From Syntrophobacteraceae bacterium (GTDB lineage Bacteria > Desulfobacterota > Syntrophobacteria > Syntrophobacterales > Syntrophobacteraceae): a stretch of 64,000 bases of DNA. Below, in pieces: positions 1 through 64,000 of this stretch. The DNA is taken from positions 1 to 64,000 of the forward strand of contig JALOOX010000013.1 of NCBI GenBank assembly GCA_025454175.1, read 5' to 3'. Every line of letters starts with the position of its first letter. Position 1 is the first letter of the stretch. Under the pieces are notes generated by a model. It did not search any database, was not told where the DNA came from, and saw only the letters and a program-made list of their open reading frames with translations. The translations under genes and the position numbers were made by a program.

Positions 1-307
1 CGAGATGAAGCGCGTCCTTGCTTCTGATGCCCTGCTGGGCCAGATCTTGTGCCTTCTCCAGGATCTCATTTGTCTCGCCAGTATCGATAATAGCTCGTGT
101 CCTCCATTTGGAGACCACCATCTTTCTATGCTCGAAGGGGTTCATCTCATTCTCAAAGTCAAGGATATAAGACCAAGCAAGTTCAACCTTCCCATTGAGA
201 ATCATCTGCTGGATTCCAAGTTTGGCCTCTGCTTCCAGTCGGATACGCAGTTGTTTCTGGTCATCAAAGGGGCGGTTGTAGCAGCAATTATCAAGATATA
301 CCTTCAT
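1..307 (-). CDS. PIN-domain protein (VapC-like toxin), C-terminus cut by window edge
   Basis: About 102 codons are visible, starting at ATG 307 and running off the left edge. The protein begins MKVYLDNCCYNRPFDD, where the Asp after MKVYL is the typical first acidic metal ligand of PIN ribonucleases. An acidic central helix with FENE follows, and then the late motif SKDALHL, whose Asp is another usual PIN ligand. PIN proteins are metal-dependent RNases, most often toxins of type II toxin-antitoxin pairs. No antitoxin gene fits between this start and the attC-like site upstream, so a partner would have to lie beyond the edge. Its place next to an attC-like site fits a toxin carried in an integron cassette. 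Family call is good; substrate and toxicity are inferred. Confidence 0.7.
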   Translation of the reverse strand, partial: MKVYLDNCCYNRPFDDQKQLRIRLEAEAKLGIQQMILNGKVELAWSYILDFENEMNPFEHRKMVVSKWRTRAIIDTGETNEILEKAQDLAQQGIRSKDALHL

Positions 308-365
308 GTTCTCCTCTGCACCGGGGAATCACGAAACCAAAGGATTGGCTGTTCACTCGCCGCTA

Positions 366-425
366 GCCGAACACCATGGTTCAGCGGCGCCAGGCTTTAT
401 CGGCGTCCGCTGGAATGCTTTAGAG
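366..425 (-). mobile_element. attC-like recombination site (integron cassette site B)
   Basis: The plus strand (the bottom strand relative to the minus-strand genes) folds into a stem from 380-391 to 402-415 around the loop AGGCTTTATC. All pairs match except two unpaired bases on the same arm, T406 and G413, separated by six paired bases. Paired extrahelical T and G bases of this kind are the hallmark that integron integrases read. GTTCGGC (minus strand, 372-366) is a candidate R' box with the GTT cleavage triplet. The R'' box (425-419, CTCTAAA) is degenerate. The site begins at the stop codon of the 420-800 gene, as expected for a cassette. Confidence 0.55.
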
Positions 426-800
426 TGCCCTTGCACGATTGTTTTTGGGATTGTGCTCAAGTTCCAGAAAACCTAAGGCCTCCAGTATTGATGGTACGTA
501 CGATGCGAATCTTCCTCTTCTTCCCACAGTAACTCCATAGAAACCACCCACTGGATTCGTGTCACACCTAGCCCATTTCTCGACAGTTCCCTGATTTGGA
601 ATTTCTTCTTCGCCCTTCGAACCCAGATAAATCCATTCGCCGGAACAATCAACTCGAAGCCAACTATACAAGTCTCTTAGCGCCCTGAGCATGTATTCGT
701 GTTGATTGCCTTTCTTCGAGGTTATCAAAATCCTTTCATTCAAAGAGTCGATTTCAGCCTCAAACTCTGTTCCAGTTGGCGTCTTCGTTACGATTTTCAT
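420..800 (-). CDS. Hypothetical 126-aa protein in a cassette-like unit
   Basis: I do not recognise a named family. The 126-residue protein starts MKIVTKTPTGTEFEAEI and has no signal peptide or membrane segment. It is rich in charged residues and contains the stretches WIYLGSKGEEE, GTVEKWAR and GGFYGVTVGRRGRFA, which look like conserved blocks of a small globular protein. An AGGG about seven bases upstream supports the ATG at 800. Attention comes from its setting: attC-like sites lie immediately before its start and at its stop, and the base composition is lower in GC than the rest of the window. This is the classic layout of a single-gene integron cassette. Function is unknown. Confidence 0.65.
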   Translation of the reverse strand: MKIVTKTPTGTEFEAEIDSLNERILITSKKGNQHEYMLRALRDLYSWLRVDCSGEWIYLGSKGEEEIPNQGTVEKWARCDTNPVGGFYGVTVGRRGRFASYVPSILEALGFLELEHNPKNNRARAL

Positions 801-831
801 ACCAATCCCTCACTCGGATCAACCACCTTCC

Positions 832-900
832 AAATAACGATCAAGGTAACCGGCCTTGCGCGGCTTTATGCGCAAGGTCCGGTTGACCGCAGGGTTGAGC
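832..900 (-). mobile_element. attC-like recombination site (integron cassette site A)
   Basis: The plus strand pairs 845-861 with 870-888 (17 bp) around the loop GGCTTTAT, leaving only T878 and G885 unpaired on one arm with six pairs between them. That arrangement is identical to site B at 366-425. GTTGAGC (894-900), which reads GCTCAAC on the minus strand, is a perfect R'' box of the RYYYAAC type. GTTATTT on the minus strand (838-832) is the candidate R' box. The loop sequence ATAAAGCC (minus strand) is shared with site B, as expected within one chromosomal array. Confidence 0.6.
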
Positions 901-1453
901 AGTTTCTATATAGCTCCAGTATAGGGATGGCGCTGGCAAGCAGCGACGGCATGGGGAGGATCCTGGCGGCAGATTGAGGATGAGAGCTCGCTCCAGCCAT
1001 CATACTGATTTTGCAGTCTATTTTACGATTAAGGTTTTTACAAGCAGATTCGGATACGGTGTGCACAACTTTCCGGCTATCATGCAGATTTTAAGGATAG
1101 CCAAAAACTGGAGAGCTTCACGTGCATACCGTGTCTCCCTCGCTGCAGGCAAGATTCATTGCTCATCCGACAGAAAGAATGTTCCCTGGCAATTTGCATG
1201 CATTCTGTGTGAAGTGGCTGCGCTACACCCCGGATTTCCGTGAGAAATACCATTGCCCTCATGAACCCTCGCAGTGGAACGGAAGGTCTCGGCTTCAACC
1301 CGGAACCAGGCATTCAACTGTTCTGCTGTTCTTTCATCGGTACGTTCTGAAGAAGGAGTCTGGCCGGAACGAGCGAGGGAGTTGAAGCTGGGGTTATTCG
1401 CGTGAAAGCGGGTTAACCAGGCTTGGAAGGAATGGGAGGATTCATGCCGGCTG
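901..1453. other. Gene-poor region right of the attC pair
   Basis: I see no convincing coding frame, no integrase fragment and no third attC-like hairpin here. The orientation of the attC sites means the integrase end should lie on this side, so its absence matters. Short frames present have no start signals or recognisable motifs. It may be a decayed cassette or the boundary between the integron remnant and the core chromosome. Confidence 0.4.
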
Positions 1454-2662
1454 TCACCGAAACTGCCCCCGCAGCCGCCAGATGCTCAGCCCGTAAAGAA
1501 GAGCCCCCAGCACCGCGATCCCCAGCACGGAATCCCAGAGGAGGCTCAGGCCGGCTCCCTTGAGCAGGATGCCGAAGCTGGCGTCGATATAGTAGTGCAG
1601 GGGGGAAAGGAGCATCATCAGGCGCAGCGGCTCCGGCATGGCCTCGGGGGGGGTCCAGGCTCCCGAGAGGAAGATCATGGGGCCGTAGGTGATGATGGTC
1701 AGCATGCCGGCCTGGGCGAGATTGCGGGCAATGGTCGAAATGACCAGTCCGAGGGCTGCCGTGCAAAGGATGTAAAGCAGGGTGATCCCGAAATACAGGG
1801 TCAGACTCCCCTTGACGGGCACGCCGAAGCATCCCTTCAGAACTCCGAAGAGGCTCAGCCCCGTTCCCGCAAGGATGACCATCGCCATGGCCAGCACCTT
1901 GGGAACGAGGATCTGGAAGGGGGTGAGGGGGGTCACCAGAAGCTGCTCGATGGTTCCTTTTTCCCGCTCCCTCACCATGGCACACGCTGGAAGCAGCATG
2001 GCGAAAAGCGTGACGATATTGAGCAGCTCGGCGATGGACATGAACCACCGGTTGTCCTGGTTCGGATTGAACCAGACGCGGTGGGCATCCTGAATACGGG
2101 GCATGTGCTCCATTTGGTCCACGCTCAGGCCCAGATGCTCAAGGGCGGTCTCCAGCCCGAAACGGCTCACGATCTGGGTACTGGTGCCGGCCGCGAAGGT
2201 GCCGAGCACGGAGTTGGATGCGTCCACCTGCACCTGAACGGACGTGGGCATGCCGCTCCGCAGGGATTCCTCGAAGCGGGGCGGAATGTCGATGACCACC
2301 ATGGCCTCGCCGCGGTCCAGCATCCGAATCCCTTCACTCCCACGACGGACTGCCCCCGCGACCTCAAAGGACGGCGGGCGGAACCGCGCCGCCAGCTCCC
2401 TCGACGAGAAGCTTCGGTCGGCATCGTGAAGGACGGTCACGGCGTTGCTGAGCTCCAACCTCACGCCGGAGCCCGCCAGGTAGATGTCCAGGGTGAAGGC
2501 ATAGAGCATGAAGAGAATCAGGGCTCCGTCCCGTGAGAATTGCAGGAGCTCCTTCATGGTCATCACCCGAAGCCGGGCCAGCCAGACGGTCATCCGTCCG
2601 GTGAGAATGGACGCACGGCCCGGGGAGTCGCCGTGCCGTTTTCTGCCCGGATTCCCGTTCAT
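1454..2662 (-). CDS. ybhR: ABC-2 type efflux permease, YbhR-like
   Basis: 402-residue inner-membrane permease of the ABC-2 family, last gene of the efflux operon. It has one N-terminal membrane segment (ILFMLYAFTLDIYLAG), a long periplasmic domain, and then a block of about five membrane helices. The cytoplasmic signature MVREREKGTIEQLLVTP, typical of the family, precedes the C-terminal helices. Its start (ATG 2662) overlaps the stop of the preceding permease as ATGA, indicating translational coupling; a second ATG at 2593 is possible. With the other permease it would form the heterodimeric channel powered by the YbhF-like ATPase. In E. coli this system affects sensitivity to cefoperazone and chloramphenicol; the substrate here is unknown. 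Confidence 0.85.
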   Translation of the reverse strand: MNGNPGRKRHGDSPGRASILTGRMTVWLARLRVMTMKELLQFSRDGALILFMLYAFTLDIYLAGSGVRLELSNAVTVLHDADRSFSSRELAARFRPPSFEVAGAVRRGSEGIRMLDRGEAMVVIDIPPRFEESLRSGMPTSVQVQVDASNSVLGTFAAGTSTQIVSRFGLETALEHLGLSVDQMEHMPRIQDAHRVWFNPNQDNRWFMSIAELLNIVTLFAMLLPACAMVREREKGTIEQLLVTPLTPFQILVPKVLAMAMVILAGTGLSLFGVLKGCFGVPVKGSLTLYFGITLLYILCTAALGLVISTIARNLAQAGMLTIITYGPMIFLSGAWTPPEAMPEPLRLMMLLSPLHYYIDASFGILLKGAGLSLLWDSVLGIAVLGALLYGLSIWRLRGQFR

Positions 2663-3813
2663 GATGCAGGCCGCTTGTGAAACATGGAGTAGCCGATGGC
2701 GGCCAGGACCGCCGCATAACCCGCCAGCACCAGGACTTCCCGCCACAGCACCTGGATCCCGACCCCCTTCAGGAAACAACCCGCCACGATGTCGGTGTAA
2801 TACATGGCCGGGAGCAGATGGGCCACCACCCTGGCGCCTTCACCGAGGGAGGGAACCGGAACGAAAATGCCCGAATAAAAGACCGATGGGACCACGGTGA
2901 CGATGAAGGTGATGAGGATCGCCGCCACCTGGGTCCTGACCAGGACCGACACGATGAGCCCCATTCCCGTGGTGCAGAGGACGTAGAGGACCGATGCGAG
3001 AAAGAAAAACAGGGGATCTCCCTTGAAAGGGGCGCCGAAAACCTTGACCGTGATGACCCAGAGCACGACGATGTTCAGAATGGAGACCCCGATGTAGGGG
3101 GCGAGCTTGCCGAGCAGGTATTCGGAGCGCGTGATGGTCGAAGAGTAAATGTTGGTGATGGCCCCCGTCTCCTTTTCGCGAACGACCCCCATGGCGGTGA
3201 GAAGGGGAGGGCAGATCATGAGGACCATCATCATGAGGCGGGGCGCCAGGGACCAGTCGCTCTTGAGACTCGGGTTGTAGAGGCAGCGCACTTCGGTCCT
3301 GATCGGCTCCAGCATTCGCTCCGCCAACTCCGGATCCATGCCGGATGTCCGGGCCAGGTGACCGGAGAGCAGGTTCGAGCTGAATGCCGCGTTGACTGCC
3401 ACCACATAGCCCCTGGTCGTCTGGGCCCGGAAAGGGAAGGTGCCGTCGATGAGGGTCTGCACCGCAACCGGGCGGCCGGCCAGGAGGCGCTCCTGGAACT
3501 GCTCGGGGATGATGATGACGGACCGGACCTTGCCGCTCGCCAGCAGACCGTAAACATCACGCTCGGTTTCCAGAAAGCCCTTGAAGCTGAACTGACGCGA
3601 GGCCATGAATCCATGGAGGTAATCGCGGCTCATGGGCGTCCGATCGTAGTCCACCACGGCGAAGGGACTCTTTTCGACATCCAGCGACAGGCCGTGGCCG
3701 AACGTCAGCAGGAGCACCGGCGGCACGATGAAGGCCAGGGCAAAAAAGAGCCTGTCGCGGACGACCTCTCGCCGCTCCCGGGATGCCACCGCCAGAATGC
3801 GCCGCAGGTTCAT
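2659..3813 (-). CDS. ybhS: ABC-2 type efflux permease, YbhS-like
   Basis: 384-residue permease with an N-terminal membrane helix (LFFALAFIVPPVLLLTFGHG), a periplasmic domain of about 130 residues, and a C-terminal block of roughly five helices. The cytoplasmic MGVVREKETGAITNIYSS motif matches the VREKE...GT element of ABC-2 exporters. The ATG overlaps the stop of the ATPase gene by ATGA at 3810-3813, and its own stop overlaps the next permease the same way, so the three genes are almost certainly co-translated. It should pair with the YbhR-like subunit in the inner membrane. Paralogy with that subunit is clear from the shared layout and motif. Confidence 0.87.
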   Translation of the reverse strand: MNLRRILAVASRERREVVRDRLFFALAFIVPPVLLLTFGHGLSLDVEKSPFAVVDYDRTPMSRDYLHGFMASRQFSFKGFLETERDVYGLLASGKVRSVIIIPEQFQERLLAGRPVAVQTLIDGTFPFRAQTTRGYVVAVNAAFSSNLLSGHLARTSGMDPELAERMLEPIRTEVRCLYNPSLKSDWSLAPRLMMMVLMICPPLLTAMGVVREKETGAITNIYSSTITRSEYLLGKLAPYIGVSILNIVVLWVITVKVFGAPFKGDPLFFFLASVLYVLCTTGMGLIVSVLVRTQVAAILITFIVTVVPSVFYSGIFVPVPSLGEGARVVAHLLPAMYYTDIVAGCFLKGVGIQVLWREVLVLAGYAAVLAAIGYSMFHKRPAS

Positions 3814-5831
3814 GCAGCCGTCCTCTCGTGCTTTTCCAACGCCGACACCCGGTAAACGAAAACGTCCTCCATGGTGAGGGGCTGTTCCGCCATGGAGAGC
3901 AACCTGACGCCGGAACCCGCCAGAATCTCCTCGACCCGACGCTCCATGGCGCGCATGTCGGGCGTCGGCACATGGATGCGCCTGCCATGGAGCGTCGCTC
4001 CCTCGATGCCGGCATTCCGCAGGAGGTCAATGGCTTCGAAGGGCCGATCCGTGCTCACTTCGAGAATCCTTCCCATTTCGGCCTCGAGCCGCTTTTTCAT
4101 CTCGCCCGGCGATCCATCGGCCACGATTCTCCCGGCATGCATGAGGGCAAGACGATCGCAGTGCTCGGCTTCGCTCATGGCGTGGGTGGTGATCAGAACG
4201 GACACCCCGTCATGCCTGGAAAGCCGAAAGAGGATGTCCCAGAACCTCCTGCGTCCCACGGGATCGACTCCCGAAGTGGGCTCATCGAGAAAGAGGATTC
4301 GCGGGCGGTGCACCAGGGCGCATCCCAGGGCGAGCCTCTGGCGCACACCCGCGGGGAGCCCTCCCGTCTGTTGGCTCTCGTGGCCTGAAAGGCCGGCCAT
4401 TTCGATGATCCACTCTGCCCTGTTCCTCGTCTCCCGTCGTTCAAGGCCGTAGATCCCGGCATAAAACCTGATGTTCTCGACGACGGTGAGGTCCCCGTAC
4501 AGGGAGAAGACCTGGGACATGTACCCGATCCGCTCCTTTATCTCCCGGGAGGCCCGAAGCATCCCGTGTCCAGCAACCCGGCCGGTGCCTTCCGTCGGCT
4601 GCAGGAGCCCCACGAGCATTTTGATGACCGTGGTCTTCCCGGCGCCATTGGCGCCCAGGAGGCCGAATATCTCTCCCTCGGCGACGGTGAAGCTCACCCC
4701 GTCGACGGCTCGAAATCCGTCGAAGCTCCGAGCCAGGCTCCTGGCTTCGATGGCGGCGCCGGCTCCCGTCGAGTCGCCGGGGCAGGGCAGGGGGGCGGAT
4801 TCAGGCGTCAGGGTCGCGAACCGGTGCTCTCCCGTGAGGAGCTTCTTCTCACGGAGCAGGGCGATGAAGACGTCCTCGAGCTCCGGCGCTTCCCTGCGCA
4901 AGGCGGCGGGTGACTCACCGATGGCTTCGAGGACTTCCGCCACCATCCTGCCCGACTCCTCTTCCCCCGCGCCCCTGACGAACAGACGGAGCCTGGATCC
5001 GCGCACCTCCGAGTCGACTGCCCGCTCCCCCAGCGCCGCGAGGATTTCCGCCTGGCGCCGGGCATCGAGGGTGACCACGGTCCCCGGTGCAATGGCCAGG
5101 ATCTCCTCGGGGGTCCCGCCGGCCACGACCCGCCCGTCAAAGAACAGGGAGAGCCGGTGAAAGCGCGATGCCTCGTCCAGGTAGGCGGTGGACACGATGG
5201 CCGTGATGTGGGCCTGGCGCTGGAGCAGCGAGAGGGTCGCCCAGAAGTCGCGGCGGGAGACGGGATCGACGCCCGTCGTCGGCTCATCAAGGATGACGAG
5301 CGCTGGATCGTGGACGAGGGCGCAGATGAGTCCCAGCTTCTGCTTCATGCCGCCCGACAGATGCTTCATGGGACGGTCCCGGAAGGGGGCGAGGCGGGTC
5401 ATCCCCAGCAGCTTCTCCTTGCGCTCCATGAGGGCCTGCCGAGGGACCAGGCGGGAATTGCCGAAGAAGTCGATGTTCTCCTCCACCGAAAGCTCGGGGT
5501 AGAGATTCTGTCCCAGCCCCTGGGGCATGAACCCGGTGCGGCCCTTGATCCGTTCCGCGGCTTTTTCCGAATCGATCTCGATCCCGAAAACCTCCAGGGA
5601 GCCGGCATCGAAGCTGGTGACGCCGGCCATCGCCTTCATGAGACTGCTCTTTCCGGCCCCATCGGGCCCGATGAGGCCGTAGATTTCGCCGGACCGAATA
5701 TCGAGATCGACGCCACGGACGGCCCGCTGCCGGCCGTAACTTTTCCACAGGCCGCGGATTTGCACCAGCGGGATACCGGCCACGGTCTCCGATGAAGACA
5801 TCCTTGCGCCTACCATCGGGGGGGCATCCAT
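3810..5831 (-). CDS. ybhF: Fused double ABC-transporter ATPase, YbhF-like
   Basis: A 673-residue cytoplasmic ATPase with two nucleotide-binding domains in one chain. The first has Walker A GPDGAGKSS, signature LSGGMKQKLGL and Walker B VILDEPTTGVDP. The second has Walker A GANGAGKTT, the variant signature TGGLPAGVRQRLALG and Walker B ILFLDEPTSGVDP. The LP-G-x-QRLALG form is usual for the second half of YbhF proteins. Start ATG 5831 is preferred because GGAAGGA lies about nine bases upstream. It overlaps the end of the adaptor gene by 22 bases; ATG 5849 and 5801 are alternatives. It energises the two downstream ABC-2 permeases. Confidence 0.88.
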   Translation of the reverse strand: MDAPPMVGARMSSSETVAGIPLVQIRGLWKSYGRQRAVRGVDLDIRSGEIYGLIGPDGAGKSSLMKAMAGVTSFDAGSLEVFGIEIDSEKAAERIKGRTGFMPQGLGQNLYPELSVEENIDFFGNSRLVPRQALMERKEKLLGMTRLAPFRDRPMKHLSGGMKQKLGLICALVHDPALVILDEPTTGVDPVSRRDFWATLSLLQRQAHITAIVSTAYLDEASRFHRLSLFFDGRVVAGGTPEEILAIAPGTVVTLDARRQAEILAALGERAVDSEVRGSRLRLFVRGAGEEESGRMVAEVLEAIGESPAALRREAPELEDVFIALLREKKLLTGEHRFATLTPESAPLPCPGDSTGAGAAIEARSLARSFDGFRAVDGVSFTVAEGEIFGLLGANGAGKTTVIKMLVGLLQPTEGTGRVAGHGMLRASREIKERIGYMSQVFSLYGDLTVVENIRFYAGIYGLERRETRNRAEWIIEMAGLSGHESQQTGGLPAGVRQRLALGCALVHRPRILFLDEPTSGVDPVGRRRFWDILFRLSRHDGVSVLITTHAMSEAEHCDRLALMHAGRIVADGSPGEMKKRLEAEMGRILEVSTDRPFEAIDLLRNAGIEGATLHGRRIHVPTPDMRAMERRVEEILAGSGVRLLSMAEQPLTMEDVFVYRVSALEKHERTAA

Positions 5832-6919
5832 GGGACATCGTCCTTCCATCGAATGACGGCATCGCCCGGCAGACCCGGCGTCATGGAATGATCGGGGTTG
5901 TCATCCAGGTAGAGCTTCACGGCATAAACCAGCTTGGTCCGTTCATCGGGAGTCTGGACTTCCTTGGGTGTGAACTCGGCCCGCGAGGAGATCATGCGCA
6001 CGGTGGCGGGTTCGGCCCTGTCGGGAAAGGCATCGGTGTGAATACGGGCCGGAAGTCCCAGGCGCACCTTTCCGATCTGGATCTCGGGCACATAGACCTT
6101 GAGATACAGGCGGTCGAGGTCGACCAGGTCCAGGAGAGGGGCCCCCTGGCCCACCATCTCCCCGACATTGGCGATGCGGGTGAGGACCACGCCGTCGCCG
6201 GGGGACTTGATGACGAAATCATCCAGGATGCTTCGCGCTTCGGCCAGCGCCGCCGCCGACCTTCCCAGCCGTGCCTCCGTCTCCTTGAGATCGCCTTCCC
6301 TCACCCGGATGCGGTCCCATCCCAGCACGGCCTGATCCAGGCGCTTCCGGGCGCCCGTCACGGCAGTGAGCGAAGCGGCAAGCTCACTCCTCGCCACCGC
6401 GTGAGCCAGCTCGCTCTGCTCTCCCTTCTGGCGGGACGCCGCACCCTCGGCCGCCAGCCGCTGCATGCGCAACGACTCCCTGCGCGCCTGGTGCTCGCCG
6501 GCTTCGGCTTTTGCCGCCAGGGCCTGCATGTGATCCAGTTCCGCCTGGGCTGTCTCGATGGCGAGAGACACGTCCCTGCGCAGAACCTCCACGTCCAGCC
6601 GAAGAGCTTCCACCCTGGCCCTCAGGGCCTCCTCATCCTTCTCGGCCTGGCTCACCCGCGTCCGGACCTGGGTGTCATCGAGGATGATCAAGGTCTGGCC
6701 GGATTGGACGTAATCGCCTTCCTGCACAAACATCGTCTGGACGCGCCCGGAAAACTTGCTCGAAACGGTGATCCGGTCTCCTTCCATGCGCCCGTTTGCC
6801 TGAATGAGGCCCTCGGGGAGGGGGTGATTGTGGATCCAGTGCTTGTAGGCCATGACGAGGCCGGCGAGGATCGCCACGGAGATGATGAGAATCATCGGAG
6901 CCGCGATGCGGGACTGCAT
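5810..6919 (-). CDS. ybhG: HlyD-family periplasmic adaptor (membrane fusion protein), YbhG-like
   Basis: 369-residue adaptor linking an inner-membrane exporter to the outer membrane. It has one N-terminal membrane anchor (MILIISVAILAGLVMAY), a lipoyl half-motif (GRVQTMFVQEGDYVQSGQ), a long coiled-coil hairpin of alternating Ala, Arg and Glu, and then the second lipoyl half with SPGDGVVLTRIANVGE. The C-terminal beta-barrel domain carries PARIHTDAFPD. ATG 6919 is chosen because AGGAG precedes it by about eight bases and the anchor follows at once; upstream ATGs lengthen the N-terminus into the regulator gene. It sits between regulator and ATPase exactly as in the E. coli ybh locus. Confidence 0.87.
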   Translation of the reverse strand: MQSRIAAPMILIISVAILAGLVMAYKHWIHNHPLPEGLIQANGRMEGDRITVSSKFSGRVQTMFVQEGDYVQSGQTLIILDDTQVRTRVSQAEKDEEALRARVEALRLDVEVLRRDVSLAIETAQAELDHMQALAAKAEAGEHQARRESLRMQRLAAEGAASRQKGEQSELAHAVARSELAASLTAVTGARKRLDQAVLGWDRIRVREGDLKETEARLGRSAAALAEARSILDDFVIKSPGDGVVLTRIANVGEMVGQGAPLLDLVDLDRLYLKVYVPEIQIGKVRLGLPARIHTDAFPDRAEPATVRMISSRAEFTPKEVQTPDERTKLVYAVKLYLDDNPDHSMTPGLPGDAVIRWKDDVPWMPPRW

Positions 6920-6989
6920 GGAAATCACTCCTGGAATCCTTGGAAAAGCGGTTCGAGCTTGAAAGAGACTCATCGATCGCCGACCGAGG

Positions 6990-7646
6990 CTAATCATCCG
7001 AAGCCCGCAGGCCGTTCAGGGCCAGGTCCAGGGCTTCCTGCAGCATCTCCCGGAGAGGCAGCTTGAGGATCTCCCTGCGATAGAGAGCCCCCTGCTCGTA
7101 GTGCATGATGATCCCGTTCACCGTGGACCAGAGAACGTTGGCGAAGGCCCATGGGCTCACCGGCCTGAAAACACCTTCCCGGACACCCTTTTCAATGACA
7201 CTGCTCAGCACCTGCATGCACTGCCTGGCGCTGTCCATGCACTTCTGGAGGAGGTCATCGGGCACCCGCTCCCGGACGTCCGGCTGGCTGCTGAGGAACA
7301 TGATTCTGAAATATTTCCGGTGGCTTTCATAAAAGGCGTAGTAGATTTGGAGGGTCTCTCCCAGGAGCCGGTCGGAGGGCAGGGGCTGGTCCCCGATTCG
7401 GTTGAGATCACTTTTCAGAAGGTCCAGCCCTTCGGCCATGATGGAGACGTAAAGCTCTTCCTTGCTCCTGAAGTAAAGGTAGATGGTCCCCTTGGCCAGG
7501 TCGCAGCGATGGGCGATGCTCTCCATGGTGGCGGCCATGAAGCCCTTTTCGAAGAAGGCCTCCCTGGCCGAATCGAGGATGGCCTGCCTGCGCAGGGCCT
7601 GTTCCTTATGTCTGCGCACGGCGGTTCTCTTTTGACCGTCTCTCAT
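6990..7646 (-). CDS. cecR: TetR-family repressor of the efflux operon (CecR/YbiH-like)
   Basis: 218-residue regulator with an N-terminal helix-turn-helix: ILDSAREAFFEKGF, then ATMESIAHRCDLAKGTIYLYF, the canonical TetR recognition-helix region. The ligand-binding part is all-helical, with MHYEQGALYRREILKLP near its end. Position and order (regulator, adaptor, ATPase, two permeases) match E. coli cecR-ybhGFSR. ATG 7646 is chosen because GGAGG lies eight bases upstream; ATG 7664 would add six residues and lacks a site. A perfect palindrome covers the SD sequence and the start codon, so it probably represses its own operon. The inducer cannot be read from sequence. Confidence 0.85.
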   Translation of the reverse strand: MRDGQKRTAVRRHKEQALRRQAILDSAREAFFEKGFMAATMESIAHRCDLAKGTIYLYFRSKEELYVSIMAEGLDLLKSDLNRIGDQPLPSDRLLGETLQIYYAFYESHRKYFRIMFLSSQPDVRERVPDDLLQKCMDSARQCMQVLSSVIEKGVREGVFRPVSPWAFANVLWSTVNGIIMHYEQGALYRREILKLPLREMLQEALDLALNGLRASDD

Positions 7647-7670
7647 TAAATGACCTCCAGTCATTTAATG
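7644..7670. promoter_or_regulatory. Palindromic operator over the cecR start codon
   Basis: Perfect inverted repeat: CATTAAATGAC (7644-7654), spacer CTCCA, GTCATTTAATG (7660-7670). The arm next to the gene contains the ATG at 7646-7644, and the spacer contributes the GGAGG SD sequence on the minus strand. A bound TetR dimer would block both transcription and the ribosome site. The assignment to this regulator is inferred from position. Confidence 0.7.
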
Positions 7671-7750
7671 GTACGGTCGTCCCGGAGGGCTGTCAAGAAA
7701 ATAGCCTTTGGCGGTTGGCTTTCAGCCGAGGGATGGAGCTTCTGACGCGG

Positions 7751-8248
7751 CTAATCGCGGCGAGTCAATTGACCGAGGCGCTCCTCGATGTCCTCGGGGA
7801 GCTTCGCCTGCTTGTAGAGGACAACACCCCCGGCATCGACCAGGAAGACCGTGGGGACGGCAAAAACGCCGAAGGCCTGCCCGATCTCGAAGTAGCGATC
7901 GAAGCCGCCCTGAAAAGCGTGGCCGGCCTTCTCCCAGTAGGCGCGGGCGCGGCTCTCGCTGTCGTTCAGGGCTGTATTGACGGCGAGAAATGCCACCCCT
8001 TTCGGACCGTACTGTTCATGCAGTCGATTGACCCGGGGCAGTTCCTTCATGCAGTTGGGGCACCAGGTGTTCCAGAAGATCACCACCACGGGGCGCCCCG
8101 CCACGCTCGCCCGCGACGCCTGACTCCCGTCAAAGGCCCGAAAGGTGAACTCGGGGATCGAATCGCCCACTTCCGCGGCCCGGACGGGCAAAGCGGCCAG
8201 GACCACCAGGCAGAATAGAAGAGAGCAAACTTTTTGCGCCGCGTTCAT
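7751..8248 (-). CDS. TlpA/ResA-like thiol-disulfide oxidoreductase, exported
   Basis: 165 residues with a signal peptide (MNAAQKVCSLLFCLVVLAAL followed by PVRA) and a thioredoxin fold. The active site WNTWCPNCMKELPRV has the CxxC pair in a CPNC context typical of TlpA/ResA proteins. The cis-Pro region is GVFAVPTVFLVDAGG. Such proteins keep periplasmic cysteines reduced for cytochrome c maturation or copper centre assembly, and receive electrons from CcdA/DsbD. The CcdA-like gene ends 11 bases upstream, so the pair should be co-transcribed and work together. ATG 8248 is used because it directly precedes the signal peptide. Partners downstream are inferred from the nearby SCO1-cytochrome c fusion. 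Confidence 0.83.
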   Translation of the reverse strand: MNAAQKVCSLLFCLVVLAALPVRAAEVGDSIPEFTFRAFDGSQASRASVAGRPVVVIFWNTWCPNCMKELPRVNRLHEQYGPKGVAFLAVNTALNDSESRARAYWEKAGHAFQGGFDRYFEIGQAFGVFAVPTVFLVDAGGVVLYKQAKLPEDIEERLGQLTRRD

Positions 8249-8259
8249 CCGCAACAACC

Positions 8260-8955
8260 TCAGAACCACACCATCCCCGCGCTCACGAGGTAATACTGCG
8301 CGAGGACGAGCATGAGCAGGCCGAGAGCCTTCTTGACGCCGGCCATCCACTGGCCGGGTCTCGGCAGATTCGCGGCAATTCCGGAAAACGTGCCGAACAC
8401 GATGAGCAGGATCCCCATTCCCATGGTGAAGGTGAACACCAGGAACCCGCCGTAGAAAACGCTCTGCGTGGTTGCCACGTAGGTCAGCAGGCCAAAAAGC
8501 ACCGGTGAAGTGCAGGGCGAGGCCACCAGGCCCGATACGGCCCCGACCAGAAAAGCTCCCAAAATCCCTCCCACTGCGGGCTCCCATGGACGCCCGGAGG
8601 TCCAGAGCGGGATTTGAATCACCTCCAGGATGTTCAGGGAAACCAGGATGAGCACGTTGGCCACCAGCAGGAGGGCCCAGGGATTGGTGCTGATCCGGCC
8701 GAACAGGCTGCCGGTCATGGCCGCGATCATGCCAAGCAACGAATAGACCACCGCCATGCCGATGACATAGCCCAGGGAGAGCAGAAAGGACCTCGAACGT
8801 GTCTTGTCTCCCCTCGTCTTGGAGCCGACGTAAGCCGACACGATGGGGACCATGGGGTAGACGCACGGGGCGAGGCTTGCCAGAACCCCACCGGCAAAAG
8901 CCGCGCCGAGGGCTACCAGCGGCGGGCCCACGAGGTAAGCTTCCAAGCCGTTCAT
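8260..8955 (-). CDS. ccdA: CcdA/DsbD-type transmembrane electron carrier
   Basis: 231-residue integral membrane protein with about six helices. The two conserved cysteines lie in ASLAPCVYPM (first helix) and VASPCTSPVLFG (middle helix), matching the CcdA/DsbD beta-domain pair that passes reducing power from cytoplasmic thioredoxin to the periplasm. AGGAGG five bases before ATG 8955 fixes the start. The following gene, only 11 bases away, is the periplasmic thioredoxin-like partner. It lies between that gene and the SCO1-cytochrome c fusion, so the likely role is supply of reductant for haem or copper cysteine ligands. The longer DsbD thioredoxin domains are absent, as in CcdA. Confidence 0.85.
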   Translation of the reverse strand: MNGLEAYLVGPPLVALGAAFAGGVLASLAPCVYPMVPIVSAYVGSKTRGDKTRSRSFLLSLGYVIGMAVVYSLLGMIAAMTGSLFGRISTNPWALLLVANVLILVSLNILEVIQIPLWTSGRPWEPAVGGILGAFLVGAVSGLVASPCTSPVLFGLLTYVATTQSVFYGGFLVFTFTMGMGILLIVFGTFSGIAANLPRPGQWMAGVKKALGLLMLVLAQYYLVSAGMVWF

Positions 8956-9066
8956 CGTATCCTCCTCAAGCGCTCCATGGGAGCCCACTTTCATCATCGG
9001 AGGCGCGGGCGGTCAAATGATGGTTGCTCATCGGCCGCGCGGGCAGCTTCCGATAATCTTCCGCAA

Positions 9067-10095
9067 TCACTGCGATTTCTTCGTACTGTCATCGGCGCCT
9101 CGAGAATCCGGTCCACCCTGAGGGTTCTCGGGCGCGCCGAGCCTGCGGCTTTCCTCCTCGATATAGGCAATGAGCTGCTCAATGTCCCTGTCGCTCAGAG
9201 AAAGGTTGGGCATCGGAACATCGTCGTAGGCCTCGAGGAGCGCCATGGAGAGCGGGTCCTTTTCCTCGAACATTTTATCGGGCTCTTTCATGAAGCGAAT
9301 GAGCCAGGACAGCTCCCGCTTCTGGGTTATGGCGTAGAGGTCGGGGCCGAGCTTTTCCTTGTTGGGCCCCAGCAGATCCCCTCCGCCGATGGTGTGGCAT
9401 GCCGAGCACCGGGTGCGGAAAAGGCTCTCTCCCGGCGAAAGGGTGCGCACTTCGGGGGCCGAGGCATAATCCTGCCCCTCCCTCGGCGGAAGCTTCCAGT
9501 TGTGCAGCCAGCTGCCCACCTGGGTGGCCATGACGTAGGGGTTCTCGAAGGGCGAGGACCTCATCCACCGGCCCGTGCTCTGGTTGCCGATGAGCAGGCT
9601 CAGGCTGTGCGCCCTGAGGTTTCCGCCGCGCTCCTCGGGGTTGTACATGCCCAGCTTCTTGCGCAGCGTGATGATGTCCGACTGCCTGCCCGTGAGGAAA
9701 AGCCATCCCGGGCCCACCTGGTACCGCTCCGTGTAGGCCTTGAGCACGTGGGGCTTATCGTATTCGGGATCGATGCTGATGGAGTACATGAACACGTCTT
9801 TGCCGACGCGGTCGCCGAGTATCTTCTGAACTTCACGAAGGCGTGCCGTCTCCAGCGGACACACGTCGGGACACCGGGTGAACATGAAATTGATCACCAC
9901 CACCTTATCCTTGATGAGGTCGTCGAAGAATCGGACTTCCTTTCCTTCATGGGTGATGAGCGGGATGTTGGGAAAATAGTCGGCTCCCCAGATGGCGCCT
10001 GCCTGGCCGGTCGTCCTGGCATGGCCCGCCTGGAAGGAGAGCGTGAGCATGACGAACGCCATAGCCAAAAGATTTCGATGTTTCAATGGTATCAT
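9067..10095 (-). CDS. SCO1/SenC copper chaperone fused to cytochrome c
   Basis: 342 residues: signal peptide (LLAMAFVMLTLSFQAGHA), an SCO1/SenC thioredoxin-fold domain, and a C-terminal class I cytochrome c domain. The SCO1 copper ligands are the cysteines of FTRCPDVCPLE and the later His in NLRAHSLSLL. The haem site is CSACHTIGGG, with a likely axial Met in DVPMPNLSLSD. A short charged tail follows. SCO1 proteins deliver or reduce copper; the attached haem suggests electron transfer to or from the chaperone. It lies about 110 bases downstream of the first multicopper oxidase, whose copper loading it may serve. Export and covalent haem attachment place it in the periplasm. Confidence 0.87.
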   Translation of the reverse strand: MIPLKHRNLLAMAFVMLTLSFQAGHARTTGQAGAIWGADYFPNIPLITHEGKEVRFFDDLIKDKVVVINFMFTRCPDVCPLETARLREVQKILGDRVGKDVFMYSISIDPEYDKPHVLKAYTERYQVGPGWLFLTGRQSDIITLRKKLGMYNPEERGGNLRAHSLSLLIGNQSTGRWMRSSPFENPYVMATQVGSWLHNWKLPPREGQDYASAPEVRTLSPGESLFRTRCSACHTIGGGDLLGPNKEKLGPDLYAITQKRELSWLIRFMKEPDKMFEEKDPLSMALLEAYDDVPMPNLSLSDRDIEQLIAYIEEESRRLGAPENPQGGPDSRGADDSTKKSQ

Positions 10096-10207
10096 GATCC
10101 GTCCTCAACACCCGGCTCTTCAGCCGGCCATGGTTGCTGTGCGGCCCCCGGGGGGGGGAGTCCTCGGGGCCGCGGGTGAATGGGTGAGCCCAACCAAATC
10201 AAACAGT

Positions 10208-13200
10208 CTAACGGCGAGGTCTCTGTGCTGCCTGCTGAGCGGCAGCCAGTCGGACCTGCAGTCTCTCCAACTGCCTCTGAAGGGACTGAAGGGTACGGGG
10301 ACGCGGAGCCGGCCTGTTGCGCTCCAGCTCCATCCGAGCCTCCGTTCTCTCAATCATGGTCGCAATCCTCAGCTCCAGACGAGTCGGTGTCCGTGCGGGC
10401 ACCTCGGGCTCGGGTGCCGGAGGTGGCGTCTCTCCCGGGCTTTCCGGGGCAGGGGGTGGTTCGGGCTGCGGAGCCGGACCGGGAGCAGGGGCTCCGGGAT
10501 CGGGAGCCGGAAGCACAGGCCCAAGGACAAACTCAGGCCCAAAACCATCGCCGTCCCTGAAGGTCGGGAGGGCCACCGAATCCACGAATTCCACCCCGTC
10601 CCACGTGGGCAGCGGCGTCGGCATGAGCTCGACTTGTCCGGGAAGCTCGAGGTCCCATCGCAGCAGCATGGCGTGATCCTCGTGCGTGGTGTTGTGGCAG
10701 TGCTCCACGTAGGTTCCCGCAAACTCCCTGAACTGGATGGCGATCTCGACGACGCGGCTGCTGTCCTCCTCGGAGCCTATGCGAAACATGTCCTTGCGGG
10801 CCCATTTCTCCCATTCGGGAGGCGCTTCGCCATCCCGGGTGAGGATGATTCCCTCCTCGAAGTGCGCGTGAACCGGGTGAGACCAGCCGCCACCCGTATG
10901 GAAGCTCCAAACCTCGAGGGTGGCCTCGCCTACGTAGCCGGCTTCCGTGGGGCCCGTCGCCAGCTGCGGCGCGGCTGAAATCCTTCGGGGATCGGCGGTC
11001 AGTCCCCCGCCTCCATCGGTCTTGATGGTCCAGGGGCTTTCGTCGGTTCCGGACGAGCGGACGAATTCGAAGGTCCGGTGCCGAGCGTTGGCCAGCCTCG
11101 CCCGGTCGGCCGGATCGTCACGGTCGAAGGAGAGTGGAATCATCTTCTTCCGGCCGGGAATGTAGTCCGAGGGATCCATGCTGTGATCCACCCCCGTGTA
11201 GGAATGTACGCGAAGCTCCAGGAATTTGCCGACGCCGGGGTCCCCATCCCTCCAACGGTCGGGGATGCCGTCGCCGTCGTCGTCCCTGGCCAAGGCTTTA
11301 TACTCCTCGGACAGCACTTCTCTCAGGGGGATCGTGTCCTTGGGGCGCCTTCCGTCATCATGCTCCAGCACGTTGACGAAATACAGCTTGTCCCCGGGCT
11401 GAATGCCGTGCTTGCCGAAGTCCACGACGATGTCGTAACGCTCCGCGATGGACTGGGTCGGAAGTATCGCATGGTGGTCCGAAAAATCCCCGTCGCGGTC
11501 CAGGTCCATGCTGCCGTCAAAGGGTATGGCGTGCTCCATGATGTTGCCGTCGTTGGCGATCAAGTGAAAGGGCACCCGGCTGTAGGAAACCCCGGAGCCT
11601 CCCGGACCGGGCATCTCTCCTCCCGGGCCGTTGATCTGCCGGACCAGGGCCAGCTTGAAGTAGCGGGCGACGGAGCCGTTCAGGATCCTGAAGCGATAGC
11701 GGCGGGCCCGCACGTCAAAGTAGGGGTGGTAAAGCCAGTTGGTCATTATCTGGTCCCCCATGAAGCCGTCCCGGTTGAAGATGTTGAACCAGAGCTGTCC
11801 CGACCGGTCCCAGGCCTTGTCGGCGATCAGGAGATTCACGTCGTAGTCCCGGTTCCCCCACGGAAGCGCGGTGCCGCTCGGGAGTCGCAGGTTGACGCCG
11901 TCATAGTGATCTTCCTTGCCGCGGTCCACCGCACTGTAATAGTTCATCATGGCCGCATTGCCCTTGTAGACGTTCTGGGCCGTGAAGTCGAGCATGTGAT
12001 CGTGGAACCAGTGGGTGCTCGCCGTCTCGCGCCAGTCGCCGCGGATCTTGATGGACCCGTTTTCACACTGCTTGACGCCGGGCTCGCGATCATTCACGAA
12101 AAGCGTTTCCCCGGGGGCGCAGGGGAAGGCGGCCCGGGGGTCGCCGGCGTCGGTGTTGATGCTGTCATAGCCCGCCAGTGCCAGGGGCCATCGATAGTCG
12201 AAATACTGGCCCGGGAAGAAGAAAGCGGCCGTGTAGCCGTCGCTTTCGGCCGGAGTGTGACCGTTGTGCTCGTGGGTGGTGATGGTGTGAAGCCCGAAGC
12301 CCCGATTGGCCGACGGGTCGATGGGGAGGGCGTTGTAATGCCGAAAGAGAATCGTCTGCCCGTGGCGGGCCATGAGCAGCTTGGGCGGGAGCGTCCCGTC
12401 GAAGGTCCAGAGCGTGTTGGGCTCCTGGATGGGCATGTTCGGGTGAAAACGGATACCCAGCCCCCTGGTGGTCCCCTCAAGTGTCGGGGCGCCTTCCACC
12501 GATGCGGTATATACCTTATGGTAAAGCCCGCCAGGCCCGAACTCTCCCTTGCCGTACCCGTGCATCTGCTCATTGTCTCTCAAGCCGCGGTTCACGCGAG
12601 CCCCGGCCTGGGCCGATTTAAAATAGCCTTGTGGAAAGAATTCGTTCCACCGCTGATGAGACCATCCCTTTCCGGGAGGGCGACCCTCGGCGGGAGGCGT
12701 TTCGAGATCCCGGCGGAGAAACCCTTCTATCTGCGCCTTCCAGGGGTTTTCATCCTCCGTGTTGGAAAACTGCGTGGGTAGAGGTGAAAGCCCTGCCTGA
12801 GCCAGGAAGGCTTCCAGGGCTGCTTCATCCGGGCCGCTCGTTGTATTTCCCGGCAAGGGAAACGGCAAGCCCCCCTGCTGTAAAACCGTGCTGTAGGGCC
12901 TTACAGCCATCTCTTCAAAGAGCAGCATCTGCTGTGTGAAGGATTGCGCACCGAAAAGGGGGCTTGGGGGGCCGCCACTGGGGATGTCGTCACTGGTTTC
13001 GTCTCCCTCGGAGACGACGTTGTTTATGCCGGCATCGGCGGCGGTGCCCGTCGGACCTCCCTCCAGCGCTCCGCTGTTGACGGGAGGCAGGCCTTCCAGG
13101 CCATCGACGGCAAACTCCTCCCCGATGAGGGGAAATCCGTATGCGGATGGATCACCCTGGGGAGGGGGACCGAAGTCATCGAGCTGCTGAGCGTTTGAAG

Positions 13201-13333
13201 GAGTGCAGAAAAGGAGCAACAGCAGGAGCAAACCCGTGGTGGCACGGGAGCCCACCGCTGTGTATCTTAATGGAATATAGGGCCGTCTTGAGAGCCGACC
13301 CGTTCGAATGCGATGATGATCTGGTTTTCTCAT
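10208..13333 (-). CDS. Large multicopper oxidase (paralog 1)
   Basis: 1041 residues. The N-terminus is long and basic (SRRPYIPLRY resembles a Tat motif) before the hydrophobic segment TTGLLLLLLLFCTPSNA. Copper motifs are in the usual order: THEHNGHTPAE near residue 353, HWFHDHML near 440, HPVHAHFEEG near 821 and EHCHNTTHEDHAMLLRW near 881. Together these supply the type 1 site and the trinuclear cluster. The C-terminus has a Pro-rich linker and a charged helical tail. ATG 13333 has GGAGG six bases upstream. The size and layout recall the long multicopper oxidases linked to metal oxidation or Geobacter OmpB; the substrate is not evident. A shared palindrome lies 173 bases upstream. Confidence 0.88.
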   Translation of the reverse strand: MRKPDHHRIRTGRLSRRPYIPLRYTAVGSRATTGLLLLLLLFCTPSNAQQLDDFGPPPQGDPSAYGFPLIGEEFAVDGLEGLPPVNSGALEGGPTGTAADAGINNVVSEGDETSDDIPSGGPPSPLFGAQSFTQQMLLFEEMAVRPYSTVLQQGGLPFPLPGNTTSGPDEAALEAFLAQAGLSPLPTQFSNTEDENPWKAQIEGFLRRDLETPPAEGRPPGKGWSHQRWNEFFPQGYFKSAQAGARVNRGLRDNEQMHGYGKGEFGPGGLYHKVYTASVEGAPTLEGTTRGLGIRFHPNMPIQEPNTLWTFDGTLPPKLLMARHGQTILFRHYNALPIDPSANRGFGLHTITTHEHNGHTPAESDGYTAAFFFPGQYFDYRWPLALAGYDSINTDAGDPRAAFPCAPGETLFVNDREPGVKQCENGSIKIRGDWRETASTHWFHDHMLDFTAQNVYKGNAAMMNYYSAVDRGKEDHYDGVNLRLPSGTALPWGNRDYDVNLLIADKAWDRSGQLWFNIFNRDGFMGDQIMTNWLYHPYFDVRARRYRFRILNGSVARYFKLALVRQINGPGGEMPGPGGSGVSYSRVPFHLIANDGNIMEHAIPFDGSMDLDRDGDFSDHHAILPTQSIAERYDIVVDFGKHGIQPGDKLYFVNVLEHDDGRRPKDTIPLREVLSEEYKALARDDDGDGIPDRWRDGDPGVGKFLELRVHSYTGVDHSMDPSDYIPGRKKMIPLSFDRDDPADRARLANARHRTFEFVRSSGTDESPWTIKTDGGGGLTADPRRISAAPQLATGPTEAGYVGEATLEVWSFHTGGGWSHPVHAHFEEGIILTRDGEAPPEWEKWARKDMFRIGSEEDSSRVVEIAIQFREFAGTYVEHCHNTTHEDHAMLLRWDLELPGQVELMPTPLPTWDGVEFVDSVALPTFRDGDGFGPEFVLGPVLPAPDPGAPAPGPAPQPEPPPAPESPGETPPPAPEPEVPARTPTRLELRIATMIERTEARMELERNRPAPRPRTLQSLQRQLERLQVRLAAAQQAAQRPRR

Positions 13334-13683
13334 CCTGTACCTCCAATTGCGAGTCCATCTGACCCCGAGTCGCATTCCCTGATTCAACAATCGAGCCGCA
13401 ATCCCGGAGTCATCGTCTTTCAGCAAGGAAACGTAGTATCCGACCGCAACCTACGTAGTTTTCCGTATCACGTCTCTTTGTTAAGACGCAAAATACCTAC
13501 CGACAATGATCAGATTTGATCATATTACGTGGGTTCGCTGGGTGCGGCCGTCGAAACACGGGGATTCGGGGCTGGCGGAGATATTGATCGCGTTTGCGTT
13601 GAGCTGATGCAGCCAGGGACCATCACTTCCGGGCCGGACGGCTGCCTCCGGAGTGAAAAACGGTGGCAGCCGCCCAGGTGATG
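13334..13683. other. Intergenic region between the two multicopper oxidases
   Basis: 350 bases with no gene. It holds the palindrome at 13506-13523 and short AT-rich, ACGT-containing stretches near 13440-13500 that may be promoter elements for the first oxidase. The part at 13560-13683 follows the stop of the second oxidase; I see no clear intrinsic terminator. Confidence 0.5.
13506..13523. promoter_or_regulatory. 18-bp palindrome ATGATCA-N4-TGATCAT (copy 1)
   Basis: ATGATCA-GATT-TGATCAT, upstream of multicopper oxidase 1. A second copy at 17428-17445 differs in a single spacer base and shares flanking ACA and A bases. The symmetric form suits a dimeric regulator. No regulator gene is adjacent. 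Confidence 0.6.
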
Positions 13684-16600
13684 CTATCGGCGGGAGCGGG
13701 GAGGAGCCTGAGCCGCCGCGGCGAGCCGCACCTTCAGTCGATCCAGCTGCCTCTGAAGACCATCGATTCGGCGTTGACGAATCGATGGTCTGGTCAGCTC
13801 CTGGGCCAGGAGGGTCTCTATCCTCTGTATCATGGCCGTGAGCCTCAATTCCAGGCGCGTCGGCACATGTTCCGGGGGTGTCCCTGGATCGGGCGCCGGC
13901 GGCCCTGGATTCGTTGCTGGAGGCGGATCCTCGGGGTCGTCGGGAGGAGACCCGGGACCAGGTGGAGGATTAACTGGACCGAGCGCCATGGACGGTCCGA
14001 ATCCGTCGCCGTCCCTGAAGGTCGGAAGGGCCGTCGAGTCGACGTATTCGACACCGTCCCAGGTGGGAAGCGGCGCGGGCATGAGCTGGACCTGTCCCGG
14101 GTGCTCGAGATCCCAGCGCATGAGCATGGAGTGGTCCTCGTGCTGAGTGTTGTGGCAGTGCTCCATGTAGGTCCCGGCAAACTCCCGGAATCTGATGGCG
14201 ACCTCGACACTCTCGGTGCTGCCGTCTTCGGGGCCCACCCGGTAAACGTCCTTGCGGGCCCACTTCTCCCACTCGGGGGGAGCGGCACCGCCGCGGGTGA
14301 GGATGACCCCTTCCTCAAAGTGAATGTGAGCCGGATGGCTCCACCCGCCGTTGCCCAGAATGCTCCAGATTTCAAGGGTACCTTCGCCACTGGAACCGGC
14401 ATTTGTGGGACCGCTTGCCAGCTGAGGCGCCGCCGAAACGCGTCTCGAGTCCATGCCGAATGCCTTGCCGCCGTCGGTCTTGATGGTCCAGGGGGCCTCA
14501 TCGGTGCCGCCCCCGCGGACAAACTCGAAGCTGCGGTGCCGCGCATTGGCCAGGAGAGCCCGGTCCGCCGGGTCGTCGCGGTTTATGGCGAGCGGGATCA
14601 TCTTCTTCCTGCCGGAAACGAATTCGCTCGGATCCATGCTGCGGTCCTGCCCGGCGTAGGGCTGTACCCGAAGCTCGAGGAACCTCCCCACGCACGGATC
14701 GCCGTCGATCCAGCGGTCGGGGAGGCCGTCCCGGTCATCGTCCCTTGACTGTGCCCTGTACCGACCCGACAGGACATGCTCCAGAGGAATCCTTTCGTTT
14801 GGCCTCCTCCCGTTGTCGTGCTCCAATGTATTGACAAAAAAGAGCTTGTCCCCCGGCATAATGCCGTGCCCGCTGAAATCCACGATGATGTCATAGCGCT
14901 CCGCGATGGCCTGCGTCGGGAGCTGTCCCCTGTGGTCCAGGAGATCGCCGTCACCATCCAGATCCATGCTTCCGTCGAAGGGCACCGCGTGCTCCATGAT
15001 GTTGCCGTCATTGGCGATCAAGTGAAAGGGAACCCGGCTGTAGGAAACCCCGGAGCCCGGCGGGCCGGGCATCTCTCCGCCAGTGCCGTGGACCTGTCGC
15101 ACCAGGGCCAGGGTCAGGTAACGCGACACCGAGCCGTTCAGGATTCTGAATCGATAGCGCCGCGCCCGCACATCGAGGTAGGGATGGTAAAGCCAGTTGG
15201 TGAGCAGGTGGTCCCCCAGGAAGCCGTCCAGGTTGAAGATGTTGAACCACAACTGACCTTCCCGGTCCCATGCCTTGTCGGCGATGACCAGGTTCACGTC
15301 GTAGTCGCGGTTCCCCCAGGGGAGTGCCGTGCCGCTCGGCAACCGCAGGTTGACCCCATCCTCATGGTCCTCCTTGCCTCGGTCCAGGGCGCTGTAATAG
15401 TTCATCATCACGGCGTTGCCCTTGTAAACGTTCTGGGCCGTGAAATCGAGCATGTGATCGTGAAACCAGTGGGTGCTCATGGTCTCGCGCCAGTCTCCCC
15501 GGATCTTGATCGATCCGTTCTCGCAGGATTTCACACCCGGTTCGGCGTCGTTGACGAACAGGGTCTCCCCGGATGAGCAGGGAAAAGCCGCACGCGGATC
15601 GGCGGCGTCGGTGTTGATGCTGTCGTACCCTGCCAGCTGCAGCGGCCACCGGTAATCAAAAAACTGCCCCGGAAAGAAGAACGCATTGGTGTATCCGTCG
15701 CTCTCGGCCGGGGTGTGGCCGTTGTGCTCGTGCGTGCTGATGGTGTGAAGCCCGAAGCCGTGGTTGGCCGCCGGGTCGATGGGAAGAGCGTTGTAGTGGC
15801 GCATGAGGATCGGCTGGCCGTATCGGACCATCAGCAGCTTGGGGGGCAGGGTCCCGTCGAAGGTCCAGAGGGCCTTGTGGTCCTGAAGGGGCATGTTCGG
15901 GTGGAAACGAATGGCGAGCCCTCGGGTGGTGCCCTCAAGGGTCGGCGAACCGGGAACCGAGGAGGTATACACCGTGTGATAGAGACCTCCAGGACCGAAT
16001 TCCCCGGTGTTGTAGCCATGCATCTGTCTCGTGTCGCGGAAGCCTCCGTTCACGCGAGCGCCAGCCTGGGCGGTCTTGAAATAGACCTGGGGATGAAACT
16101 CGTTCCATCTCTGGTGCGCCCACCCCATGCCGGGCGGCCGCCCTTCGGCAGGCGGGGTATCCAGGGTTCGCCCCAGGAAATCCTCGATCTGGGACTTCCA
16201 TGGGTTTTCATCCACGGTATTCGAGTATTGGGTGGGGAAGGGGGCCAGCCCTTTCTCAGCCAGGAAGCTCTCGAGGATGCTTCCCGCAGGGGCGCTGGCC
16301 GCGACACTTGCGGGATCCTGCTCGGGCGCCGGACCGGTCTGGGGCACCGGAAGACGGCTGCGGGGAGCGGAGACATTGCCGTCGAAGGACTCCAGGCCGA
16401 ACTCCTCGAAGCGCAGCATCTGCTGGGTGAAGGATTCGGCTCCGAAAAGGGGGCTGGGCCTGCTGTTGGTGGGAATGTCCCGGCTGGTCTGCTCCCTCTC
16501 GGGTACGGAATTGTCAACGCCGGCGTCCGCAAAGGTTCCGGTGGGACCTCCTTCGAATGCGCCCTGGTTGGGCGGGGGAAGCGTCTCGATCATCGTGTCC

Positions 16601-16770
16601 GAAAACTCGAGCCCGATCAGGGGTCCGGTGTGTTCGGAAGGATCCCCCGCGGGCGGCGGGGCAAAATCATCCAAAGGCTGGGCCGGGGCAGGGGAGGCGA
16701 TGAGCAAGCCGCAGAGGGCTGCTCCGATGAAGAAGTGGCTGGTCGCTGCAATAGGCCGCGCCAGGATCAT
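13684..16770 (-). CDS. Large multicopper oxidase (paralog 2)
   Basis: 1028 residues, clearly a duplicate of the neighbouring oxidase: same QPLDDF-type mature start, same copper motifs (HWFHDHML near residue 433, HPAHIHFEEG near 811, HCHNTQHEDHSMLMRW near 871), same Pro-rich linker and basic helical tail. ATG 16770 gives a compact Sec signal peptide ending ASPAPA and has GGAG eight bases upstream. ATG 16845 also has a GGAG and would add 25 residues. The family oxidises phenolics or metal ions, with electrons passing from the type 1 copper to O2. Retention of two full copies side by side suggests different substrates or conditions. Confidence 0.87.
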   Translation of the reverse strand: MILARPIAATSHFFIGAALCGLLIASPAPAQPLDDFAPPPAGDPSEHTGPLIGLEFSDTMIETLPPPNQGAFEGGPTGTFADAGVDNSVPEREQTSRDIPTNSRPSPLFGAESFTQQMLRFEEFGLESFDGNVSAPRSRLPVPQTGPAPEQDPASVAASAPAGSILESFLAEKGLAPFPTQYSNTVDENPWKSQIEDFLGRTLDTPPAEGRPPGMGWAHQRWNEFHPQVYFKTAQAGARVNGGFRDTRQMHGYNTGEFGPGGLYHTVYTSSVPGSPTLEGTTRGLAIRFHPNMPLQDHKALWTFDGTLPPKLLMVRYGQPILMRHYNALPIDPAANHGFGLHTISTHEHNGHTPAESDGYTNAFFFPGQFFDYRWPLQLAGYDSINTDAADPRAAFPCSSGETLFVNDAEPGVKSCENGSIKIRGDWRETMSTHWFHDHMLDFTAQNVYKGNAVMMNYYSALDRGKEDHEDGVNLRLPSGTALPWGNRDYDVNLVIADKAWDREGQLWFNIFNLDGFLGDHLLTNWLYHPYLDVRARRYRFRILNGSVSRYLTLALVRQVHGTGGEMPGPPGSGVSYSRVPFHLIANDGNIMEHAVPFDGSMDLDGDGDLLDHRGQLPTQAIAERYDIIVDFSGHGIMPGDKLFFVNTLEHDNGRRPNERIPLEHVLSGRYRAQSRDDDRDGLPDRWIDGDPCVGRFLELRVQPYAGQDRSMDPSEFVSGRKKMIPLAINRDDPADRALLANARHRSFEFVRGGGTDEAPWTIKTDGGKAFGMDSRRVSAAPQLASGPTNAGSSGEGTLEIWSILGNGGWSHPAHIHFEEGVILTRGGAAPPEWEKWARKDVYRVGPEDGSTESVEVAIRFREFAGTYMEHCHNTQHEDHSMLMRWDLEHPGQVQLMPAPLPTWDGVEYVDSTALPTFRDGDGFGPSMALGPVNPPPGPGSPPDDPEDPPPATNPGPPAPDPGTPPEHVPTRLELRLTAMIQRIETLLAQELTRPSIRQRRIDGLQRQLDRLKVRLAAAAQAPPRSRR

Positions 16771-17064
16771 GGATTCACTCCATCTTCCGGCGCCGGAACG
16801 ATTGGACCGTTCATTTTCATGGATAGTCGGGCTGTGTCTTTTCATCTCAATGCTCCATTTCCGGGGCGTCCTCGCCTTCGGTCCTTCCGTCCAGGCTCGG
16901 CCAATTGATTGGATAAGCCGGCCCCTGTAAGGGCAGACTCCTGCAGGTGTGCCGCCCGGCTGAGATGGGAAACCGCGTCCATTGGGCTGGCCGGCTGAGG
17001 CTGTGGCGCTGGCACTCGCCTGGCCGCTCATTTCAGCGCATTGGTCTACCTGGACGAGACCATT

Positions 17065-17349
17065 CTAGATTCGCAGGATACTCAAACGGTGGGAATCAAC
17101 CGATGGAGGCGGAGTCATATGGCCGCCGCGGGAACCCGCGGCACCCATGGAAGGACCTGTTGCGGCGTGAATGGAGCCCGCGCCATGCAGGTGAGGGTTT
17201 CTAACAAGCTCAGGGTAGAGGTTTTCCTCAAGAAGGAAGGTGGGGTGAGCTTCTCCGCACGGGTCGCCGCCGGCCTCAACAGGACCCTGGAGCAGCAGGA
17301 CAGCCGTCAATGTCACTAAGCAGAATATGAAGAGTTTTAGAAGGCTCAT
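17065..17349 (-). CDS. Small exported His-rich protein
   Basis: 94 residues: a clear signal peptide (MSLLKLFIFCLVTLTAVLLL, then QGPVEA) and a short mature part of about 68 residues with six histidines (AHPTF, NPHLHGAG, SIHAAT, GGHM, DSHR), one Cys and several Met. A strong SD sequence (AGGAGGG, seven bases before ATG 17349) marks it as genuinely translated. It lies about 300 bases upstream of the second multicopper oxidase on the same strand and has the shared palindrome 79 bases before its start. No family is recognised. A metal-binding or metal-buffering role beside the oxidases is an inference from composition and position. Confidence 0.6.
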   Translation of the reverse strand: MSLLKLFIFCLVTLTAVLLLQGPVEAGGDPCGEAHPTFLLEENLYPELVRNPHLHGAGSIHAATGPSMGAAGSRGGHMTPPPSVDSHRLSILRI

Positions 17350-17427
17350 GGTATTCACCCTCCTGACAATTCTACCCATGGATATACGTCTTATTACGTA
17401 TCTTAAGCAGGGGATCAGGAGTGCACA

Positions 17428-17445
17428 ATGATCAGAATTGATCAT
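17428..17445. promoter_or_regulatory. 18-bp palindrome ATGATCA-N4-TGATCAT (copy 2)
   Basis: ATGATCA-GAAT-TGATCAT upstream of the small exported protein, matching copy 1 in both arms and flanks. A TACGT...ACGTA pair lies just downstream at about 17389-17401. The two copies suggest one regulator for both units. Confidence 0.6.
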
Positions 17446-17473
17446 AGTGGGGAGTTGATTCGGCGAGGGAGCC

Positions 17474-18238
17474 TCAGACCTTCCTCTTGTTGCGCTCATT
17501 GCGGGAGGCTCGCTTCCATTCGGCGCCGCGCCGCCCCCTGCCTTTGGGCTTCCCACTTCCGTCGGGCGGGCCGCCAAATTGGCCGTGGAGGTGCTCCATT
17601 TCGACCAGGAAGGAGCCCGGGGTCTTTGGGGTCGATGCCTTGTCGATCCCCTGGTGTTTTTTTGGGCGTCCGGCGAGCTCCTGGAATCTATCTTCGCTCA
17701 CGAGAGGGAACCGGAGATGTCCAGCGGGAACATTTTCGACGAGGTAAAGGCTGGCGCCCGCCGCCCGGAACACGATGCCGTCGCGGGCCGCGAGCCCTGC
17801 AAGGATTTCGATGAGGATCGGCTCGGTTTCCCGCCGCCGGGCCATGCGCAGGGCCAGGTCCTGATCCGCGGACACAGCCAGAAAGCGGCGTCCGGTAGCG
17901 CGCAGCCCGTGCTCGCGAGCCGCGGCAAGACTTCTTCTTCGACATCCGTGGAAAAGGCGGGGAGGGGGATCATGGACGACGGGATGGTCCGGCGCAGGGA
18001 CCCCGGATTTGAGCCTCAGGACGTGGCCATCGAGGCGGGCGGGGAAATCGATGCCCAGATAGGCGATCTCCCGAAGATGGCTCTCGCGCACGAACCTGAG
18101 CGAGGGGTCTTCCTGCATGGCCCAGTAAAGCTCCTTCCAGGGCATGGAGCCGTCCTCGTCCCAGAAGAGCCCATACTCACCGGGCGCGTGAAGGAGGAGG
18201 TAAGCCAGGGTTTTTGCCAGAGTTTTAGGATGGTTCAT
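17474..18238 (-). CDS. kptA: RNA 2'-phosphotransferase family protein (KptA/Tpt1-like)
   Basis: 254 residues. The N-terminal winged-helix part contains LAKTLAYLLLHAPGEYGLFW, matching the KptA start where His follows the Leu-rich helix; the usual Arg before that His is Leu here. The C-terminal ADP-ribosyl-transferase-like part has LFHGCRRRSLAAAREHGL, corresponding to the LYHGT element, and LIEILAGLAARDG. A basic tail follows. KptA enzymes remove 2'-phosphates from RNA using NAD+. The bacterial role is unclear because these hosts lack the fungal tRNA splicing pathway. ATG 18238 or 18247 is possible; neither has a strong SD sequence. The altered catalytic Arg lowers certainty about activity. Confidence 0.72.
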   Translation of the reverse strand: MNHPKTLAKTLAYLLLHAPGEYGLFWDEDGSMPWKELYWAMQEDPSLRFVRESHLREIAYLGIDFPARLDGHVLRLKSGVPAPDHPVVHDPPPRLFHGCRRRSLAAAREHGLRATGRRFLAVSADQDLALRMARRRETEPILIEILAGLAARDGIVFRAAGASLYLVENVPAGHLRFPLVSEDRFQELAGRPKKHQGIDKASTPKTPGSFLVEMEHLHGQFGGPPDGSGKPKGRGRRGAEWKRASRNERNKRKV

Positions 18239-18344
18239 GGCAGCCATACCGTGACGGACTCAGTCGGTGAAGAAGGGGTTCCTGGTTTGAGCCTCGGGCG
18301 TCATGCCGAGGAGTGCCGCGGGCAGAGGCCATTCTGGCCTGGGA

Positions 18345-18845
18345 TCACGATGAGTCGTCTTGTATCGACAAACCCGGGAGCCTTGCCCGGGACACAATGG
18401 CCTGGAATTCCTCCGGGGAAACCGGCTGCACAGAGAGTCGAACGCCTTTCCGCAGAAGCATCATGCTTTCGAGCTCGGGCATCTTGCGCAGCTCGGTGAG
18501 CGTGAGAGGCGTCTCAAATACCTCATTGAGCCGCACGTCGACCATGAACCACACCGGCGCCTCCGGCGTGCTCCGGGGATCGAAGTGCTTGCTCTTGGGG
18601 TCCCAGGCCGTGTGATCCGAATATCCGGGTCGAACCACCGTGACGATTCCCACAACGGCAGGCTCCTTGCCGCTATGGTAGAAGAGGGCTTCATCTCCGG
18701 CCTTAATCCGGTCGCGGAGAAAATTCCGCGCCTGGTAATTCCGCACGCCATCCCAGGGCTCGGTCTGGTCGGGACGCGCCCTGAGATCGTCGATGGAAAA
18801 CTCCGATGGCTCGGACTTCAGCAGCCAGTATTGCCTGGGGGCCAT
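18345..18845 (-). CDS. EVE-domain (PUA-like) protein
   Basis: 166 residues. It opens QYWLLKSEPSEFSIDDL and continues WDGVRNYQARNFLRD, GDEALFYHSG and VGIVTVV, the recognised blocks of the EVE domain (thymocyte nuclear protein 1 family). EVE domains bind modified bases in nucleic acid, and bacterial members are thought to sense or process modified DNA or RNA. The gene starts 16 bases after the end of the deacetylase-like gene and is followed by the KptA-like gene on the same strand, so the three may be one unit. Family call is strong; the ligand is unknown. Confidence 0.85.
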   Translation of the reverse strand: MAPRQYWLLKSEPSEFSIDDLRARPDQTEPWDGVRNYQARNFLRDRIKAGDEALFYHSGKEPAVVGIVTVVRPGYSDHTAWDPKSKHFDPRSTPEAPVWFMVDVRLNEVFETPLTLTELRKMPELESMMLLRKGVRLSVQPVSPEEFQAIVSRARLPGLSIQDDSS

Positions 18846-18860
18846 GAAGCGACTCTCCCT

Positions 18861-19781
18861 TCAGGAGGCGGGAGGACCAGGGTGAGCGTCCTCCACGAGC
18901 AGCCGGATGACCGGTGGAATCAGATCCCGGGCGATGTCGCTCCGGGAGCCGCCTCCCAGGACCACCTCCAGTCGGCCACGGCAGTGGTCTTCGGCCAACT
19001 GCTTCATCATGGAGCCGATCTGAAGGTAGGCGGGCCGGGTGAGACCGATATCGCCGTAATCACCCCGGTGAGTGTCGAAGCCGAAGTACCAGAAGATGAG
19101 CTCGGGCTTGAAGCGCTGCACACGGGGGGAAAAGGCCCGGGACGCCGCATCGACGTAGCGCTGGTTGACATCGTCCCCGGCGGGTCCCGAGGAAAACCAG
19201 GGTCGGCCCGGGGCGGCAATGTCCACCTTGGTTCCGTCCTCGGACTCGTAATTGCTGGAACAGATGCAAACGTGCAGGACGTCGGGATCATGCCGAAGCA
19301 GGGCCCGCGTACCGTCTCCGTGATGGGCGTCCGTATCCAGGATGGCGATGCGCCTCATGTTGTAGCGCTCCCTCAGGATGTGGATGGCCATGACGACATC
19401 GTTGAAGCAGCAATAGCCGCCGAAGAAATCCCGTCCCGAATGGTGACCTCCGGCGCCGATGAAGGCAAAGGCGTTATGAATCTCCCCGGAAGCGATCTTC
19501 TCGGCTGCGAGGACGACGCCTCCCGCCGAGTGCCATGCCGTGGAGCATAGAGGGTCTTCCAGGACCCCCTGGATGAGGTCCGGGGTATGGACCTTGAGGA
19601 TGAGCTCTTCCGAGGCGGCCGGGGATTCATACATTCGAGCTCCGGGGTTCTTCAGAAGGTCCTGAATCGCATCGGGGAAGTCCTGCAGGCGCGAGCCCTG
19701 GGTGAGATAGCTCCGTCGACTGAAGCTCGGGTGATAGAAGATGCCGGTCATGTGGGAAGTCTGGTGCTGGAGGTCATTCAT
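18861..19781 (-). CDS. HDAC-fold deacetylase homologue lacking the catalytic Tyr
   Basis: 306 residues of the histone deacetylase / acetylpolyamine amidohydrolase family. Seen are the His pair in GAGGHHSGRDF, GGYCCFNDVVMAI, the zinc ligands in LDTDAHHGDGT and the later Asp in FGFDTHRGDYG. At the position where active members have GGY or GGGGY the sequence reads LGGGSRSDIA, so the transition-state Tyr appears to be missing. Zinc-binding residues are kept. It may have low activity, another substrate, or act as a binding protein. AGGAG nine bases before ATG 19781 supports the start. A second, canonical family member lies at 22199-23020. Confidence 0.82.
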   Translation of the reverse strand: MNDLQHQTSHMTGIFYHPSFSRRSYLTQGSRLQDFPDAIQDLLKNPGARMYESPAASEELILKVHTPDLIQGVLEDPLCSTAWHSAGGVVLAAEKIASGEIHNAFAFIGAGGHHSGRDFFGGYCCFNDVVMAIHILRERYNMRRIAILDTDAHHGDGTRALLRHDPDVLHVCICSSNYESEDGTKVDIAAPGRPWFSSGPAGDDVNQRYVDAASRAFSPRVQRFKPELIFWYFGFDTHRGDYGDIGLTRPAYLQIGSMMKQLAEDHCRGRLEVVLGGGSRSDIARDLIPPVIRLLVEDAHPGPPAS

Positions 19782-19904
19782 GACATGGGTCTCCTGGGAT
19801 GCTGCGGTTGCGGCTGACCTTGTCGACGCATAAGCTCAAGTTTACATAATATATCTTATCGGACATTTTGGCGGGCCGGGATTCAAGCACCACCCAATTT
19901 CCCC

Positions 19905-19932
19905 TTGACTTCAAATACCCCTTCAGTATACA
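19905..19932 (+). promoter_or_regulatory. Sigma-70-type promoter of tRNA-Gly
   Basis: TTGACT at 19905-19910 and TATACA at 19927-19932 with a 16-base spacer, placed so that transcription would begin about ten bases before the tRNA. Good match to the vegetative consensus. Confidence 0.6.
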
Positions 19933-19948
19933 CCAGTTTCACAAGCGA

Positions 19949-20023
<75 letters not shown>

Positions 20024-20035
20024 AAGCAAGCTCAA

Positions 20036-20061
20036 GGGTGGTTCCTGACCACCCTTTTTTT
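20036..20061 (+). terminator. Rho-independent terminator after tRNA-Gly
   Basis: Perfect seven-base stem GGGTGGT / ACCACCC with loop TCCTG, followed directly by seven T residues. Confidence 0.92.
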
Positions 20062-20105
20062 CTCGATGAAGACTCACTCCCCAACCGCTGTCAATCTCAA
20101 AACCC

Positions 20106-21134
20106 ATGACGATGGATCCCTCCAACCACCATAAAAACACCTCGACCAGCAGGCGGCGTTCCAGAAAAGACGCCCTCAGGGACTTCCTCTCCCATTTTCA
20201 GTCAAAAGACCAGGTCCTCATCACCATAGACCCCGACCCCGACGCCATCGGGTCGGCGCTGGCCGTCAAACGACTCCTCTGGCACCGGGTTCAGTCCACG
20301 ACCATCGGCATCATCCGCCCCATCCGCAGACTCAACAACCAGACTCTGGCCCGGCTGCTCAAACTGCCGCTGGTGCAGCTCAAGCAGTGCGAGCTTTCCA
20401 AGTACGACCGCTGCATCGTCGTGGACGGTCAGCCCCATCACAATGACTTCTTCAGGCAGTTCTCCTACACGGCCGTTATCGATCACCACCCCCTCAACAG
20501 CCCCGTGGAGGCTCCTTTCGTGGATATCCGACCCCACTACGGGGCAACTTCCACCATATTTTCCGAGTATCTCAAGGCTGCGGGCATCAAGCCATCCCAG
20601 ACCCTCGCGACGGCCATGCTCTACGGCATCAAGACAGACACCCGAAATTTCGAGCGCCACACCATCGTTGAGGATATCGAGGCCTTCCGGAGCCTATTCA
20701 ACTCCGCCAACCACAATGTCCTGAGGAAGGTTGAAATCTCCGATCTTTCCATCAAGGAGCTGAAATTCTTCCATAAAGCCGTCGAGCGCAAGCATGTGGT
20801 GCGGGACCGGGTTTTCGTGCACCTGGACGAAGTCACGTCCGCCGATATCCTGGTCGAGATCGCGGAGTTCTTCCTCAAGATCCACGACATTTCCTGGAGC
20901 ATCGTGTCGGGCATCTTCGAGGACAGCCTCATCATCGTCATCCGTAATGATGGTTATCGCAAGGATGCCGGAAAGCTCGTCCGCAAGGCCTTCGGCGGAA
21001 TTGGCTGCGCGGGAGGCCATACGGCCATGGCTCGAGCCGAGATCCCCATGGAGAAGCTCATCCAGGTCGTGGGCAAGCGGTCGTCCACCGCCATCGAGCG
21101 CTACATTCGCAAAAGAATGTCACACACTGAATGA
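20106..21134 (+). CDS. DHH/DHHA1 phosphoesterase (NrnA/RecJ-like)
   Basis: 342 residues. The DHH domain shows [14 protein letters not shown] (DxD metal site), [11 protein letters not shown] and [10 protein letters not shown], the motif naming the family. The C-terminal DHHA1 domain has [18 protein letters not shown]. This layout matches nanoRNase / phosphoesterase proteins that degrade short oligonucleotides, pAp or cyclic dinucleotide products, rather than full RecJ, which is longer. It is cytoplasmic and manganese dependent by family. The stop overlaps the start of RNase HI as ATGA, so the two nucleases are translationally coupled. ATG 20106 has no good SD sequence; ATG 20112 is an alternative. 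Confidence 0.88.
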
Positions 21135-21604
21135 GTACCTCGAACCCCTCATCCCCTCCCGATCCGAAAGTGGTCGAAATCTACAGCGACGGCGCCTGCT
21201 CGGGGAACCCGGGTCCCGGCGGCTGGGGAGCCATCCTTCGCTACAGGACCGCGGAAAAGGAGATTTCCGGTTACGAGCCCATGACCACCAACAACCGCAT
21301 GGAGATGACGGCTGTGGTCAAGGCCCTCCAGGCCCTGAAAGAGCCCTGCCACGTCCGTATAACCACGGATTCACAATATCTGAAGGATGGGATCACCCGG
21401 TGGATCAAGCGTTGGAAGAGCAACGGATGGATGACCACGGGGAAGGAGCCGGTCAAGAACAGGGACCTTTGGGAGCTCCTCGATGCCGCTGTACGGAGGC
21501 ACAGGGTCGAGTGGCAGTGGGTGCGCGGCCACCAGGGGCATCCCGAAAACGAGCGCTGCGATGATCTCGCCCGAATGGCCATACGGAACAAAGGCTCCTT
21601 GTAA
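21131..21604 (+). CDS. rnhA: Ribonuclease HI
   Basis: 157 residues, near the usual length. Catalytic D20 ([14 protein letters not shown]), E58 ([10 protein letters not shown]), D80 (TTDSQYL) and D144 (NERCDDLA) are all present, with the basic handle region [11 protein letters not shown] and the [11 protein letters not shown] loop holding the conserved His. It cleaves the RNA strand of RNA-DNA hybrids at replication forks and R-loops. The start overlaps the end of the DHH phosphoesterase gene by four bases, implying coupled expression. No anomalies are seen. Confidence 0.97.
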
Positions 21605-21714
21605 CCCCTTCCAGCCGATGATATTAACTTCAATGGCAACAATATGTCCCCGGCCTTGAATCTCCCCGGCGCTGCCGGCGTTGTCCGCCGCCACCCTCGA
21701 GCGAGGTCCCCGTT

Positions 21715-22146
21715 ATGGAGGATGAACAAGCGAAGGCGCGCGAGCCCCGTGAGGTGGTGCTGTACATGCTGCACTGCGGCCTGGATGGGAAGATCCTCGA
21801 GCAGGTCTGTGAGCAGTACGGGATCAGGGTCCGCATTCACCAGTTTCCGCGCGAGGAGTTCTTTGCTTATCACATGCACGAGAAGCGGAAGGCTCCCGAC
21901 CTGATCCTCATCCGGGGGCACTTCATCGGGCTGGTTCATGACCTGGACAAGTCAAGGCACATTCCCTACGTGGTGGTTTCGTCCAAGCTCAAGTATGGAA
22001 AGGGACAGCCGGTTTTCATTCACGCCGAAAAAGGATACGGGGAAAAGAAGGACGCACTCGCCCTCTACCACTCCCTTGCCGAGACCATTCGGTCCATGAT
22101 CGAGGAGCGGGAGGCCGGCGGGCATACGCCTTCCCCCACCCCATGA
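21715..22146 (+). CDS. Hypothetical 143-aa cytoplasmic protein
   Basis: Not recognised. The protein begins MEDEQAKAREPREVVLYMLH and has alternating predicted strands and helices (VVLYMLHCGLDGKILEQV, LILIRGHFIGLVHDLD, IPYVVVSS), which suggests a small alpha/beta fold such as a receiver-like or nucleotide-binding domain. There is no signal peptide. Codon use matches neighbouring genes. It stands between RNase HI and the deacetylase on the same strand and may share their transcript. A GAGCGAGG about eight bases upstream could serve as ribosome site. Confidence 0.6.
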   Translation: MEDEQAKAREPREVVLYMLHCGLDGKILEQVCEQYGIRVRIHQFPREEFFAYHMHEKRKAPDLILIRGHFIGLVHDLDKSRHIPYVVVSSKLKYGKGQPVFIHAEKGYGEKKDALALYHSLAETIRSMIEEREAGGHTPSPTP

Positions 22147-22198
22147 ATTCCTGACACGGTCTTGTGCTCGGAGGAAAAGAGCAGCGCGGGGCTTCAGC

Positions 22199-23020
22199 AT
22201 GCTCAAGATCGTCTACCATGAGGACTACCTCACGGATTATTTCACTTCGGCGGCGGAGAGCCCTCTTCGTGTCAAGGCAATCCACGGTCGGCTCCAGGAT
22301 CATTTCCTGACCGTCGCACCCGAGGCGGCCTCTGTTGAAGACATCCTCAGGGTGCATACCCGTGAGCATCTGGAAAGCGTTCAGAGGGAAGGTCCGGAAG
22401 TCTATCGAACGGCTCTTCTCTCGGCTGGTGGAGCCCTCGGCGCGGCCCGCATGGCCATGGAGGGAACGCCGACATTCGCGGTCATACGCCCGCCCGGCCA
22501 CCACGCAAAACGCTCCTCGTACAGTGGGTTCTGCTTTTTCAACAACATCGCCGTGGCCGTGACTTCCCTCCTGGAAGCCGGCAGCATCCGGCGCGCGGTC
22601 ATCATCGACTTCGACATGCACCACGGGGACGGAACCGAGGTCATCTTTCGCGAAAACCCGGCCGTCGATTTCATCGAGGTGCGGGCCAGGTCCCGTGAGC
22701 GCTACCTGGGGCTCCTGGAGCTGAAGCTGCGGTGGCTGGGCCCCACCGACATCATCGCCGTCTCGGCGGGCTTCGACCTCTATGTGCGTGACTGGGGCGG
22801 TCTCCTGGAAACGGACGACTTTCATTATCTGGGCTACATCATCCGGCAGGCGGCTGAGAACAAAACCGGCTGCCGCTGTTTCGCCCTCCTGGAAGGCGGT
22901 TATTTTGTCAATGATCTCGGCAAGAACGCTTTGGCCTTCTGCCTCGGACTCTCGGGTGAGCCCCCGTCCGTCACGTGCGGCGAGCCCGACGACGACGCGG
23001 GCATCTGGCCCGAGCCATGA
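22199..23020 (+). CDS. Histone deacetylase / acetylpolyamine amidohydrolase family enzyme
   Basis: 273 residues with the full zinc-hydrolase set: IRPPGHHAKRSSYSGFCFFN (His pair and GFCFFNN), VIIDFDMHHGDGTEVIF (Asp and His zinc ligands), SAGFDLYVRDWGG (second zinc Asp) and LLEGGYF with the catalytic Tyr. It should hydrolyse N-acetyl amides of polyamines or lysines, though the true substrate is unknown. It differs from the paralog at 18861-19781, which lacks the Tyr. It is shorter than eukaryotic HDACs but normal for bacterial members. The SD sequence before ATG 22199 is weak. Confidence 0.86.
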   Translation: MLKIVYHEDYLTDYFTSAAESPLRVKAIHGRLQDHFLTVAPEAASVEDILRVHTREHLESVQREGPEVYRTALLSAGGALGAARMAMEGTPTFAVIRPPGHHAKRSSYSGFCFFNNIAVAVTSLLEAGSIRRAVIIDFDMHHGDGTEVIFRENPAVDFIEVRARSRERYLGLLELKLRWLGPTDIIAVSAGFDLYVRDWGGLLETDDFHYLGYIIRQAAENKTGCRCFALLEGGYFVNDLGKNALAFCLGLSGEPPSVTCGEPDDDAGIWPEP

Positions 23021-23078
23021 CGGACGGTTTTCCGGGCATGCGCGACCGCTTCCGACGCCTCGGTTGGAGTTGAGCACC

Positions 23079-23543
23079 ATGGATCTTCTGCAAGAACTGA
23101 GGAACCTGACCGTCGCACTGGATGGAGAAGGCATTGAATATGCTCTCTGCGGCGGGCTGGCCATGGCCGTTTACGCCATGCCGCGAGCCACTCTCGACAT
23201 CGACATCATGATTGAGCCGAGCGCTCTCCTGAGGACGCGACGGGCCGTGGAGAAGCTGGGCTTCAGCCTCGAGGCCGAGCTGATGCAGTTCAATGATGGA
23301 GAAGTGGAAATCTATCGACTCGTTAAGATCGATCCCCTATCCGGTGAGCAGCTGATTTTGGATCTTCTCATCGTTGGACCGGCGACGCAACCGGCATGGC
23401 GGGACAGACTGCGGCTGGAATGGGCCGGCGGTGCCCTCAGCGTGGTTTCTCCCGAGGGGTTGATCCTTCTGAAGTCGCTCCGGAACAGCGGCCAGGATCG
23501 GGACGACATGAAGCACCTGAGGAGCATCATGGATGAAGATTGA
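23079..23543 (+). CDS. Nucleotidyltransferase-fold protein (MNT/AbiEii-like)
   Basis: 154 residues. YALCGGLAMAVYAMPRATLDIDIMIEP shows the GG...A...R.T.DIDI pattern of the polymerase-beta-type nucleotidyltransferase fold, with the two acids in DID. The rest has LVKIDPLSGEQLILDLLIV and SVVSPEGLILLKSLRNSGQDRDD, the C-terminal block usual for this group. Such proteins often act in toxin-antitoxin-like pairs. GGAG about nine bases before ATG 23079 supports the start. The next small gene overlaps its end by 11 bases in another frame, as in similar two-gene units. Confidence 0.78.
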   Translation: MDLLQELRNLTVALDGEGIEYALCGGLAMAVYAMPRATLDIDIMIEPSALLRTRRAVEKLGFSLEAELMQFNDGEVEIYRLVKIDPLSGEQLILDLLIVGPATQPAWRDRLRLEWAGGALSVVSPEGLILLKSLRNSGQDRDDMKHLRSIMDED

Positions 23544-23727
23544 CATGGGCTCTCAAGCCATCACGCTCCGGCTGAAGCAGGCCAGCGAGCTGAGGCGGCT
23601 CTGTCTCGCCCTCGCTGATTCCAGCATCGGCCGGAATGTTCGAAGGAATTTTTCCGAAAACCCCCAAGTTCGCCGCACTTCTCTGGCACTTGGTGCATCG
23701 AAGCCCTCGGCTCGCTCCGAAGCCTGA
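23533..23727 (+). CDS. Small partner protein of the nucleotidyltransferase
   Basis: 64 residues, beginning MKIDMGSQAITLRLKQASEL and overlapping the nucleotidyltransferase end by 11 bases. The first 30 residues form a basic amphipathic helix like the short proteins that follow such nucleotidyltransferases elsewhere. The C-terminal half (RRTSLALGASKPSARSEA) is low in complexity and may have drifted, so the gene could be degraded. A partner or antitoxin-like role is inferred from position only. Confidence 0.5.
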   Translation: MKIDMGSQAITLRLKQASELRRLCLALADSSIGRNVRRNFSENPQVRRTSLALGASKPSARSEA

Positions 23728-23814
23728 AAGACCGGTTTGAGCAATAGTGTGATAACTTTCTAAAATGGTTGAGCTAATTTCGAATCGCTGAAAAGCTGAT
23801 TGCTTGATGTAGCC

Positions 23815-23867
23815 CTTTAAAAGTCTTTTAAAGTCCCCTTGACTTTCACCTTTTATTCACCTAACTT
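23815..23867 (+). promoter_or_regulatory. Candidate lexA promoter with upstream palindrome
   Basis: A perfect 19-bp palindrome CTTTAAAAG-T-CTTTTAAAG (23815-23833) lies five bases before TTGACT (23839-23844), which with TAACTT (23862-23867) forms a sigma-70-like promoter with 17-base spacing. It ends about 100 bases before lexA. The palindrome does not match the E. coli LexA box but could be this lineage's SOS operator. Confidence 0.45.
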
Positions 23868-23967
23868 CATCTCGAAACCCCAAAGAGCCCCTGCCCTGGC
23901 TTACGACCTCCGTGGAATGCGGGGGGGCGGCCATTGCGAGATCGATGCACGTGGAGGAGGAAGGGCC

Positions 23968-24576
23968 ATGCCGTTGACTCCGGCGCAGCAGCGCGTTTAC
24001 CAGTTTGTTCAGGACTACCTCCAGCGCAATGGGAGCGCCCCCTCCTATGAGGAGATTCGAAAGCACCTGGGGTTCCGGTCCCTGAACGCCGTGTCCAAGC
24101 ATTTGAAGCAGTTGGAGCAGCGGGGTTATCTCCAGAGCCCGTGGAACAACCGCAAGCGGGCCCTGGAGCTGCTCCCGGTGCGATCGGCGGGCTTCTCCAT
24201 CCCCTTTCTGGGAGTCGTGGCGGCCGGGACACCCATAGAAGCCGTCGAGGTGCCGGAATCCATCGAGGTTCCCGAGAGCTTCCTCAGCAACGGCAGCCAC
24301 TTCGCCCTGCGGGTCCGGGGGGATTCCATGGTCGAGGAAGGGATCCGGGAGGGCGACATCCTGATCATCGCGCGGCAGCCTCACGCGGAAAACGGCCAGA
24401 CGGTGGTGGCTCTCGTCCGGGGTGAAGCGACGGTCAAGAAGTTCTACCGGCAGTCGGGGGAGGTGATCGAGCTGCGGCCCGCCAACAGCGCCATGGAGCC
24501 GATCCGGGTGCGTCCCGACGATGTGGAGATCGTGGGTGCGGTGGTGGGGCTGCTGCGCCATTATCGGCGTTTCTAG
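23968..24576 (+). CDS. lexA: LexA SOS repressor
   Basis: 202 residues, the standard size. The N-terminal winged helix includes APSYEEIRKHLGFRSLNAVS. The self-cleavage site is Ala86-Gly87 in VVAAGTP, followed by catalytic Ser120 (RGDSMVEEGI) and Lys157 (ATVKKFY). LexA represses DNA damage genes and cleaves itself on RecA filaments. A GGAGGAGGAAGG precedes ATG 23968. The upstream ATG at 23839 falls in the promoter and is rejected. It heads a likely operon with imuB and dnaE2, which it should control. The stop codon and last Phe codon lie inside a short GTTTC repeat. Confidence 0.96.
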   Translation: MPLTPAQQRVYQFVQDYLQRNGSAPSYEEIRKHLGFRSLNAVSKHLKQLEQRGYLQSPWNNRKRALELLPVRSAGFSIPFLGVVAAGTPIEAVEVPESIEVPESFLSNGSHFALRVRGDSMVEEGIREGDILIIARQPHAENGQTVVALVRGEATVKKFYRQSGEVIELRPANSAMEPIRVRPDDVEIVGAVVGLLRHYRRF

Positions 24577-24590
24577 TTTCTGGTTCCTGG
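24571..24590 (+). repeat. GTTTC-rich repeat at the lexA 3' end
   Basis: TTCTAGTTTCTGGTTCCTGG, a short version of the tract at 25761-25799. It supplies the final codon and stop of lexA. Confidence 0.6.
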
Positions 24591-24602
24591 GGGAGGAACG
24601 TC

Positions 24603-25775
24603 ATGGTGCGCGATATTGCTCATCTGGAAATCCCGGATTTTTACGCCACCCTGGAAGAGCTTCGGAAGCCGGAGCTCAGGAAGGCTCCCCTCGCCTTGTC
24701 CGAATGGGGCTCACGGGCGGTCATCCAGGGCGTCAACGGAGTGGCCCGTGCCGAAGGGCTCCGGGAAGGGATGCCCCTCGGTCAGGCCAGGCGGTTGTGC
24801 CGGAGACTGGCGGCCCTTCCTCCGGATTTTCGCTTCTACCGGGAGCAGCACAGGCAGGTGATCGACGAGCTGAGCCGTTTTTCGCCCCTGGTGGAGGGTC
24901 CCCTTCCAGGCCGTTATTTCGTGGATTTGAGCGGGACCCGGCGCCTCTGGGGACCGGGAACCGATGCCGCCTGCCGGGTGGAGCGGCACCTGACTGACCG
25001 GAGGGCCCTGGAGGCCCGGGTGGGCCTGGGATCCAACAAGCTGGTGAGCCAGGTGGCGGCGAGCTGCATGCCTCCGGGAGATCTGGGGTTTGTCTTTCCC
25101 GGCGGGGAGTCTTCTTTCCTGTCTCCCCTTCCGGTGACGGCCCTTCCGGGTGTGGGGATCAAGACCTCCTCGAAGCTCTCGGATTTCAACATCCAGCAGG
25201 TGGGGCAGCTGGCGGCGCTTCCGGGGGAAGCCCTGGCGGGGGTTTTCGGAAAGGCGGGCAGCCGTCTCCTGCGGCTGGCCCGGGGAGTCGATCCGTCCCC
25301 CGTTGTCCCCTTCCAGAATGTTCCCCGCCTGACCTTCAGCCGGCAGCTGGATCGAGATGAGATCGACCGGGAGCGACTGGAGGCGGAGCTTTTCCTTCAG
25401 GCCGAGGAAGTGGGCTGGGTGCTGCGCACTCACAACCGCACGCCGGCGCGGTTCATCCTGGAGGTGCGCTATGCCGACGGCGTCACCGTCCAGAGCCGGC
25501 AGCCCCTTTCCCCCATCACCACCCATGTGGACACCCGGCTCTTCCTGGCATTTCTGCAGGCTTACCGGAAGCTGGTTCAGCGGCGTGTGGCCATCCGTCG
25601 CATGGTGGTGGAGCTCACCGATTTTTCCATGCCCCTGCGCCAGATGTCGCTTTTTCCCTGGGAAGAGGCTTCCTCCCGGGACGATTTGAGGCTGCAGGAC
25701 GCTCTCGACCGCATCCGCCTGCGGTTCGGGCGCCAGTCGATCTCCTGGGGGCGGGGGATGGTTTCTGGTTTCTAG
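24603..25775 (+). CDS. imuB: ImuB-type Y-family polymerase homologue, catalytically degenerate
   Basis: 390 residues with the Y-family fold, but the polymerase acids are altered. The first site reads HLEIPDFYATLE where active enzymes have HxDxD, and the second reads RYFVDLSGT where active enzymes have SIDE. Little-finger and HhH parts follow (LPGVGIKTSSKLSDF). The stretch LRQMSLFPWEE near the C-terminus is a good beta-clamp binding motif. ImuB proteins are scaffolds that bring DnaE2 to stalled forks, which matches the neighbours lexA and dnaE2. No imuA or SulA-like gene is present. The last five residues (MVSGF) and stop come from a GTTTC repeat, so the natural C-terminus may have been replaced. 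Confidence 0.9.
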   Translation: MVRDIAHLEIPDFYATLEELRKPELRKAPLALSEWGSRAVIQGVNGVARAEGLREGMPLGQARRLCRRLAALPPDFRFYREQHRQVIDELSRFSPLVEGPLPGRYFVDLSGTRRLWGPGTDAACRVERHLTDRRALEARVGLGSNKLVSQVAASCMPPGDLGFVFPGGESSFLSPLPVTALPGVGIKTSSKLSDFNIQQVGQLAALPGEALAGVFGKAGSRLLRLARGVDPSPVVPFQNVPRLTFSRQLDRDEIDRERLEAELFLQAEEVGWVLRTHNRTPARFILEVRYADGVTVQSRQPLSPITTHVDTRLFLAFLQAYRKLVQRRVAIRRMVVELTDFSMPLRQMSLFPWEEASSRDDLRLQDALDRIRLRFGRQSISWGRGMVSGF

Positions 25776-25799
25776 TTTCTGGTTTCTAGTTTCTGGTTG
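25761..25799 (+). repeat. Tandem GTTTCTGGTTTCTA repeat
   Basis: Nearly three copies of a 14-base unit GTTTCTGGTTTCTA, starting inside the last codons of imuB. Related tracts occur at 24571-24590, 37515-37530 and 43521-43540 (reverse), always at gene ends or between genes. Confidence 0.8.
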
Positions 25800-25807
25800 G
25801 GAGTGAC

Positions 25808-25930
25808 GGTAGGGCGGGGTTGCGTCCCCGCCTATGTTTGCCGTCCCTCTCCCGCTACCCGACTTTGCACGATATGAGAGAAATACTGAACAACTTGAAC
25901 AACTTGGCGGGGACGCAACCCCGCCCTACC
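25808..25930. repeat. REPIN-like inverted repeat between imuB and dnaE2
   Basis: Two perfect 25-base arms (25808-25832 and 25906-25930) in inverted orientation around 73 bases. Each arm contains its own hairpin, GGCGGGG-TTGCGT-CCCCGCC. A pair of inverted REP hairpins is the definition of a REPIN. No target duplication or transposase is seen here. The element ends 17 bases before the dnaE2 start. Confidence 0.8.
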
Positions 25931-25947
25931 AAAAGCGCTGGTCAATT

Positions 25948-28900
25948 GTGAGCTTCGAATGGTCGCATCCTCCTTTCGTCCACCTGCACGTGCATTCGCA
26001 TTATTGCATGATGTGGGGGGCGAGCTCCGTGGATGACCTCTGCCGGGCGGCGGCGGAGAAAGGGTTCGAATTCCTGGCTCTCACGGACACCAACGGGTTT
26101 TACGGGCTGATCCACTTCCTGGAGGCGGCCCGGAAGCATAAAATCCGTCCCATCGCCGGAGTCCACCTCAAAGTGGACCGCCAGGAGGCTGTTTTCCTGG
26201 CGAAATCCCCCAGGGGCTACGAGCTGCTCTGCGAGATGGTGAGCCGGCGTCACCTGGAGCGTGATTTTTCGGTGCTCCGGAGCCTCCCCGAGGCTTCGGG
26301 CGATGTGGCCATGCTGAGTGCCGATGCCGGGCTTCTCCAGGGAATGCGCTCCCGGGTGGACTGCCGGGTCGAGGTGCTTCCGGGATCTGCGGGGCGTAGT
26401 GCCCTTCAGATGGCCCGAGAGCTGGGTATTCCTCCCGCGGCCACCAACGCTGTCCACTTCGCGCATCCGGAGGATTATTCCCTTCATCGTCTCTTGCGGG
26501 CCATCGACCTCAACCGGACCCTCAGCACCCTCCCGCCGGAGGAGATCGTTCAGCCCGGCCGGTGGCTCAAGTCTCCCGGCGAAATGGCCGTCCATTTTCC
26601 CCATGCGCCCGAAGCCCTTGCCGCCACCGTGGAGCTGGCCCGCCGGTGCTACGCGGAGTGGGACCATTTCCGCCCTGTCTTTCCCCACTACCGGGACCAG
26701 GCGTCGGACCATTTCGCGCTGCTCCTCGAGGAGTGCCGGCGGGGCATCGCCTGGCGCTACGGCGAAGCCGGCCCCGCCGTCGAGGCGCGCCTTTCCGAGG
26801 AGCTGGACCTGATCCGGTCCAAGGGCTACGTGGACTATTTCCTGGTTGTCGCGGACATCGTCCGGCGCCGCCCCATCCACTGCGGCCGGGGAAGCGGCGC
26901 GGCCAGCCTGGTGAGCTACCTGCTCGGCATCACTCACGTGGATCCCATCCGCCACCGGCTGCTCTTCGGTCGTTTCCTGAACCCGGAGCGCAAGGACCCG
27001 CCCGACATCGACGTCGATTTTCCGTGGGACGAGCGGGACGATCTCTCGGACGAGCTGGTCCGGGACTACGGGGCCGAGCGGCTGGCCTTTGTTTCGAACC
27101 ATGTGGGGTTTGCGGGGCGTGGCTCGGTGCGTGAGGTGGCCAGGGTCTTCGGAATTCCGGCCCCGGAGATCAAGGAAGTGACCCGGCGCATGAGCCATTG
27201 GACACATCCCGCGGGACTCGGGAAGCGTGTGGATCGGCACCCGAAATTCCGTGGCTTTCCCCTGGATCCCCCCTGGCCGGAAATCCTGCGGCTGGCCTCC
27301 CGGCTGGATTCCATCCCCAGGCACCTGTCGGTGCACTGCGGCGGGATCATCCTCGTGCCCGACCGGGTGTCGCGACATGTGCCCGTCCAGCGGAGTGCCA
27401 AGGGGGTCCGGATCATCCAGTGGGAAAAGGACCAGACGGAAACGGCGGGGCTGGTGAAAATCGACCTCCTGGGCAACAGGTCCCTGGCCGTCATCCGCGA
27501 CGCCATCGCGTCCATTCGAAGGAGCACGGGAGTGGCCATCGACTACGCCCGGTTCAATCCCCTGGACGACCCGGAAACCATCGCCCTCATGCGGCGGGGG
27601 GACACCATGGGCGTCTTCTACGTCGAATCCCCCGCCATGCGGCAGCTGCAGCGGAAGACCCGGCGGGGAGATTTCGAGCACCTTGTGATCCATTCGTCCA
27701 TCATTCGCCCGGCCGCCAACCGGTACATCCGGGAGTACGTTCTGCGGCTCCACGGGGCTCCGTATGAGCCCATCCATCCCAGCCTGGGGGAGCTGCTGTC
27801 GGAAACGTACGGGGTGCTGGTGTACCAGGAGGACGTGGTCCAGGTGGCCATGGCCCTGGCCGGGTTCACCTGGGGGGAGGCCGACGGGCTGCGCAAGGTC
27901 ATCAGCAGGAAGAGCCCGGAGCAGCTGACGGACTATCGGCAGCGTTTCTTCGACGGCTGCAGCCGGCGCGGCGTCGAGCGTCGCGTCATCGAAACAGTCT
28001 GGGACATGTTTCTGTCCTTTGCCGGCTATTCGTTCTGCAAGCCGCACTCGGCTTCCTACGCCCTGGTGAGCTTCAAGTCCGCATACCTCAAGGCTCACTA
28101 CCCGGCCGAATTCATGGCGGCGGTCATCAGCAACGGCGGCGGCTATTACAGCCCAAGGGCCTACATTTCCGAGGCGCGCCGCATGGGAATCCGGGTGCTG
28201 GGTCCCGACGTCAACGAAAGTGAATGGGCTTACACGGGAGACGGGAGGTCCATTCGCGTGGGGTTTCAGCAGCTGCGGCAGATCCGGCGGGAGACTCTCG
28301 AAGCCTTGATCGATGAACGTGCGCGAAACGGCCCTTTCGCCTCCCTGGAGGATTTTCTGGAACGCGTGGAGATCCATGTCTCGGAGGCTCCGCCGCTGGT
28401 GAAGAGCGGGGCCCTCGATGCGCTCGGGACGCGGCGGCAGCTCAACCGCCCCCAGCTCCTCTGGTTCGTGGAATCCTGGCTCAACCGGTGTTGGCCCCGC
28501 GTCTGTTCCCCTCCCCGTCTCCCCCTCCGCCACATCCGGGTTCCTCCCCTGCTCGACCTGACGCCTCGCCGCAGGTGGGAGCAAGAGATGGAAGCCCTGG
28601 GATTCATCCTGTCGGTGCATCCCCTGGCTCTGTATGCCGCGACCATCCAGAGTCTACCCCACCGCATCGTCAGGGCAATGGACCTCGCCGACCATGTGGG
28701 GCGCCGTGTCCACGTTCCGGGATGGCCCATCACCCGCAAGGAAATCATGACTCGGGCGGGTGAATCCATGGAATTCGTCTCCTTCGAGGACGAAACGGCC
28801 ATCTACGAAACGGTTTTCTTCCCCCGGGCTTTCAAGCGCTTTTGCCAGGAGGTGGACATGGGGAGCGCTTACCTGCTCACCGGCAAGGTCGAAAGCGAAT

Positions 28901-29046
28901 TCGGGACGGTCGGCGTGACCGTGGACCGGGTCACCAAACTCTATCCTTCAAAAGAGGAAGGCACTGCGGTATACGCTTCTCGCAAGGGACGTCTCGATTC
29001 TCGGGCTTCGAGCTTCGGGTTGGAGGAATTCAATCGGGGCATATGA
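25948..29046 (+). CDS. dnaE2: Error-prone DNA polymerase III alpha subunit DnaE2 (ImuC)
   Basis: 1032 residues. The N-terminal PHP domain starts at once (FVHLHVHSHYCMMWG). The palm has the catalytic aspartates in PPDIDVDFPWDERDD, with SGAASLVSYLLG before it. Fingers (YQEDVVQVAMALAGF), helix-hairpin-helix (VEIHVSEAPPLVKSGALDAL) and a C-terminal OB domain follow. DnaE2 performs damage-induced mutagenic synthesis with ImuB. GTG 25948 is the likely start since it just precedes the PHP domain. An ATG at 25834 lies inside the REPIN and would add residues encoded by repeat DNA. No SD sequence is clear, so translation may depend on sequence changed by the element. Confidence 0.94.
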   Translation: MSFEWSHPPFVHLHVHSHYCMMWGASSVDDLCRAAAEKGFEFLALTDTNGFYGLIHFLEAARKHKIRPIAGVHLKVDRQEAVFLAKSPRGYELLCEMVSRRHLERDFSVLRSLPEASGDVAMLSADAGLLQGMRSRVDCRVEVLPGSAGRSALQMARELGIPPAATNAVHFAHPEDYSLHRLLRAIDLNRTLSTLPPEEIVQPGRWLKSPGEMAVHFPHAPEALAATVELARRCYAEWDHFRPVFPHYRDQASDHFALLLEECRRGIAWRYGEAGPAVEARLSEELDLIRSKGYVDYFLVVADIVRRRPIHCGRGSGAASLVSYLLGITHVDPIRHRLLFGRFLNPERKDPPDIDVDFPWDERDDLSDELVRDYGAERLAFVSNHVGFAGRGSVREVARVFGIPAPEIKEVTRRMSHWTHPAGLGKRVDRHPKFRGFPLDPPWPEILRLASRLDSIPRHLSVHCGGIILVPDRVSRHVPVQRSAKGVRIIQWEKDQTETAGLVKIDLLGNRSLAVIRDAIASIRRSTGVAIDYARFNPLDDPETIALMRRGDTMGVFYVESPAMRQLQRKTRRGDFEHLVIHSSIIRPAANRYIREYVLRLHGAPYEPIHPSLGELLSETYGVLVYQEDVVQVAMALAGFTWGEADGLRKVISRKSPEQLTDYRQRFFDGCSRRGVERRVIETVWDMFLSFAGYSFCKPHSASYALVSFKSAYLKAHYPAEFMAAVISNGGGYYSPRAYISEARRMGIRVLGPDVNESEWAYTGDGRSIRVGFQQLRQIRRETLEALIDERARNGPFASLEDFLERVEIHVSEAPPLVKSGALDALGTRRQLNRPQLLWFVESWLNRCWPRVCSPPRLPLRHIRVPPLLDLTPRRRWEQEMEALGFILSVHPLALYAATIQSLPHRIVRAMDLADHVGRRVHVPGWPITRKEIMTRAGESMEFVSFEDETAIYETVFFPRAFKRFCQEVDMGSAYLLTGKVESEFGTVGVTVDRVTKLYPSKEEGTAVYASRKGRLDSRASSFGLEEFNRGI

Positions 29047-29116
29047 TCCGCCGTCTCCGGCTGAACCGCGGAGGATCTTGAAGCCGTTGTGAAAACGGAT
29101 GAATACGGGAGGCAGA

Positions 29117-29485
29117 ATGTCGGAAAAGCATGAGAATGCCCTTGATATCGAAGACATTTACGGACTGCTGCCGGATGTTCCATGTATTCCGGGATGCACG
29201 GACTGCTGCCGGGATTTCGGGATTCCCTGTCGGACCCCGGTCGAAGATGAGCGCTTCAAAGCTTATCTCGAGGAAAACGGCATACCGCTGGGGCGGGCCT
29301 CCGGGACCACCTGCCCCTACGTGACCGAAACCGGGTGCGGAGTCTACCCTGTTCGGCCCTTCACCTGTCGCCTGTACGGCGCTTCCGTGAGCTACCGTTG
29401 CAAGCGGGGAGCCGTCCCGTACGGGATGCTCGACGAGGACCAGGAAGCGGAAGTCCTGTTCCTGTACCAGTCGAACTTCTTCTGA
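29117..29485 (+). CDS. YkgJ-type cysteine cluster protein
   Basis: 122 residues of the YkgJ/CxxCxxCC family, thought to bind zinc or an iron-sulfur cluster. Cysteines occur in VPCIPGCTDCCRDFGIPC, TTCPYVTETGCGVYP and RPFTCRLYG, the usual order for the family. It is cytoplasmic and lacks membrane segments. GGAGG five bases before ATG 29117 selects this start over ATG 29099. It follows dnaE2 by 70 bases on the same strand but has no evident link to mutagenesis. The exact function of the family is not settled. Confidence 0.8.
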   Translation: MSEKHENALDIEDIYGLLPDVPCIPGCTDCCRDFGIPCRTPVEDERFKAYLEENGIPLGRASGTTCPYVTETGCGVYPVRPFTCRLYGASVSYRCKRGAVPYGMLDEDQEAEVLFLYQSNFF

Positions 29486-29552
29486 CCTGCGCCGCTACGG
29501 GTCCGCAAAACAGGCTCCGGGGAGCCGAACCGGGAGGTTCGATCCGAAGGCT

Positions 29553-29747
29553 CTATTCCAGGCGGTAGCGGGGCTGCTCACCCGCCAGCCCGATCATGGC
29601 CAGCGCTCCTCCGCATTCCGTGCAGAACAGGTTGCGCACCATGCGGTGGTCGCAGCTGATGACGGAGTCATCCAGGGCGATCTCGCCCATGGCAATGTAT
29701 AAGGAAACCCCGCAGTTCATACACATGCATTCGATATCTCGATCCAT
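29553..29747 (-). CDS. Small zinc-ribbon-like protein
   Basis: 64 residues beginning MDRDIECMCMNCGVSLYIAM. Cysteines at ECMCMNC and later FCTECGG suggest a treble-clef or zinc-ribbon fold, with CDHR between. It has no signal peptide. It follows the PC4-like gene by 28 bases on the same strand, so the two are probably one transcript. No named family is recognised. Confidence 0.65.
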   Translation of the reverse strand: MDRDIECMCMNCGVSLYIAMGEIALDDSVISCDHRMVRNLFCTECGGALAMIGLAGEQPRYRLE

Positions 29748-29775
29748 GGCTCACTCTTGAATTCGCGTTATGAGC

Positions 29776-30003
29776 TCACTCGCCCACGGCTTCCTTGAGC
29801 TTCTCGACGGCTTCCACGAGATCGGGCAGGAGGTCCGGCGAAAGCGTCAGCCCTTTTTTGGAAGGATGGAACTCGCCGTCGTCCCCCTTGTAGTAAATCC
29901 TCAGGTCGATGTACTGTTTTCCCTTATAGACGGACACCGAGACTCGAATTTCCTCCAAGGGGTTCTTGGGAAAAGAGTGAATAAGCTGAGCTTCCTTGGC
30001 CAT
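29776..30003 (-). CDS. PC4/p15-like single-stranded nucleic-acid binding protein
   Basis: 75 residues. The core EIRVSVSVYKGKQYIDLRIY followed by PSKKGLTLSPDLLPDLVEAV is the transcriptional coactivator p15 (PC4) fold, in which a KG...DLR sheet and the K-GL-L element bind single-stranded DNA. Bacterial members are homodimers with roles in transcription or single-strand protection. GGAAGGA lies ten bases before ATG 30003. It is co-oriented with the downstream zinc-ribbon gene. Confidence 0.85.
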   Translation of the reverse strand: MAKEAQLIHSFPKNPLEEIRVSVSVYKGKQYIDLRIYYKGDDGEFHPSKKGLTLSPDLLPDLVEAVEKLKEAVGE

Positions 30004-30459
30004 TCTGCAATTCCTTCCTCTCGTGATTCAACAGTTGGACTCGACCATTCTCCCACAGGTGCTTGCGAAGGCGGTTCCTCTCAACCGGATTTGTCGGCCA
30101 TCCCCCGGTGATCCAGCGGTCCCTTCCCCCAATACCATTCTCAAGGTGCATCAGGTTGTGAACTGAGATTATTATCGATCTGTCGCCACTGTCAACTCGG
30201 GAGTGGCCAGGTGGTGAAGGAGATGTTTGAATTCAGGGTTTTCTCCCGCGATGCAGAGGTGGGTGCCCAGCCCTTTCCCTTCGATACGACAAGAGGGCTT
30301 TTCTGGAAACCCTTCGAGCCGGCTGTTTTCAGTGCGCTGAATCGCGCATCTTTGCATGCCGAGCCTTTACTGATCCGTGGTCTGAAGGTATTCTTCAGGA
30401 ACGGGCCATGACCGTTTCGTTCACCAGCGTCCATTCAAACGGGGACAGGAATCACATCA
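30004..30459. other. Intergenic region between PC4-like and Nudix genes
   Basis: 456 bases without a convincing gene. It should hold divergent promoters for the PC4-like gene (minus) and the Nudix gene (plus). I see no palindrome, tRNA or riboswitch-like fold, and short frames here lack start signals. Confidence 0.4.
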
Positions 30460-31014
30460 ATGGAAGAGCACGTCAAGACCCTGGGGATCCTTCATGCCGC
30501 CCACTTCAGCGCCCGGCTTGATACCGTTCGCTTGAGGACGGGAAGAGCCACCGAGCGCATCAAGGTCGATCACCCTGAAGCGGCTGCCGTTGTCCCGTTT
30601 CTCGATTCCGAGCATATCATCATGGTTCGGCAGTGGAGGTATGCCATCGAGCGTGAAACCCTCGAGATCCCGGCTGGAAAGGTGGACCCAGGGGAAGACG
30701 TCCAGGTGTGTGCCGGCAGGGAGCTCGAGGAGGAGACCGGATACCATGCCGGGCGCCTGCTGCAGCTCTTCAGTTATTTTCCGGCCATCGGTTACTCGAA
30801 TGAGGTCATCCGGATCTACGCGGCTTCAGGGCTCACCCGGCTCGAAGCGCGCCTTGACGAGGACGAGATCTCGAAAGTCGAGGTGCTGCCCGTCCAACGG
30901 GTCTACGATCTCATCTTCGATGGAGTCATCCGGGACGGGAAGACCGTGATCGGCCTTTCACTCTTCAAAGCACTTCAGGCTCGCGGGGGGCTCCCGGCCG
31001 ATTTCTTCGCATGA
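30460..31014 (+). CDS. Nudix hydrolase, ADP-ribose pyrophosphatase type
   Basis: 184 residues with a complete Nudix box, GKVDPGEDVQVCAGRELEEE followed by TGY, where the REL-EEETG glutamates bind magnesium. The preceding QWRYAIERETLEIPAGKVD and following SYFPAIGYSNEVIRIYAASGL (the A-I-G-S/Y segment) match the ADP-ribose pyrophosphatase group. It would hydrolyse ADP-ribose or related nucleotide sugars to limit their build-up. It is cytoplasmic and of normal length. Specific substrate is inferred by resemblance. Confidence 0.88.
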   Translation: MEEHVKTLGILHAAHFSARLDTVRLRTGRATERIKVDHPEAAAVVPFLDSEHIIMVRQWRYAIERETLEIPAGKVDPGEDVQVCAGRELEEETGYHAGRLLQLFSYFPAIGYSNEVIRIYAASGLTRLEARLDEDEISKVEVLPVQRVYDLIFDGVIRDGKTVIGLSLFKALQARGGLPADFFA

Positions 31015-31108
31015 GACCTGTCTTGGAAAGCAGGATCCTGGAATTCTGTTTCGGGGATCACCCACCTTCGGCTTGCGAATCGCCGTCCTTGAAAAGGGTG
31101 CACCCCGA

Positions 31109-31591
31109 ATGGCGGTTGTCATGGAAAAAGTGCCCATCACACGCCACGGCTATCACCGACTGATGCGTGAGCTGCTGCACCTGCGCCGCGTCATCCGCCC
31201 TTGCGTCATCGAGGAGCTCCGGGAAGCACGTGATTTCGGGGTCAAGGTGGACAACCAGCAGTATCTGCTCGCCCGTGAGCGCCACCTGGTGGTGCAGAGA
31301 AAGATCAGCGAGCTCGAGCGCATGATCGCCCAGTGCGAAGTCGTGGTGGGAAGGAAGTTTTTCAGGAGGCAGGTGGGGTTCGGGGTGGTGATCCTCATCA
31401 AGAACATGGACGATGGGGCCGAGTCCCGCTACGAGATGGTGGGCCCTTACGAATCCGACGTTTCAAGAGGGAAGCTGTCGGTGGATTCACCCGTCGGACG
31501 CTGTCTGATGGGCTGCGGTGAAGGTGACGAAGTAACGGTTTACACTCCTAACGGGATCCGCATCTACCGGATCCTTTCCATTGACCGCTGA
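31109..31591 (+). CDS. GreA/GreB-like transcript cleavage factor paralog with altered tip
   Basis: About 160 residues. It has the Gre layout: an N-terminal coiled coil (ITRHGYHRLMRELLHLRRVI, then the return helix ERHLVVQRKISELERMI) and a C-terminal FKBP-like domain ending VTVYTPNGIRIYRILSI. In GreA the coiled-coil tip reads GDLxENAEY, where Asp and Glu hold magnesium in the RNA polymerase channel. Here it reads GVKVDNQQY, so the first acid is Val and the second is Asp. It may therefore bind polymerase without cleavage activity. ATG 31109 or 31121 are both possible; upstream ATG 31073 would add a tail not found in the family. Confidence 0.8.
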   Translation: MAVVMEKVPITRHGYHRLMRELLHLRRVIRPCVIEELREARDFGVKVDNQQYLLARERHLVVQRKISELERMIAQCEVVVGRKFFRRQVGFGVVILIKNMDDGAESRYEMVGPYESDVSRGKLSVDSPVGRCLMGCGEGDEVTVYTPNGIRIYRILSIDR

Positions 31592-31680
31592 GGCCCGCCA
31601 GGCCGCGATCAGACGGTTTTCGATCCACTGCGATTCAATGGCGTGCACTGGAATCAGGATCAGGGGATGGAGGTGATGCC

Positions 31681-32247
31681 ATGTCGGAGCCGGCGCGGAG
31701 AAAATCGACCTATGAGGACCTTTACGGGGTCCCGGAGAACATGATCGGAGAAATCATCAACGGCGAGCTCATCGTCTCTCCAAGGCCATCCCTCGATCAC
31801 AGCCATTCGGCATCCATTTTGGGGGGAGAGCTGGTTCCCCCTTTCGGAATGGGGCGTGGAGGCGGACCCGGCGGATGGATCATTCTTGATGAGCCTGAAA
31901 TCCACCTGGGTGAGGACGTCCTCGTGCCGGACCTCGCCGGGTGGAGGAAGGAGAGGCTCGCCGGGCTGCTGAAATCGGAATGGATGGCGACCGCCCCCGA
32001 CTGGGTGTGCGAGATCCTTTCCCCGGGCTCGGCGCTTCGGGACCGCACGGTGAAGAAGGCCATTTACGAAGAGCATGGCGTGGTCCACCTCTGGCTGGTG
32101 GACCCCCTGAACATGACCATCGAGGTCTTTCGGCTGGAATCGGGTGTCCTGGTCCCCGCCGGTGTTGTCGGCGGCCGCGAAAAGGCGCGATTGGAACCGT
32201 TTCAGGAACTGGAAATCCAGCTTGGAGATTTGTGGCTGGAAGCCTGA
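31681..32247 (+). CDS. Uma2-family endonuclease-fold protein (DUF820)
   Basis: 188 residues. It contains GEIINGELIVSPRPSLDHS, VPDLAGWRKERL, DWVCEILSPGSALRDRTVKK and YEEHGVVHLWLVDP, the standard blocks of the Uma2 restriction-endonuclease-like fold, including the D...E-x-K-type acidic cluster (PD, CEILSPG, DR..KK). These proteins are common, often in many copies, and their role is unsettled; they have been linked to mobile DNA. There is no neighbouring transposase. It begins with ATG 31681 after GGAGGTGATGCC, a good SD sequence. Confidence 0.85.
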   Translation: MSEPARRKSTYEDLYGVPENMIGEIINGELIVSPRPSLDHSHSASILGGELVPPFGMGRGGGPGGWIILDEPEIHLGEDVLVPDLAGWRKERLAGLLKSEWMATAPDWVCEILSPGSALRDRTVKKAIYEEHGVVHLWLVDPLNMTIEVFRLESGVLVPAGVVGGREKARLEPFQELEIQLGDLWLEA

Positions 32248-32283
32248 TTCGAGTGCCGCCCACAGCCTGGAAATACAGAAGCA

Positions 32284-33924
32284 TCAGAGGCGCCGCTCCA
32301 TGAGCTGCCTGACCTGGGCGCTCCTTGACCGGCAGGCCCAGGAAAGGACTTCCTCGAGCACTTCGTCCGCCGGCTGCGCGGTATCCGCGGAAATCACGGT
32401 GTCGGCGGGGCCTTCGGTGACCGGCTCGAACTCCTCCATCATTCGCGGAAGGTGCTGGAGTCTCGCATCGGACGCCCCTCCCCTGCCCTCCCGGTCCCTG
32501 AGCCTGTTTCGCACAAGCGCCTCGTCGCAGGCACAGGCCACGACCATGATGTTCGCATCCAGATCCTCCGCCAGCAGTCTCGCCTCATGCCGCCATTTCC
32601 TCTGGGAGAAAGACCCGTCCAGGACAACGGAGCGACCATGCTTGAGCTCTTCCATGGCGAGGGACAGCATGTGCGCGTAGACCCGGTTTCTGCGCTCCCT
32701 TCGGTACATGCCGGCGTCGTATGGCTCCACCCGCTCCTCATGGGGGTGCATGCCCTCCATTGTCTTGCGGAGTCGATCCGTCTGCAGCACCCTTATCGAA
32801 AGCGCCTTCCCGAGACCTTCAGCGAGGATGGATTTCCCCGTGGCGGGAAGGCCGCAGCACACCCAGAGGGTGGGACGACTGAACTGGATGGCGTAACGAT
32901 AGGCCTGATCCAGAAAAAGCCGGGCCTCTCGGCCCAGCGGAGTCCGCTCGTCCGGGTCGTGCACTTCTCCGAGACGCAGGCACGACACCTTGAGCTTCAC
33001 CACGGCGCGATACGAGGCATAGAAATCCAGCAGCGCGTAGAGCTCCCGGTCCCGGGCCTCTTGCACGTAGGCCGCCAGCACCTCCAGGCTGAGATCCAGG
33101 CGCCCCACATGCTCGAAGTCCATGTGCAGGAACGCCAGGTCCAGGGCGGCGTCGCCGTAGCGGAACCGATCGTTGAACTCGATACAGTCGATGATCTGAA
33201 TTCCATCCTCGATGTAGACGTGATCCGTGCGCAGGTCACCGTGGCCGTCACGGATCCGGCCGTCCGCGACCCTCCGGAGGAACAGCGATTCATGGTTCCT
33301 GAAGAAGGCTCGGCTCACCTCGCGGATGAGCTCCCACTGATCGCGGGGAACAATGTCTGAAACAAAGGGGTCGATCTGCCGGAAGTTCTCCTCCATGTTG
33401 AAGGCCACCAGCTCCGGCATGCCGAATTCGTCGATGGCGGGACTGCGATGACTCAGCTCGTAGAATCGAGCGAGGCTCACTCCCAGGCTGCGCATTTGCG
33501 ACGCCAGCCATTCATCGGGGGGCGATCCCGGAGCGCCGAGCTCGAGGAGGATGGACCTGAGGCAGGAGGAGTCGGACAGCTGCCTCATGCGAACGGCCAC
33601 CTCCACCACTTCTCCCCGGCCTCCCATGCGGAAGAGGCCGGGTCCCTCCTCGCGGATTTCGACCACCGAATCGTAAACCCCGTGGCTCATGCGCTGGTTG
33701 AGAACCACTTCCTGGCGGCAAAACCGACGCCTGGCCTCGAGGGTGGTGAAATCGAGGAATCCGAAGTCCACGGGCTTCTTCAGCTTGTAGACCCAGTCCC
33801 CCGTCAGGAAAACGGCGGAAATGTGCGTGTCCCGCCGCTCGATCCGACTCACCGCATGCGGGTAAAAACTCGCATCGACCATGGCCCTGCAGATGCTCTC
33901 AAAGCAGTCCATGGCTCTCGTCAT
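32284..33924 (-). CDS. APH-like kinase domain fused to AAA/zeta-toxin-like ATPase
   Basis: 546 residues. The N-terminal two-thirds is an aminoglycoside-phosphotransferase-like kinase: VYKLKKPVDFGFLDF, then the catalytic-loop equivalent DGHGDLRTDHVYIED and the metal site IIDCIEFNDRFRYGDAALDLA. The C-terminal third is a P-loop kinase with Walker A GLPATGKS and LQTDRLRK. This two-domain form is widespread in Proteobacteria as a protein of unknown substrate; it is not a known resistance enzyme. GGAGGG six bases before ATG 33924 supports the start over ATG 33960. It is cytoplasmic and convergent with the Uma2 gene. Confidence 0.82.
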   Translation of the reverse strand: MTRAMDCFESICRAMVDASFYPHAVSRIERRDTHISAVFLTGDWVYKLKKPVDFGFLDFTTLEARRRFCRQEVVLNQRMSHGVYDSVVEIREEGPGLFRMGGRGEVVEVAVRMRQLSDSSCLRSILLELGAPGSPPDEWLASQMRSLGVSLARFYELSHRSPAIDEFGMPELVAFNMEENFRQIDPFVSDIVPRDQWELIREVSRAFFRNHESLFLRRVADGRIRDGHGDLRTDHVYIEDGIQIIDCIEFNDRFRYGDAALDLAFLHMDFEHVGRLDLSLEVLAAYVQEARDRELYALLDFYASYRAVVKLKVSCLRLGEVHDPDERTPLGREARLFLDQAYRYAIQFSRPTLWVCCGLPATGKSILAEGLGKALSIRVLQTDRLRKTMEGMHPHEERVEPYDAGMYRRERRNRVYAHMLSLAMEELKHGRSVVLDGSFSQRKWRHEARLLAEDLDANIMVVACACDEALVRNRLRDREGRGGASDARLQHLPRMMEEFEPVTEGPADTVISADTAQPADEVLEEVLSWACRSRSAQVRQLMERRL

Positions 33925-34432
33925 CTCGACCCTCCCCTCATCCAGCATGGATGGGCTCATGCTCTGAGAAGTTTCAAGTTTAAGGTTTCAAGTCTAAAGT
34001 TAGAAACAAGTCCCGGTAGGCCTTTTCATCGTTTAGGGTGCCCCGGGGGAGCACGAGGAACTGCTGCGAGAGGTTTCGAGCTTCCGGTTTCGAGCTGAAG
34101 TCCCTTTTCATCTGGTCTGGTGGCCCGAACGGGGATGAGGGCCTGCTCGGAATCGCGTCGAAGCACCGGCTTGACGGCACAAGGTCCACCGGGGCATGAC
34201 AGAGCATCGCGGGATATCCGGCGAAGCACGAATGTGAAGCCATTGCCCCGGTCTTCAGAGTGCGCTCCTGGTCCCCTGTGTGAACAGGGTGATGAGGGCT
34301 GCGAGGGGGACTTCCTCCGGAGAACCCGGGTGACCCGCCATCCCGGCACTGAAGGCTTTCGTGGAGGGCGCATCCCGCGTCGGGGCTGACGCCGCGCGGG
34401 ATGTTCGACCCCTTTCGGGGCCCGGCACCGCG
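33925..34432. other. Intergenic region with GTTTC-type repeats
   Basis: 508 bases without a gene between the APH-AAA and folE2 genes. It holds degenerate GTTTCAAG / GTTTCGAG tracts at 33966-34005 and the dispersed repeat at 34059-34100. The rest shows no coding pattern or clear RNA fold. Confidence 0.5.
34059..34100 (+). repeat. Dispersed AACTGCTGCGA / GTTTC repeat (copy 1)
   Basis: Begins AACTGCTGCGA, then a purine run, then GTTTCGAG...GGTTTCGAG and ends CTGAAG. Copies 2 (37499-37536) and 3 (43553-43511, reverse) share the head and the GTTTC tract. Confidence 0.6.
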
Positions 34433-35218
34433 CTACTTTCTGCGCTCGATGCAGGCGTAGGCGCTGTGGTTGTGAATGGATTCGAAGTTCTCCACGTCCA
34501 CCAGGAACCAGAGAACGTTGGTATCCTGCTTGAGCTCCTGGGCGATGTCCCGGACCACGTCCTCCACGAACTTGGGATTCTCGTAGGCCTGCTCCGTCAC
34601 GAATTTCTCATCGGGCCTCTTGAGCACCGAGTAGACCTCGCAGGAGGCGGCATTCTCCACCATGCGGACCAGGTCTTCGATCCAGATGAAGCGCTTGAAC
34701 CGAACCGCCAGGCGCACCATGCCCCGCTGGTTGTGCGCCCCGTGCTGGCTGATCTCCTTGGAGCACGGGCAGACGGTGGAGATGGGCACGTTCACTTCAA
34801 GCACCAGGTCGTAGCCGTTCTGGTGGTCGAGGGACCCCGTCACCCGGCAGCCGTATTCCATGAGGCCCGGCGTCTCCGTAACGGGTGAGAGCTTCTTCAT
34901 GAAGTACGGAAAGGAGATCTCGAAGTGGGCGGACCGGGCCTGCAACCGCTCCTGCATGGCTTCCAGCACCATGCTGAATTCCCGTATGTCCAGCCGGCCG
35001 TGGAACTCGTTCAGGATCTCGATGAACCGGCTCATGTGGGTGCCCTTGAACTCCCGGGGCAGGTTGACATACATGTTGATGGACGCCACGGTGTTCTGGA
35101 CGCCGCAATTCTTGTCCATCACCGTGATGGGGTAGCGAATGTCCTTGACTCCCACCTTGTCCACGTTGATGTTGCGGTGGTCCAGATAGTTCTGTACGTC
35201 GTTCATGGGATCGCTCAC
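34433..35218 (-). CDS. folE2: GTP cyclohydrolase IB (FolE2)
   Basis: 261 residues. It catalyses the first step of folate (and pterin) synthesis, GTP to dihydroneopterin triphosphate, in the zinc-independent IB type. Seen are VKDIRYPITVMDK, the catalytic Cys in STVCPCSKEIS, GAHNQRG and the C-terminal VENFESIHNHSAYA. GTG 35218 overlaps the stop of the CooC-like gene as GTGA, so translation is coupled; ATG 35206 is an alternative. It is usually chosen by organisms under metal limitation or lacking folE. The fixed link to a CooC-type ATPase is unusual and worth noting. Confidence 0.95.
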   Translation of the reverse strand: MSDPMNDVQNYLDHRNINVDKVGVKDIRYPITVMDKNCGVQNTVASINMYVNLPREFKGTHMSRFIEILNEFHGRLDIREFSMVLEAMQERLQARSAHFEISFPYFMKKLSPVTETPGLMEYGCRVTGSLDHQNGYDLVLEVNVPISTVCPCSKEISQHGAHNQRGMVRLAVRFKRFIWIEDLVRMVENAASCEVYSVLKRPDEKFVTEQAYENPKFVEDVVRDIAQELKQDTNVLWFLVDVENFESIHNHSAYACIERRK

Positions 35219-36006
35219 GGCTCCACGTTCGTCGTCTGGGTTGCGGAAACCAGATTCCGGGCGATCTCCTCCAGACCGTCCCGGGTCACGCCATTGATGC
35301 CGTCGGCAAAAACCCCCTTCAGGTCGGCATCGATGATCCCTTCGTCGTAGGGGATGAATCCCAGGAAACGATATTCGGAGAGACTTTCGGTGAGAAACTG
35401 GCGATCCCTGTCCGAGCGCACCTTGTTGCCCACGAGCGCCACCTTCTTGAGCCCGATATCGCCGGCAAGCTCCTTGATCTTGAGGGCCGTGTCGATGCTC
35501 CTCCTCCCCGGCTCCACCACCACGATGAGCCAGTCCACTGCCTGCGAAGTGGCGCGCCCCAGGTGCTCGATGCCGGCCTCCATGTCCATGATGACCACTT
35601 CATCGCGGCGAAGGATCAGGTGCTGAACCAGGTTCTTGAGCAGGATGCTCTCAGGACACACACACCCCGTGCCCCCCTTCTTGACGCCCCCCATGACCAT
35701 GAGGCGCACTCCGGCTCCCGAGGGAACCGCCAGTTTTTCGGGAAGGTCATCCACCCGGGGGTTCATTTTGAAAAACCCGCCGAAGCTTCCCGGTGTCGAC
35801 TCCGTCCTCTCGGCCACGAGCTCCTTCATCTTGGAAATGGGAACGAGGTCCTTGGCCCCCCTGACGCCCAGGCCCTGGCCCAGGTTGGCGTCGGGGTCCG
35901 CGTCGATGGCCAGGACCTTCTTCCCCTGTGCCGCAAACCATTTCACAAGAAAAGCCGAAAGAGTGGTCTTGCCCACTCCGCCCTTTCCACTGATGGCGAT
36001 TTTCAA
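35215..36006 (-). CDS. cooC: CooC-type nickel-insertion / CODH accessory ATPase
   Basis: 263 residues from TTG 36006. The deviant Walker A is ISGKGGVGKTTLSA, the switch region is LAIDADPDANLGQGL, and the paired cysteines CVCPES are where CooC binds metal between subunits. VIMDMEAGIEHLGRAT is the usual Walker B region. CooC inserts nickel into carbon monoxide dehydrogenase. No CODH gene is in the window. TTG 36006 is preferred because GAGGAGG lies about nine bases upstream and the P-loop follows immediately; ATG 36075 would add 23 unconserved residues. It is coupled to folE2. Confidence 0.86.
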   Translation of the reverse strand: MKIAISGKGGVGKTTLSAFLVKWFAAQGKKVLAIDADPDANLGQGLGVRGAKDLVPISKMKELVAERTESTPGSFGGFFKMNPRVDDLPEKLAVPSGAGVRLMVMGGVKKGGTGCVCPESILLKNLVQHLILRRDEVVIMDMEAGIEHLGRATSQAVDWLIVVVEPGRRSIDTALKIKELAGDIGLKKVALVGNKVRSDRDRQFLTESLSEYRFLGFIPYDEGIIDADLKGVFADGINGVTRDGLEEIARNLVSATQTTNVEP

Positions 36007-36417
36007 CTTCGCATCCTCCTCATCGTGAGAGTTCTCCCGGAGACCTGCTTCCATCTCTTGTGCAGGTCGATTCATTATACGTACCGTAAAGGTTTTAAAT
36101 CAACCGCTGATTCCCGGGTTGATTCATCCGATTCATCCTTGCTGACCCGCGAGCCCCGAGCACTCCCAACGCCGTGCCCCAACGCTGTCGACTTAAACCG
36201 TGCGATACGGGCGGGCATGAAGCCTTGGCAGAATCCGTCAAATCAACAGCATTGACGCCGTGCCCCCCCCCGAAGGCCTCCCAAGGGCACCCCGATCGCA
36301 AACCCATCCCCTCGTTTTGCTCCCTCGGCTTGCCACCCCGAGACGACGTGATTATCCGATAGCTCAATGAAAGCATGCGAGAACTTGAGTCGCGTCATTC
36401 GAAGGAAAGGAGCCGCA
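36007..36417. other. Divergent intergenic region, cooC / AF1514-like
   Basis: 411 bases between divergent genes, so promoters for both should lie here. It has two CGCCGTGCCCC direct repeats (near 36170 and 36256), each flanked by related AACGCTGTCGA / TCAACAGCATT sequences in opposite orientation. The purpose is unknown. No gene is supported. Confidence 0.4.
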
Positions 36418-36753
36418 ATGAGCCTGTCCTGCATGCACCTCACCAGGGAAATGTTGAACGCACCCCACGAATTGAGCCTGGATCGAGTGGATCTGACTCT
36501 GGAGTCGGCCAGGGCCGCGGCCGACGAGGCAGCCCGCGCATACGATGAGGATCCGATGCTCATCTCCTGGTACGAAGCGGAAAGCGGTCGCCATTCGCCC
36601 AGGGTGGAATGCTGCCGCGAGGACAAGCCCGGATGGCTCGCCTATGCCGAATCGAGGGGCGGCGACCTCGTTTTCAGCATCAACCATCTGAGCTACGTTT
36701 TCGTTTATGCCCCATCGGGGCGGCTCATGCGCGCCGCGGGAGGGCAGGCGTGA
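36418..36753 (+). CDS. AF1514/DUF5619-like small protein
   Basis: 111 residues. A helical start is followed by AAADEAARAYDEDPMLISWY, then SPRVECCRED, KPGWLAYAESRGGDLVFSIN and YVFVYAP. The pattern of D-PML-xWY, ECC and KPGWLxYAESRGG resembles the AF1514 family of small archaeal and sulfate-reducer proteins, of unknown function. The two adjacent cysteines may bind metal or form a disulfide. AAGGAG five bases before ATG 36418 is a strong start signal. Its stop overlaps the GTG of a truncated thioredoxin frame. Confidence 0.6.
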   Translation: MSLSCMHLTREMLNAPHELSLDRVDLTLESARAAADEAARAYDEDPMLISWYEAESGRHSPRVECCREDKPGWLAYAESRGGDLVFSINHLSYVFVYAPSGRLMRAAGGQA

Positions 36754-36839
36754 CCCGGGATACCGTCATGGTCGGCTGCGCCCATTGCGGAGCGAGGAAC
36801 CTGGTCCCCAAGGATCGTCTGAGGGAAAGCCCCTTCCCC
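36750..36839 (+). pseudogene. trxC: Remnant of trxC (thioredoxin 2) N-terminal zinc ribbon
   Basis: A GTG start overlaps the previous stop (GTGA) with GGGAGGG five bases upstream. The frame reads MVGCAHCGARNLVPKDRLRE, which matches the zinc-ribbon opening of thioredoxin 2 (CxxC, R-N-x-VP-x-D-R). The second CxxC and the whole thioredoxin domain are absent, and the sequence runs straight into the azoreductase leader. It looks like a deletion that removed most of trxC. Confidence 0.45.
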
Positions 36840-36871
36840 TTCGATCAATTCACGAATAAAGGAGAACTGGC

Positions 36872-37495
36872 ATGCCGAAATTACTGCACATTCAATCCAG
36901 CCCCATGGGAGAGCTTTCGTTTTCGACCCGTGCGGCAAAGGCCTTCGTGGATGCCTATGCCGGCGCCCATCCCGGAGATTCGGTCGAAGTCCTGGATCTT
37001 TGGAAGACCGAGCTCCCCCAGTTCGATTTCACGGCGGCCTCGGGCAAATATAAAATCATGAGGGGTCTTCCCCATGCCGGGGACGAAGCTCGAGCCTGGG
37101 AAGGCGTCGTCCGGCTCATCGAGCATCTCAAGTCCGCGGACAAGGTCCTCGTTTCCGCGGGGATGTGGAATTTCTCCATCCCCTACCGCCTCAAGCAGTA
37201 TCTCGACGTCATCATTCAGCCGGGCTACACGTTCTCCTTCGATCCCGAAAAGGGATATTCAGGACTTGTGACGGGAAAGCCTCTGCAGCTCATCCTGGCC
37301 AGTGGAGGCGAGTATCCCGGGGGCTCCCCCGCTGCCGGGCTCGATTTCCAGAAGCCCTACCTGGAGATGATCTTCGGATTCATCGGTTTCACGGATATCC
37401 GGACCCTGAGGGTCGAGGGGACCCTGACCCCCGATGCGGAATCCAATCTGAATGGGATCACGGAGGCGGCGAGCTCGGCTGGGAAGGTCTTCTGA
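36872..37495 (+). CDS. azoR: FMN-dependent NADH:quinone reductase / azoreductase
   Basis: 207 residues of flavodoxin-like fold. Features are LLHIQSSPMGELSFSTRAAK (phosphate-binding SPR/S-type loop), VLDLWKTELPQFD, SAGMWNFSIPYRLKQYLD (the P-M-x-NF-I-P motif that holds FMN) and YSGLVTGKPLQLILASGG. The enzyme reduces quinones or azo compounds by two electrons and protects against quinone stress. AAAGGAG lies before ATG 36872. It follows the trxC remnant and the AF1514-like gene, which may share its promoter. Confidence 0.9.
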   Translation: MPKLLHIQSSPMGELSFSTRAAKAFVDAYAGAHPGDSVEVLDLWKTELPQFDFTAASGKYKIMRGLPHAGDEARAWEGVVRLIEHLKSADKVLVSAGMWNFSIPYRLKQYLDVIIQPGYTFSFDPEKGYSGLVTGKPLQLILASGGEYPGGSPAAGLDFQKPYLEMIFGFIGFTDIRTLRVEGTLTPDAESNLNGITEAASSAGKVF

Positions 37496-37498
37496 GGG

Positions 37499-37536
37499 AA
37501 CTGCTGCGAAAAAAGTTCCTGGTTTCTGGTTGAAGG
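37499..37536 (+). repeat. Dispersed AACTGCTGCGA / GTTTC repeat (copy 2)
   Basis: AACTGCTGCGA, then AAAAAGTTCCTGGTTTCTGG and TTGAAG. It starts four bases after the azoR stop and runs into the REP-like hairpin. Confidence 0.65.
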
Positions 37537-37537
37537 G

Positions 37538-37563
37538 GTTGGCCGGGGCGCAACCCGGCCAAC
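37538..37563. repeat. REP-like hairpin
   Basis: GTTGGCCGGG-GCGCAA-CCCGGCCAAC, a perfect ten-base stem with a six-base loop. The loop side (GGCGCAACCC) resembles the core of the REPIN arms at 25808-25930. It could also act as a transcription barrier after azoR, although no T-run follows. Confidence 0.6.
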
Positions 37564-37599
37564 TACCGTCTGACTGCTGTCGCCCCTGGTTGGGCGTTT

Positions 37600-41385
<3,786 letters not shown>

Positions 41386-41404
41386 AAGCGACAAACGCCT
41401 TCGC

Positions 41405-43219
41405 TCAGGCAGCCGCACCGGCCATGCCATAAAACTCTTCCGAATCCATCGTTTCGATCTCGAGAAGGCGACGGGAAACCTTTTCGAGGATCTCACGCTT
41501 TTCGGTGAGGAGATTCCTCACATGCTCCGCCCGCCCGGAAATGAGCCCCTTCACCTCCTCATCGAGCTGAGCCGCCGTGGCCTCACTGTACTCCTTCCCC
41601 AGCAGCGGGGACTGCTCGGGGCTCAGGAAGACGGGATGCCGCTGCCTCGGATAGGTCGACAGCCCGAGGGTCTCTCCCATGCCATACTCCAGAACCATGG
41701 CCCGGGCGATGTCCGTGGCCCGCTGCAGATCGTTGTGAGCCCCCGTCGAAACGTCTCCGAAAATGATGGTCTCGGCCATGCGCCCCCCAAGGAGAACATC
41801 GATCTTCCCCAGAAGCTCCTGGCGGGTCATGAGATAGCGATCCTCCGTGGGCAACTGCTGCGTGAAGCCGAGGGCCGCGATACCCCGGGGGATGATGGAG
41901 ATCTTGTGGACCCGGTCCGCCCCGGGCGTGGAAGCCGCCACCAGCGCATGGCCCGTTTCGTGACAGGCAACGATCTTCTTTTCCTTGGGGTTGATCACCC
42001 GGTTTTTCTTCTCCAGCCCCGTGATGATCCTGTCCACGGCATTGTCGAGGTCTTCCATGGCTACGGCTGAGCTGCGGCGGCGAGACGCCAGGAGGGCCGC
42101 CTCATTGACCACATTGGCCAGGTCGGCCCCCGAGAACCCGGGGGTCTTGCGCGCGATCACCTTGAGGTCCACGTCATCGGCCATTATGATCTTCTTGGCG
42201 TGAATGTTGAGGATGGCTTCGCGCCCGTTCACATCCGGACGATCCACCAGGACCTGCCGGTCGAATCGACCCGCCCTCAGAAGAGCTGGGTCCAACGTTT
42301 CCGGGCGGTTGGTGGCCGCGAGAATCACAACGCCCACCCGCGGATCGAAACCGTCCATCTCGACGAGGAGCTGGTTCAAGGTCTGCTCCCGCTCGTCGTG
42401 CCCCCCGATGTGCATGCCGCCCCTGGATTTGCCGATGGCGTCCAGCTCATCGATGAAAATGATGCACGGCGCCTTGTCCCGGGCCTGCTGGAAGAGCTCC
42501 CTCACCCGCGCCGCTCCCACGCCGACGAACATCTCGACGAACTCCGAGCCGCTGATGCTGAAAAACGGGACGCCGGCTTCGCCGGCCACGGCCCGAGCCA
42601 GGAGGGTCTTTCCGGTTCCCGGCGGACCCACCAGGAGAATTCCCTTGGGCATTCTGCCCCCCAACTGCTGAAAACGATCAGGCTCCCGCAGGTATTCCAC
42701 GATCTCCTGAAGCTCTTCCTTGGCTTCGTCGGCTCCAGCCACATCGCCGAAATTGGTGTCGATTTCCTTTTCGGCGTAAACCTTCGCGCGATTCTTGCCA
42801 AATGACATGATCCCCTGGTTGGCTCCCGCCCCGATCTTCTTCATGAGGAAATACCAGAGACCAAAGAAAACCAGGGCCGGCACCACCCAGGAGAAAATAT
42901 CCCTGAGGAGCGTGTTCTCGGGCCGGCCTCGGAAAACGATGTCGTGCCTGGAGAGCTCTTCGGAAAGCTCGGGATCCACCCGGAACGTGACGAATCGAAC
43001 CTCCTGCACTTCGCCCCCCTCCGTGACCCGCATCTTTCCCGCGAGGGTCCCCTGGGAAATCACCACCTCGATGATTTCATCGGCTTTGAGCGCCCGCAGG
43101 AACTCGCTGTAGGGGATGTGTCGAGGCCGGAACTGCTGAGCGATGAAATCCTGGATGATGAGAACCCCCCAAATGGCGAGGAGCACGTACCACAGGGAGA
43201 ACCTGGTCGTCTTTTCCAT
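41405..43219 (-). CDS. ftsH: ATP-dependent zinc metalloprotease FtsH
   Basis: 604 residues. Two membrane segments (8-24 and about 110-126) flank a periplasmic domain. Then come the AAA domain with Walker A GPPGTGKT (198-205), Walker [12 protein letters not shown], the second region of homology with [20 protein letters not shown], and the protease motif HETGH (H420, E421, H424). FtsH degrades unassembled membrane proteins and regulators such as LpxC or sigma factors. The pore motif reads [10 protein letters not shown], standard. It is followed 19 bases later by the sensor kinase. The sequence is of normal length and intact; a second ftsH copy may exist elsewhere in the genome. Confidence 0.96.
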
Positions 43220-43620
43220 GAAATCAGTCCCCTTTTCGTCCCAATTTCAAAGGTGTTCTGGCACACCGCATAAAAACACAAATCTCAAAAGGATGAGAAC
43301 TATTTAAAGCACAAATCCATGCCTCATCAAGGGATGATAAGCGTCAAAATGAAGGTTTCCCTGGCATATCGCCCTTGATCGGCACGGCCTGAAGAACTAT
43401 CTAGTCTGGGTGGGGCTTAGTATAACAGGTTCACTCCCTGCTGCCTCAACCATTGTTGTTTTTGAGCAGTCCCCCATGCCTCCATGGGGCACACGGACCA
43501 ATGAAAAGGGGCTTCAACCAGGAGCCAGAAACCAGAAACTTTTCGTAGCAGTTCACCCGGCAGGATAATCACCACCACGGGCTCTGCATGCGGACCACCC
43601 GGCAAGGAAGCGATAAACCG
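43220..43620. other. Divergent intergenic region, ftsH / P-type ATPase
   Basis: 401 bases with the outward promoters of both genes. It carries dispersed repeat copy 3 (43511-43553, reverse) and no gene that I can support. Confidence 0.45.
43511..43553 (-). repeat. Dispersed AACTGCTGCGA / GTTTC repeat (copy 3)
   Basis: On the minus strand: AACTGCTACGA, AAAAGTTTCTGGTTTCTGG, a short insertion CTCCTGG, then TTGAAG. It matches copy 2 over almost all its length in the opposite orientation. Confidence 0.65.
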
Positions 43621-46431
43621 ATGGATAGACTCATAGGCAAGCACTGGCACCACCTTCCCTCGGAAGAGGTGCTCGACCTGATGGACTCCAAGGTCCAGAC
43701 CGGCCTGGATCACTTCGAGGTCGAGATCCGGCAGGAGGAATTCGGCCCCAACCTGCTGTCGCAGAAAAAAGGGCGCGGGCCCATCGTCCGGTTCCTCCTT
43801 CAGTTCCACCAGCCCCTGGTCTACATTCTTCTGAGTGCGGGCGTCGTCACGGGCCTCGTTGCCGAGTGGGTGGATGCCAGCGTTATCCTGGCAGTGGTCC
43901 TCGTCAACGCCGTCATTGGATTCATGCAGGAAGCCAAGGCGGTTCGAGCCATCGAGGCCCTGGCCCGATCCATGACCACCGAAGCCACCGTCATCCGCGG
44001 GGGTGAGGTCCGGAAAGTCTCCTCTTCGGAGCTCGTTCCGGGAGACATCGTTCTGCTTCAGTCCGGCGACAAAATCCCCGCCGACCTGCGACTCCTGAGC
44101 ACCAGGGAGCTGCGCATTGACGAATCGGTCCTCACGGGAGAATCGCTCTCGGTGAGCAAGAGTGCCGAAATCCTGGGCCACGACACGGTCCTGGCCGAGC
44201 GAAGGAATATGGGCTATGCCTCGACCCTCGTCACCTACGGTCAGGGAAAGGGTGTGGTGGTCGCCATCGGGGACGCCACCGAGATGGGCCGGATCTCGAA
44301 GCTGCTCTCCGATGTCGAAAGACTCGAAACGCCGCTCACGCGTCGCATCGCAGCCTTCAGCCGGGTCCTTCTGATCTCCATCCTCGTGCTGGGATGTGCG
44401 ACCTTCGCGGCGGGCATGCTCCACGGCGAAGCCATCATCGATGTGTTCATGGCCGCCGTTGCTCTCACCGTGGGCTCCATTCCCGAGGGCCTTCCGGCGG
44501 CGGTGACCATCATTCTGGCCGTTGGCGTCTCCCGCATGGCCAGGCGGCGGGCCATCATCAGGCGGCTGCCCACCGTCGAAACCCTCGGCAGCACGACGGT
44601 CATCTGTTCCGACAAGACGGGGACCCTCACCGAAAACCAGATGACCGTTCGCGAAATCGTGGCCGGCCCCGTGGAGTACCTGGTCAGCGGGGCGGGCTAT
44701 GATCCCCGGGGGACTATCGAGCCGGCTGACGGCGGCCCGACGCCGGCATCCGAGTCCTCCGCGGCCCTCAGGGAATGCCTCAAGGCAGGCCTGCTCTGCA
44801 ACGACTCCCGCCTCATCCAGGAAGAAGAAGACGGCCGATGGGGGATCCAGGGCGATCCCACCGAGGGGGCCCTCATCGTTTCGGCAAGAAAATACGGCTT
44901 CGACGAAGCGAGCGAGGTTCAGCTGAACCCGCGGATCGACGTCATCCCCTTCGAGTCCGAGCACCAGTACATGGCCACCCTGCATCGGCCGGCCAACGGC
45001 GATTCGCCGATGGTTTACCTGAAGGGCTCCCTCGAATCCCTCCTCGGCCGATGCGAAAACACCCTGGATAACGAGGGACATGTTGTGACCCTTGACCCTG
45101 AAAGTGTCCGTCGCCATGTGGAGGCGATGGGCTGGCAGGGCATGCGGGTCCTGGCCTTTGCCCGAAAGGCCTGGCCGGATTCGGGTCAGCCGCTGACCCA
45201 CGACAGCGTGGCATCGGGGCTCACCTTCCTGGGCCTTCAGGGGATGATCGACCCGCCGCGCCGGGAGGCGATAACGGCGGTCAAGGCGTGCCAGGAGGCC
45301 GGCATCACCGTGAAGATGATCACCGGCGACCACGCCCTGACGGCCGTCTCCATCGCGGGAGACATCGGAATCCTCGGGCTCCAGTCCAGGCTGCCCAGGC
45401 GTGCCAATGTCGTGACGGGACATGACATGTCCCTGATGTCCGACGAAAGACTGACGGACGTCGCAGTTCAGACCAATGTTTTCGCGCGGGTCACTCCGGA
45501 GCAGAAACTGAGGCTGGTGAAAGCCCTTCAAGGCCGCGGAGAGGTGGTGGCCATGACGGGGGACGGCGTCAACGACGCCCCTGCCCTCAAGCAGGCGGAC
45601 ATCGGGGTGGCCATGGGGATTGCCGGCACCGAGGTCTCCAAGGAGGCGGCCGACATGATCCTGACCGACGACAATTTCGCCTCCATCGAGGCGGCCGTCG
45701 AGGAAGGCCGCTGTGTCTTCGACAACCTGGTCAAGTTCATCGTGTGGGCTCTCCCCACCAACCTGGGGCAGGGGCTGGTGATCCTGACGGCGGTCTTCGC
45801 CGGCATCACCCTGCCGATCCTTCCCGTGCAGAGTCTCTGGATCAATATGACCACGGCCGGCGCCCTCGGGCTGATGCTGGCCTTCGAGCCTCGCGAGAGC
45901 GGCGTCATGCAGCGCCCCCCCCGGAACCCCCGGGGTCCCCTTCTTTCAGTGGAGCTCATGGGACGGATGCTTCTGATGGGACTGCTGCTCATGGGAGCAG
46001 CGTACGGCCTTTTCGAATGGAAGGAATTCAACGGCGCAACCCCCGTTCAGGCCCGGACCGTGGCGGTCAACACCTTCGCCGTCATCTCGACCCTCTATCT
46101 TCTCAATTGCCGGTCGCTGGAACGCTCGTACTGGAGCATCGGGGTGTTGAGCAACCGATGGATCCCGCTGGGATTCCTTTTCATGGCCCTGCTCCAGCTG
46201 GCGTTCACCTATCTGCCGTTCATGAACCGGCTCTTCCACACGGAGCCCATCGGTCTCGAATCGTGGGGCGCCATCGCCGCCGTGGCTGTTGTGGCCCACT
46301 TCGTGGTCGGGCTCGAAAAGTTCATGGCCAGGAGGCTGTCCAGAGTGAATCGAGTCGACACTGGGGATGACAGCCCCGATAAAGAGGATTTGGAGCATGA
46401 AGGCAGCGAAACCCGAGAAGCGAGTGCCTGA
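43621..46431 (+). CDS. PII-type cation-transporting P-type ATPase (calcium-ATPase-like)
   Basis: 936 residues. It has an N-terminal cation-ATPase domain (GLDHFEVEIRQEEFGPN), the actuator loop LTGESLSV, membrane helix 4 with SIPEGLPAAVTI (the PEGLP cation site), phosphorylation Asp in CSDKTGTLTENQ near residue 331, nucleotide domain GDPTEGALIV, MTGDGVNDAPALKQADIGVA near 645, and a C-terminal bundle of about six helices. It pumps cations, probably calcium, out of the cytoplasm. The ion choice between Ca and other PII ions is not proven. ATG 43621 is chosen since AAGGA lies upstream; ATG 43588 has no SD sequence. It overlaps the photolyase start by 35 bases. Confidence 0.9.
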   Translation: MDRLIGKHWHHLPSEEVLDLMDSKVQTGLDHFEVEIRQEEFGPNLLSQKKGRGPIVRFLLQFHQPLVYILLSAGVVTGLVAEWVDASVILAVVLVNAVIGFMQEAKAVRAIEALARSMTTEATVIRGGEVRKVSSSELVPGDIVLLQSGDKIPADLRLLSTRELRIDESVLTGESLSVSKSAEILGHDTVLAERRNMGYASTLVTYGQGKGVVVAIGDATEMGRISKLLSDVERLETPLTRRIAAFSRVLLISILVLGCATFAAGMLHGEAIIDVFMAAVALTVGSIPEGLPAAVTIILAVGVSRMARRRAIIRRLPTVETLGSTTVICSDKTGTLTENQMTVREIVAGPVEYLVSGAGYDPRGTIEPADGGPTPASESSAALRECLKAGLLCNDSRLIQEEEDGRWGIQGDPTEGALIVSARKYGFDEASEVQLNPRIDVIPFESEHQYMATLHRPANGDSPMVYLKGSLESLLGRCENTLDNEGHVVTLDPESVRRHVEAMGWQGMRVLAFARKAWPDSGQPLTHDSVASGLTFLGLQGMIDPPRREAITAVKACQEAGITVKMITGDHALTAVSIAGDIGILGLQSRLPRRANVVTGHDMSLMSDERLTDVAVQTNVFARVTPEQKLRLVKALQGRGEVVAMTGDGVNDAPALKQADIGVAMGIAGTEVSKEAADMILTDDNFASIEAAVEEGRCVFDNLVKFIVWALPTNLGQGLVILTAVFAGITLPILPVQSLWINMTTAGALGLMLAFEPRESGVMQRPPRNPRGPLLSVELMGRMLLMGLLLMGAAYGLFEWKEFNGATPVQARTVAVNTFAVISTLYLLNCRSLERSYWSIGVLSNRWIPLGFLFMALLQLAFTYLPFMNRLFHTEPIGLESWGAIAAVAVVAHFVVGLEKFMARRLSRVNRVDTGDDSPDKEDLEHEGSETREASA

Positions 46432-47902
46432 GATTCGAATCACCCCGCTGAATGCCGACTCCATCCGCGCCGATGGCGCTTTTGTGCTCTACTGGATGAC
46501 CGCCTTCCGCCGGGCGCGCTTCAACTTCAGCCTCGAGCGGGCCGTCGAGTGGGCGGAGGAGCTTCGGAAGCCCCTGGTGATCCTGGAGGCCCTGCGATGT
46601 GACTACCCCTGGGCCAGCGATCGCATGCACGCTTTCGTGCTGGACGGTATGCGGGAAAACCGCAAAACCTTCGAAAAAAGATCAGTGCTCTACCATCCGT
46701 ACGTCGAGGAGGAGCGGCATGCGGGAAAAGGTCTGCTGGAGAGTCTGGCGCGCCTGGCCTGTGTCATCGTCACCGACGACTACCCGGCCTTCTTCCTTCC
46801 CAGGATGATCCGCCATGCCGCGTCCAGGGCGGGGATTCGCATGGAAGCCGTGGATTCCAACGGCATTCTGCCCATGAAAGTCGCCGACCGGGTCTTCAGC
46901 ACGGCTTACTCCTTCAGGAGATTTCTCCAGAAGAACCTGCCGGACCACCTGAAGCGTGCTCCACTCGAGGATTCCCTGGTGGGGGTCACCCTCGCGCGGC
47001 TTCCGGGGCTGCCCGCGGAAGTACTGAACCGCTGGCCCGCCGCCCGGGAAGAGCTCCTCAAGGCGGACCCTTCCCATCTGGCCCGCCTGCCCATGGATCA
47101 CTCCGTCAACACGGTGGAAGCTCGAGGAGGAGCCGAAGCAGCCGGGCAAAAGCTCAGCGCATTTGTCGAAAAGCATCTGACCCTCTATCACGAATTGAGA
47201 AATCATCCCGACGAGGACGTGTGCAGCGGTCTTTCTCCCTACCTCCACTTCGGGCACATCTCGAGCCATGAGATCTTCGCGAGGGTGATTGATCAGGAAG
47301 CATGGTCCCCTGCCCTCCTGGTCCAGAAGGCTTCGGGGCAGAGGAGCGGCTGGTGGTCCATGAGCGAGGGGGCCGAGGCCTTCCTGGATCAGGTGATCAC
47401 CTGGCGGGAGCTGGGATTCAACATGTGCTCGCGGGTGGAGGGATACGATCGCTTCGAATCCCTCCCGGAATGGGCCCTGAAGGAGCTTCGGGGCCACGCC
47501 GGCGATCCACGGCCCTACCTCTACCCGCTGGAAGACTTCGAAGCGGCCCGTACCCACGACGAGCTCTGGAACTGCGCCCAGCGCCAGCTCCTTCGGGAGG
47601 GGGCCGTCCACAACTACCCGCGCATGCTCTGGGGGAAGAAGATCCTGGAGTGGTCCCGTTCTCCCGAGGAGGCCCTGGATATCATGATCGAGCTCAACAA
47701 CAAGTATGGTCTGGACGGCAGGGATCCCAACTCGTACACGGGCATCTTCTGGATTTTAGGCCGCTACGATCGTCCCTGGGTGCCCGAGCGGCCCGTATTC
47801 GGCAGAATCCGCTACATGAGCTCGGCGAGCACCCTGCGCAAGCTCAGGCTCCAGGAGTACATGGCGCGCCACTCGGAAAGGTCCGGCCCATGGAGATCCT
47901 GA
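46397..47902 (+). CDS. phrB: Class II CPD photolyase
   Basis: 501 residues. It uses light and FADH- to split cyclobutane pyrimidine dimers. Class II features: VLYWMTAFRRARFNFSLERA at the N-terminus, FVLDGMREN, the FAD region ELRNHPDEDVCSGLSPYLHF followed by GHIS, and the C-terminal MLWGKKILEWS and NKYGLDGRDPNSYTGIFWIL. Presence of photolyase in an otherwise anaerobe-like gene set suggests at least some light exposure or ancestral retention. ATG 46397 has GGAG just upstream and overlaps the P-type ATPase gene end. The next gene starts inside its last codons, so the three may be co-transcribed. Confidence 0.94.
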   Translation: MKAAKPEKRVPEIRITPLNADSIRADGAFVLYWMTAFRRARFNFSLERAVEWAEELRKPLVILEALRCDYPWASDRMHAFVLDGMRENRKTFEKRSVLYHPYVEEERHAGKGLLESLARLACVIVTDDYPAFFLPRMIRHAASRAGIRMEAVDSNGILPMKVADRVFSTAYSFRRFLQKNLPDHLKRAPLEDSLVGVTLARLPGLPAEVLNRWPAAREELLKADPSHLARLPMDHSVNTVEARGGAEAAGQKLSAFVEKHLTLYHELRNHPDEDVCSGLSPYLHFGHISSHEIFARVIDQEAWSPALLVQKASGQRSGWWSMSEGAEAFLDQVITWRELGFNMCSRVEGYDRFESLPEWALKELRGHAGDPRPYLYPLEDFEAARTHDELWNCAQRQLLREGAVHNYPRMLWGKKILEWSRSPEEALDIMIELNNKYGLDGRDPNSYTGIFWILGRYDRPWVPERPVFGRIRYMSSASTLRKLRLQEYMARHSERSGPWRS

Positions 47903-48306
47903 GGAAGCTCGCCGGAATCGTACCCACGGTGGAGGTCTCCCGGGTGATGGACGCACCGCCGGCCGCCGTCTGGGATATCCTCATCGACACCCGCCAGTGG
48001 CCCCGTTGGGGTCCGACGGTTCGAGCCGTTCGATGCTCCCACCGACGGATCGAGCGTGGATCCGAGGGCGCCGTTCAGACGACGGTGGGCGTCTGGCTGC
48101 CTTTCGTCGTCACCCAGCTCACGCCCGAAGCCTACTGGTCCTGGGAGGTGGCCTCGGTGCCGGCCACCGGCCACCGGCTGCGCCGGCTTGGTCCCGGGCG
48201 TTGCGAGGTCGCCTTCGAGGTGCCTCTCCCGGCGGCGCCCTACCTCTTCGTGTGCAGGCTCGCCTTGAACCGCATTGCGGAAATCGCCGCGCCGCAGCCT
48301 GCCTGA
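47890..48306 (+). CDS. SRPBCC (polyketide cyclase / START-like) protein
   Basis: 138 residues. The fold signature is VEVSRVMDAPPAAVWDILID followed by TRQWPRWGPTV, then a run of beta strands and a final helix. SRPBCC proteins bind hydrophobic ligands in a deep cavity; ligand unknown. Its ATG 47890 lies 13 bases before the photolyase stop in a different frame, so translation is likely coupled. A link with light repair is possible but unproven. The C-terminal helix is short, giving a compact family member. Confidence 0.78.
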   Translation: MEILRKLAGIVPTVEVSRVMDAPPAAVWDILIDTRQWPRWGPTVRAVRCSHRRIERGSEGAVQTTVGVWLPFVVTQLTPEAYWSWEVASVPATGHRLRRLGPGRCEVAFEVPLPAAPYLFVCRLALNRIAEIAAPQPA

Positions 48307-48318
48307 TCCTTCGGAATC

Positions 48319-49293
48319 TCAGTCCAGAAAGCACGCCTGCCTCGAAGGAAGCTTTCCCGGGCCCAGGCTCACCTCGGCCAGTGCCTCGCAGATGGCCTCC
48401 TGCATGGAGATGAGGCGAAGCGGGACCAGGTCCCGGATGCGGTGGTCCCGGCAGACGACCTTGTTCTTGAGGCCCTCGACCAGGGGCATGACCACCCCAG
48501 CGGGCACCGGGGTCATGAGATTGATCCAGAAGGATGACAGGTAAGGGGTCAGGACCGGCACGGAGAACACCAGCCTTTTCAGTCCACGCACCCGGGCGTA
48601 GATGAGCATCAACTGCCGGTAGGTGATGATCTCCGGCCCGCCGATGTCGAAATTGCCGCCCGCCGTAGCAGGCTCCCCGAGGCATCCGGCGATATACTCG
48701 ATGACGTTCTGAACGGCGATGGGCTCTCCGGGGGTGTCGATCCAACGCGGGCAGAGCATGACGGGCAGCCGCTCCACCAGGTAGCGCAGCATCTCGAAGG
48801 GAGCGCCTCCCGCCCCGATGATGTTGGCCGCTCGCAGGACCGTCGTCCGGACGGACCCCGACTGGAGGATTTCGCCGACCTGCTGCCGGCTGGCCAGGTG
48901 CGGAGAGAGATTGTCCCCCATCTCGCCGAGCCCCCCGAGGTAGACGATCCGTTTCAAACCGGCCTGTTCCGCCGCCCACATGAAGTTCTCGGCGGCGCGG
49001 ATGTCCCTTTCGATGTAATCCATGTAGTGCAGGACGCTCCGCCCTCCCATGGAATGCACCAGGTAAACCGCCGCGTCCCGGCCCTCCAGCGCGCGCAGCA
49101 GGTCCTCGCGATCCAGAAGGTCCCCTTTGTGCACCTCGACTTGTGGACCCCTTTCGAGACTTCCGCGCAGTCGATGGGTTGAGCGCACCAGGCAGCGCGT
49201 GTGAAACCCCTGGTCCTGGAGCATGGGGAGGAGCCTTCCTCCCACGAAGCCGGTCACGCCGGTCAGCAGCACTTTCCTCACCACTTCAGCCAT
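48319..49293 (-). CDS. Atypical short-chain dehydrogenase (NmrA/YbjT-like NAD-binding)
   Basis: 324 residues. The Rossmann motif is VLLTGVTGFVGGRLLPML (GxxGxxG), then HKGDLLDREDLLRAL, AAVYLVHSMGG and VYLGGLGEMGDNLSPHLASR. The catalytic Tyr-Lys pair of classic SDRs is not in the usual place, as in the atypical SDR_a5/YbjT group that often acts on quinones or as a sensor. It is cytoplasmic. The gene is convergent with the SRPBCC gene, ending 12 bases from it. Likely an oxidoreductase or NAD(P)H-dependent regulator; the substrate is unknown. Confidence 0.82.
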   Translation of the reverse strand: MAEVVRKVLLTGVTGFVGGRLLPMLQDQGFHTRCLVRSTHRLRGSLERGPQVEVHKGDLLDREDLLRALEGRDAAVYLVHSMGGRSVLHYMDYIERDIRAAENFMWAAEQAGLKRIVYLGGLGEMGDNLSPHLASRQQVGEILQSGSVRTTVLRAANIIGAGGAPFEMLRYLVERLPVMLCPRWIDTPGEPIAVQNVIEYIAGCLGEPATAGGNFDIGGPEIITYRQLMLIYARVRGLKRLVFSVPVLTPYLSSFWINLMTPVPAGVVMPLVEGLKNKVVCRDHRIRDLVPLRLISMQEAICEALAEVSLGPGKLPSRQACFLD

Positions 49294-49517
49294 TTATCCA
49301 CCCTCCTTCCGAGCCCTGATTGCTTCCGGTCCGGCCCATCCAGTCCGAGGCGGGCCGGCTATCGTCTGAGCCCCATGATAAGCCCGCTTTCAAATGGGAC
49401 AAGCCATTACTGCTGCATTCCTTTCATTAAGTCCTTTTCATATCCGCCGCCTTGAGGTAGCTCTACAACTCCACGTTCCGGAATGGCAGAAAACTCACCA
49501 ACCACTCAGGAGAAACC

Positions 49518-49955
49518 ATGAAGAATACGTTGATTCCCGGCTTGATATGGCTCGTCATCGTCACATCGGGATGTGCACACACCGCCGAGAACGCGCGGGA
49601 AACAGCCAAGCCTGATGCCGTCCCCGCTTCGGCAATCGGTTCCGGGACCCCTGTCCTGGAGGTGCCCGAGTGGTTCTTCGACTTCGGGGAAGTGAAAGAG
49701 GGAACCATCTACCGCCACGCGTTCGTGATCAGGAACCGGGGGACAGGAGCCCTGGAAATCCAGAAAGTCCAGGCCGGGTGCGGAACCTCCGTGGCCGGCT
49801 ATGACCGGGTCATCCTCCCGGGGTCCGAGGGGAAAATCACTTTTAAACTCTATCCGAACATGTTCCAAAACGGCAAGACATCAAGATCTCTCGTTCTGAC
49901 CAATGATCCACGAGTGCCCAGATTCACCGTGGAGATTCGAGGGAAATCCAACTGA
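49518..49955 (+). CDS. DUF1573-family lipoprotein
   Basis: 145 residues. A lipoprotein signal peptide (MKNTLIPGLIWLVIVTSGC) with lipobox TSGC is followed by a Pro/Ala linker and a beta-sandwich with WFFDFGEVKEGTIYRHAFVI, RNRGTGALEIQKVQAGCGTS and ITFKLYPNM. This is the DUF1573 Ig-like domain found in many Bacteroidetes and Desulfobacterota periplasmic proteins. The Cys in QAGCGTS is typical. It is anchored in the inner or outer membrane. AGGAG six bases before ATG 49518 fixes the start. Confidence 0.85.
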   Translation: MKNTLIPGLIWLVIVTSGCAHTAENARETAKPDAVPASAIGSGTPVLEVPEWFFDFGEVKEGTIYRHAFVIRNRGTGALEIQKVQAGCGTSVAGYDRVILPGSEGKITFKLYPNMFQNGKTSRSLVLTNDPRVPRFTVEIRGKSN

Positions 49956-49994
49956 CGGCTGTGCCGGCGTCGGCGTCTTGTCACGGAGCCCATC

Positions 49995-51341
49995 TCAATC
50001 CGGACTCCACGCCGGCATCAGCCCATAATACTGCAGCAGTGCGACCAGAAGCACGCCGATGGCTGTGAGGATCATGGAAATGTGATTGGTCCCGGCCGAA
50101 GGGAATTCCCGCCGCAGCCATTCATTGCCGAAGCTCATCAGCTGGCTGATTGCCGCGAGCACCACGATGACGATCCAGTCTCCTCTCTGGAGCAGCCAGG
50201 GGACCAGGGCGACGGTCGACCAGGTGAGCAGGCCTATGGCCGCCGAAATGCGCCATTTTTGCACGCCTTTCATGGCATGGGGGATCACGGCACCTCGCCA
50301 GAGTATGGAAGTCAACAGGGCCATGCAGGAGACGATGAATGGCGAATACAGAAAGTAAAAAAGGGAGAAGACACTCGCTCCAGCGAGGAGCAGAAATGAC
50401 GGCAGCCCCATTCGGAACACGCGCCTGACCTTGACGACGGCGAAGTTCACCGCCAGCTCGGGATAGAAGAAATGGCACAGCGCGTAGACAATGAAACCCA
50501 TGAGCACCGGCAGGAACCAGTAAAAGGACCCCAGGGACCACGTGGCATAGGAAAACAGGATGAACGCCAGCGTCGCCCCGACGTTGAATGGCCGGACCTG
50601 CCACTGGAGAATACCGACCACACAGCAGGTGAAGACAAAGCTCAGGTTTTGATACAGGATCTCCGTGGGTGTCTTGGTGACCAGACGCCCGAGAATCAGG
50701 GCAACCCCCACTGGAACGAAGAGGTTGTCCCAACCCCTGAGCGATACCGCTTCGAATCCCGTGACGAGGAGTGCCACGAGCAAGGCGGCAAGGACAGTCG
50801 TGGAGCGGGGGAAGTCCGCCAGGAGAAGTGTCGGCAGGTGGATGGAAAGGAAGGCGATGATCAAGAAAACCAGGGATCCTTCCAGGCTTTTCCTGGAATC
50901 CTCGATTTCGTAAAGGAGAGTGCCGTAGCGGGTTCCGATCAGCGCCGCGAAAGCATCGGCAACGGCCAGCACCAGCAGTGAGCTCGAATAGAGCCAAAGC
51001 TGATCCCTTGCGATGAGGTAGACCAGAAATATCGCCAGCGGATAGCACTCGCTCCCCCAGGATACCCGATTCACGTCCGTCAGGCTCTTGAGCTGTGAGG
51101 TTTTTGCCCCCAGGGCGAGGACGGCGGTGAAGAGGACAGCCATGGAAAAGACCACCCACGTCGACTGGATGAGAAAGGGAAAGAGGATGCAGGCCACTCC
51201 CGCCAGCAGGTGGATCGTTTTGCGGGTCAGCTCGGGGTCGGCCTTCCACCGTCGTCTCCAGACCTCCGCGGCGGCAAAGATGGAGAAGAAAACGAGCCCG
51301 ACCGTAATGACTCCATAAAGATCATCGCCCAGCAGAGCCAA
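49995..51341 (-). CDS. Dolichol/phytol-kinase and CDP-lipid-transferase-like membrane protein
   Basis: 448 residues, nearly all membrane: about twelve helices. The family signature RKTIHLLAGVACILFPFL and the later AVADAFAALIGTRYG (D-A-x-A-x-x-G-x-x-x-G) match the phosphatidate cytidylyltransferase / dolichol kinase / phytol kinase superfamily. EDSRKSLEGSLVFLI carries the usual K-S-x-EGS motif. Such enzymes phosphorylate isoprenoid alcohols with CTP, or activate lipids with CDP. It is the last gene of the six-gene operon that also holds a UbiA prenyltransferase and a BtaA-like enzyme. The extra C-terminal membrane domain (after about residue 240) is longer than in simple phytol kinases. Confidence 0.8.
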   Translation of the reverse strand: MALLGDDLYGVITVGLVFFSIFAAAEVWRRRWKADPELTRKTIHLLAGVACILFPFLIQSTWVVFSMAVLFTAVLALGAKTSQLKSLTDVNRVSWGSECYPLAIFLVYLIARDQLWLYSSSLLVLAVADAFAALIGTRYGTLLYEIEDSRKSLEGSLVFLIIAFLSIHLPTLLLADFPRSTTVLAALLVALLVTGFEAVSLRGWDNLFVPVGVALILGRLVTKTPTEILYQNLSFVFTCCVVGILQWQVRPFNVGATLAFILFSYATWSLGSFYWFLPVLMGFIVYALCHFFYPELAVNFAVVKVRRVFRMGLPSFLLLAGASVFSLFYFLYSPFIVSCMALLTSILWRGAVIPHAMKGVQKWRISAAIGLLTWSTVALVPWLLQRGDWIVIVVLAAISQLMSFGNEWLRREFPSAGTNHISMILTAIGVLLVALLQYYGLMPAWSPD

Positions 51342-51403
51342 TTCCGGTTCTCCTTCCTCCCAGGGAGCCTGTTCGTGGTCGCCCGGAGCGGATCAGACCG
51401 TTT

Positions 51404-52795
51404 TCACCACTTGATTCCCTTGGCGGAAAGGAAATCCTGAGCAGCTTTCCATCCGAGCCTCGCCGCCACTTTCTGGTCGTCCAGGGCCTGGTCCATGTGC
51501 CCCAGCTTCATGTGAGTGAGCCCCCGGTTGAAATAGGCCATGGCCAGGCTGGGGTCCAGTTCGATGGCCCGGGCAAAATCCTCCAGGGCTTTCTCCTCCT
51601 CGCCCAGAATCGAGTGAACCCGCCCCCGGTTTGCATAGGCCAGCGAGCATCGGTCATTGATCTCGATGACCCTGCTGTACTCATCGCGGGCCTTTGAAAA
51701 GGATCGTCTTCTCTGATGCAGCTCCCCCGCGTGGAAATGAGCGATCCACATCCTGCTGTCCAGGGAGATGGCACGATGGAAGTCGCCAAAGGCTTGCCTG
51801 TGGTAACCCCTCTTGCTGTATGCATTGCCGCGATGGACGTAGGCGATGGCGAGACCGGGGTCCAGGGCGATCGCCCTCGTCAGGTCGTCGATGGCATGTC
51901 TGTTCTTGCCCGCGATGTCATGGACGATTCCCCGAAGGAGATAGGCCTCCGCAAGGTTCGGGTCGATGCTGACGGCGGATTGGATCTCGGCGAGGGCTTC
52001 CTCATGGCGTCCCTGGCCGTGCAGCACTTCACCCCGGCCCAGATGAGGCGCGGCATAATGCCGATCCAGGGCGATCGCCCGATCGTAGTCCATCAGTGCC
52101 CTCGCCTCATCCCCCATCCTTGCATGAGCCACCCCGCGGTAATGGTACAATCTGGCATCGCCAGGAGCTCTGTTGATGACCTCCGTAAGGATCTCCACGG
52201 CGTCGCTCAACCGGCCGCCGGCCAATGAGGTCAGCCCCCTGGCGTAGGCGCTCACGGCTTCAAGCTCCTCGAGAGACCGGTAATATCGATACATCCTCGG
52301 ACGTTCCACCCGGGCTTCCCGGTGCTCACGGTTGATTTCGTCGATCTCCTGGAGGATAACCTCCGCCCTTTTGGCCGACAAAACCAGCTCCTGCTCGATA
52401 TGCCAGTCTTGACGAACGAGCCGCACGACTTTCAGGAGATCGTCCGTTCCACCGCTTGGCCTGGCCGTCAAGGTGTACACGGTCCCGTCCCATTTCTCGT
52501 GGACGGTCTCGACCTGCACGAGGAGTGTCAGCAAGGCCGCCGCACCGTCCTTGTCCACTCCGAGCTGTCTCAACCGTCCCCCCTGTTCGAGATTTTCGGC
52601 CATTTCGGAGGCGAGGATGCGCTTGACTCTCTCCAGGGCGATGATCCTGCTGGAGTGCTTGCTGTCTATCTCGCAGGGGTGAAAGGTGTACTGGATGACA
52701 GGGCTTGCCCCGGCTCCCGCAGGCGTCGGCACCGGTCCCGTCATGGCGAGGGTGAACAGCACGAGGATGCAGGGACGAAGACATGAGCACTTCAT
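51404..52795 (-). CDS. Exported TPR-repeat protein
   Basis: 463 residues. A signal peptide (CLRPCILVLFTLAMTGPVPT) is followed by a charged region, then about eight tetratricopeptide repeats, e.g. ARLYHYRGVAHARMGDEARA, AYLLRGIVHDIAGKNRHAID and CSLAYANRGRVHSILGEEEK. TPR proteins are scaffolds for protein contacts. AGGGGAA precedes ATG 52795; a longer start at 52957 would give no signal peptide. In the lipid operon it may hold enzymes or a transport complex together at the outer face of the membrane. No enzymatic motif is present. Confidence 0.85.
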   Translation of the reverse strand: MKCSCLRPCILVLFTLAMTGPVPTPAGAGASPVIQYTFHPCEIDSKHSSRIIALERVKRILASEMAENLEQGGRLRQLGVDKDGAAALLTLLVQVETVHEKWDGTVYTLTARPSGGTDDLLKVVRLVRQDWHIEQELVLSAKRAEVILQEIDEINREHREARVERPRMYRYYRSLEELEAVSAYARGLTSLAGGRLSDAVEILTEVINRAPGDARLYHYRGVAHARMGDEARALMDYDRAIALDRHYAAPHLGRGEVLHGQGRHEEALAEIQSAVSIDPNLAEAYLLRGIVHDIAGKNRHAIDDLTRAIALDPGLAIAYVHRGNAYSKRGYHRQAFGDFHRAISLDSRMWIAHFHAGELHQRRRSFSKARDEYSRVIEINDRCSLAYANRGRVHSILGEEEKALEDFARAIELDPSLAMAYFNRGLTHMKLGHMDQALDDQKVAARLGWKAAQDFLSAKGIKW

Positions 52796-52832
52796 CCCGA
52801 TTCCCCTGTGATCCCGGTTGAATCGACATTTC

Positions 52833-53960
52833 TCATGCGTTGTACTCGTAGAGGGCATATTCCCTCGAAGGGAGAGGCGCATCACCTGCCAGGAGTCGAT
52901 GCGCCACGTTTCCCCTGGCCATGAGGGGAACGATGACACGCTCGAAGCCTTCCTCAAGGATATTCCGCATGACGAAGGAAAACATCGCCCCTCCGAGCCC
53001 CCGTCGTTTTGCCGCCTCTTCCGGCGTAATCCCGATGATATAGAAATTGATGGAGTCTGCCCGACGTCGGCGGCGGAGAAATCGAAGCATGCCCATGAGC
53101 CTGCCGGAGCCGCTCAAGGCGCGCACCGCATCGGAGAGCTCCAGGAAAGCCGCCGCAAACCCGGCCAGTACACTCTTTTCATCATAGACGAAGCAGAAGA
53201 GGCGCGGATGCAGCGCGAAGCGCGCCCGCTCCCCGAACAGCTCCTCGAATTCGGCCCGGGGGATCGGCGTGAAGCCGGGAAAGCCCTCGAATGAGCGGCA
53301 GAGCACGGAGTGCAGCGTGCCCATTTCCTGCCGGAACCGCCTGGTGTCGAAGGTGACGAAACGGTACCCCAAGCCGGTCAGAACATGGTATCGGTCCTGG
53401 TACCGGGCGGCCATACGGCCCAGGAGCTGCCGTCCCTCCAACTCCACCGTGTCCCAGAAGTGTCTCGCCACGAAGCCGTTCTGGTCGAACAATCGCGGAT
53501 AGTAGGGTTTGTTGGTGGGCTCACCGTAAAACGGCTTCCGCTCAAAACCCCGGATCATCAGGCGGTAGGCGTGCCAGATGTCGAAATTCATGGGTCCCCA
53601 GATTCTTGTGGCACGGCATTCCTCGCGAAGCCACGCAACGGCCGCATCGAACAGATCCCGGGCGACGGCATCGTCCTCCCGGCATTCGAAAAAGCCGACG
53701 GTTGACACCGGGGTGCCGTCCCGGTCCTTCAGAGCGGCATTCACCATTGCTGAAATGCGGCCCACGACCTCGCCGCCCCGCCGGGCAATGAAGTGGTTGT
53801 GGCGGTTTCCGGGCTTCCGATAAAACGGATAGCCAGGCGACAGCTGGGCGGCAAGGTCTTTCCGAACCGGGGGGATCCAGCCGGCATCGCCATGGTAGAG
53901 GTCGTGACCGAATCTGATGAATTCCCGGGTCAGGACCGGCTCGAAGGTGAATGAAGTCAC
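52833..53960 (-). CDS. GNAT-like acyltransferase homologue
   Basis: 375 residues. An N-terminal part has WIPPVRKDLAAQLSPGYPFY and HNHFIARRGGEVVGRISAMV; a C-terminal part has IGITPEEAAKRRGLGGAMFS with the R-x-x-G-x-G-like pattern of the acetyl-CoA-binding loop. Two GNAT-like halves are likely, though the acyl donor is unknown. GTG 53960 overlaps the stop of the PEP-utilising gene as GTGA; GTG 53963 is also possible. In the operon it would be the natural candidate for an acyl or aminoacyl transfer step on the lipid. Family identity is not fully certain. Confidence 0.62.
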   Translation of the reverse strand: MTSFTFEPVLTREFIRFGHDLYHGDAGWIPPVRKDLAAQLSPGYPFYRKPGNRHNHFIARRGGEVVGRISAMVNAALKDRDGTPVSTVGFFECREDDAVARDLFDAAVAWLREECRATRIWGPMNFDIWHAYRLMIRGFERKPFYGEPTNKPYYPRLFDQNGFVARHFWDTVELEGRQLLGRMAARYQDRYHVLTGLGYRFVTFDTRRFRQEMGTLHSVLCRSFEGFPGFTPIPRAEFEELFGERARFALHPRLFCFVYDEKSVLAGFAAAFLELSDAVRALSGSGRLMGMLRFLRRRRRADSINFYIIGITPEEAAKRRGLGGAMFSFVMRNILEEGFERVIVPLMARGNVAHRLLAGDAPLPSREYALYEYNA

Positions 53961-56608
53961 CACCAGTGGACCTCTCCCTTCTCGCCGTCCACAACGATCC
54001 TGGCGCCGTCGGGGATACGTTTCGTGGCATCCTTGACCCCGACAACGGTCGGAATGCCGAGCTCCCGCCCGATGATGGCCGTGTGGGACAGGAGGCTTCC
54101 CTTTTCGACCACCAGGCCCTTGGACATGACCATCAGGAAGACCCAGCCGGGGTCCGTCGACCTCGCCACGAGTATGGTGTCAGCCCCGCCGGCCTGCTCC
54201 GAAGGCGAAACGACTATCCTTGCCGTCCCTTCGGCGACCCCCGAGACGCATCCCACCCCCTTCAGGGTTTTGCCGGTCGAGTGACATGCCTCCGGCTCGT
54301 GCAATCCGCAGAGGTAGGGAATTCCCTCCGTCCGGAAGCGGTCGGACGCCGGCATGCGACTGAACCGGTCATACTCGGCCTTGCGTATCGAGACGAGAAC
54401 GGCGGGGCTTTGATCGACCGATGTGCCGCGGCAGAACCCGAAAATCTCGTCGACGGTCAGGTAGAAAATGTCACGGGGTGATTCGACGATCCCCTTTTCC
54501 GCCCAGAGCTCCCCCATGCGCCTGAACAGCCTTCGGGCCAGGCCGAAGACGCGGCTCCGACGGAACCGCATGTTCTCGCGGCTGACGATGGCGAATCGCG
54601 CATTGCGGAGGACGAATTCAAAGGGGAACCGTCTCCAGGAGCTCTTCAGCCCGCGCTGGAGAGCTTCCTCCGCGTTGCATCGAATGAACTGGTTCTGTGT
54701 TTTCATCTTCTCCACGGTCAGTCCAAGGGCCGCATAGTTGCGGATCAGACCAATCAAGGCGGCCGGGTCGTCGCGATAGCTCGGCTTCTCGAGCTTCAGC
54801 TCCTCCGAGGCCCGGTCCCCGAATCGCCGCAGGTAGTCGTCCAGCGCGGCCTGCACTGCCGGCGGGGCTTCGCCACCGCTCACGATCTCCCAGACTTCGC
54901 TGTCGCTCTTCGAATCGAGCAGCGCTCTGAGGTCCGAATCCGCCCGGAACATCTCGGCGATCCGGACGAGGGCGTGGACAACGGCGACACTCTCCACGCC
55001 ATGTTCGCCGCACAGGAGATTGTTGCACAGGTTGGGCTCCTCCGCGGGCCCCCATTGCTCACAAAACCTTTGCAGCCAGTCATAATATTTGATCGCACAG
55101 TAGTCGTTGAACAGCGTCAGATGCCACTTCCGCATGAGATCCTTTTCCAGGGTCTCATAGGTCGAAATCAGGTCTTCCTCGTCGGCCGAACGGAGGTCCA
55201 TGTCCCCGTATTTCCCGTAAACCCTGTCGTAAATGGCATAAAAAGCCTCTGCGTTCCATTTCGGGGTAAGAAGCCGGAAGATGGCGAATGCGAATCCGTA
55301 CGCGCGGTTGACGAGGGACAGGCGGGCTGAGGGGAAATCCGTCCGGTTGCGGATGCCGATCATCTCGTCCCAGGACGTCTTGTATTGCCTGTACCCGGGC
55401 AGGTACGACATCATCCGGTACCAGTTGAGGAGATTGTAGTAAACGCGTCCGTTCAGGAGGCCCACCATGCTTTTGAAGATGGAGAGATCCCCCGCGATAT
55501 CCCTCTTGTAAAGGAGGAAGCCGAGGGTTGCGCTCCGGAAGAGATGCTCGTAACAGCTGCGGATGAAGCTGAAGGTGAGGGGCAGTGTCAGGCCGGGATA
55601 GCCTTCAACGATGTTGGAATTGTCCCAGATGCGGACGGTTCCACCGTGCTGGCCGGCCTCGGGCATCACGATGGGTCGCGCTTGCAGCAGGAAGAGACGG
55701 TCCGCTTCGTCATGAGCCCACTCGATGTCCTGGGGACATCCCAGGTGCTGCTCCACCCGGGCCCCCACCCTCGCCAGCTCCACGATCTGACGGTCGGACA
55801 AAACCCGCCGGCACCGCCAGTCCCGAGGAAGCTCTTCCATGCGGAGTCCGCCGGATGCGTCGACCGTCATACGCCAGTCCTTGGCAGGGACTTCCATGGC
55901 GAGGATCTCGAGATCGCGGCTGACAATGTAGGTGTCCGTCTCGACCTTGTTGGCCACAACCCCTTCCCCGATGCCGAACCCAGCGGCGATGACGGAGCGC
56001 TTCTCACCGGATCTGGGATCATGTGTGAAAAGAACGCCCGAGGCTCGAGAATGGATCATCTCCTGGATGATGACCGCCGCCGAGATGTCTCCGAAGCCGA
56101 TGCTCTTGCGATGTCGATACACCAGGGCCCTCACGGAGAACGCCGAAGCCCAGACTTTCCTGACGGCATCCTCCACCCCCTGGGACGGAACGTTCAGAAA
56201 GGAGTCCATCTGACCCGCAAAGGAGTGCCTGACCGAGTCCTCTCCCACGATGGAGGAGCGAACCGAGAATGTCGCCTGATCGTTGAACAAAGCGAGCAAC
56301 GCTTCCCCCAAGGACCGGCGGACGGGCTCCGGGATCTCCAGCCCCAGGACAACGGCACGAATCCTCGAAGAGGCCATCTCCAGGGACTCGGGATCCGTCA
56401 TGGCAATACAGCCCGTGATGCCGGTGATCTCCTCCCGGCGCGGAGCGATGAGGGCGTCGAACAGGGAGCTGCTGATGATCAGCCATGGAGGCACGGGCAT
56501 TCCGCATCGGGCCAGGCGGAACAGATTCCATCCCTTGCCGCCGGCCTGGCGCTGGGTGAAAGCCCCCATCGGGATTGTCCAGGGCAGCAGGTAATCCGTC
56601 GCCGACAT
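53957..56608 (-). CDS. PEP-synthase/PPDK-like dikinase or phosphotransferase
   Basis: 883 residues. The N-terminal ATP-grasp domain shows GGKGWNLFRLARCGMPVPPW, the nucleotide loop FSVRSSIVGEDSVRHSFAGQ and VIIQEMIHSRASGVLFTHDP. The C-terminal swivelling domain has GSLLSHTAIIGRELGIPTVV with the phospho-accepting His near residue 841. The pyruvate-binding TIM barrel of true PEP synthase is absent; the middle part is unlike it, so it may transfer phosphate to another acceptor, as rifampin phosphotransferase does. Its length matches that group. It lies between the UbiA and GNAT-like genes, and its stop overlaps the latter. A role in phosphorylating a lipid precursor is inferred. Confidence 0.82.
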   Translation of the reverse strand: MSATDYLLPWTIPMGAFTQRQAGGKGWNLFRLARCGMPVPPWLIISSSLFDALIAPRREEITGITGCIAMTDPESLEMASSRIRAVVLGLEIPEPVRRSLGEALLALFNDQATFSVRSSIVGEDSVRHSFAGQMDSFLNVPSQGVEDAVRKVWASAFSVRALVYRHRKSIGFGDISAAVIIQEMIHSRASGVLFTHDPRSGEKRSVIAAGFGIGEGVVANKVETDTYIVSRDLEILAMEVPAKDWRMTVDASGGLRMEELPRDWRCRRVLSDRQIVELARVGARVEQHLGCPQDIEWAHDEADRLFLLQARPIVMPEAGQHGGTVRIWDNSNIVEGYPGLTLPLTFSFIRSCYEHLFRSATLGFLLYKRDIAGDLSIFKSMVGLLNGRVYYNLLNWYRMMSYLPGYRQYKTSWDEMIGIRNRTDFPSARLSLVNRAYGFAFAIFRLLTPKWNAEAFYAIYDRVYGKYGDMDLRSADEEDLISTYETLEKDLMRKWHLTLFNDYCAIKYYDWLQRFCEQWGPAEEPNLCNNLLCGEHGVESVAVVHALVRIAEMFRADSDLRALLDSKSDSEVWEIVSGGEAPPAVQAALDDYLRRFGDRASEELKLEKPSYRDDPAALIGLIRNYAALGLTVEKMKTQNQFIRCNAEEALQRGLKSSWRRFPFEFVLRNARFAIVSRENMRFRRSRVFGLARRLFRRMGELWAEKGIVESPRDIFYLTVDEIFGFCRGTSVDQSPAVLVSIRKAEYDRFSRMPASDRFRTEGIPYLCGLHEPEACHSTGKTLKGVGCVSGVAEGTARIVVSPSEQAGGADTILVARSTDPGWVFLMVMSKGLVVEKGSLLSHTAIIGRELGIPTVVGVKDATKRIPDGARIVVDGEKGEVHWW

Positions 56609-56619
56609 GCATGCTCCTT

Positions 56620-57513
56620 CTACATGGGAAGGATATGGGACAAAAGCCCACCCACGAAAAGGCTCATCCCGTATTGTTCAGCATAGGGCTTCAGTTTCGA
56701 TGTCGCTGGGCTCGGTTCACGGAGGAAGCGCCCGTGAGCCATGAGCGTCCTCGCGTATGCCGCAGCCAGGATGGCGGGGAAAAGCCACGGGATGGCCAGC
56801 ACCCGGTAGAGATGGATCCCGATGGCAAAGGCGGCGGTCTGTGCCCCCAGGGCCAGCGCAACGGCTCCCCCGGGGCCCAGGATGCGCGAGTAGGTCACGT
56901 AGGCGCTTTCCTCTTCGGGGGCCCGGATCTTGCGACAGATTTCCCAGGCCAGCAGAACCGACCAGTACATGACCACCAGCAGGGTCGTGCGGGAGCCTTC
57001 GATGTGGGCGAGGGCAAGCCCGTGCTCCGCGGAAAACAATACGACGACGTAGCCCAGCAGGATCGGGATGACGGGGTTGTGCGTGATGAGGGCGAGGAGC
57101 AGATGCTTTCGCAGGATTCGGGGAATGAAGAAAAAACGGAACATCAGCAGGGAGTAGGCCAGAACGATCAGGGCCATCCAGAGGGCCCGCCCGGTCCAGA
57201 TGTTGGCCAGCACGAAAAGAACGATGACGGCGATGAGACTCGCCACGATGTCCTGCTCCAGGACACGCCCCGAGGGGAAAGGTCGGTGGGCAAAAAGCTC
57301 CCTGTCGATCTCCCTGTCCTTCAGCTCGTCCATCAGGCGCAAAATCAGCATGAAGCAGAAGATACTCCAGACGCCCGTGATGGTGTAAGGCGTCAGGAGT
57401 GGAGCCCGGATGCCGTGGATGCTCATCAGGAAAGACACAAAGCTGGTGTAGAGCACCGCCGCGAAAATCATCCGCCGCGGAACGGGATACATTTCGGCCA
57501 GGTAAATCCTCAT
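56620..57513 (-). CDS. UbiA-family prenyltransferase-like membrane protein
   Basis: 297 residues with about eight or nine membrane helices. Helix-2 region RLMDELKDREIDRELFAHRP contains the D-x-x-D-x-x-x-D acidic cluster, followed by FPSGRV, equivalent to NDxxDxxxD...RP-PSG of UbiA enzymes. A second acidic loop is less clear (APEEESAYVTYSRILGPGG). UbiA proteins attach isoprenyl chains to acceptors inside the membrane; others make archaeal-type ether lipids. ATG 57513 is the first sensible start, with AGG close by. It sits 52 bases after the BtaA-like gene and 11 before the PEP-utilising gene. Confidence 0.72.
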   Translation of the reverse strand: MRIYLAEMYPVPRRMIFAAVLYTSFVSFLMSIHGIRAPLLTPYTITGVWSIFCFMLILRLMDELKDREIDRELFAHRPFPSGRVLEQDIVASLIAVIVLFVLANIWTGRALWMALIVLAYSLLMFRFFFIPRILRKHLLLALITHNPVIPILLGYVVVLFSAEHGLALAHIEGSRTTLLVVMYWSVLLAWEICRKIRAPEEESAYVTYSRILGPGGAVALALGAQTAAFAIGIHLYRVLAIPWLFPAILAAAYARTLMAHGRFLREPSPATSKLKPYAEQYGMSLFVGGLLSHILPM

Positions 57514-57565
57514 CCTGCCAAAATAACCCCGCAGACGTTGATGAGTAATCCCAGGAGCTTCCCCC

Positions 57566-58696
57566 TTAGAGCATCCTGACCTGCTCGATGACCAGTGCCT
57601 TGTAGAAGAACGCCTTGTCCTGAAGGTGCAGCTCGTTCGCCAGACCGTCGAGTGCCTCCAGCCGGTTCCTGAAGCCGGGGGGAGATTTCCGGTCCGCCAG
57701 CATGTTCCAATAGACCAGCCGGGCGCCGTTCCGGGCCGACCGCACAATCCGGTCCAGTCCGGCCAGGTACTCTTCGAAGCTCATATATTCAAAGATATCC
57801 GAGAGGTTAAATCCGTCGAAGACGACATCCGGGTGAGCCTGAATCGCTTCGTCAACGGTCCCCTCGAAAAGAACCAGGCTGTCGAGGTTGCCTCGGATGG
57901 CTTCAAAATTCTCCTCGCGCAGATAGAACGGGAGCGCGGCTCCAAAGTTTCCCCTCACGATGAAATGCAGGTAAGGGTTGCGCTCCGTCGGTAAAGTGGT
58001 CAGGGCGTGCCGAGCCCGATCGAGGAGCTGTGCAGCCACGCTTCCTTCGATGTACCGGAAGAATTCCGGGTCCCGGCCCAGCCTCCCCAGCAGCGTTCTG
58101 CTGAAAAAGAACCTGAAAAGCAACCGCCATCGAAGGGAATCCCATCGCTTGGCGTAGAATTCCCTTCGGGCCTCGGCATCCCTGGGCTTCAGAAGATCGG
58201 ATATGACTTGCCTGCCGTGGATGAACGGGAGAATGACGTTGCGGAAAAGACGAAAATAGTGCTCGAACTTTCCCGAGTGAATGACGCCGGCCTCGATCAG
58301 CTCCCGTCGGCCGTCCCAGAATTGACGGGCCGTTTCGTTGATGGAGCCCCTCAGCCGTTCGTAGGTCCTCATGCGCCCGGACCCTTCCCGCACTCCCAGG
58401 AACTGCAGCACTGCCCCGTGAGACAAGTTCAGAAAGGCAGCCTTGCGAAGCTCCACGCATGCAAGCTGCGCCGGGCTTATGTCTGCCGTGACAACGAGGG
58501 CCGGCCCCCTGCCGAGGATGCTGAGCGTGTTGTCTCCCGCGGATGACACAGACAGGTAGAGTCCGCCCTTCCTGACCTGCAGGGCTTCGAGAAGGATGTC
58601 GGCATCCTCCCAGCAGTTGGCATAGCGAACGAAATCAAACCGCGCACGCTCCTCTATGGTGGACCTGTGCGTCACGCGTCCGCTGCCCCATTCCAT
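57566..58696 (-). CDS. BtaA-like (DUF3419) S-adenosylmethionine:3-amino-3-carboxypropyltransferase
   Basis: 376 residues. FVRYANCWEDADILLEALQV, SVSSAGDNTLSIL (SAM-binding glycine loop region) and VVTADISPAQLACVELRKAA match the BtaA family, which transfers the 3-amino-3-carboxypropyl group from SAM to diacylglycerol, the first step to betaine lipids. FDGFNLSDIFEYMSFEEYLA is the usual C-terminal block. The first gene of the six-gene operon. No BtaB-like N-methyltransferase is present, so a homoserine-lipid or a different acceptor is possible. An acceptor made by the UbiA-like and kinase-like partners would be new. Cytoplasmic, membrane-associated by family. Confidence 0.84.
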   Translation of the reverse strand: MEWGSGRVTHRSTIEERARFDFVRYANCWEDADILLEALQVRKGGLYLSVSSAGDNTLSILGRGPALVVTADISPAQLACVELRKAAFLNLSHGAVLQFLGVREGSGRMRTYERLRGSINETARQFWDGRRELIEAGVIHSGKFEHYFRLFRNVILPFIHGRQVISDLLKPRDAEARREFYAKRWDSLRWRLLFRFFFSRTLLGRLGRDPEFFRYIEGSVAAQLLDRARHALTTLPTERNPYLHFIVRGNFGAALPFYLREENFEAIRGNLDSLVLFEGTVDEAIQAHPDVVFDGFNLSDIFEYMSFEEYLAGLDRIVRSARNGARLVYWNMLADRKSPPGFRNRLEALDGLANELHLQDKAFFYKALVIEQVRML

Positions 58697-58805
58697 CTCT
58701 GCCTCGTTTCCTTACGGTCCGGCGGCAAAATGCCGGAGGAAAAGCCGCTCCGGTCAACCCCGCTGACAGCAACCCCGACAATGGGACGTCGACAGTGGAA
58801 CCTGA

Positions 58806-59165
58806 TCAGAACTTTCCAGTATCCTTGAAGAAATCGCTCATGAGAGTGACCAGCCCATCTTCGAAGAAAAACAAGGTTACCCCCTCGTTTTCATAAGGCT
58901 CGTTCTTCCGGGTGATTCCCCGGTTTTTCCAGTGGGCGGCGACCTTATGCTGCTCAACGATGGTGTCTTCCACCGTGAATTCGAGCTCGGGATACTGGCG
59001 GAAGAGAACCTGGAAGAATTTGAGGATTCTTTCCTTGCCGATCAGCGGCTGGGTCTTGGGAAAGAAGAGGCGGGCGTCCGCTTTCAGGAAATCCCCCATC
59101 TGCCCGAGATTTTGGGTGCTCACGAATTCAAAAAACAGAATCACCTTGCTGCCGAGCTCTTCCAT
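58806..59165 (-). CDS. SnoaL/NTF2-like protein
   Basis: 119 residues of the NTF2/ketosteroid-isomerase fold: VILFFEFVSTQNLGQMGDFL, DARLFFPKTQPLIGKERILK, FFQVLFRQYPELEFTVEDTI and GVTLFFFEDGLVTLMSDFF. These small cone-shaped proteins are isomerases, hydrolases or ligand carriers. ATG 59165 has GGGAG at good distance; ATG 59192 lacks one. It stands alone between the lipid operon and the M24 peptidase on the same strand. Substrate unknown. Confidence 0.78.
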   Translation of the reverse strand: MEELGSKVILFFEFVSTQNLGQMGDFLKADARLFFPKTQPLIGKERILKFFQVLFRQYPELEFTVEDTIVEQHKVAAHWKNRGITRKNEPYENEGVTLFFFEDGLVTLMSDFFKDTGKF

Positions 59166-59354
59166 GAAGAGACTCCCCCCCGGTTTCAGCACTGAAAGTC
59201 TCTCAAAGCCGCTCTTTTGCCACGTTCCAAATGAAATCTAATCACTGATCGTTCAATTTGAGAACAAGTATACTACTGCTCCGCTTTTCCTGCAAACCTC
59301 TTCCGTGCCTGGCGACCAGGACCCACCCCCGTTCCCTCCTTTTCCAATGCATGC

Positions 59355-60527
59355 TCAGACCACCATCAGCTCACGGGGGCTCGAGGTCAATATTTCAACT
59401 TCATCCGGTTTGATCACCACCGTGTCTTCAAGTTTCAGGGTAAGCCCCTCCGGCTCCATCAGGTGCATCTCGAGGGCCAGCACCATGCCCGCTTCGAGGA
59501 CCTTCGGGCTGTTCCGGGCAAGCAGCGGGGGCTCATTGAGCTCGAGGCCGACGCCATGGCCGACGAAATGCGCCCTGGCGCCCGAGTGGAACCTCATGAA
59601 CCCATCGCCGATGCCGAGTGCTTCCGCCCTGGACATGGCCATGTCGAAGACGTCGCCGCAGGTCATCCCCGGACGCAGGCTGCTGATCACCCAGTCCGCA
59701 ACCCCTCGCAAACGCTCAAACAAGTCCACGGCCTTTTGCCGGGCGCGGCCGACCGCGTAGGTGCGGCTTTGATCGGCGTGGTAACCCTCGATGCACGCCG
59801 GAATGTCGACCAGCACGAGGTCGCCGGTCTGGAGGATGCGCCGGGACGCGCCCGTCGGTATGGCGGAGCTCAGGCCCGCACCCGAAAGCGTGAAAAGGGT
59901 GCCGCTGGTGCAGCGCAGGTTGGGTCCCGAGGCCAGGGGGCCCCTGCTCATGACAAAGTCGGGCACCCGCATGAAATAACACCCCTCGTGCCCGGCGAGA
60001 CGCTGGCCATGCTCCACGGCGGCGGTCAGCTCGAGCTCGCTCATGCCGGCCCGAAGACAGGACAGCACGGCCAGGTGGCCCGCATGGACCGCGGCGCATG
60101 CCTTCCTGATGCTTTCGATCTCCTCCGCATCCTTCACCGCCCGCCGATCCAGGATGTCGCCCGAGACATCCACGAGCTCCCGCCCACCCAGAGCCTGCTC
60201 CATGAGGCGGGCCTGATTCAGCGTGAGGACATCCATCTCGGTCCCCACCGGTTTCCCCGGCACTGTTCCGGGGAACATCTGTCCAAGGATTGCCTCCAGG
60301 GAAGCGGCCCTGGCAATGCGCCCCTTTTGATAACTCGACTCCAGCACGGCAATCTCGTAACCCCGGCGAACAAAGAGCCGGTGGTCGTCGGGAAGGACCA
60401 CCAGGGTGGCCGGCTGGGCCGTTCCGGAGTAGTAGTAGACGTCTCTCGAATGGAACAATACGGCGCCGGCCAGGTCGCGGTCCCTGATCCTCTCCTGCAG
60501 GGAGCGTATTCTCATGGAGTGAAGCAT
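59355..60527 (-). CDS. M24-family metallopeptidase (Xaa-Pro aminopeptidase/creatinase-like)
   Basis: 390 residues: N-terminal creatinase-like domain (VLFHSRDVYYYSGTAQPATL) and a C-terminal pita-bread metal domain. Metal ligands are visible as Asp in LVLVDIPACIEGYHADQSRT (both Asp), His in HFVGHGVGLELNEPP, Glu in LALEMHL and Glu in LKLEDTVVI. The family cleaves X-Pro bonds or acts on non-peptide amides. CAGGAG eight bases before ATG 60527 supports the start; this overlaps the stop of the mutase small subunit. Co-expression with the acyl-CoA mutase genes hints at a degradation pathway, but no substrate is implied by sequence. Confidence 0.85.
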   Translation of the reverse strand: MLHSMRIRSLQERIRDRDLAGAVLFHSRDVYYYSGTAQPATLVVLPDDHRLFVRRGYEIAVLESSYQKGRIARAASLEAILGQMFPGTVPGKPVGTEMDVLTLNQARLMEQALGGRELVDVSGDILDRRAVKDAEEIESIRKACAAVHAGHLAVLSCLRAGMSELELTAAVEHGQRLAGHEGCYFMRVPDFVMSRGPLASGPNLRCTSGTLFTLSGAGLSSAIPTGASRRILQTGDLVLVDIPACIEGYHADQSRTYAVGRARQKAVDLFERLRGVADWVISSLRPGMTCGDVFDMAMSRAEALGIGDGFMRFHSGARAHFVGHGVGLELNEPPLLARNSPKVLEAGMVLALEMHLMEPEGLTLKLEDTVVIKPDEVEILTSSPRELMVV

Positions 60528-60530
60528 TTC

Positions 60531-60947
60531 TTACTCCTGAAAGGCGGAAGATGGCGGCTGGTGGGAACCGGCGAGAAAATCCACAATGGAATTCAGGCTT
60601 CGACCCGGGCCGAATACCTCGAGAACCCCTCGACGCTTCAGCTCCGCCGCGTCATCCGGCGGGACGATCCCTCCCACGACGACCCTGATGTCATCCGCGT
60701 TCCTGTCGCGAAGGGAATCGAGAATGGGAGGGACCGTGACCAGGTGGCTTCCCGACAGGCTGCTGATGCCGATGTAGTCGACGGCTTCCTCTATGGCGGT
60801 GGCGACGATGCTATCCGGGGAGAGATTCCCTCCGAAGACGACTTCGAAGCCCGCGTCGCGCAAGGCTCTTGCGACGACGATGGCGCCGCGCCAGTGAGCA
60901 TCCATGCCGACCTTCGCGATCAATATGCGTTTATGGCTTGTTCCCAT
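60531..60947 (-). CDS. Cobalamin-binding small subunit of acyl-CoA mutase
   Basis: 138 residues of the B12-binding fold. The base-off cobalamin motif reads KVGMDAHWRGAIVVARALRD with the cobalt-ligand His in DxHxxG (DAHWRG; usual DGHDRG). Further motifs are GISSLSGSHLVTVPPIL (SxL...GS) and VVVGGIVPPDDAAEL (GG). It is the stand-alone subunit, as in isobutyryl- and 2-hydroxyisobutyryl-CoA mutases. AAGGAGG before ATG 60947 is a strong SD sequence. It partners the large subunit gene 32 bases upstream, and is followed directly by the M24 gene. Confidence 0.93.
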   Translation of the reverse strand: MGTSHKRILIAKVGMDAHWRGAIVVARALRDAGFEVVFGGNLSPDSIVATAIEEAVDYIGISSLSGSHLVTVPPILDSLRDRNADDIRVVVGGIVPPDDAAELKRRGVLEVFGPGRSLNSIVDFLAGSHQPPSSAFQE

Positions 60948-60979
60948 GCGAACCTCCTTCGGGTTGATTCACCAGGTTG

Positions 60980-62574
<1,595 letters not shown>

Positions 62575-62629
62575 GGTCCTCCTTCTTTTGTGCCTTCCTC
62601 TCCCGCGCCCAGTGCTTGGTCATTGATAT

Positions 62630-62666
62630 TACCGATTGGACGGTATAAGTTACCGTGCAGTCGGTA
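62630..62666. promoter_or_regulatory. Tandem TetR-type operators
   Basis: Two palindromes of identical form: TACCG-ATTGGA-CGGTA (62630-62645) and TACCG-TGCAGT-CGGTA (62651-62666). Centres are 21 bases apart, two helix turns. They lie between the divergent mutase and TetR genes, in the expected operator position. The arms resemble TACCGA-type TetR sites of fatty-acid regulators. Confidence 0.7.
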
Positions 62667-62770
62667 CTATATAAAAAGGCTTGACTTGTCCTGTCAAGGG
62701 ATCTTTTCCACAAAGGGGAGCTTCAGATTTGAGAAAGGAGTCAATAACAGATGAAACCGGGGAGTGCCCA

Positions 62771-63520
62771 ATGAAGGATCGAACCGATTTCAAGGGACTG
62801 GATCGAAGTGTCAGGCTTCAGAAGCTCATCGATGCCGCGGCACGGCTCTTCCATGAAAAGGGGTTCAAGTCCGCCACCCTCGACGGCCTGGCCAGGGAGC
62901 TCGGCCTGAGCAAGACCGGGCTCTACCACTATGTGTCGAGCAAGGAGCACCTCCTTTCCATGGTCTACGGCCAGGCTTTCGAAAGGATTTTCGAGAGAGC
63001 CCACGAGATCTCGGCCATGGAAGCACCTCCCGATGAAAAGCTGCGGCTGATCCTCCGGGATCACATCAAGAACATCACCATCAAGAACGCCGCCCTCTTC
63101 TCGGTCTTCTTCGCCGAGGAAAACCAGCTGCCGATCGAGGACTTCCAGAGGATCAGGGCGGAAAAGCGAAAGTACTCCCGGATCATCGAGGACATCATCG
63201 AGGAGGGCATGGCCAGGGGCGTTTTCAGGCCGGCCGACCCGAGACTCCAGGCCAACGCCATACTGGGCATGTGCAACTGGGTCTACAAGTGGTATCGCCC
63301 GGGCGCATCCCGCTACACTCCGGACCAGGTGGCCGACCATTTCATCACCCTGCTCGAAACAGGCTACCTGGCGGGAAATCTCCCGGTGAATGCGGCAAAT
63401 GCTCCCGAACCACCGGGCGCCGTCGAGCCCCACAAGAGCCCCCCGGAAGCCAGGAAGGAAATCCGCCGGAAGATAGAGCTCCTGTGCAGCGAGCTCTCGA
63501 AGCTGGCGGACGAGATATAG
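62771..63520 (+). CDS. TetR-family regulator, fatty-acid-catabolism type
   Basis: 249 residues. The N-terminal HTH is LIDAAARLFHEKGFKSATLD and LARELGLSKTGLYHYVSSKE, a clean TetR recognition helix. The ligand domain is longer than in CecR and has a C-terminal tail with PEARKEIRRKIELLCSEL. GGGGAG precedes ATG 62771. It is divergent from the mutase operon, with two operator palindromes between, so it likely controls those genes and itself. The effector may be an acyl-CoA of the pathway. Confidence 0.86.
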   Translation: MKDRTDFKGLDRSVRLQKLIDAAARLFHEKGFKSATLDGLARELGLSKTGLYHYVSSKEHLLSMVYGQAFERIFERAHEISAMEAPPDEKLRLILRDHIKNITIKNAALFSVFFAEENQLPIEDFQRIRAEKRKYSRIIEDIIEEGMARGVFRPADPRLQANAILGMCNWVYKWYRPGASRYTPDQVADHFITLLETGYLAGNLPVNAANAPEPPGAVEPHKSPPEARKEIRRKIELLCSELSKLADEI

Positions 63521-63775
63521 CAGGACGTCTTCATCGCCGTCGCCCACGGCCTCGCCAGTCTTTTGGGAAGCGCCGAACAGGAGAGCCGTATCGGGGGGCT
63601 ACTCACGAAACGGAAAGAATCGTAAGCCAAGGTTTGCCGGGGTAATCCAGTGATCTTCCCCAACAGGGATGTTCCTGAAGCATACTTGACTTCAGTGCTG
63701 CGAGCATCACGAAAGCCCTGGACGAAGGGGAGCTGGAAGAGGTGGATTGCAGTGGTGAACCGTCGGAGGTGCTGT

Positions 63776-64000
63776 TCATACGTTGCTTTCCGACAGGAGC
63801 CTCGCCGCGTTGAGGCCGGTGATGGCCGCCCTCTGCGCGTCGGTGAGACCAAGGCGCATGACCTTGTTGAGCTCGTGAACGGGGTCTCCGAACGGAAAGT
63901 CCGAGCCGAACATGATCCGTTCATGACCGTACCGTGAAACGTAGTCCTTTATATCACCAGGCGGAGCCAGGGCCGTATCGGCATATATATTGGGCATCGC
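63776..64000 (-). CDS. C-terminal part of an amidohydrolase-family protein
   Basis: About 75 residues, open at the right edge. HERIMFGSDFPFGDPVHELN holds the conserved Asp after the GS of metal-dependent TIM-barrel hydrolases (ACMSD / amidohydrolase 2 type), and ITGLNAARLLSESN is the usual last helix. An internal ATG at 63997 is probably not the true start since the frame stays open to the window end. It lies on the minus strand, downstream of the divergent TetR gene. Confidence 0.75.
   Translation of the reverse strand, partial: AMPNIYADTALAPPGDIKDYVSRYGHERIMFGSDFPFGDPVHELNKVMRLGLTDAQRAAITGLNAARLLSESNV

Follow-up and report, generated by a model that had tools for sequence, protein, structure and literature searches.

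The six genes at positions 49995-58696 of the 64,000-nt stretch of DNA analyzed here (the window) raise the question of whether they serve one pathway and, if so, what that pathway makes. All six open reading frames lie on the minus strand and are tightly packed. In gene order from the DUF3419 gene to the kinase-like gene, the intergenic gaps are 52, 11, -7 (an overlap), 37, and 62 bases, in agreement with the original prediction of six minus-strand genes with gaps of at most 62 bases and one overlap.

57566..58696, minus strand: DUF3419 protein, clade-B aminocarboxypropyltransferase-like, 376 aa, first gene of the operon (PF11899, 3e-60)
56620..57513, minus strand: UbiA-like intramembrane transferase, form 2, 297 aa (NCBIfam NF010118, 2.1e-44)
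53957..56608, minus strand: PEP-synthase-like dikinase without pyruvate barrel, 883 aa (PPDK_N, 2.3e-72; PEP-utilizers, 7.5e-24)
52833..53963, minus strand: putative tandem-GNAT N-acyltransferase, 376 aa, 7-base overlap with the dikinase gene (Acetyltransf_1, PF00583, 1.2e-5)
51404..52795, minus strand: TPR protein with a probable signal peptide, 463 aa (many TPR matches)
49995..51341, minus strand: Dgk1/phytol-kinase/dolichol-kinase-like membrane protein, 448 aa (motifs conserved among 28 relatives)

Neither the UbiA-like nor the kinase-like protein of the window has a Pfam match. An anti-phage defense system was considered and rejected, as none of the six proteins matched a PADLOC model.

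A gene set that recurs across bacterial phyla

In a genome scan, relatives, 417 in all, were found in more than 20 phylum-level groups, with carriers from Bacteroidota and Cyanobacteriota to Bacillota and a plasmid-borne copy in the named isolate Roseinatronobacter sp. S2. Among 52 well-flanked loci, the UbiA-like, dikinase, and DUF3419 genes occur together in 45, the Dgk1/phytol-kinase-like gene in 43, and the GNAT gene in 42; the order HMGR-UbiA-dikinase-DUF3419-kinase-GNAT-AMP-ligase is common to 17 loci. Divergence of the cluster genes is correlated (distance-matrix r of 0.43-0.92). In more than 20 phyla, five of the six window genes form a set that stays linked, as a rule with the gene order preserved. 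As controls, cluster partners were sought within 1.5 kb of 28 paralogous dikinases and of DUF3419 genes with canonical-range scores, and were found at none of either. Chance clustering of common families was rejected because five of the six genes recur jointly across phyla and the paralogues lack these neighbors. Co-occurrence of DUF3419 with the UbiA-like and dikinase genes in distant phyla, proposed beforehand as a check, is strongly borne out and therefore supports a single pathway. The claim that all six genes act jointly is supported for five of them and fails for the TPR gene, which has no consistent counterpart at other cluster loci. We thus reject the TPR protein as a pathway member; its gene is inside the transcription unit and outside the conserved set. 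A literature search, limited to open-access publications, found no published description of the cluster.

Larger sets occur elsewhere, in two forms: one has an HMG-CoA-reductase-like (HMGR-like) enzyme and an AMP-ligase, the other a thioester reductase, a lipid kinase, and a PS-decarboxylase-like (PSD-like) enzyme. The window copy is a reduced hybrid of these two recurring forms. The distribution is patchy, and a genome of the same genus lacks the cluster at the corresponding place. Supply in trans was considered and rejected for the missing HMGR, AMP-ligase, and reductase: the window genome has no HMGR gene and neither an AMP-ligase nor a thioester reductase of the cluster type, the scores of its own AMP-ligases and SDRs being remote from those of cluster proteins. 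It does carry four PSD-like genes, one of which, a possible counterpart, is 25-27% identical to the cluster PSD over most of its length. The mosaic character of the window copy and the local TPR gene would be expected if the genes merely shared a place and had no common pathway. That view is contradicted already for five of the six genes, and it has very little credence given that sets of seven genes keep one order in many phyla, that the genes diverge in a correlated way, and that functions replace one another in an orderly pattern.

These replacements follow chemistry. Never found at one locus were GNAT and formyltransferase (p=0.0014), kinase and YegS (p=0.006), or AMP-ligase and PSD (p=0.0004), according to Fisher tests on well-flanked loci in which related loci were entered as separate observations. 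The exclusion between HMGR and thioester reductase was not significant in this set (p=0.14), and reductases are also present at PSD-bearing loci, which a simple account of the carboxylate does not explain. Exchange of like for like in the three other pairs suggests that the pathway product has a capped amine and a processed carboxylate. An amine cap and alternative treatments of a carboxylate would fit what transfer by the DUF3419 protein would supply.

Conserved residues and candidate reactions

The window DUF3419 protein scores 204.9 bits against PF11899 (curated cut-off 28.2), and the SAM motif residues Y25, W29-E30-D31, S52, G54, N56, and D72 are common to the cluster and canonical BtaA groups. 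The family label of the original prediction is thereby upheld, but not the equation with BtaA: the cluster proteins form a sister clade, with profile scores of 435-550 for most members versus 103-156 for canonical proteins and a few intermediates. The window protein falls inside this clade, nearest to relatives from Omnitrophota and Geobacteraceae loci. Searches with it found no match among PDB sequences or viral contigs. Because of its position in a sister clade, the BtaA reaction on diacylglycerol should not be assumed. The positions that differ between the groups are fixed within each, and therefore the acceptor, and even the reaction, of clade-B proteins may differ from those of BtaA.

Could the operon nevertheless be an ordinary betaine-lipid pathway, making DGTS or diacylglyceryl-homoserine, with unusual genes around BtaA? 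Family membership and the retained SAM motif would allow it. However, besides the separate clade, no BtaB-like gene was found in the operon, as had been noted earlier, or recurring at related loci, and the cluster partners never lie beside the canonical DUF3419 genes checked. On these grounds we reject a canonical betaine lipid and regard any version of this explanation as highly improbable.

The UbiA-type label is sustained by the NF010118 match, which is nonetheless under the equivalog cut-off, and by matches to PF01040 in 23 of 27 relatives. The window protein is 44-58% identical to form-2 relatives. In all 27 sequences the first Asp-rich motif, DExKDxxxD, is invariant, and the usual second one is missing, being replaced by ExxRK. 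The nearest solved relative of the profile is DGGGP synthase (6m31, E 3.9e-8). The HMGR-like enzyme of related loci retains catalytic residues E559, K691, D767, and H866 in 27 of 27 sequences, and in the same 27 the HMG-carboxylate pocket lysine K735 is lost and S684 is changed to E. HMG-CoA synthase is absent from 35 of 36 host genomes.

Kinship with DGGGP synthase would accord with an archaeal-style isoprenoid ether lipid, in which the UbiA-like enzyme prenylates a phospho-polyol and HMG-CoA reductase supplies mevalonate for the chain; so would the best match of the HMGR-like protein among solved structures, an archaeal-type HMG-CoA reductase. The lost pocket lysine and missing synthase make a mevalonate route via the cluster HMGR unlikely, and we reject isoprenoid supply by this enzyme. 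With the second Asp motif replaced and no HMGR in the window genome, such a lipid appears improbable, although a prenyl tail supplied by the MEP pathway is possible.

At least 95% of 60 sequences keep phospho-histidine H842 of the dikinase, and a domain search revealed no C-terminal pyruvate-binding barrel, as predicted originally. Over its full length the protein matches the NF004881, RedH, and PigC models, all under cut-off (313-341 bits for PigC/RedH; equivalog cut-offs 1300-1350). These matches raise the alternative of an exported small-molecule natural product (a pigment, signal, antibiotic, or metal ligand), with the dikinase joining two building blocks as the prodigiosin ligases PigC/RedH do and the UbiA-like enzyme prenylating the product. 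P450 and sulfotransferase tailoring genes adjoining some copies, the patchy distribution, the plasmid copy, and the absence in the same-genus genome would suit this reading. By contrast, genes for polyketides, peptides, or pyrroles do not recur next to the cluster, and the neighbors of related loci (YegS lipid kinase, PSD, MMPL exporter, and Aas-like acyltransferase) and the DUF3419 family indicate a lipid. We therefore consider a natural product unlikely, but deserving of attention.

The GNAT label rests on the Acetyltransf_1 match and a confident predicted structure (pLDDT 93.7), whose best PDB folds are tandem GNATs, for example, MAB_4324 and mycothiol synthase. In the kinase-like protein, E37, RKxxH, D129, G155-S156, E197, and GxDN are invariant or nearly so among 28 relatives; the RKxxH, D, EGS, and GxDN motifs are characteristic of the Dgk1/phytol-kinase-like family. 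Four of the 28 relatives, not including the window protein, match CTP_transf_1 weakly, and some weakly match DUF92. A fold search gave no significant match, with CdsA the most probable, weak candidate.

A possible amino-lipid pathway

From the observed gene content, association, replacement pattern, and catalytic residues we infer what each enzyme acts on, in which sequence the steps occur, and what is made. The gene set probably builds a membrane lipid so far undescribed, in keeping with the original view of the operon as membrane-lipid enzymes. More specifically, we favor, at somewhat less than an even chance, the view that the operon represents, in reduced and hybrid form, a widespread pathway for a membrane or envelope amino-lipid, best modeled as an N-acylated aminocarboxypropyl lipid. 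Its core would comprise the UbiA-like, dikinase, DUF3419, lipid-alcohol kinase, and N-acyltransferase proteins. The UbiA-like enzyme and the dikinase together would assemble the lipid backbone, the dikinase phosphorylating the acceptor of the UbiA-like enzyme or activating a substrate via its phospho-histidine, and the kinase would phosphorylate a lipid alcohol. The DUF3419 protein would transfer a 3-amino-3-carboxypropyl group from S-adenosylmethionine to a hydroxyl; the resulting ether, of homoserine type, would have its amine and carboxylate free. On this amine the GNAT protein would place an acyl cap, a role that a formyltransferase may take in some lineages. The carboxylate would be retained in the window's form; elsewhere the PSD-like enzyme might remove it, or the AMP-ligase might activate it, after which the HMGR-like enzyme could perhaps carry out a reduction.

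A broader proposal, which we hold more tentatively, is that membrane lipids of a class not known so far are made by a seven-gene pathway in more than 20 phyla. Their SAM-derived aminocarboxypropyl head would be acylated or formylated on nitrogen and either reduced or decarboxylated, and the pathway would use a DUF3419 clade with a new acceptor, a remodeled UbiA active site, and an HMGR turned into a lipid-pathway thioester reductase. If true, a major class of bacterial membrane lipids, spanning Bacteroidota, Cyanobacteriota, and Bacillota, has been overlooked so far. HMG-CoA-reductase genes in bacteria without a mevalonate pathway would be explained, and a DUF3419 gene need not mean betaine-lipid synthesis. 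With the gene set as a guide, lipidomics of culturable carriers, among them Alkalilimnicola ehrlichii and Brevibacillus laterosporus, could then find the lipid directly.

The cluster shares with BtaA/BtaB betaine-lipid synthesis the Pfam family, the SAM motif, and an expected lipid-related context, but has no BtaB, a DUF3419 clade of its own in which residues are fixed in a group-specific way, and UbiA-like, dikinase, kinase, and GNAT partners absent from all canonical BtaA loci checked. Like DGGGP synthase, the nearest solved enzyme, and other UbiA-superfamily prenyltransferases, most UbiA-like relatives match the family, and the first Asp motif is invariant; however, the cluster protein has ExxRK...E...Y in place of the second, and neither mevalonate supply nor a GGGP synthase gene lies beside it. 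The dikinase has the ATP-binding and phospho-histidine domains of PEP synthase, rifampin phosphotransferase, and the PigC/RedH ligases in the same order, and matches the PigC and RedH models over its full length, whereas it lacks the pyruvate barrel, has a central domain of its own, and falls far short of the curated cut-off for each of these enzymes. The HMGR-like enzyme shares the fold family and four catalytic residues of class I HMG-CoA reductase, but not the HMG-carboxylate lysine, the serine, or an accompanying HMG-CoA synthase. Finally, the kinase-like protein has the conserved motifs of Dgk1, phytol kinase, and dolichol kinase (CTP_transf_1 clan), and a YegS lipid kinase takes its place elsewhere, yet it is very divergent and carries extra C-terminal membrane helices.

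The operon and its recurrence across bacteria

The six close-packed genes named in the original prediction are present, with coordinates and gaps in agreement (intergenic gaps of 52, 11, -7, 37 and 62 bases).

49995-58696, minus strand: operon encoding DUF3419, UbiA-like, dikinase, GNAT, TPR and kinase-like membrane proteins
44002-49281: adjoining block, retained at 77-82% identity in G001, a genome of the same genus
46367-47902: 511-aa protein resembling a class II photolyase, with no Pfam match at 1e-5

Domain searches of the operon returned DUF3419, GNAT, TPR repeats, and PPDK_N and PEP-utilizers domains lacking the pyruvate barrel; the UbiA-like protein obtained a family match from NCBIfam only, and the kinase-like membrane protein matched no family. 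Because the G001 match stops just short of the operon and the best dikinase match in that genome is only partial, the operon looks, by sequence comparison, like a lineage-specific gain.

A first search of relatives placed UbiA and dikinase genes side by side in three further genomes of the phylum. When the central dikinase domain was used to scan 84,980 genomes, it yielded 417 relatives; 80 loci were retained, and their neighbors were assigned by profile in all six frames. Among the 52 loci flanked by at least 4 kb on either side, a set that includes the window itself as well as L035 and L036 of the phylum, the UbiA-like gene occurs in 49, DUF3419 in 46, the kinase-like gene in 43, GNAT in 42, an AMP-ligase in 36 and an HMG-CoA-reductase-like (HMGR-like) gene in 29. 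UbiA, dikinase and DUF3419 occur together in 45 of the 52, and the proposed co-occurrence of DUF3419 with UbiA-like and PEP-utilizing genes across genomes, and with it an undescribed pathway at this operon, was thus borne out; the TPR gene had been wrongly counted as a member. The order HMGR-UbiA-dikinase-DUF3419-kinase-GNAT-AMP-ligase is common to 17 loci. By record title, carriers include Bacteroidota, Ignavibacteriota, Gemmatimonadota, Acidobacteriota, Pseudomonadota, Desulfobacterota, Cyanobacteriota, Melainabacteria, Planctomycetota, Verrucomicrobiota, Omnitrophota, Fibrobacterota, Actinomycetota, Bacillota and others. Metagenome assemblies make up the majority; the cluster also occurs in Alkalilimnicola ehrlichii and Brevibacillus laterosporus and, in Roseinatronobacter sp. 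S2, on a complete plasmid. No description of the gene set was found in the open-access papers searched, only four of which mention DUF3419; the claim of novelty is limited to those papers.

For 28 paralogous dikinases from the window's relatives, no UbiA, DUF3419, kinase or GNAT gene of the cluster families lies within 1.5 kb. The window genome (G000) and same-family genomes hold ~4 to 16 PEP-synthase-like dikinase matches each, an unusual family expansion. When DUF3419 genes sampled from two phyla were scored against the cluster profile, partner genes were absent from all those scoring 103-156 and present in 6 of 6 scoring 435-550; one of three scoring 232-355 adjoins GNAT. Three Bacteroidota DUF3419 genes (L152, L148, L145) fall between canonical BtaA and the cluster clade, and L145 adjoins GNAT and YegS-like genes. 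Pairwise divergences of the cluster genes are correlated (r 0.43-0.92; permutation p 0.005, the minimum for 200 shuffles), which is compatible with shared descent and co-transfer alike.

Two forms and their replacements

Form 1 is the seven-gene set in the order given for the 17 loci. Form 2 comprises a thioester-reductase SDR, a YegS-type lipid kinase, a second form of UbiA, dikinase, GNAT, a PS-decarboxylase-like (PSD-like) protein, DUF3419 and a LolE/LolD-like ABC transporter. Judged by nearest relatives, the window operon is a hybrid, with DUF3419 (56-65%) and kinase (57%) of form 1, and UbiA (58%), dikinase (51%) and GNAT (54%) of form 2. The hybrid recurs, since the acidobacterial loci L048 and L052 carry the same combination in a different gene order.

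Several genes appear to replace one another. Co-occurrence is zero for GNAT (39 core loci) and formyltransferase (3; p=0.0014), kinase (41) and YegS (2; p=0.006), AMP-ligase (34) and PSD-like (5; p=0.0004), and HMGR (28) and SDR (2; p=0.14, counts too small); these values are optimistic because many loci are related and were treated as independent. Read chemically, the pairs suggest that an amine is capped, a lipid alcohol phosphorylated, and a carboxylate activated or removed. Aminocarboxypropyl transfer by DUF3419 would supply precisely an amine and a carboxylate. G000 has four PSD-like genes (contigs C46, C80 and C120); one of them, L192 (340 aa), is distantly related to the cluster PSD along its full length.

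Candidate product and relation to known enzymes

The leading candidate for the product, which we favor tentatively, is an N-acylated, homoserine-type ether lipid. The main rival, a secreted natural product, appears rather improbable. Cytochrome P450 and sulfotransferase (PF13469) genes adjoin the cluster at L077, L105 and L093, and P450 without sulfotransferase at L084 and L118, which suggests product tailoring. MMPL/RND-type exporter genes adjoin it in several phyla (L076, L080, L081, L082, L085, L092, L094, L102, L110), a hint that the product is transported across or between membranes. A 1156-aa LplT-Aas-like MFS-acyltransferase-AMP-ligase fusion adjoins it at L059, L061, L070, L078, L086 and L090, mostly in Gastranaerophilales and rumen genomes.

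The HMGR-like gene is absent from the window and its genome. In the cluster proteins, catalytic E559, K691, D767 and H866 are retained in 27 of 27, S684 is Glu in all 27, and K735, which in the human structure binds the HMG carboxylate, is lost in all 27. A mevalonate role is unlikely because of this loss and because 35 of 36 carrier genomes lack HMG-CoA synthase. K735 and S684 are likewise lost in Vibrio, Photobacterium and Alteromonas HMG-CoA reductases (L183, L184, L185), beside which no mevalonate gene was seen; one of the three sits on a Vibrio fluvialis plasmid, and the Alteromonas gene is preceded by a 'thermostable hemolysin', AMP-binding, iron-containing redox and SDR set.

The GNAT protein gave a confident tandem-GNAT structure model. 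Family and fold searches lend weak support to the kinase-like protein, whose motifs are presumably those of the Dgk1/phytol-kinase group. The first gene had been named BtaA outright; the DUF3419 proteins of the cluster instead form a clade apart from BtaA, with the SAM motif unchanged and several group-fixed substitutions. In the dikinase the phospho-histidine is conserved and the central domain is its own; its match to the prodigiosin ligases PigC and RedH is full-length yet sub-threshold. The UbiA-like protein has an invariant DExKDxxxD and ExxRK in place of the second Asp motif, and its closest solved relative is DGGGP synthase.
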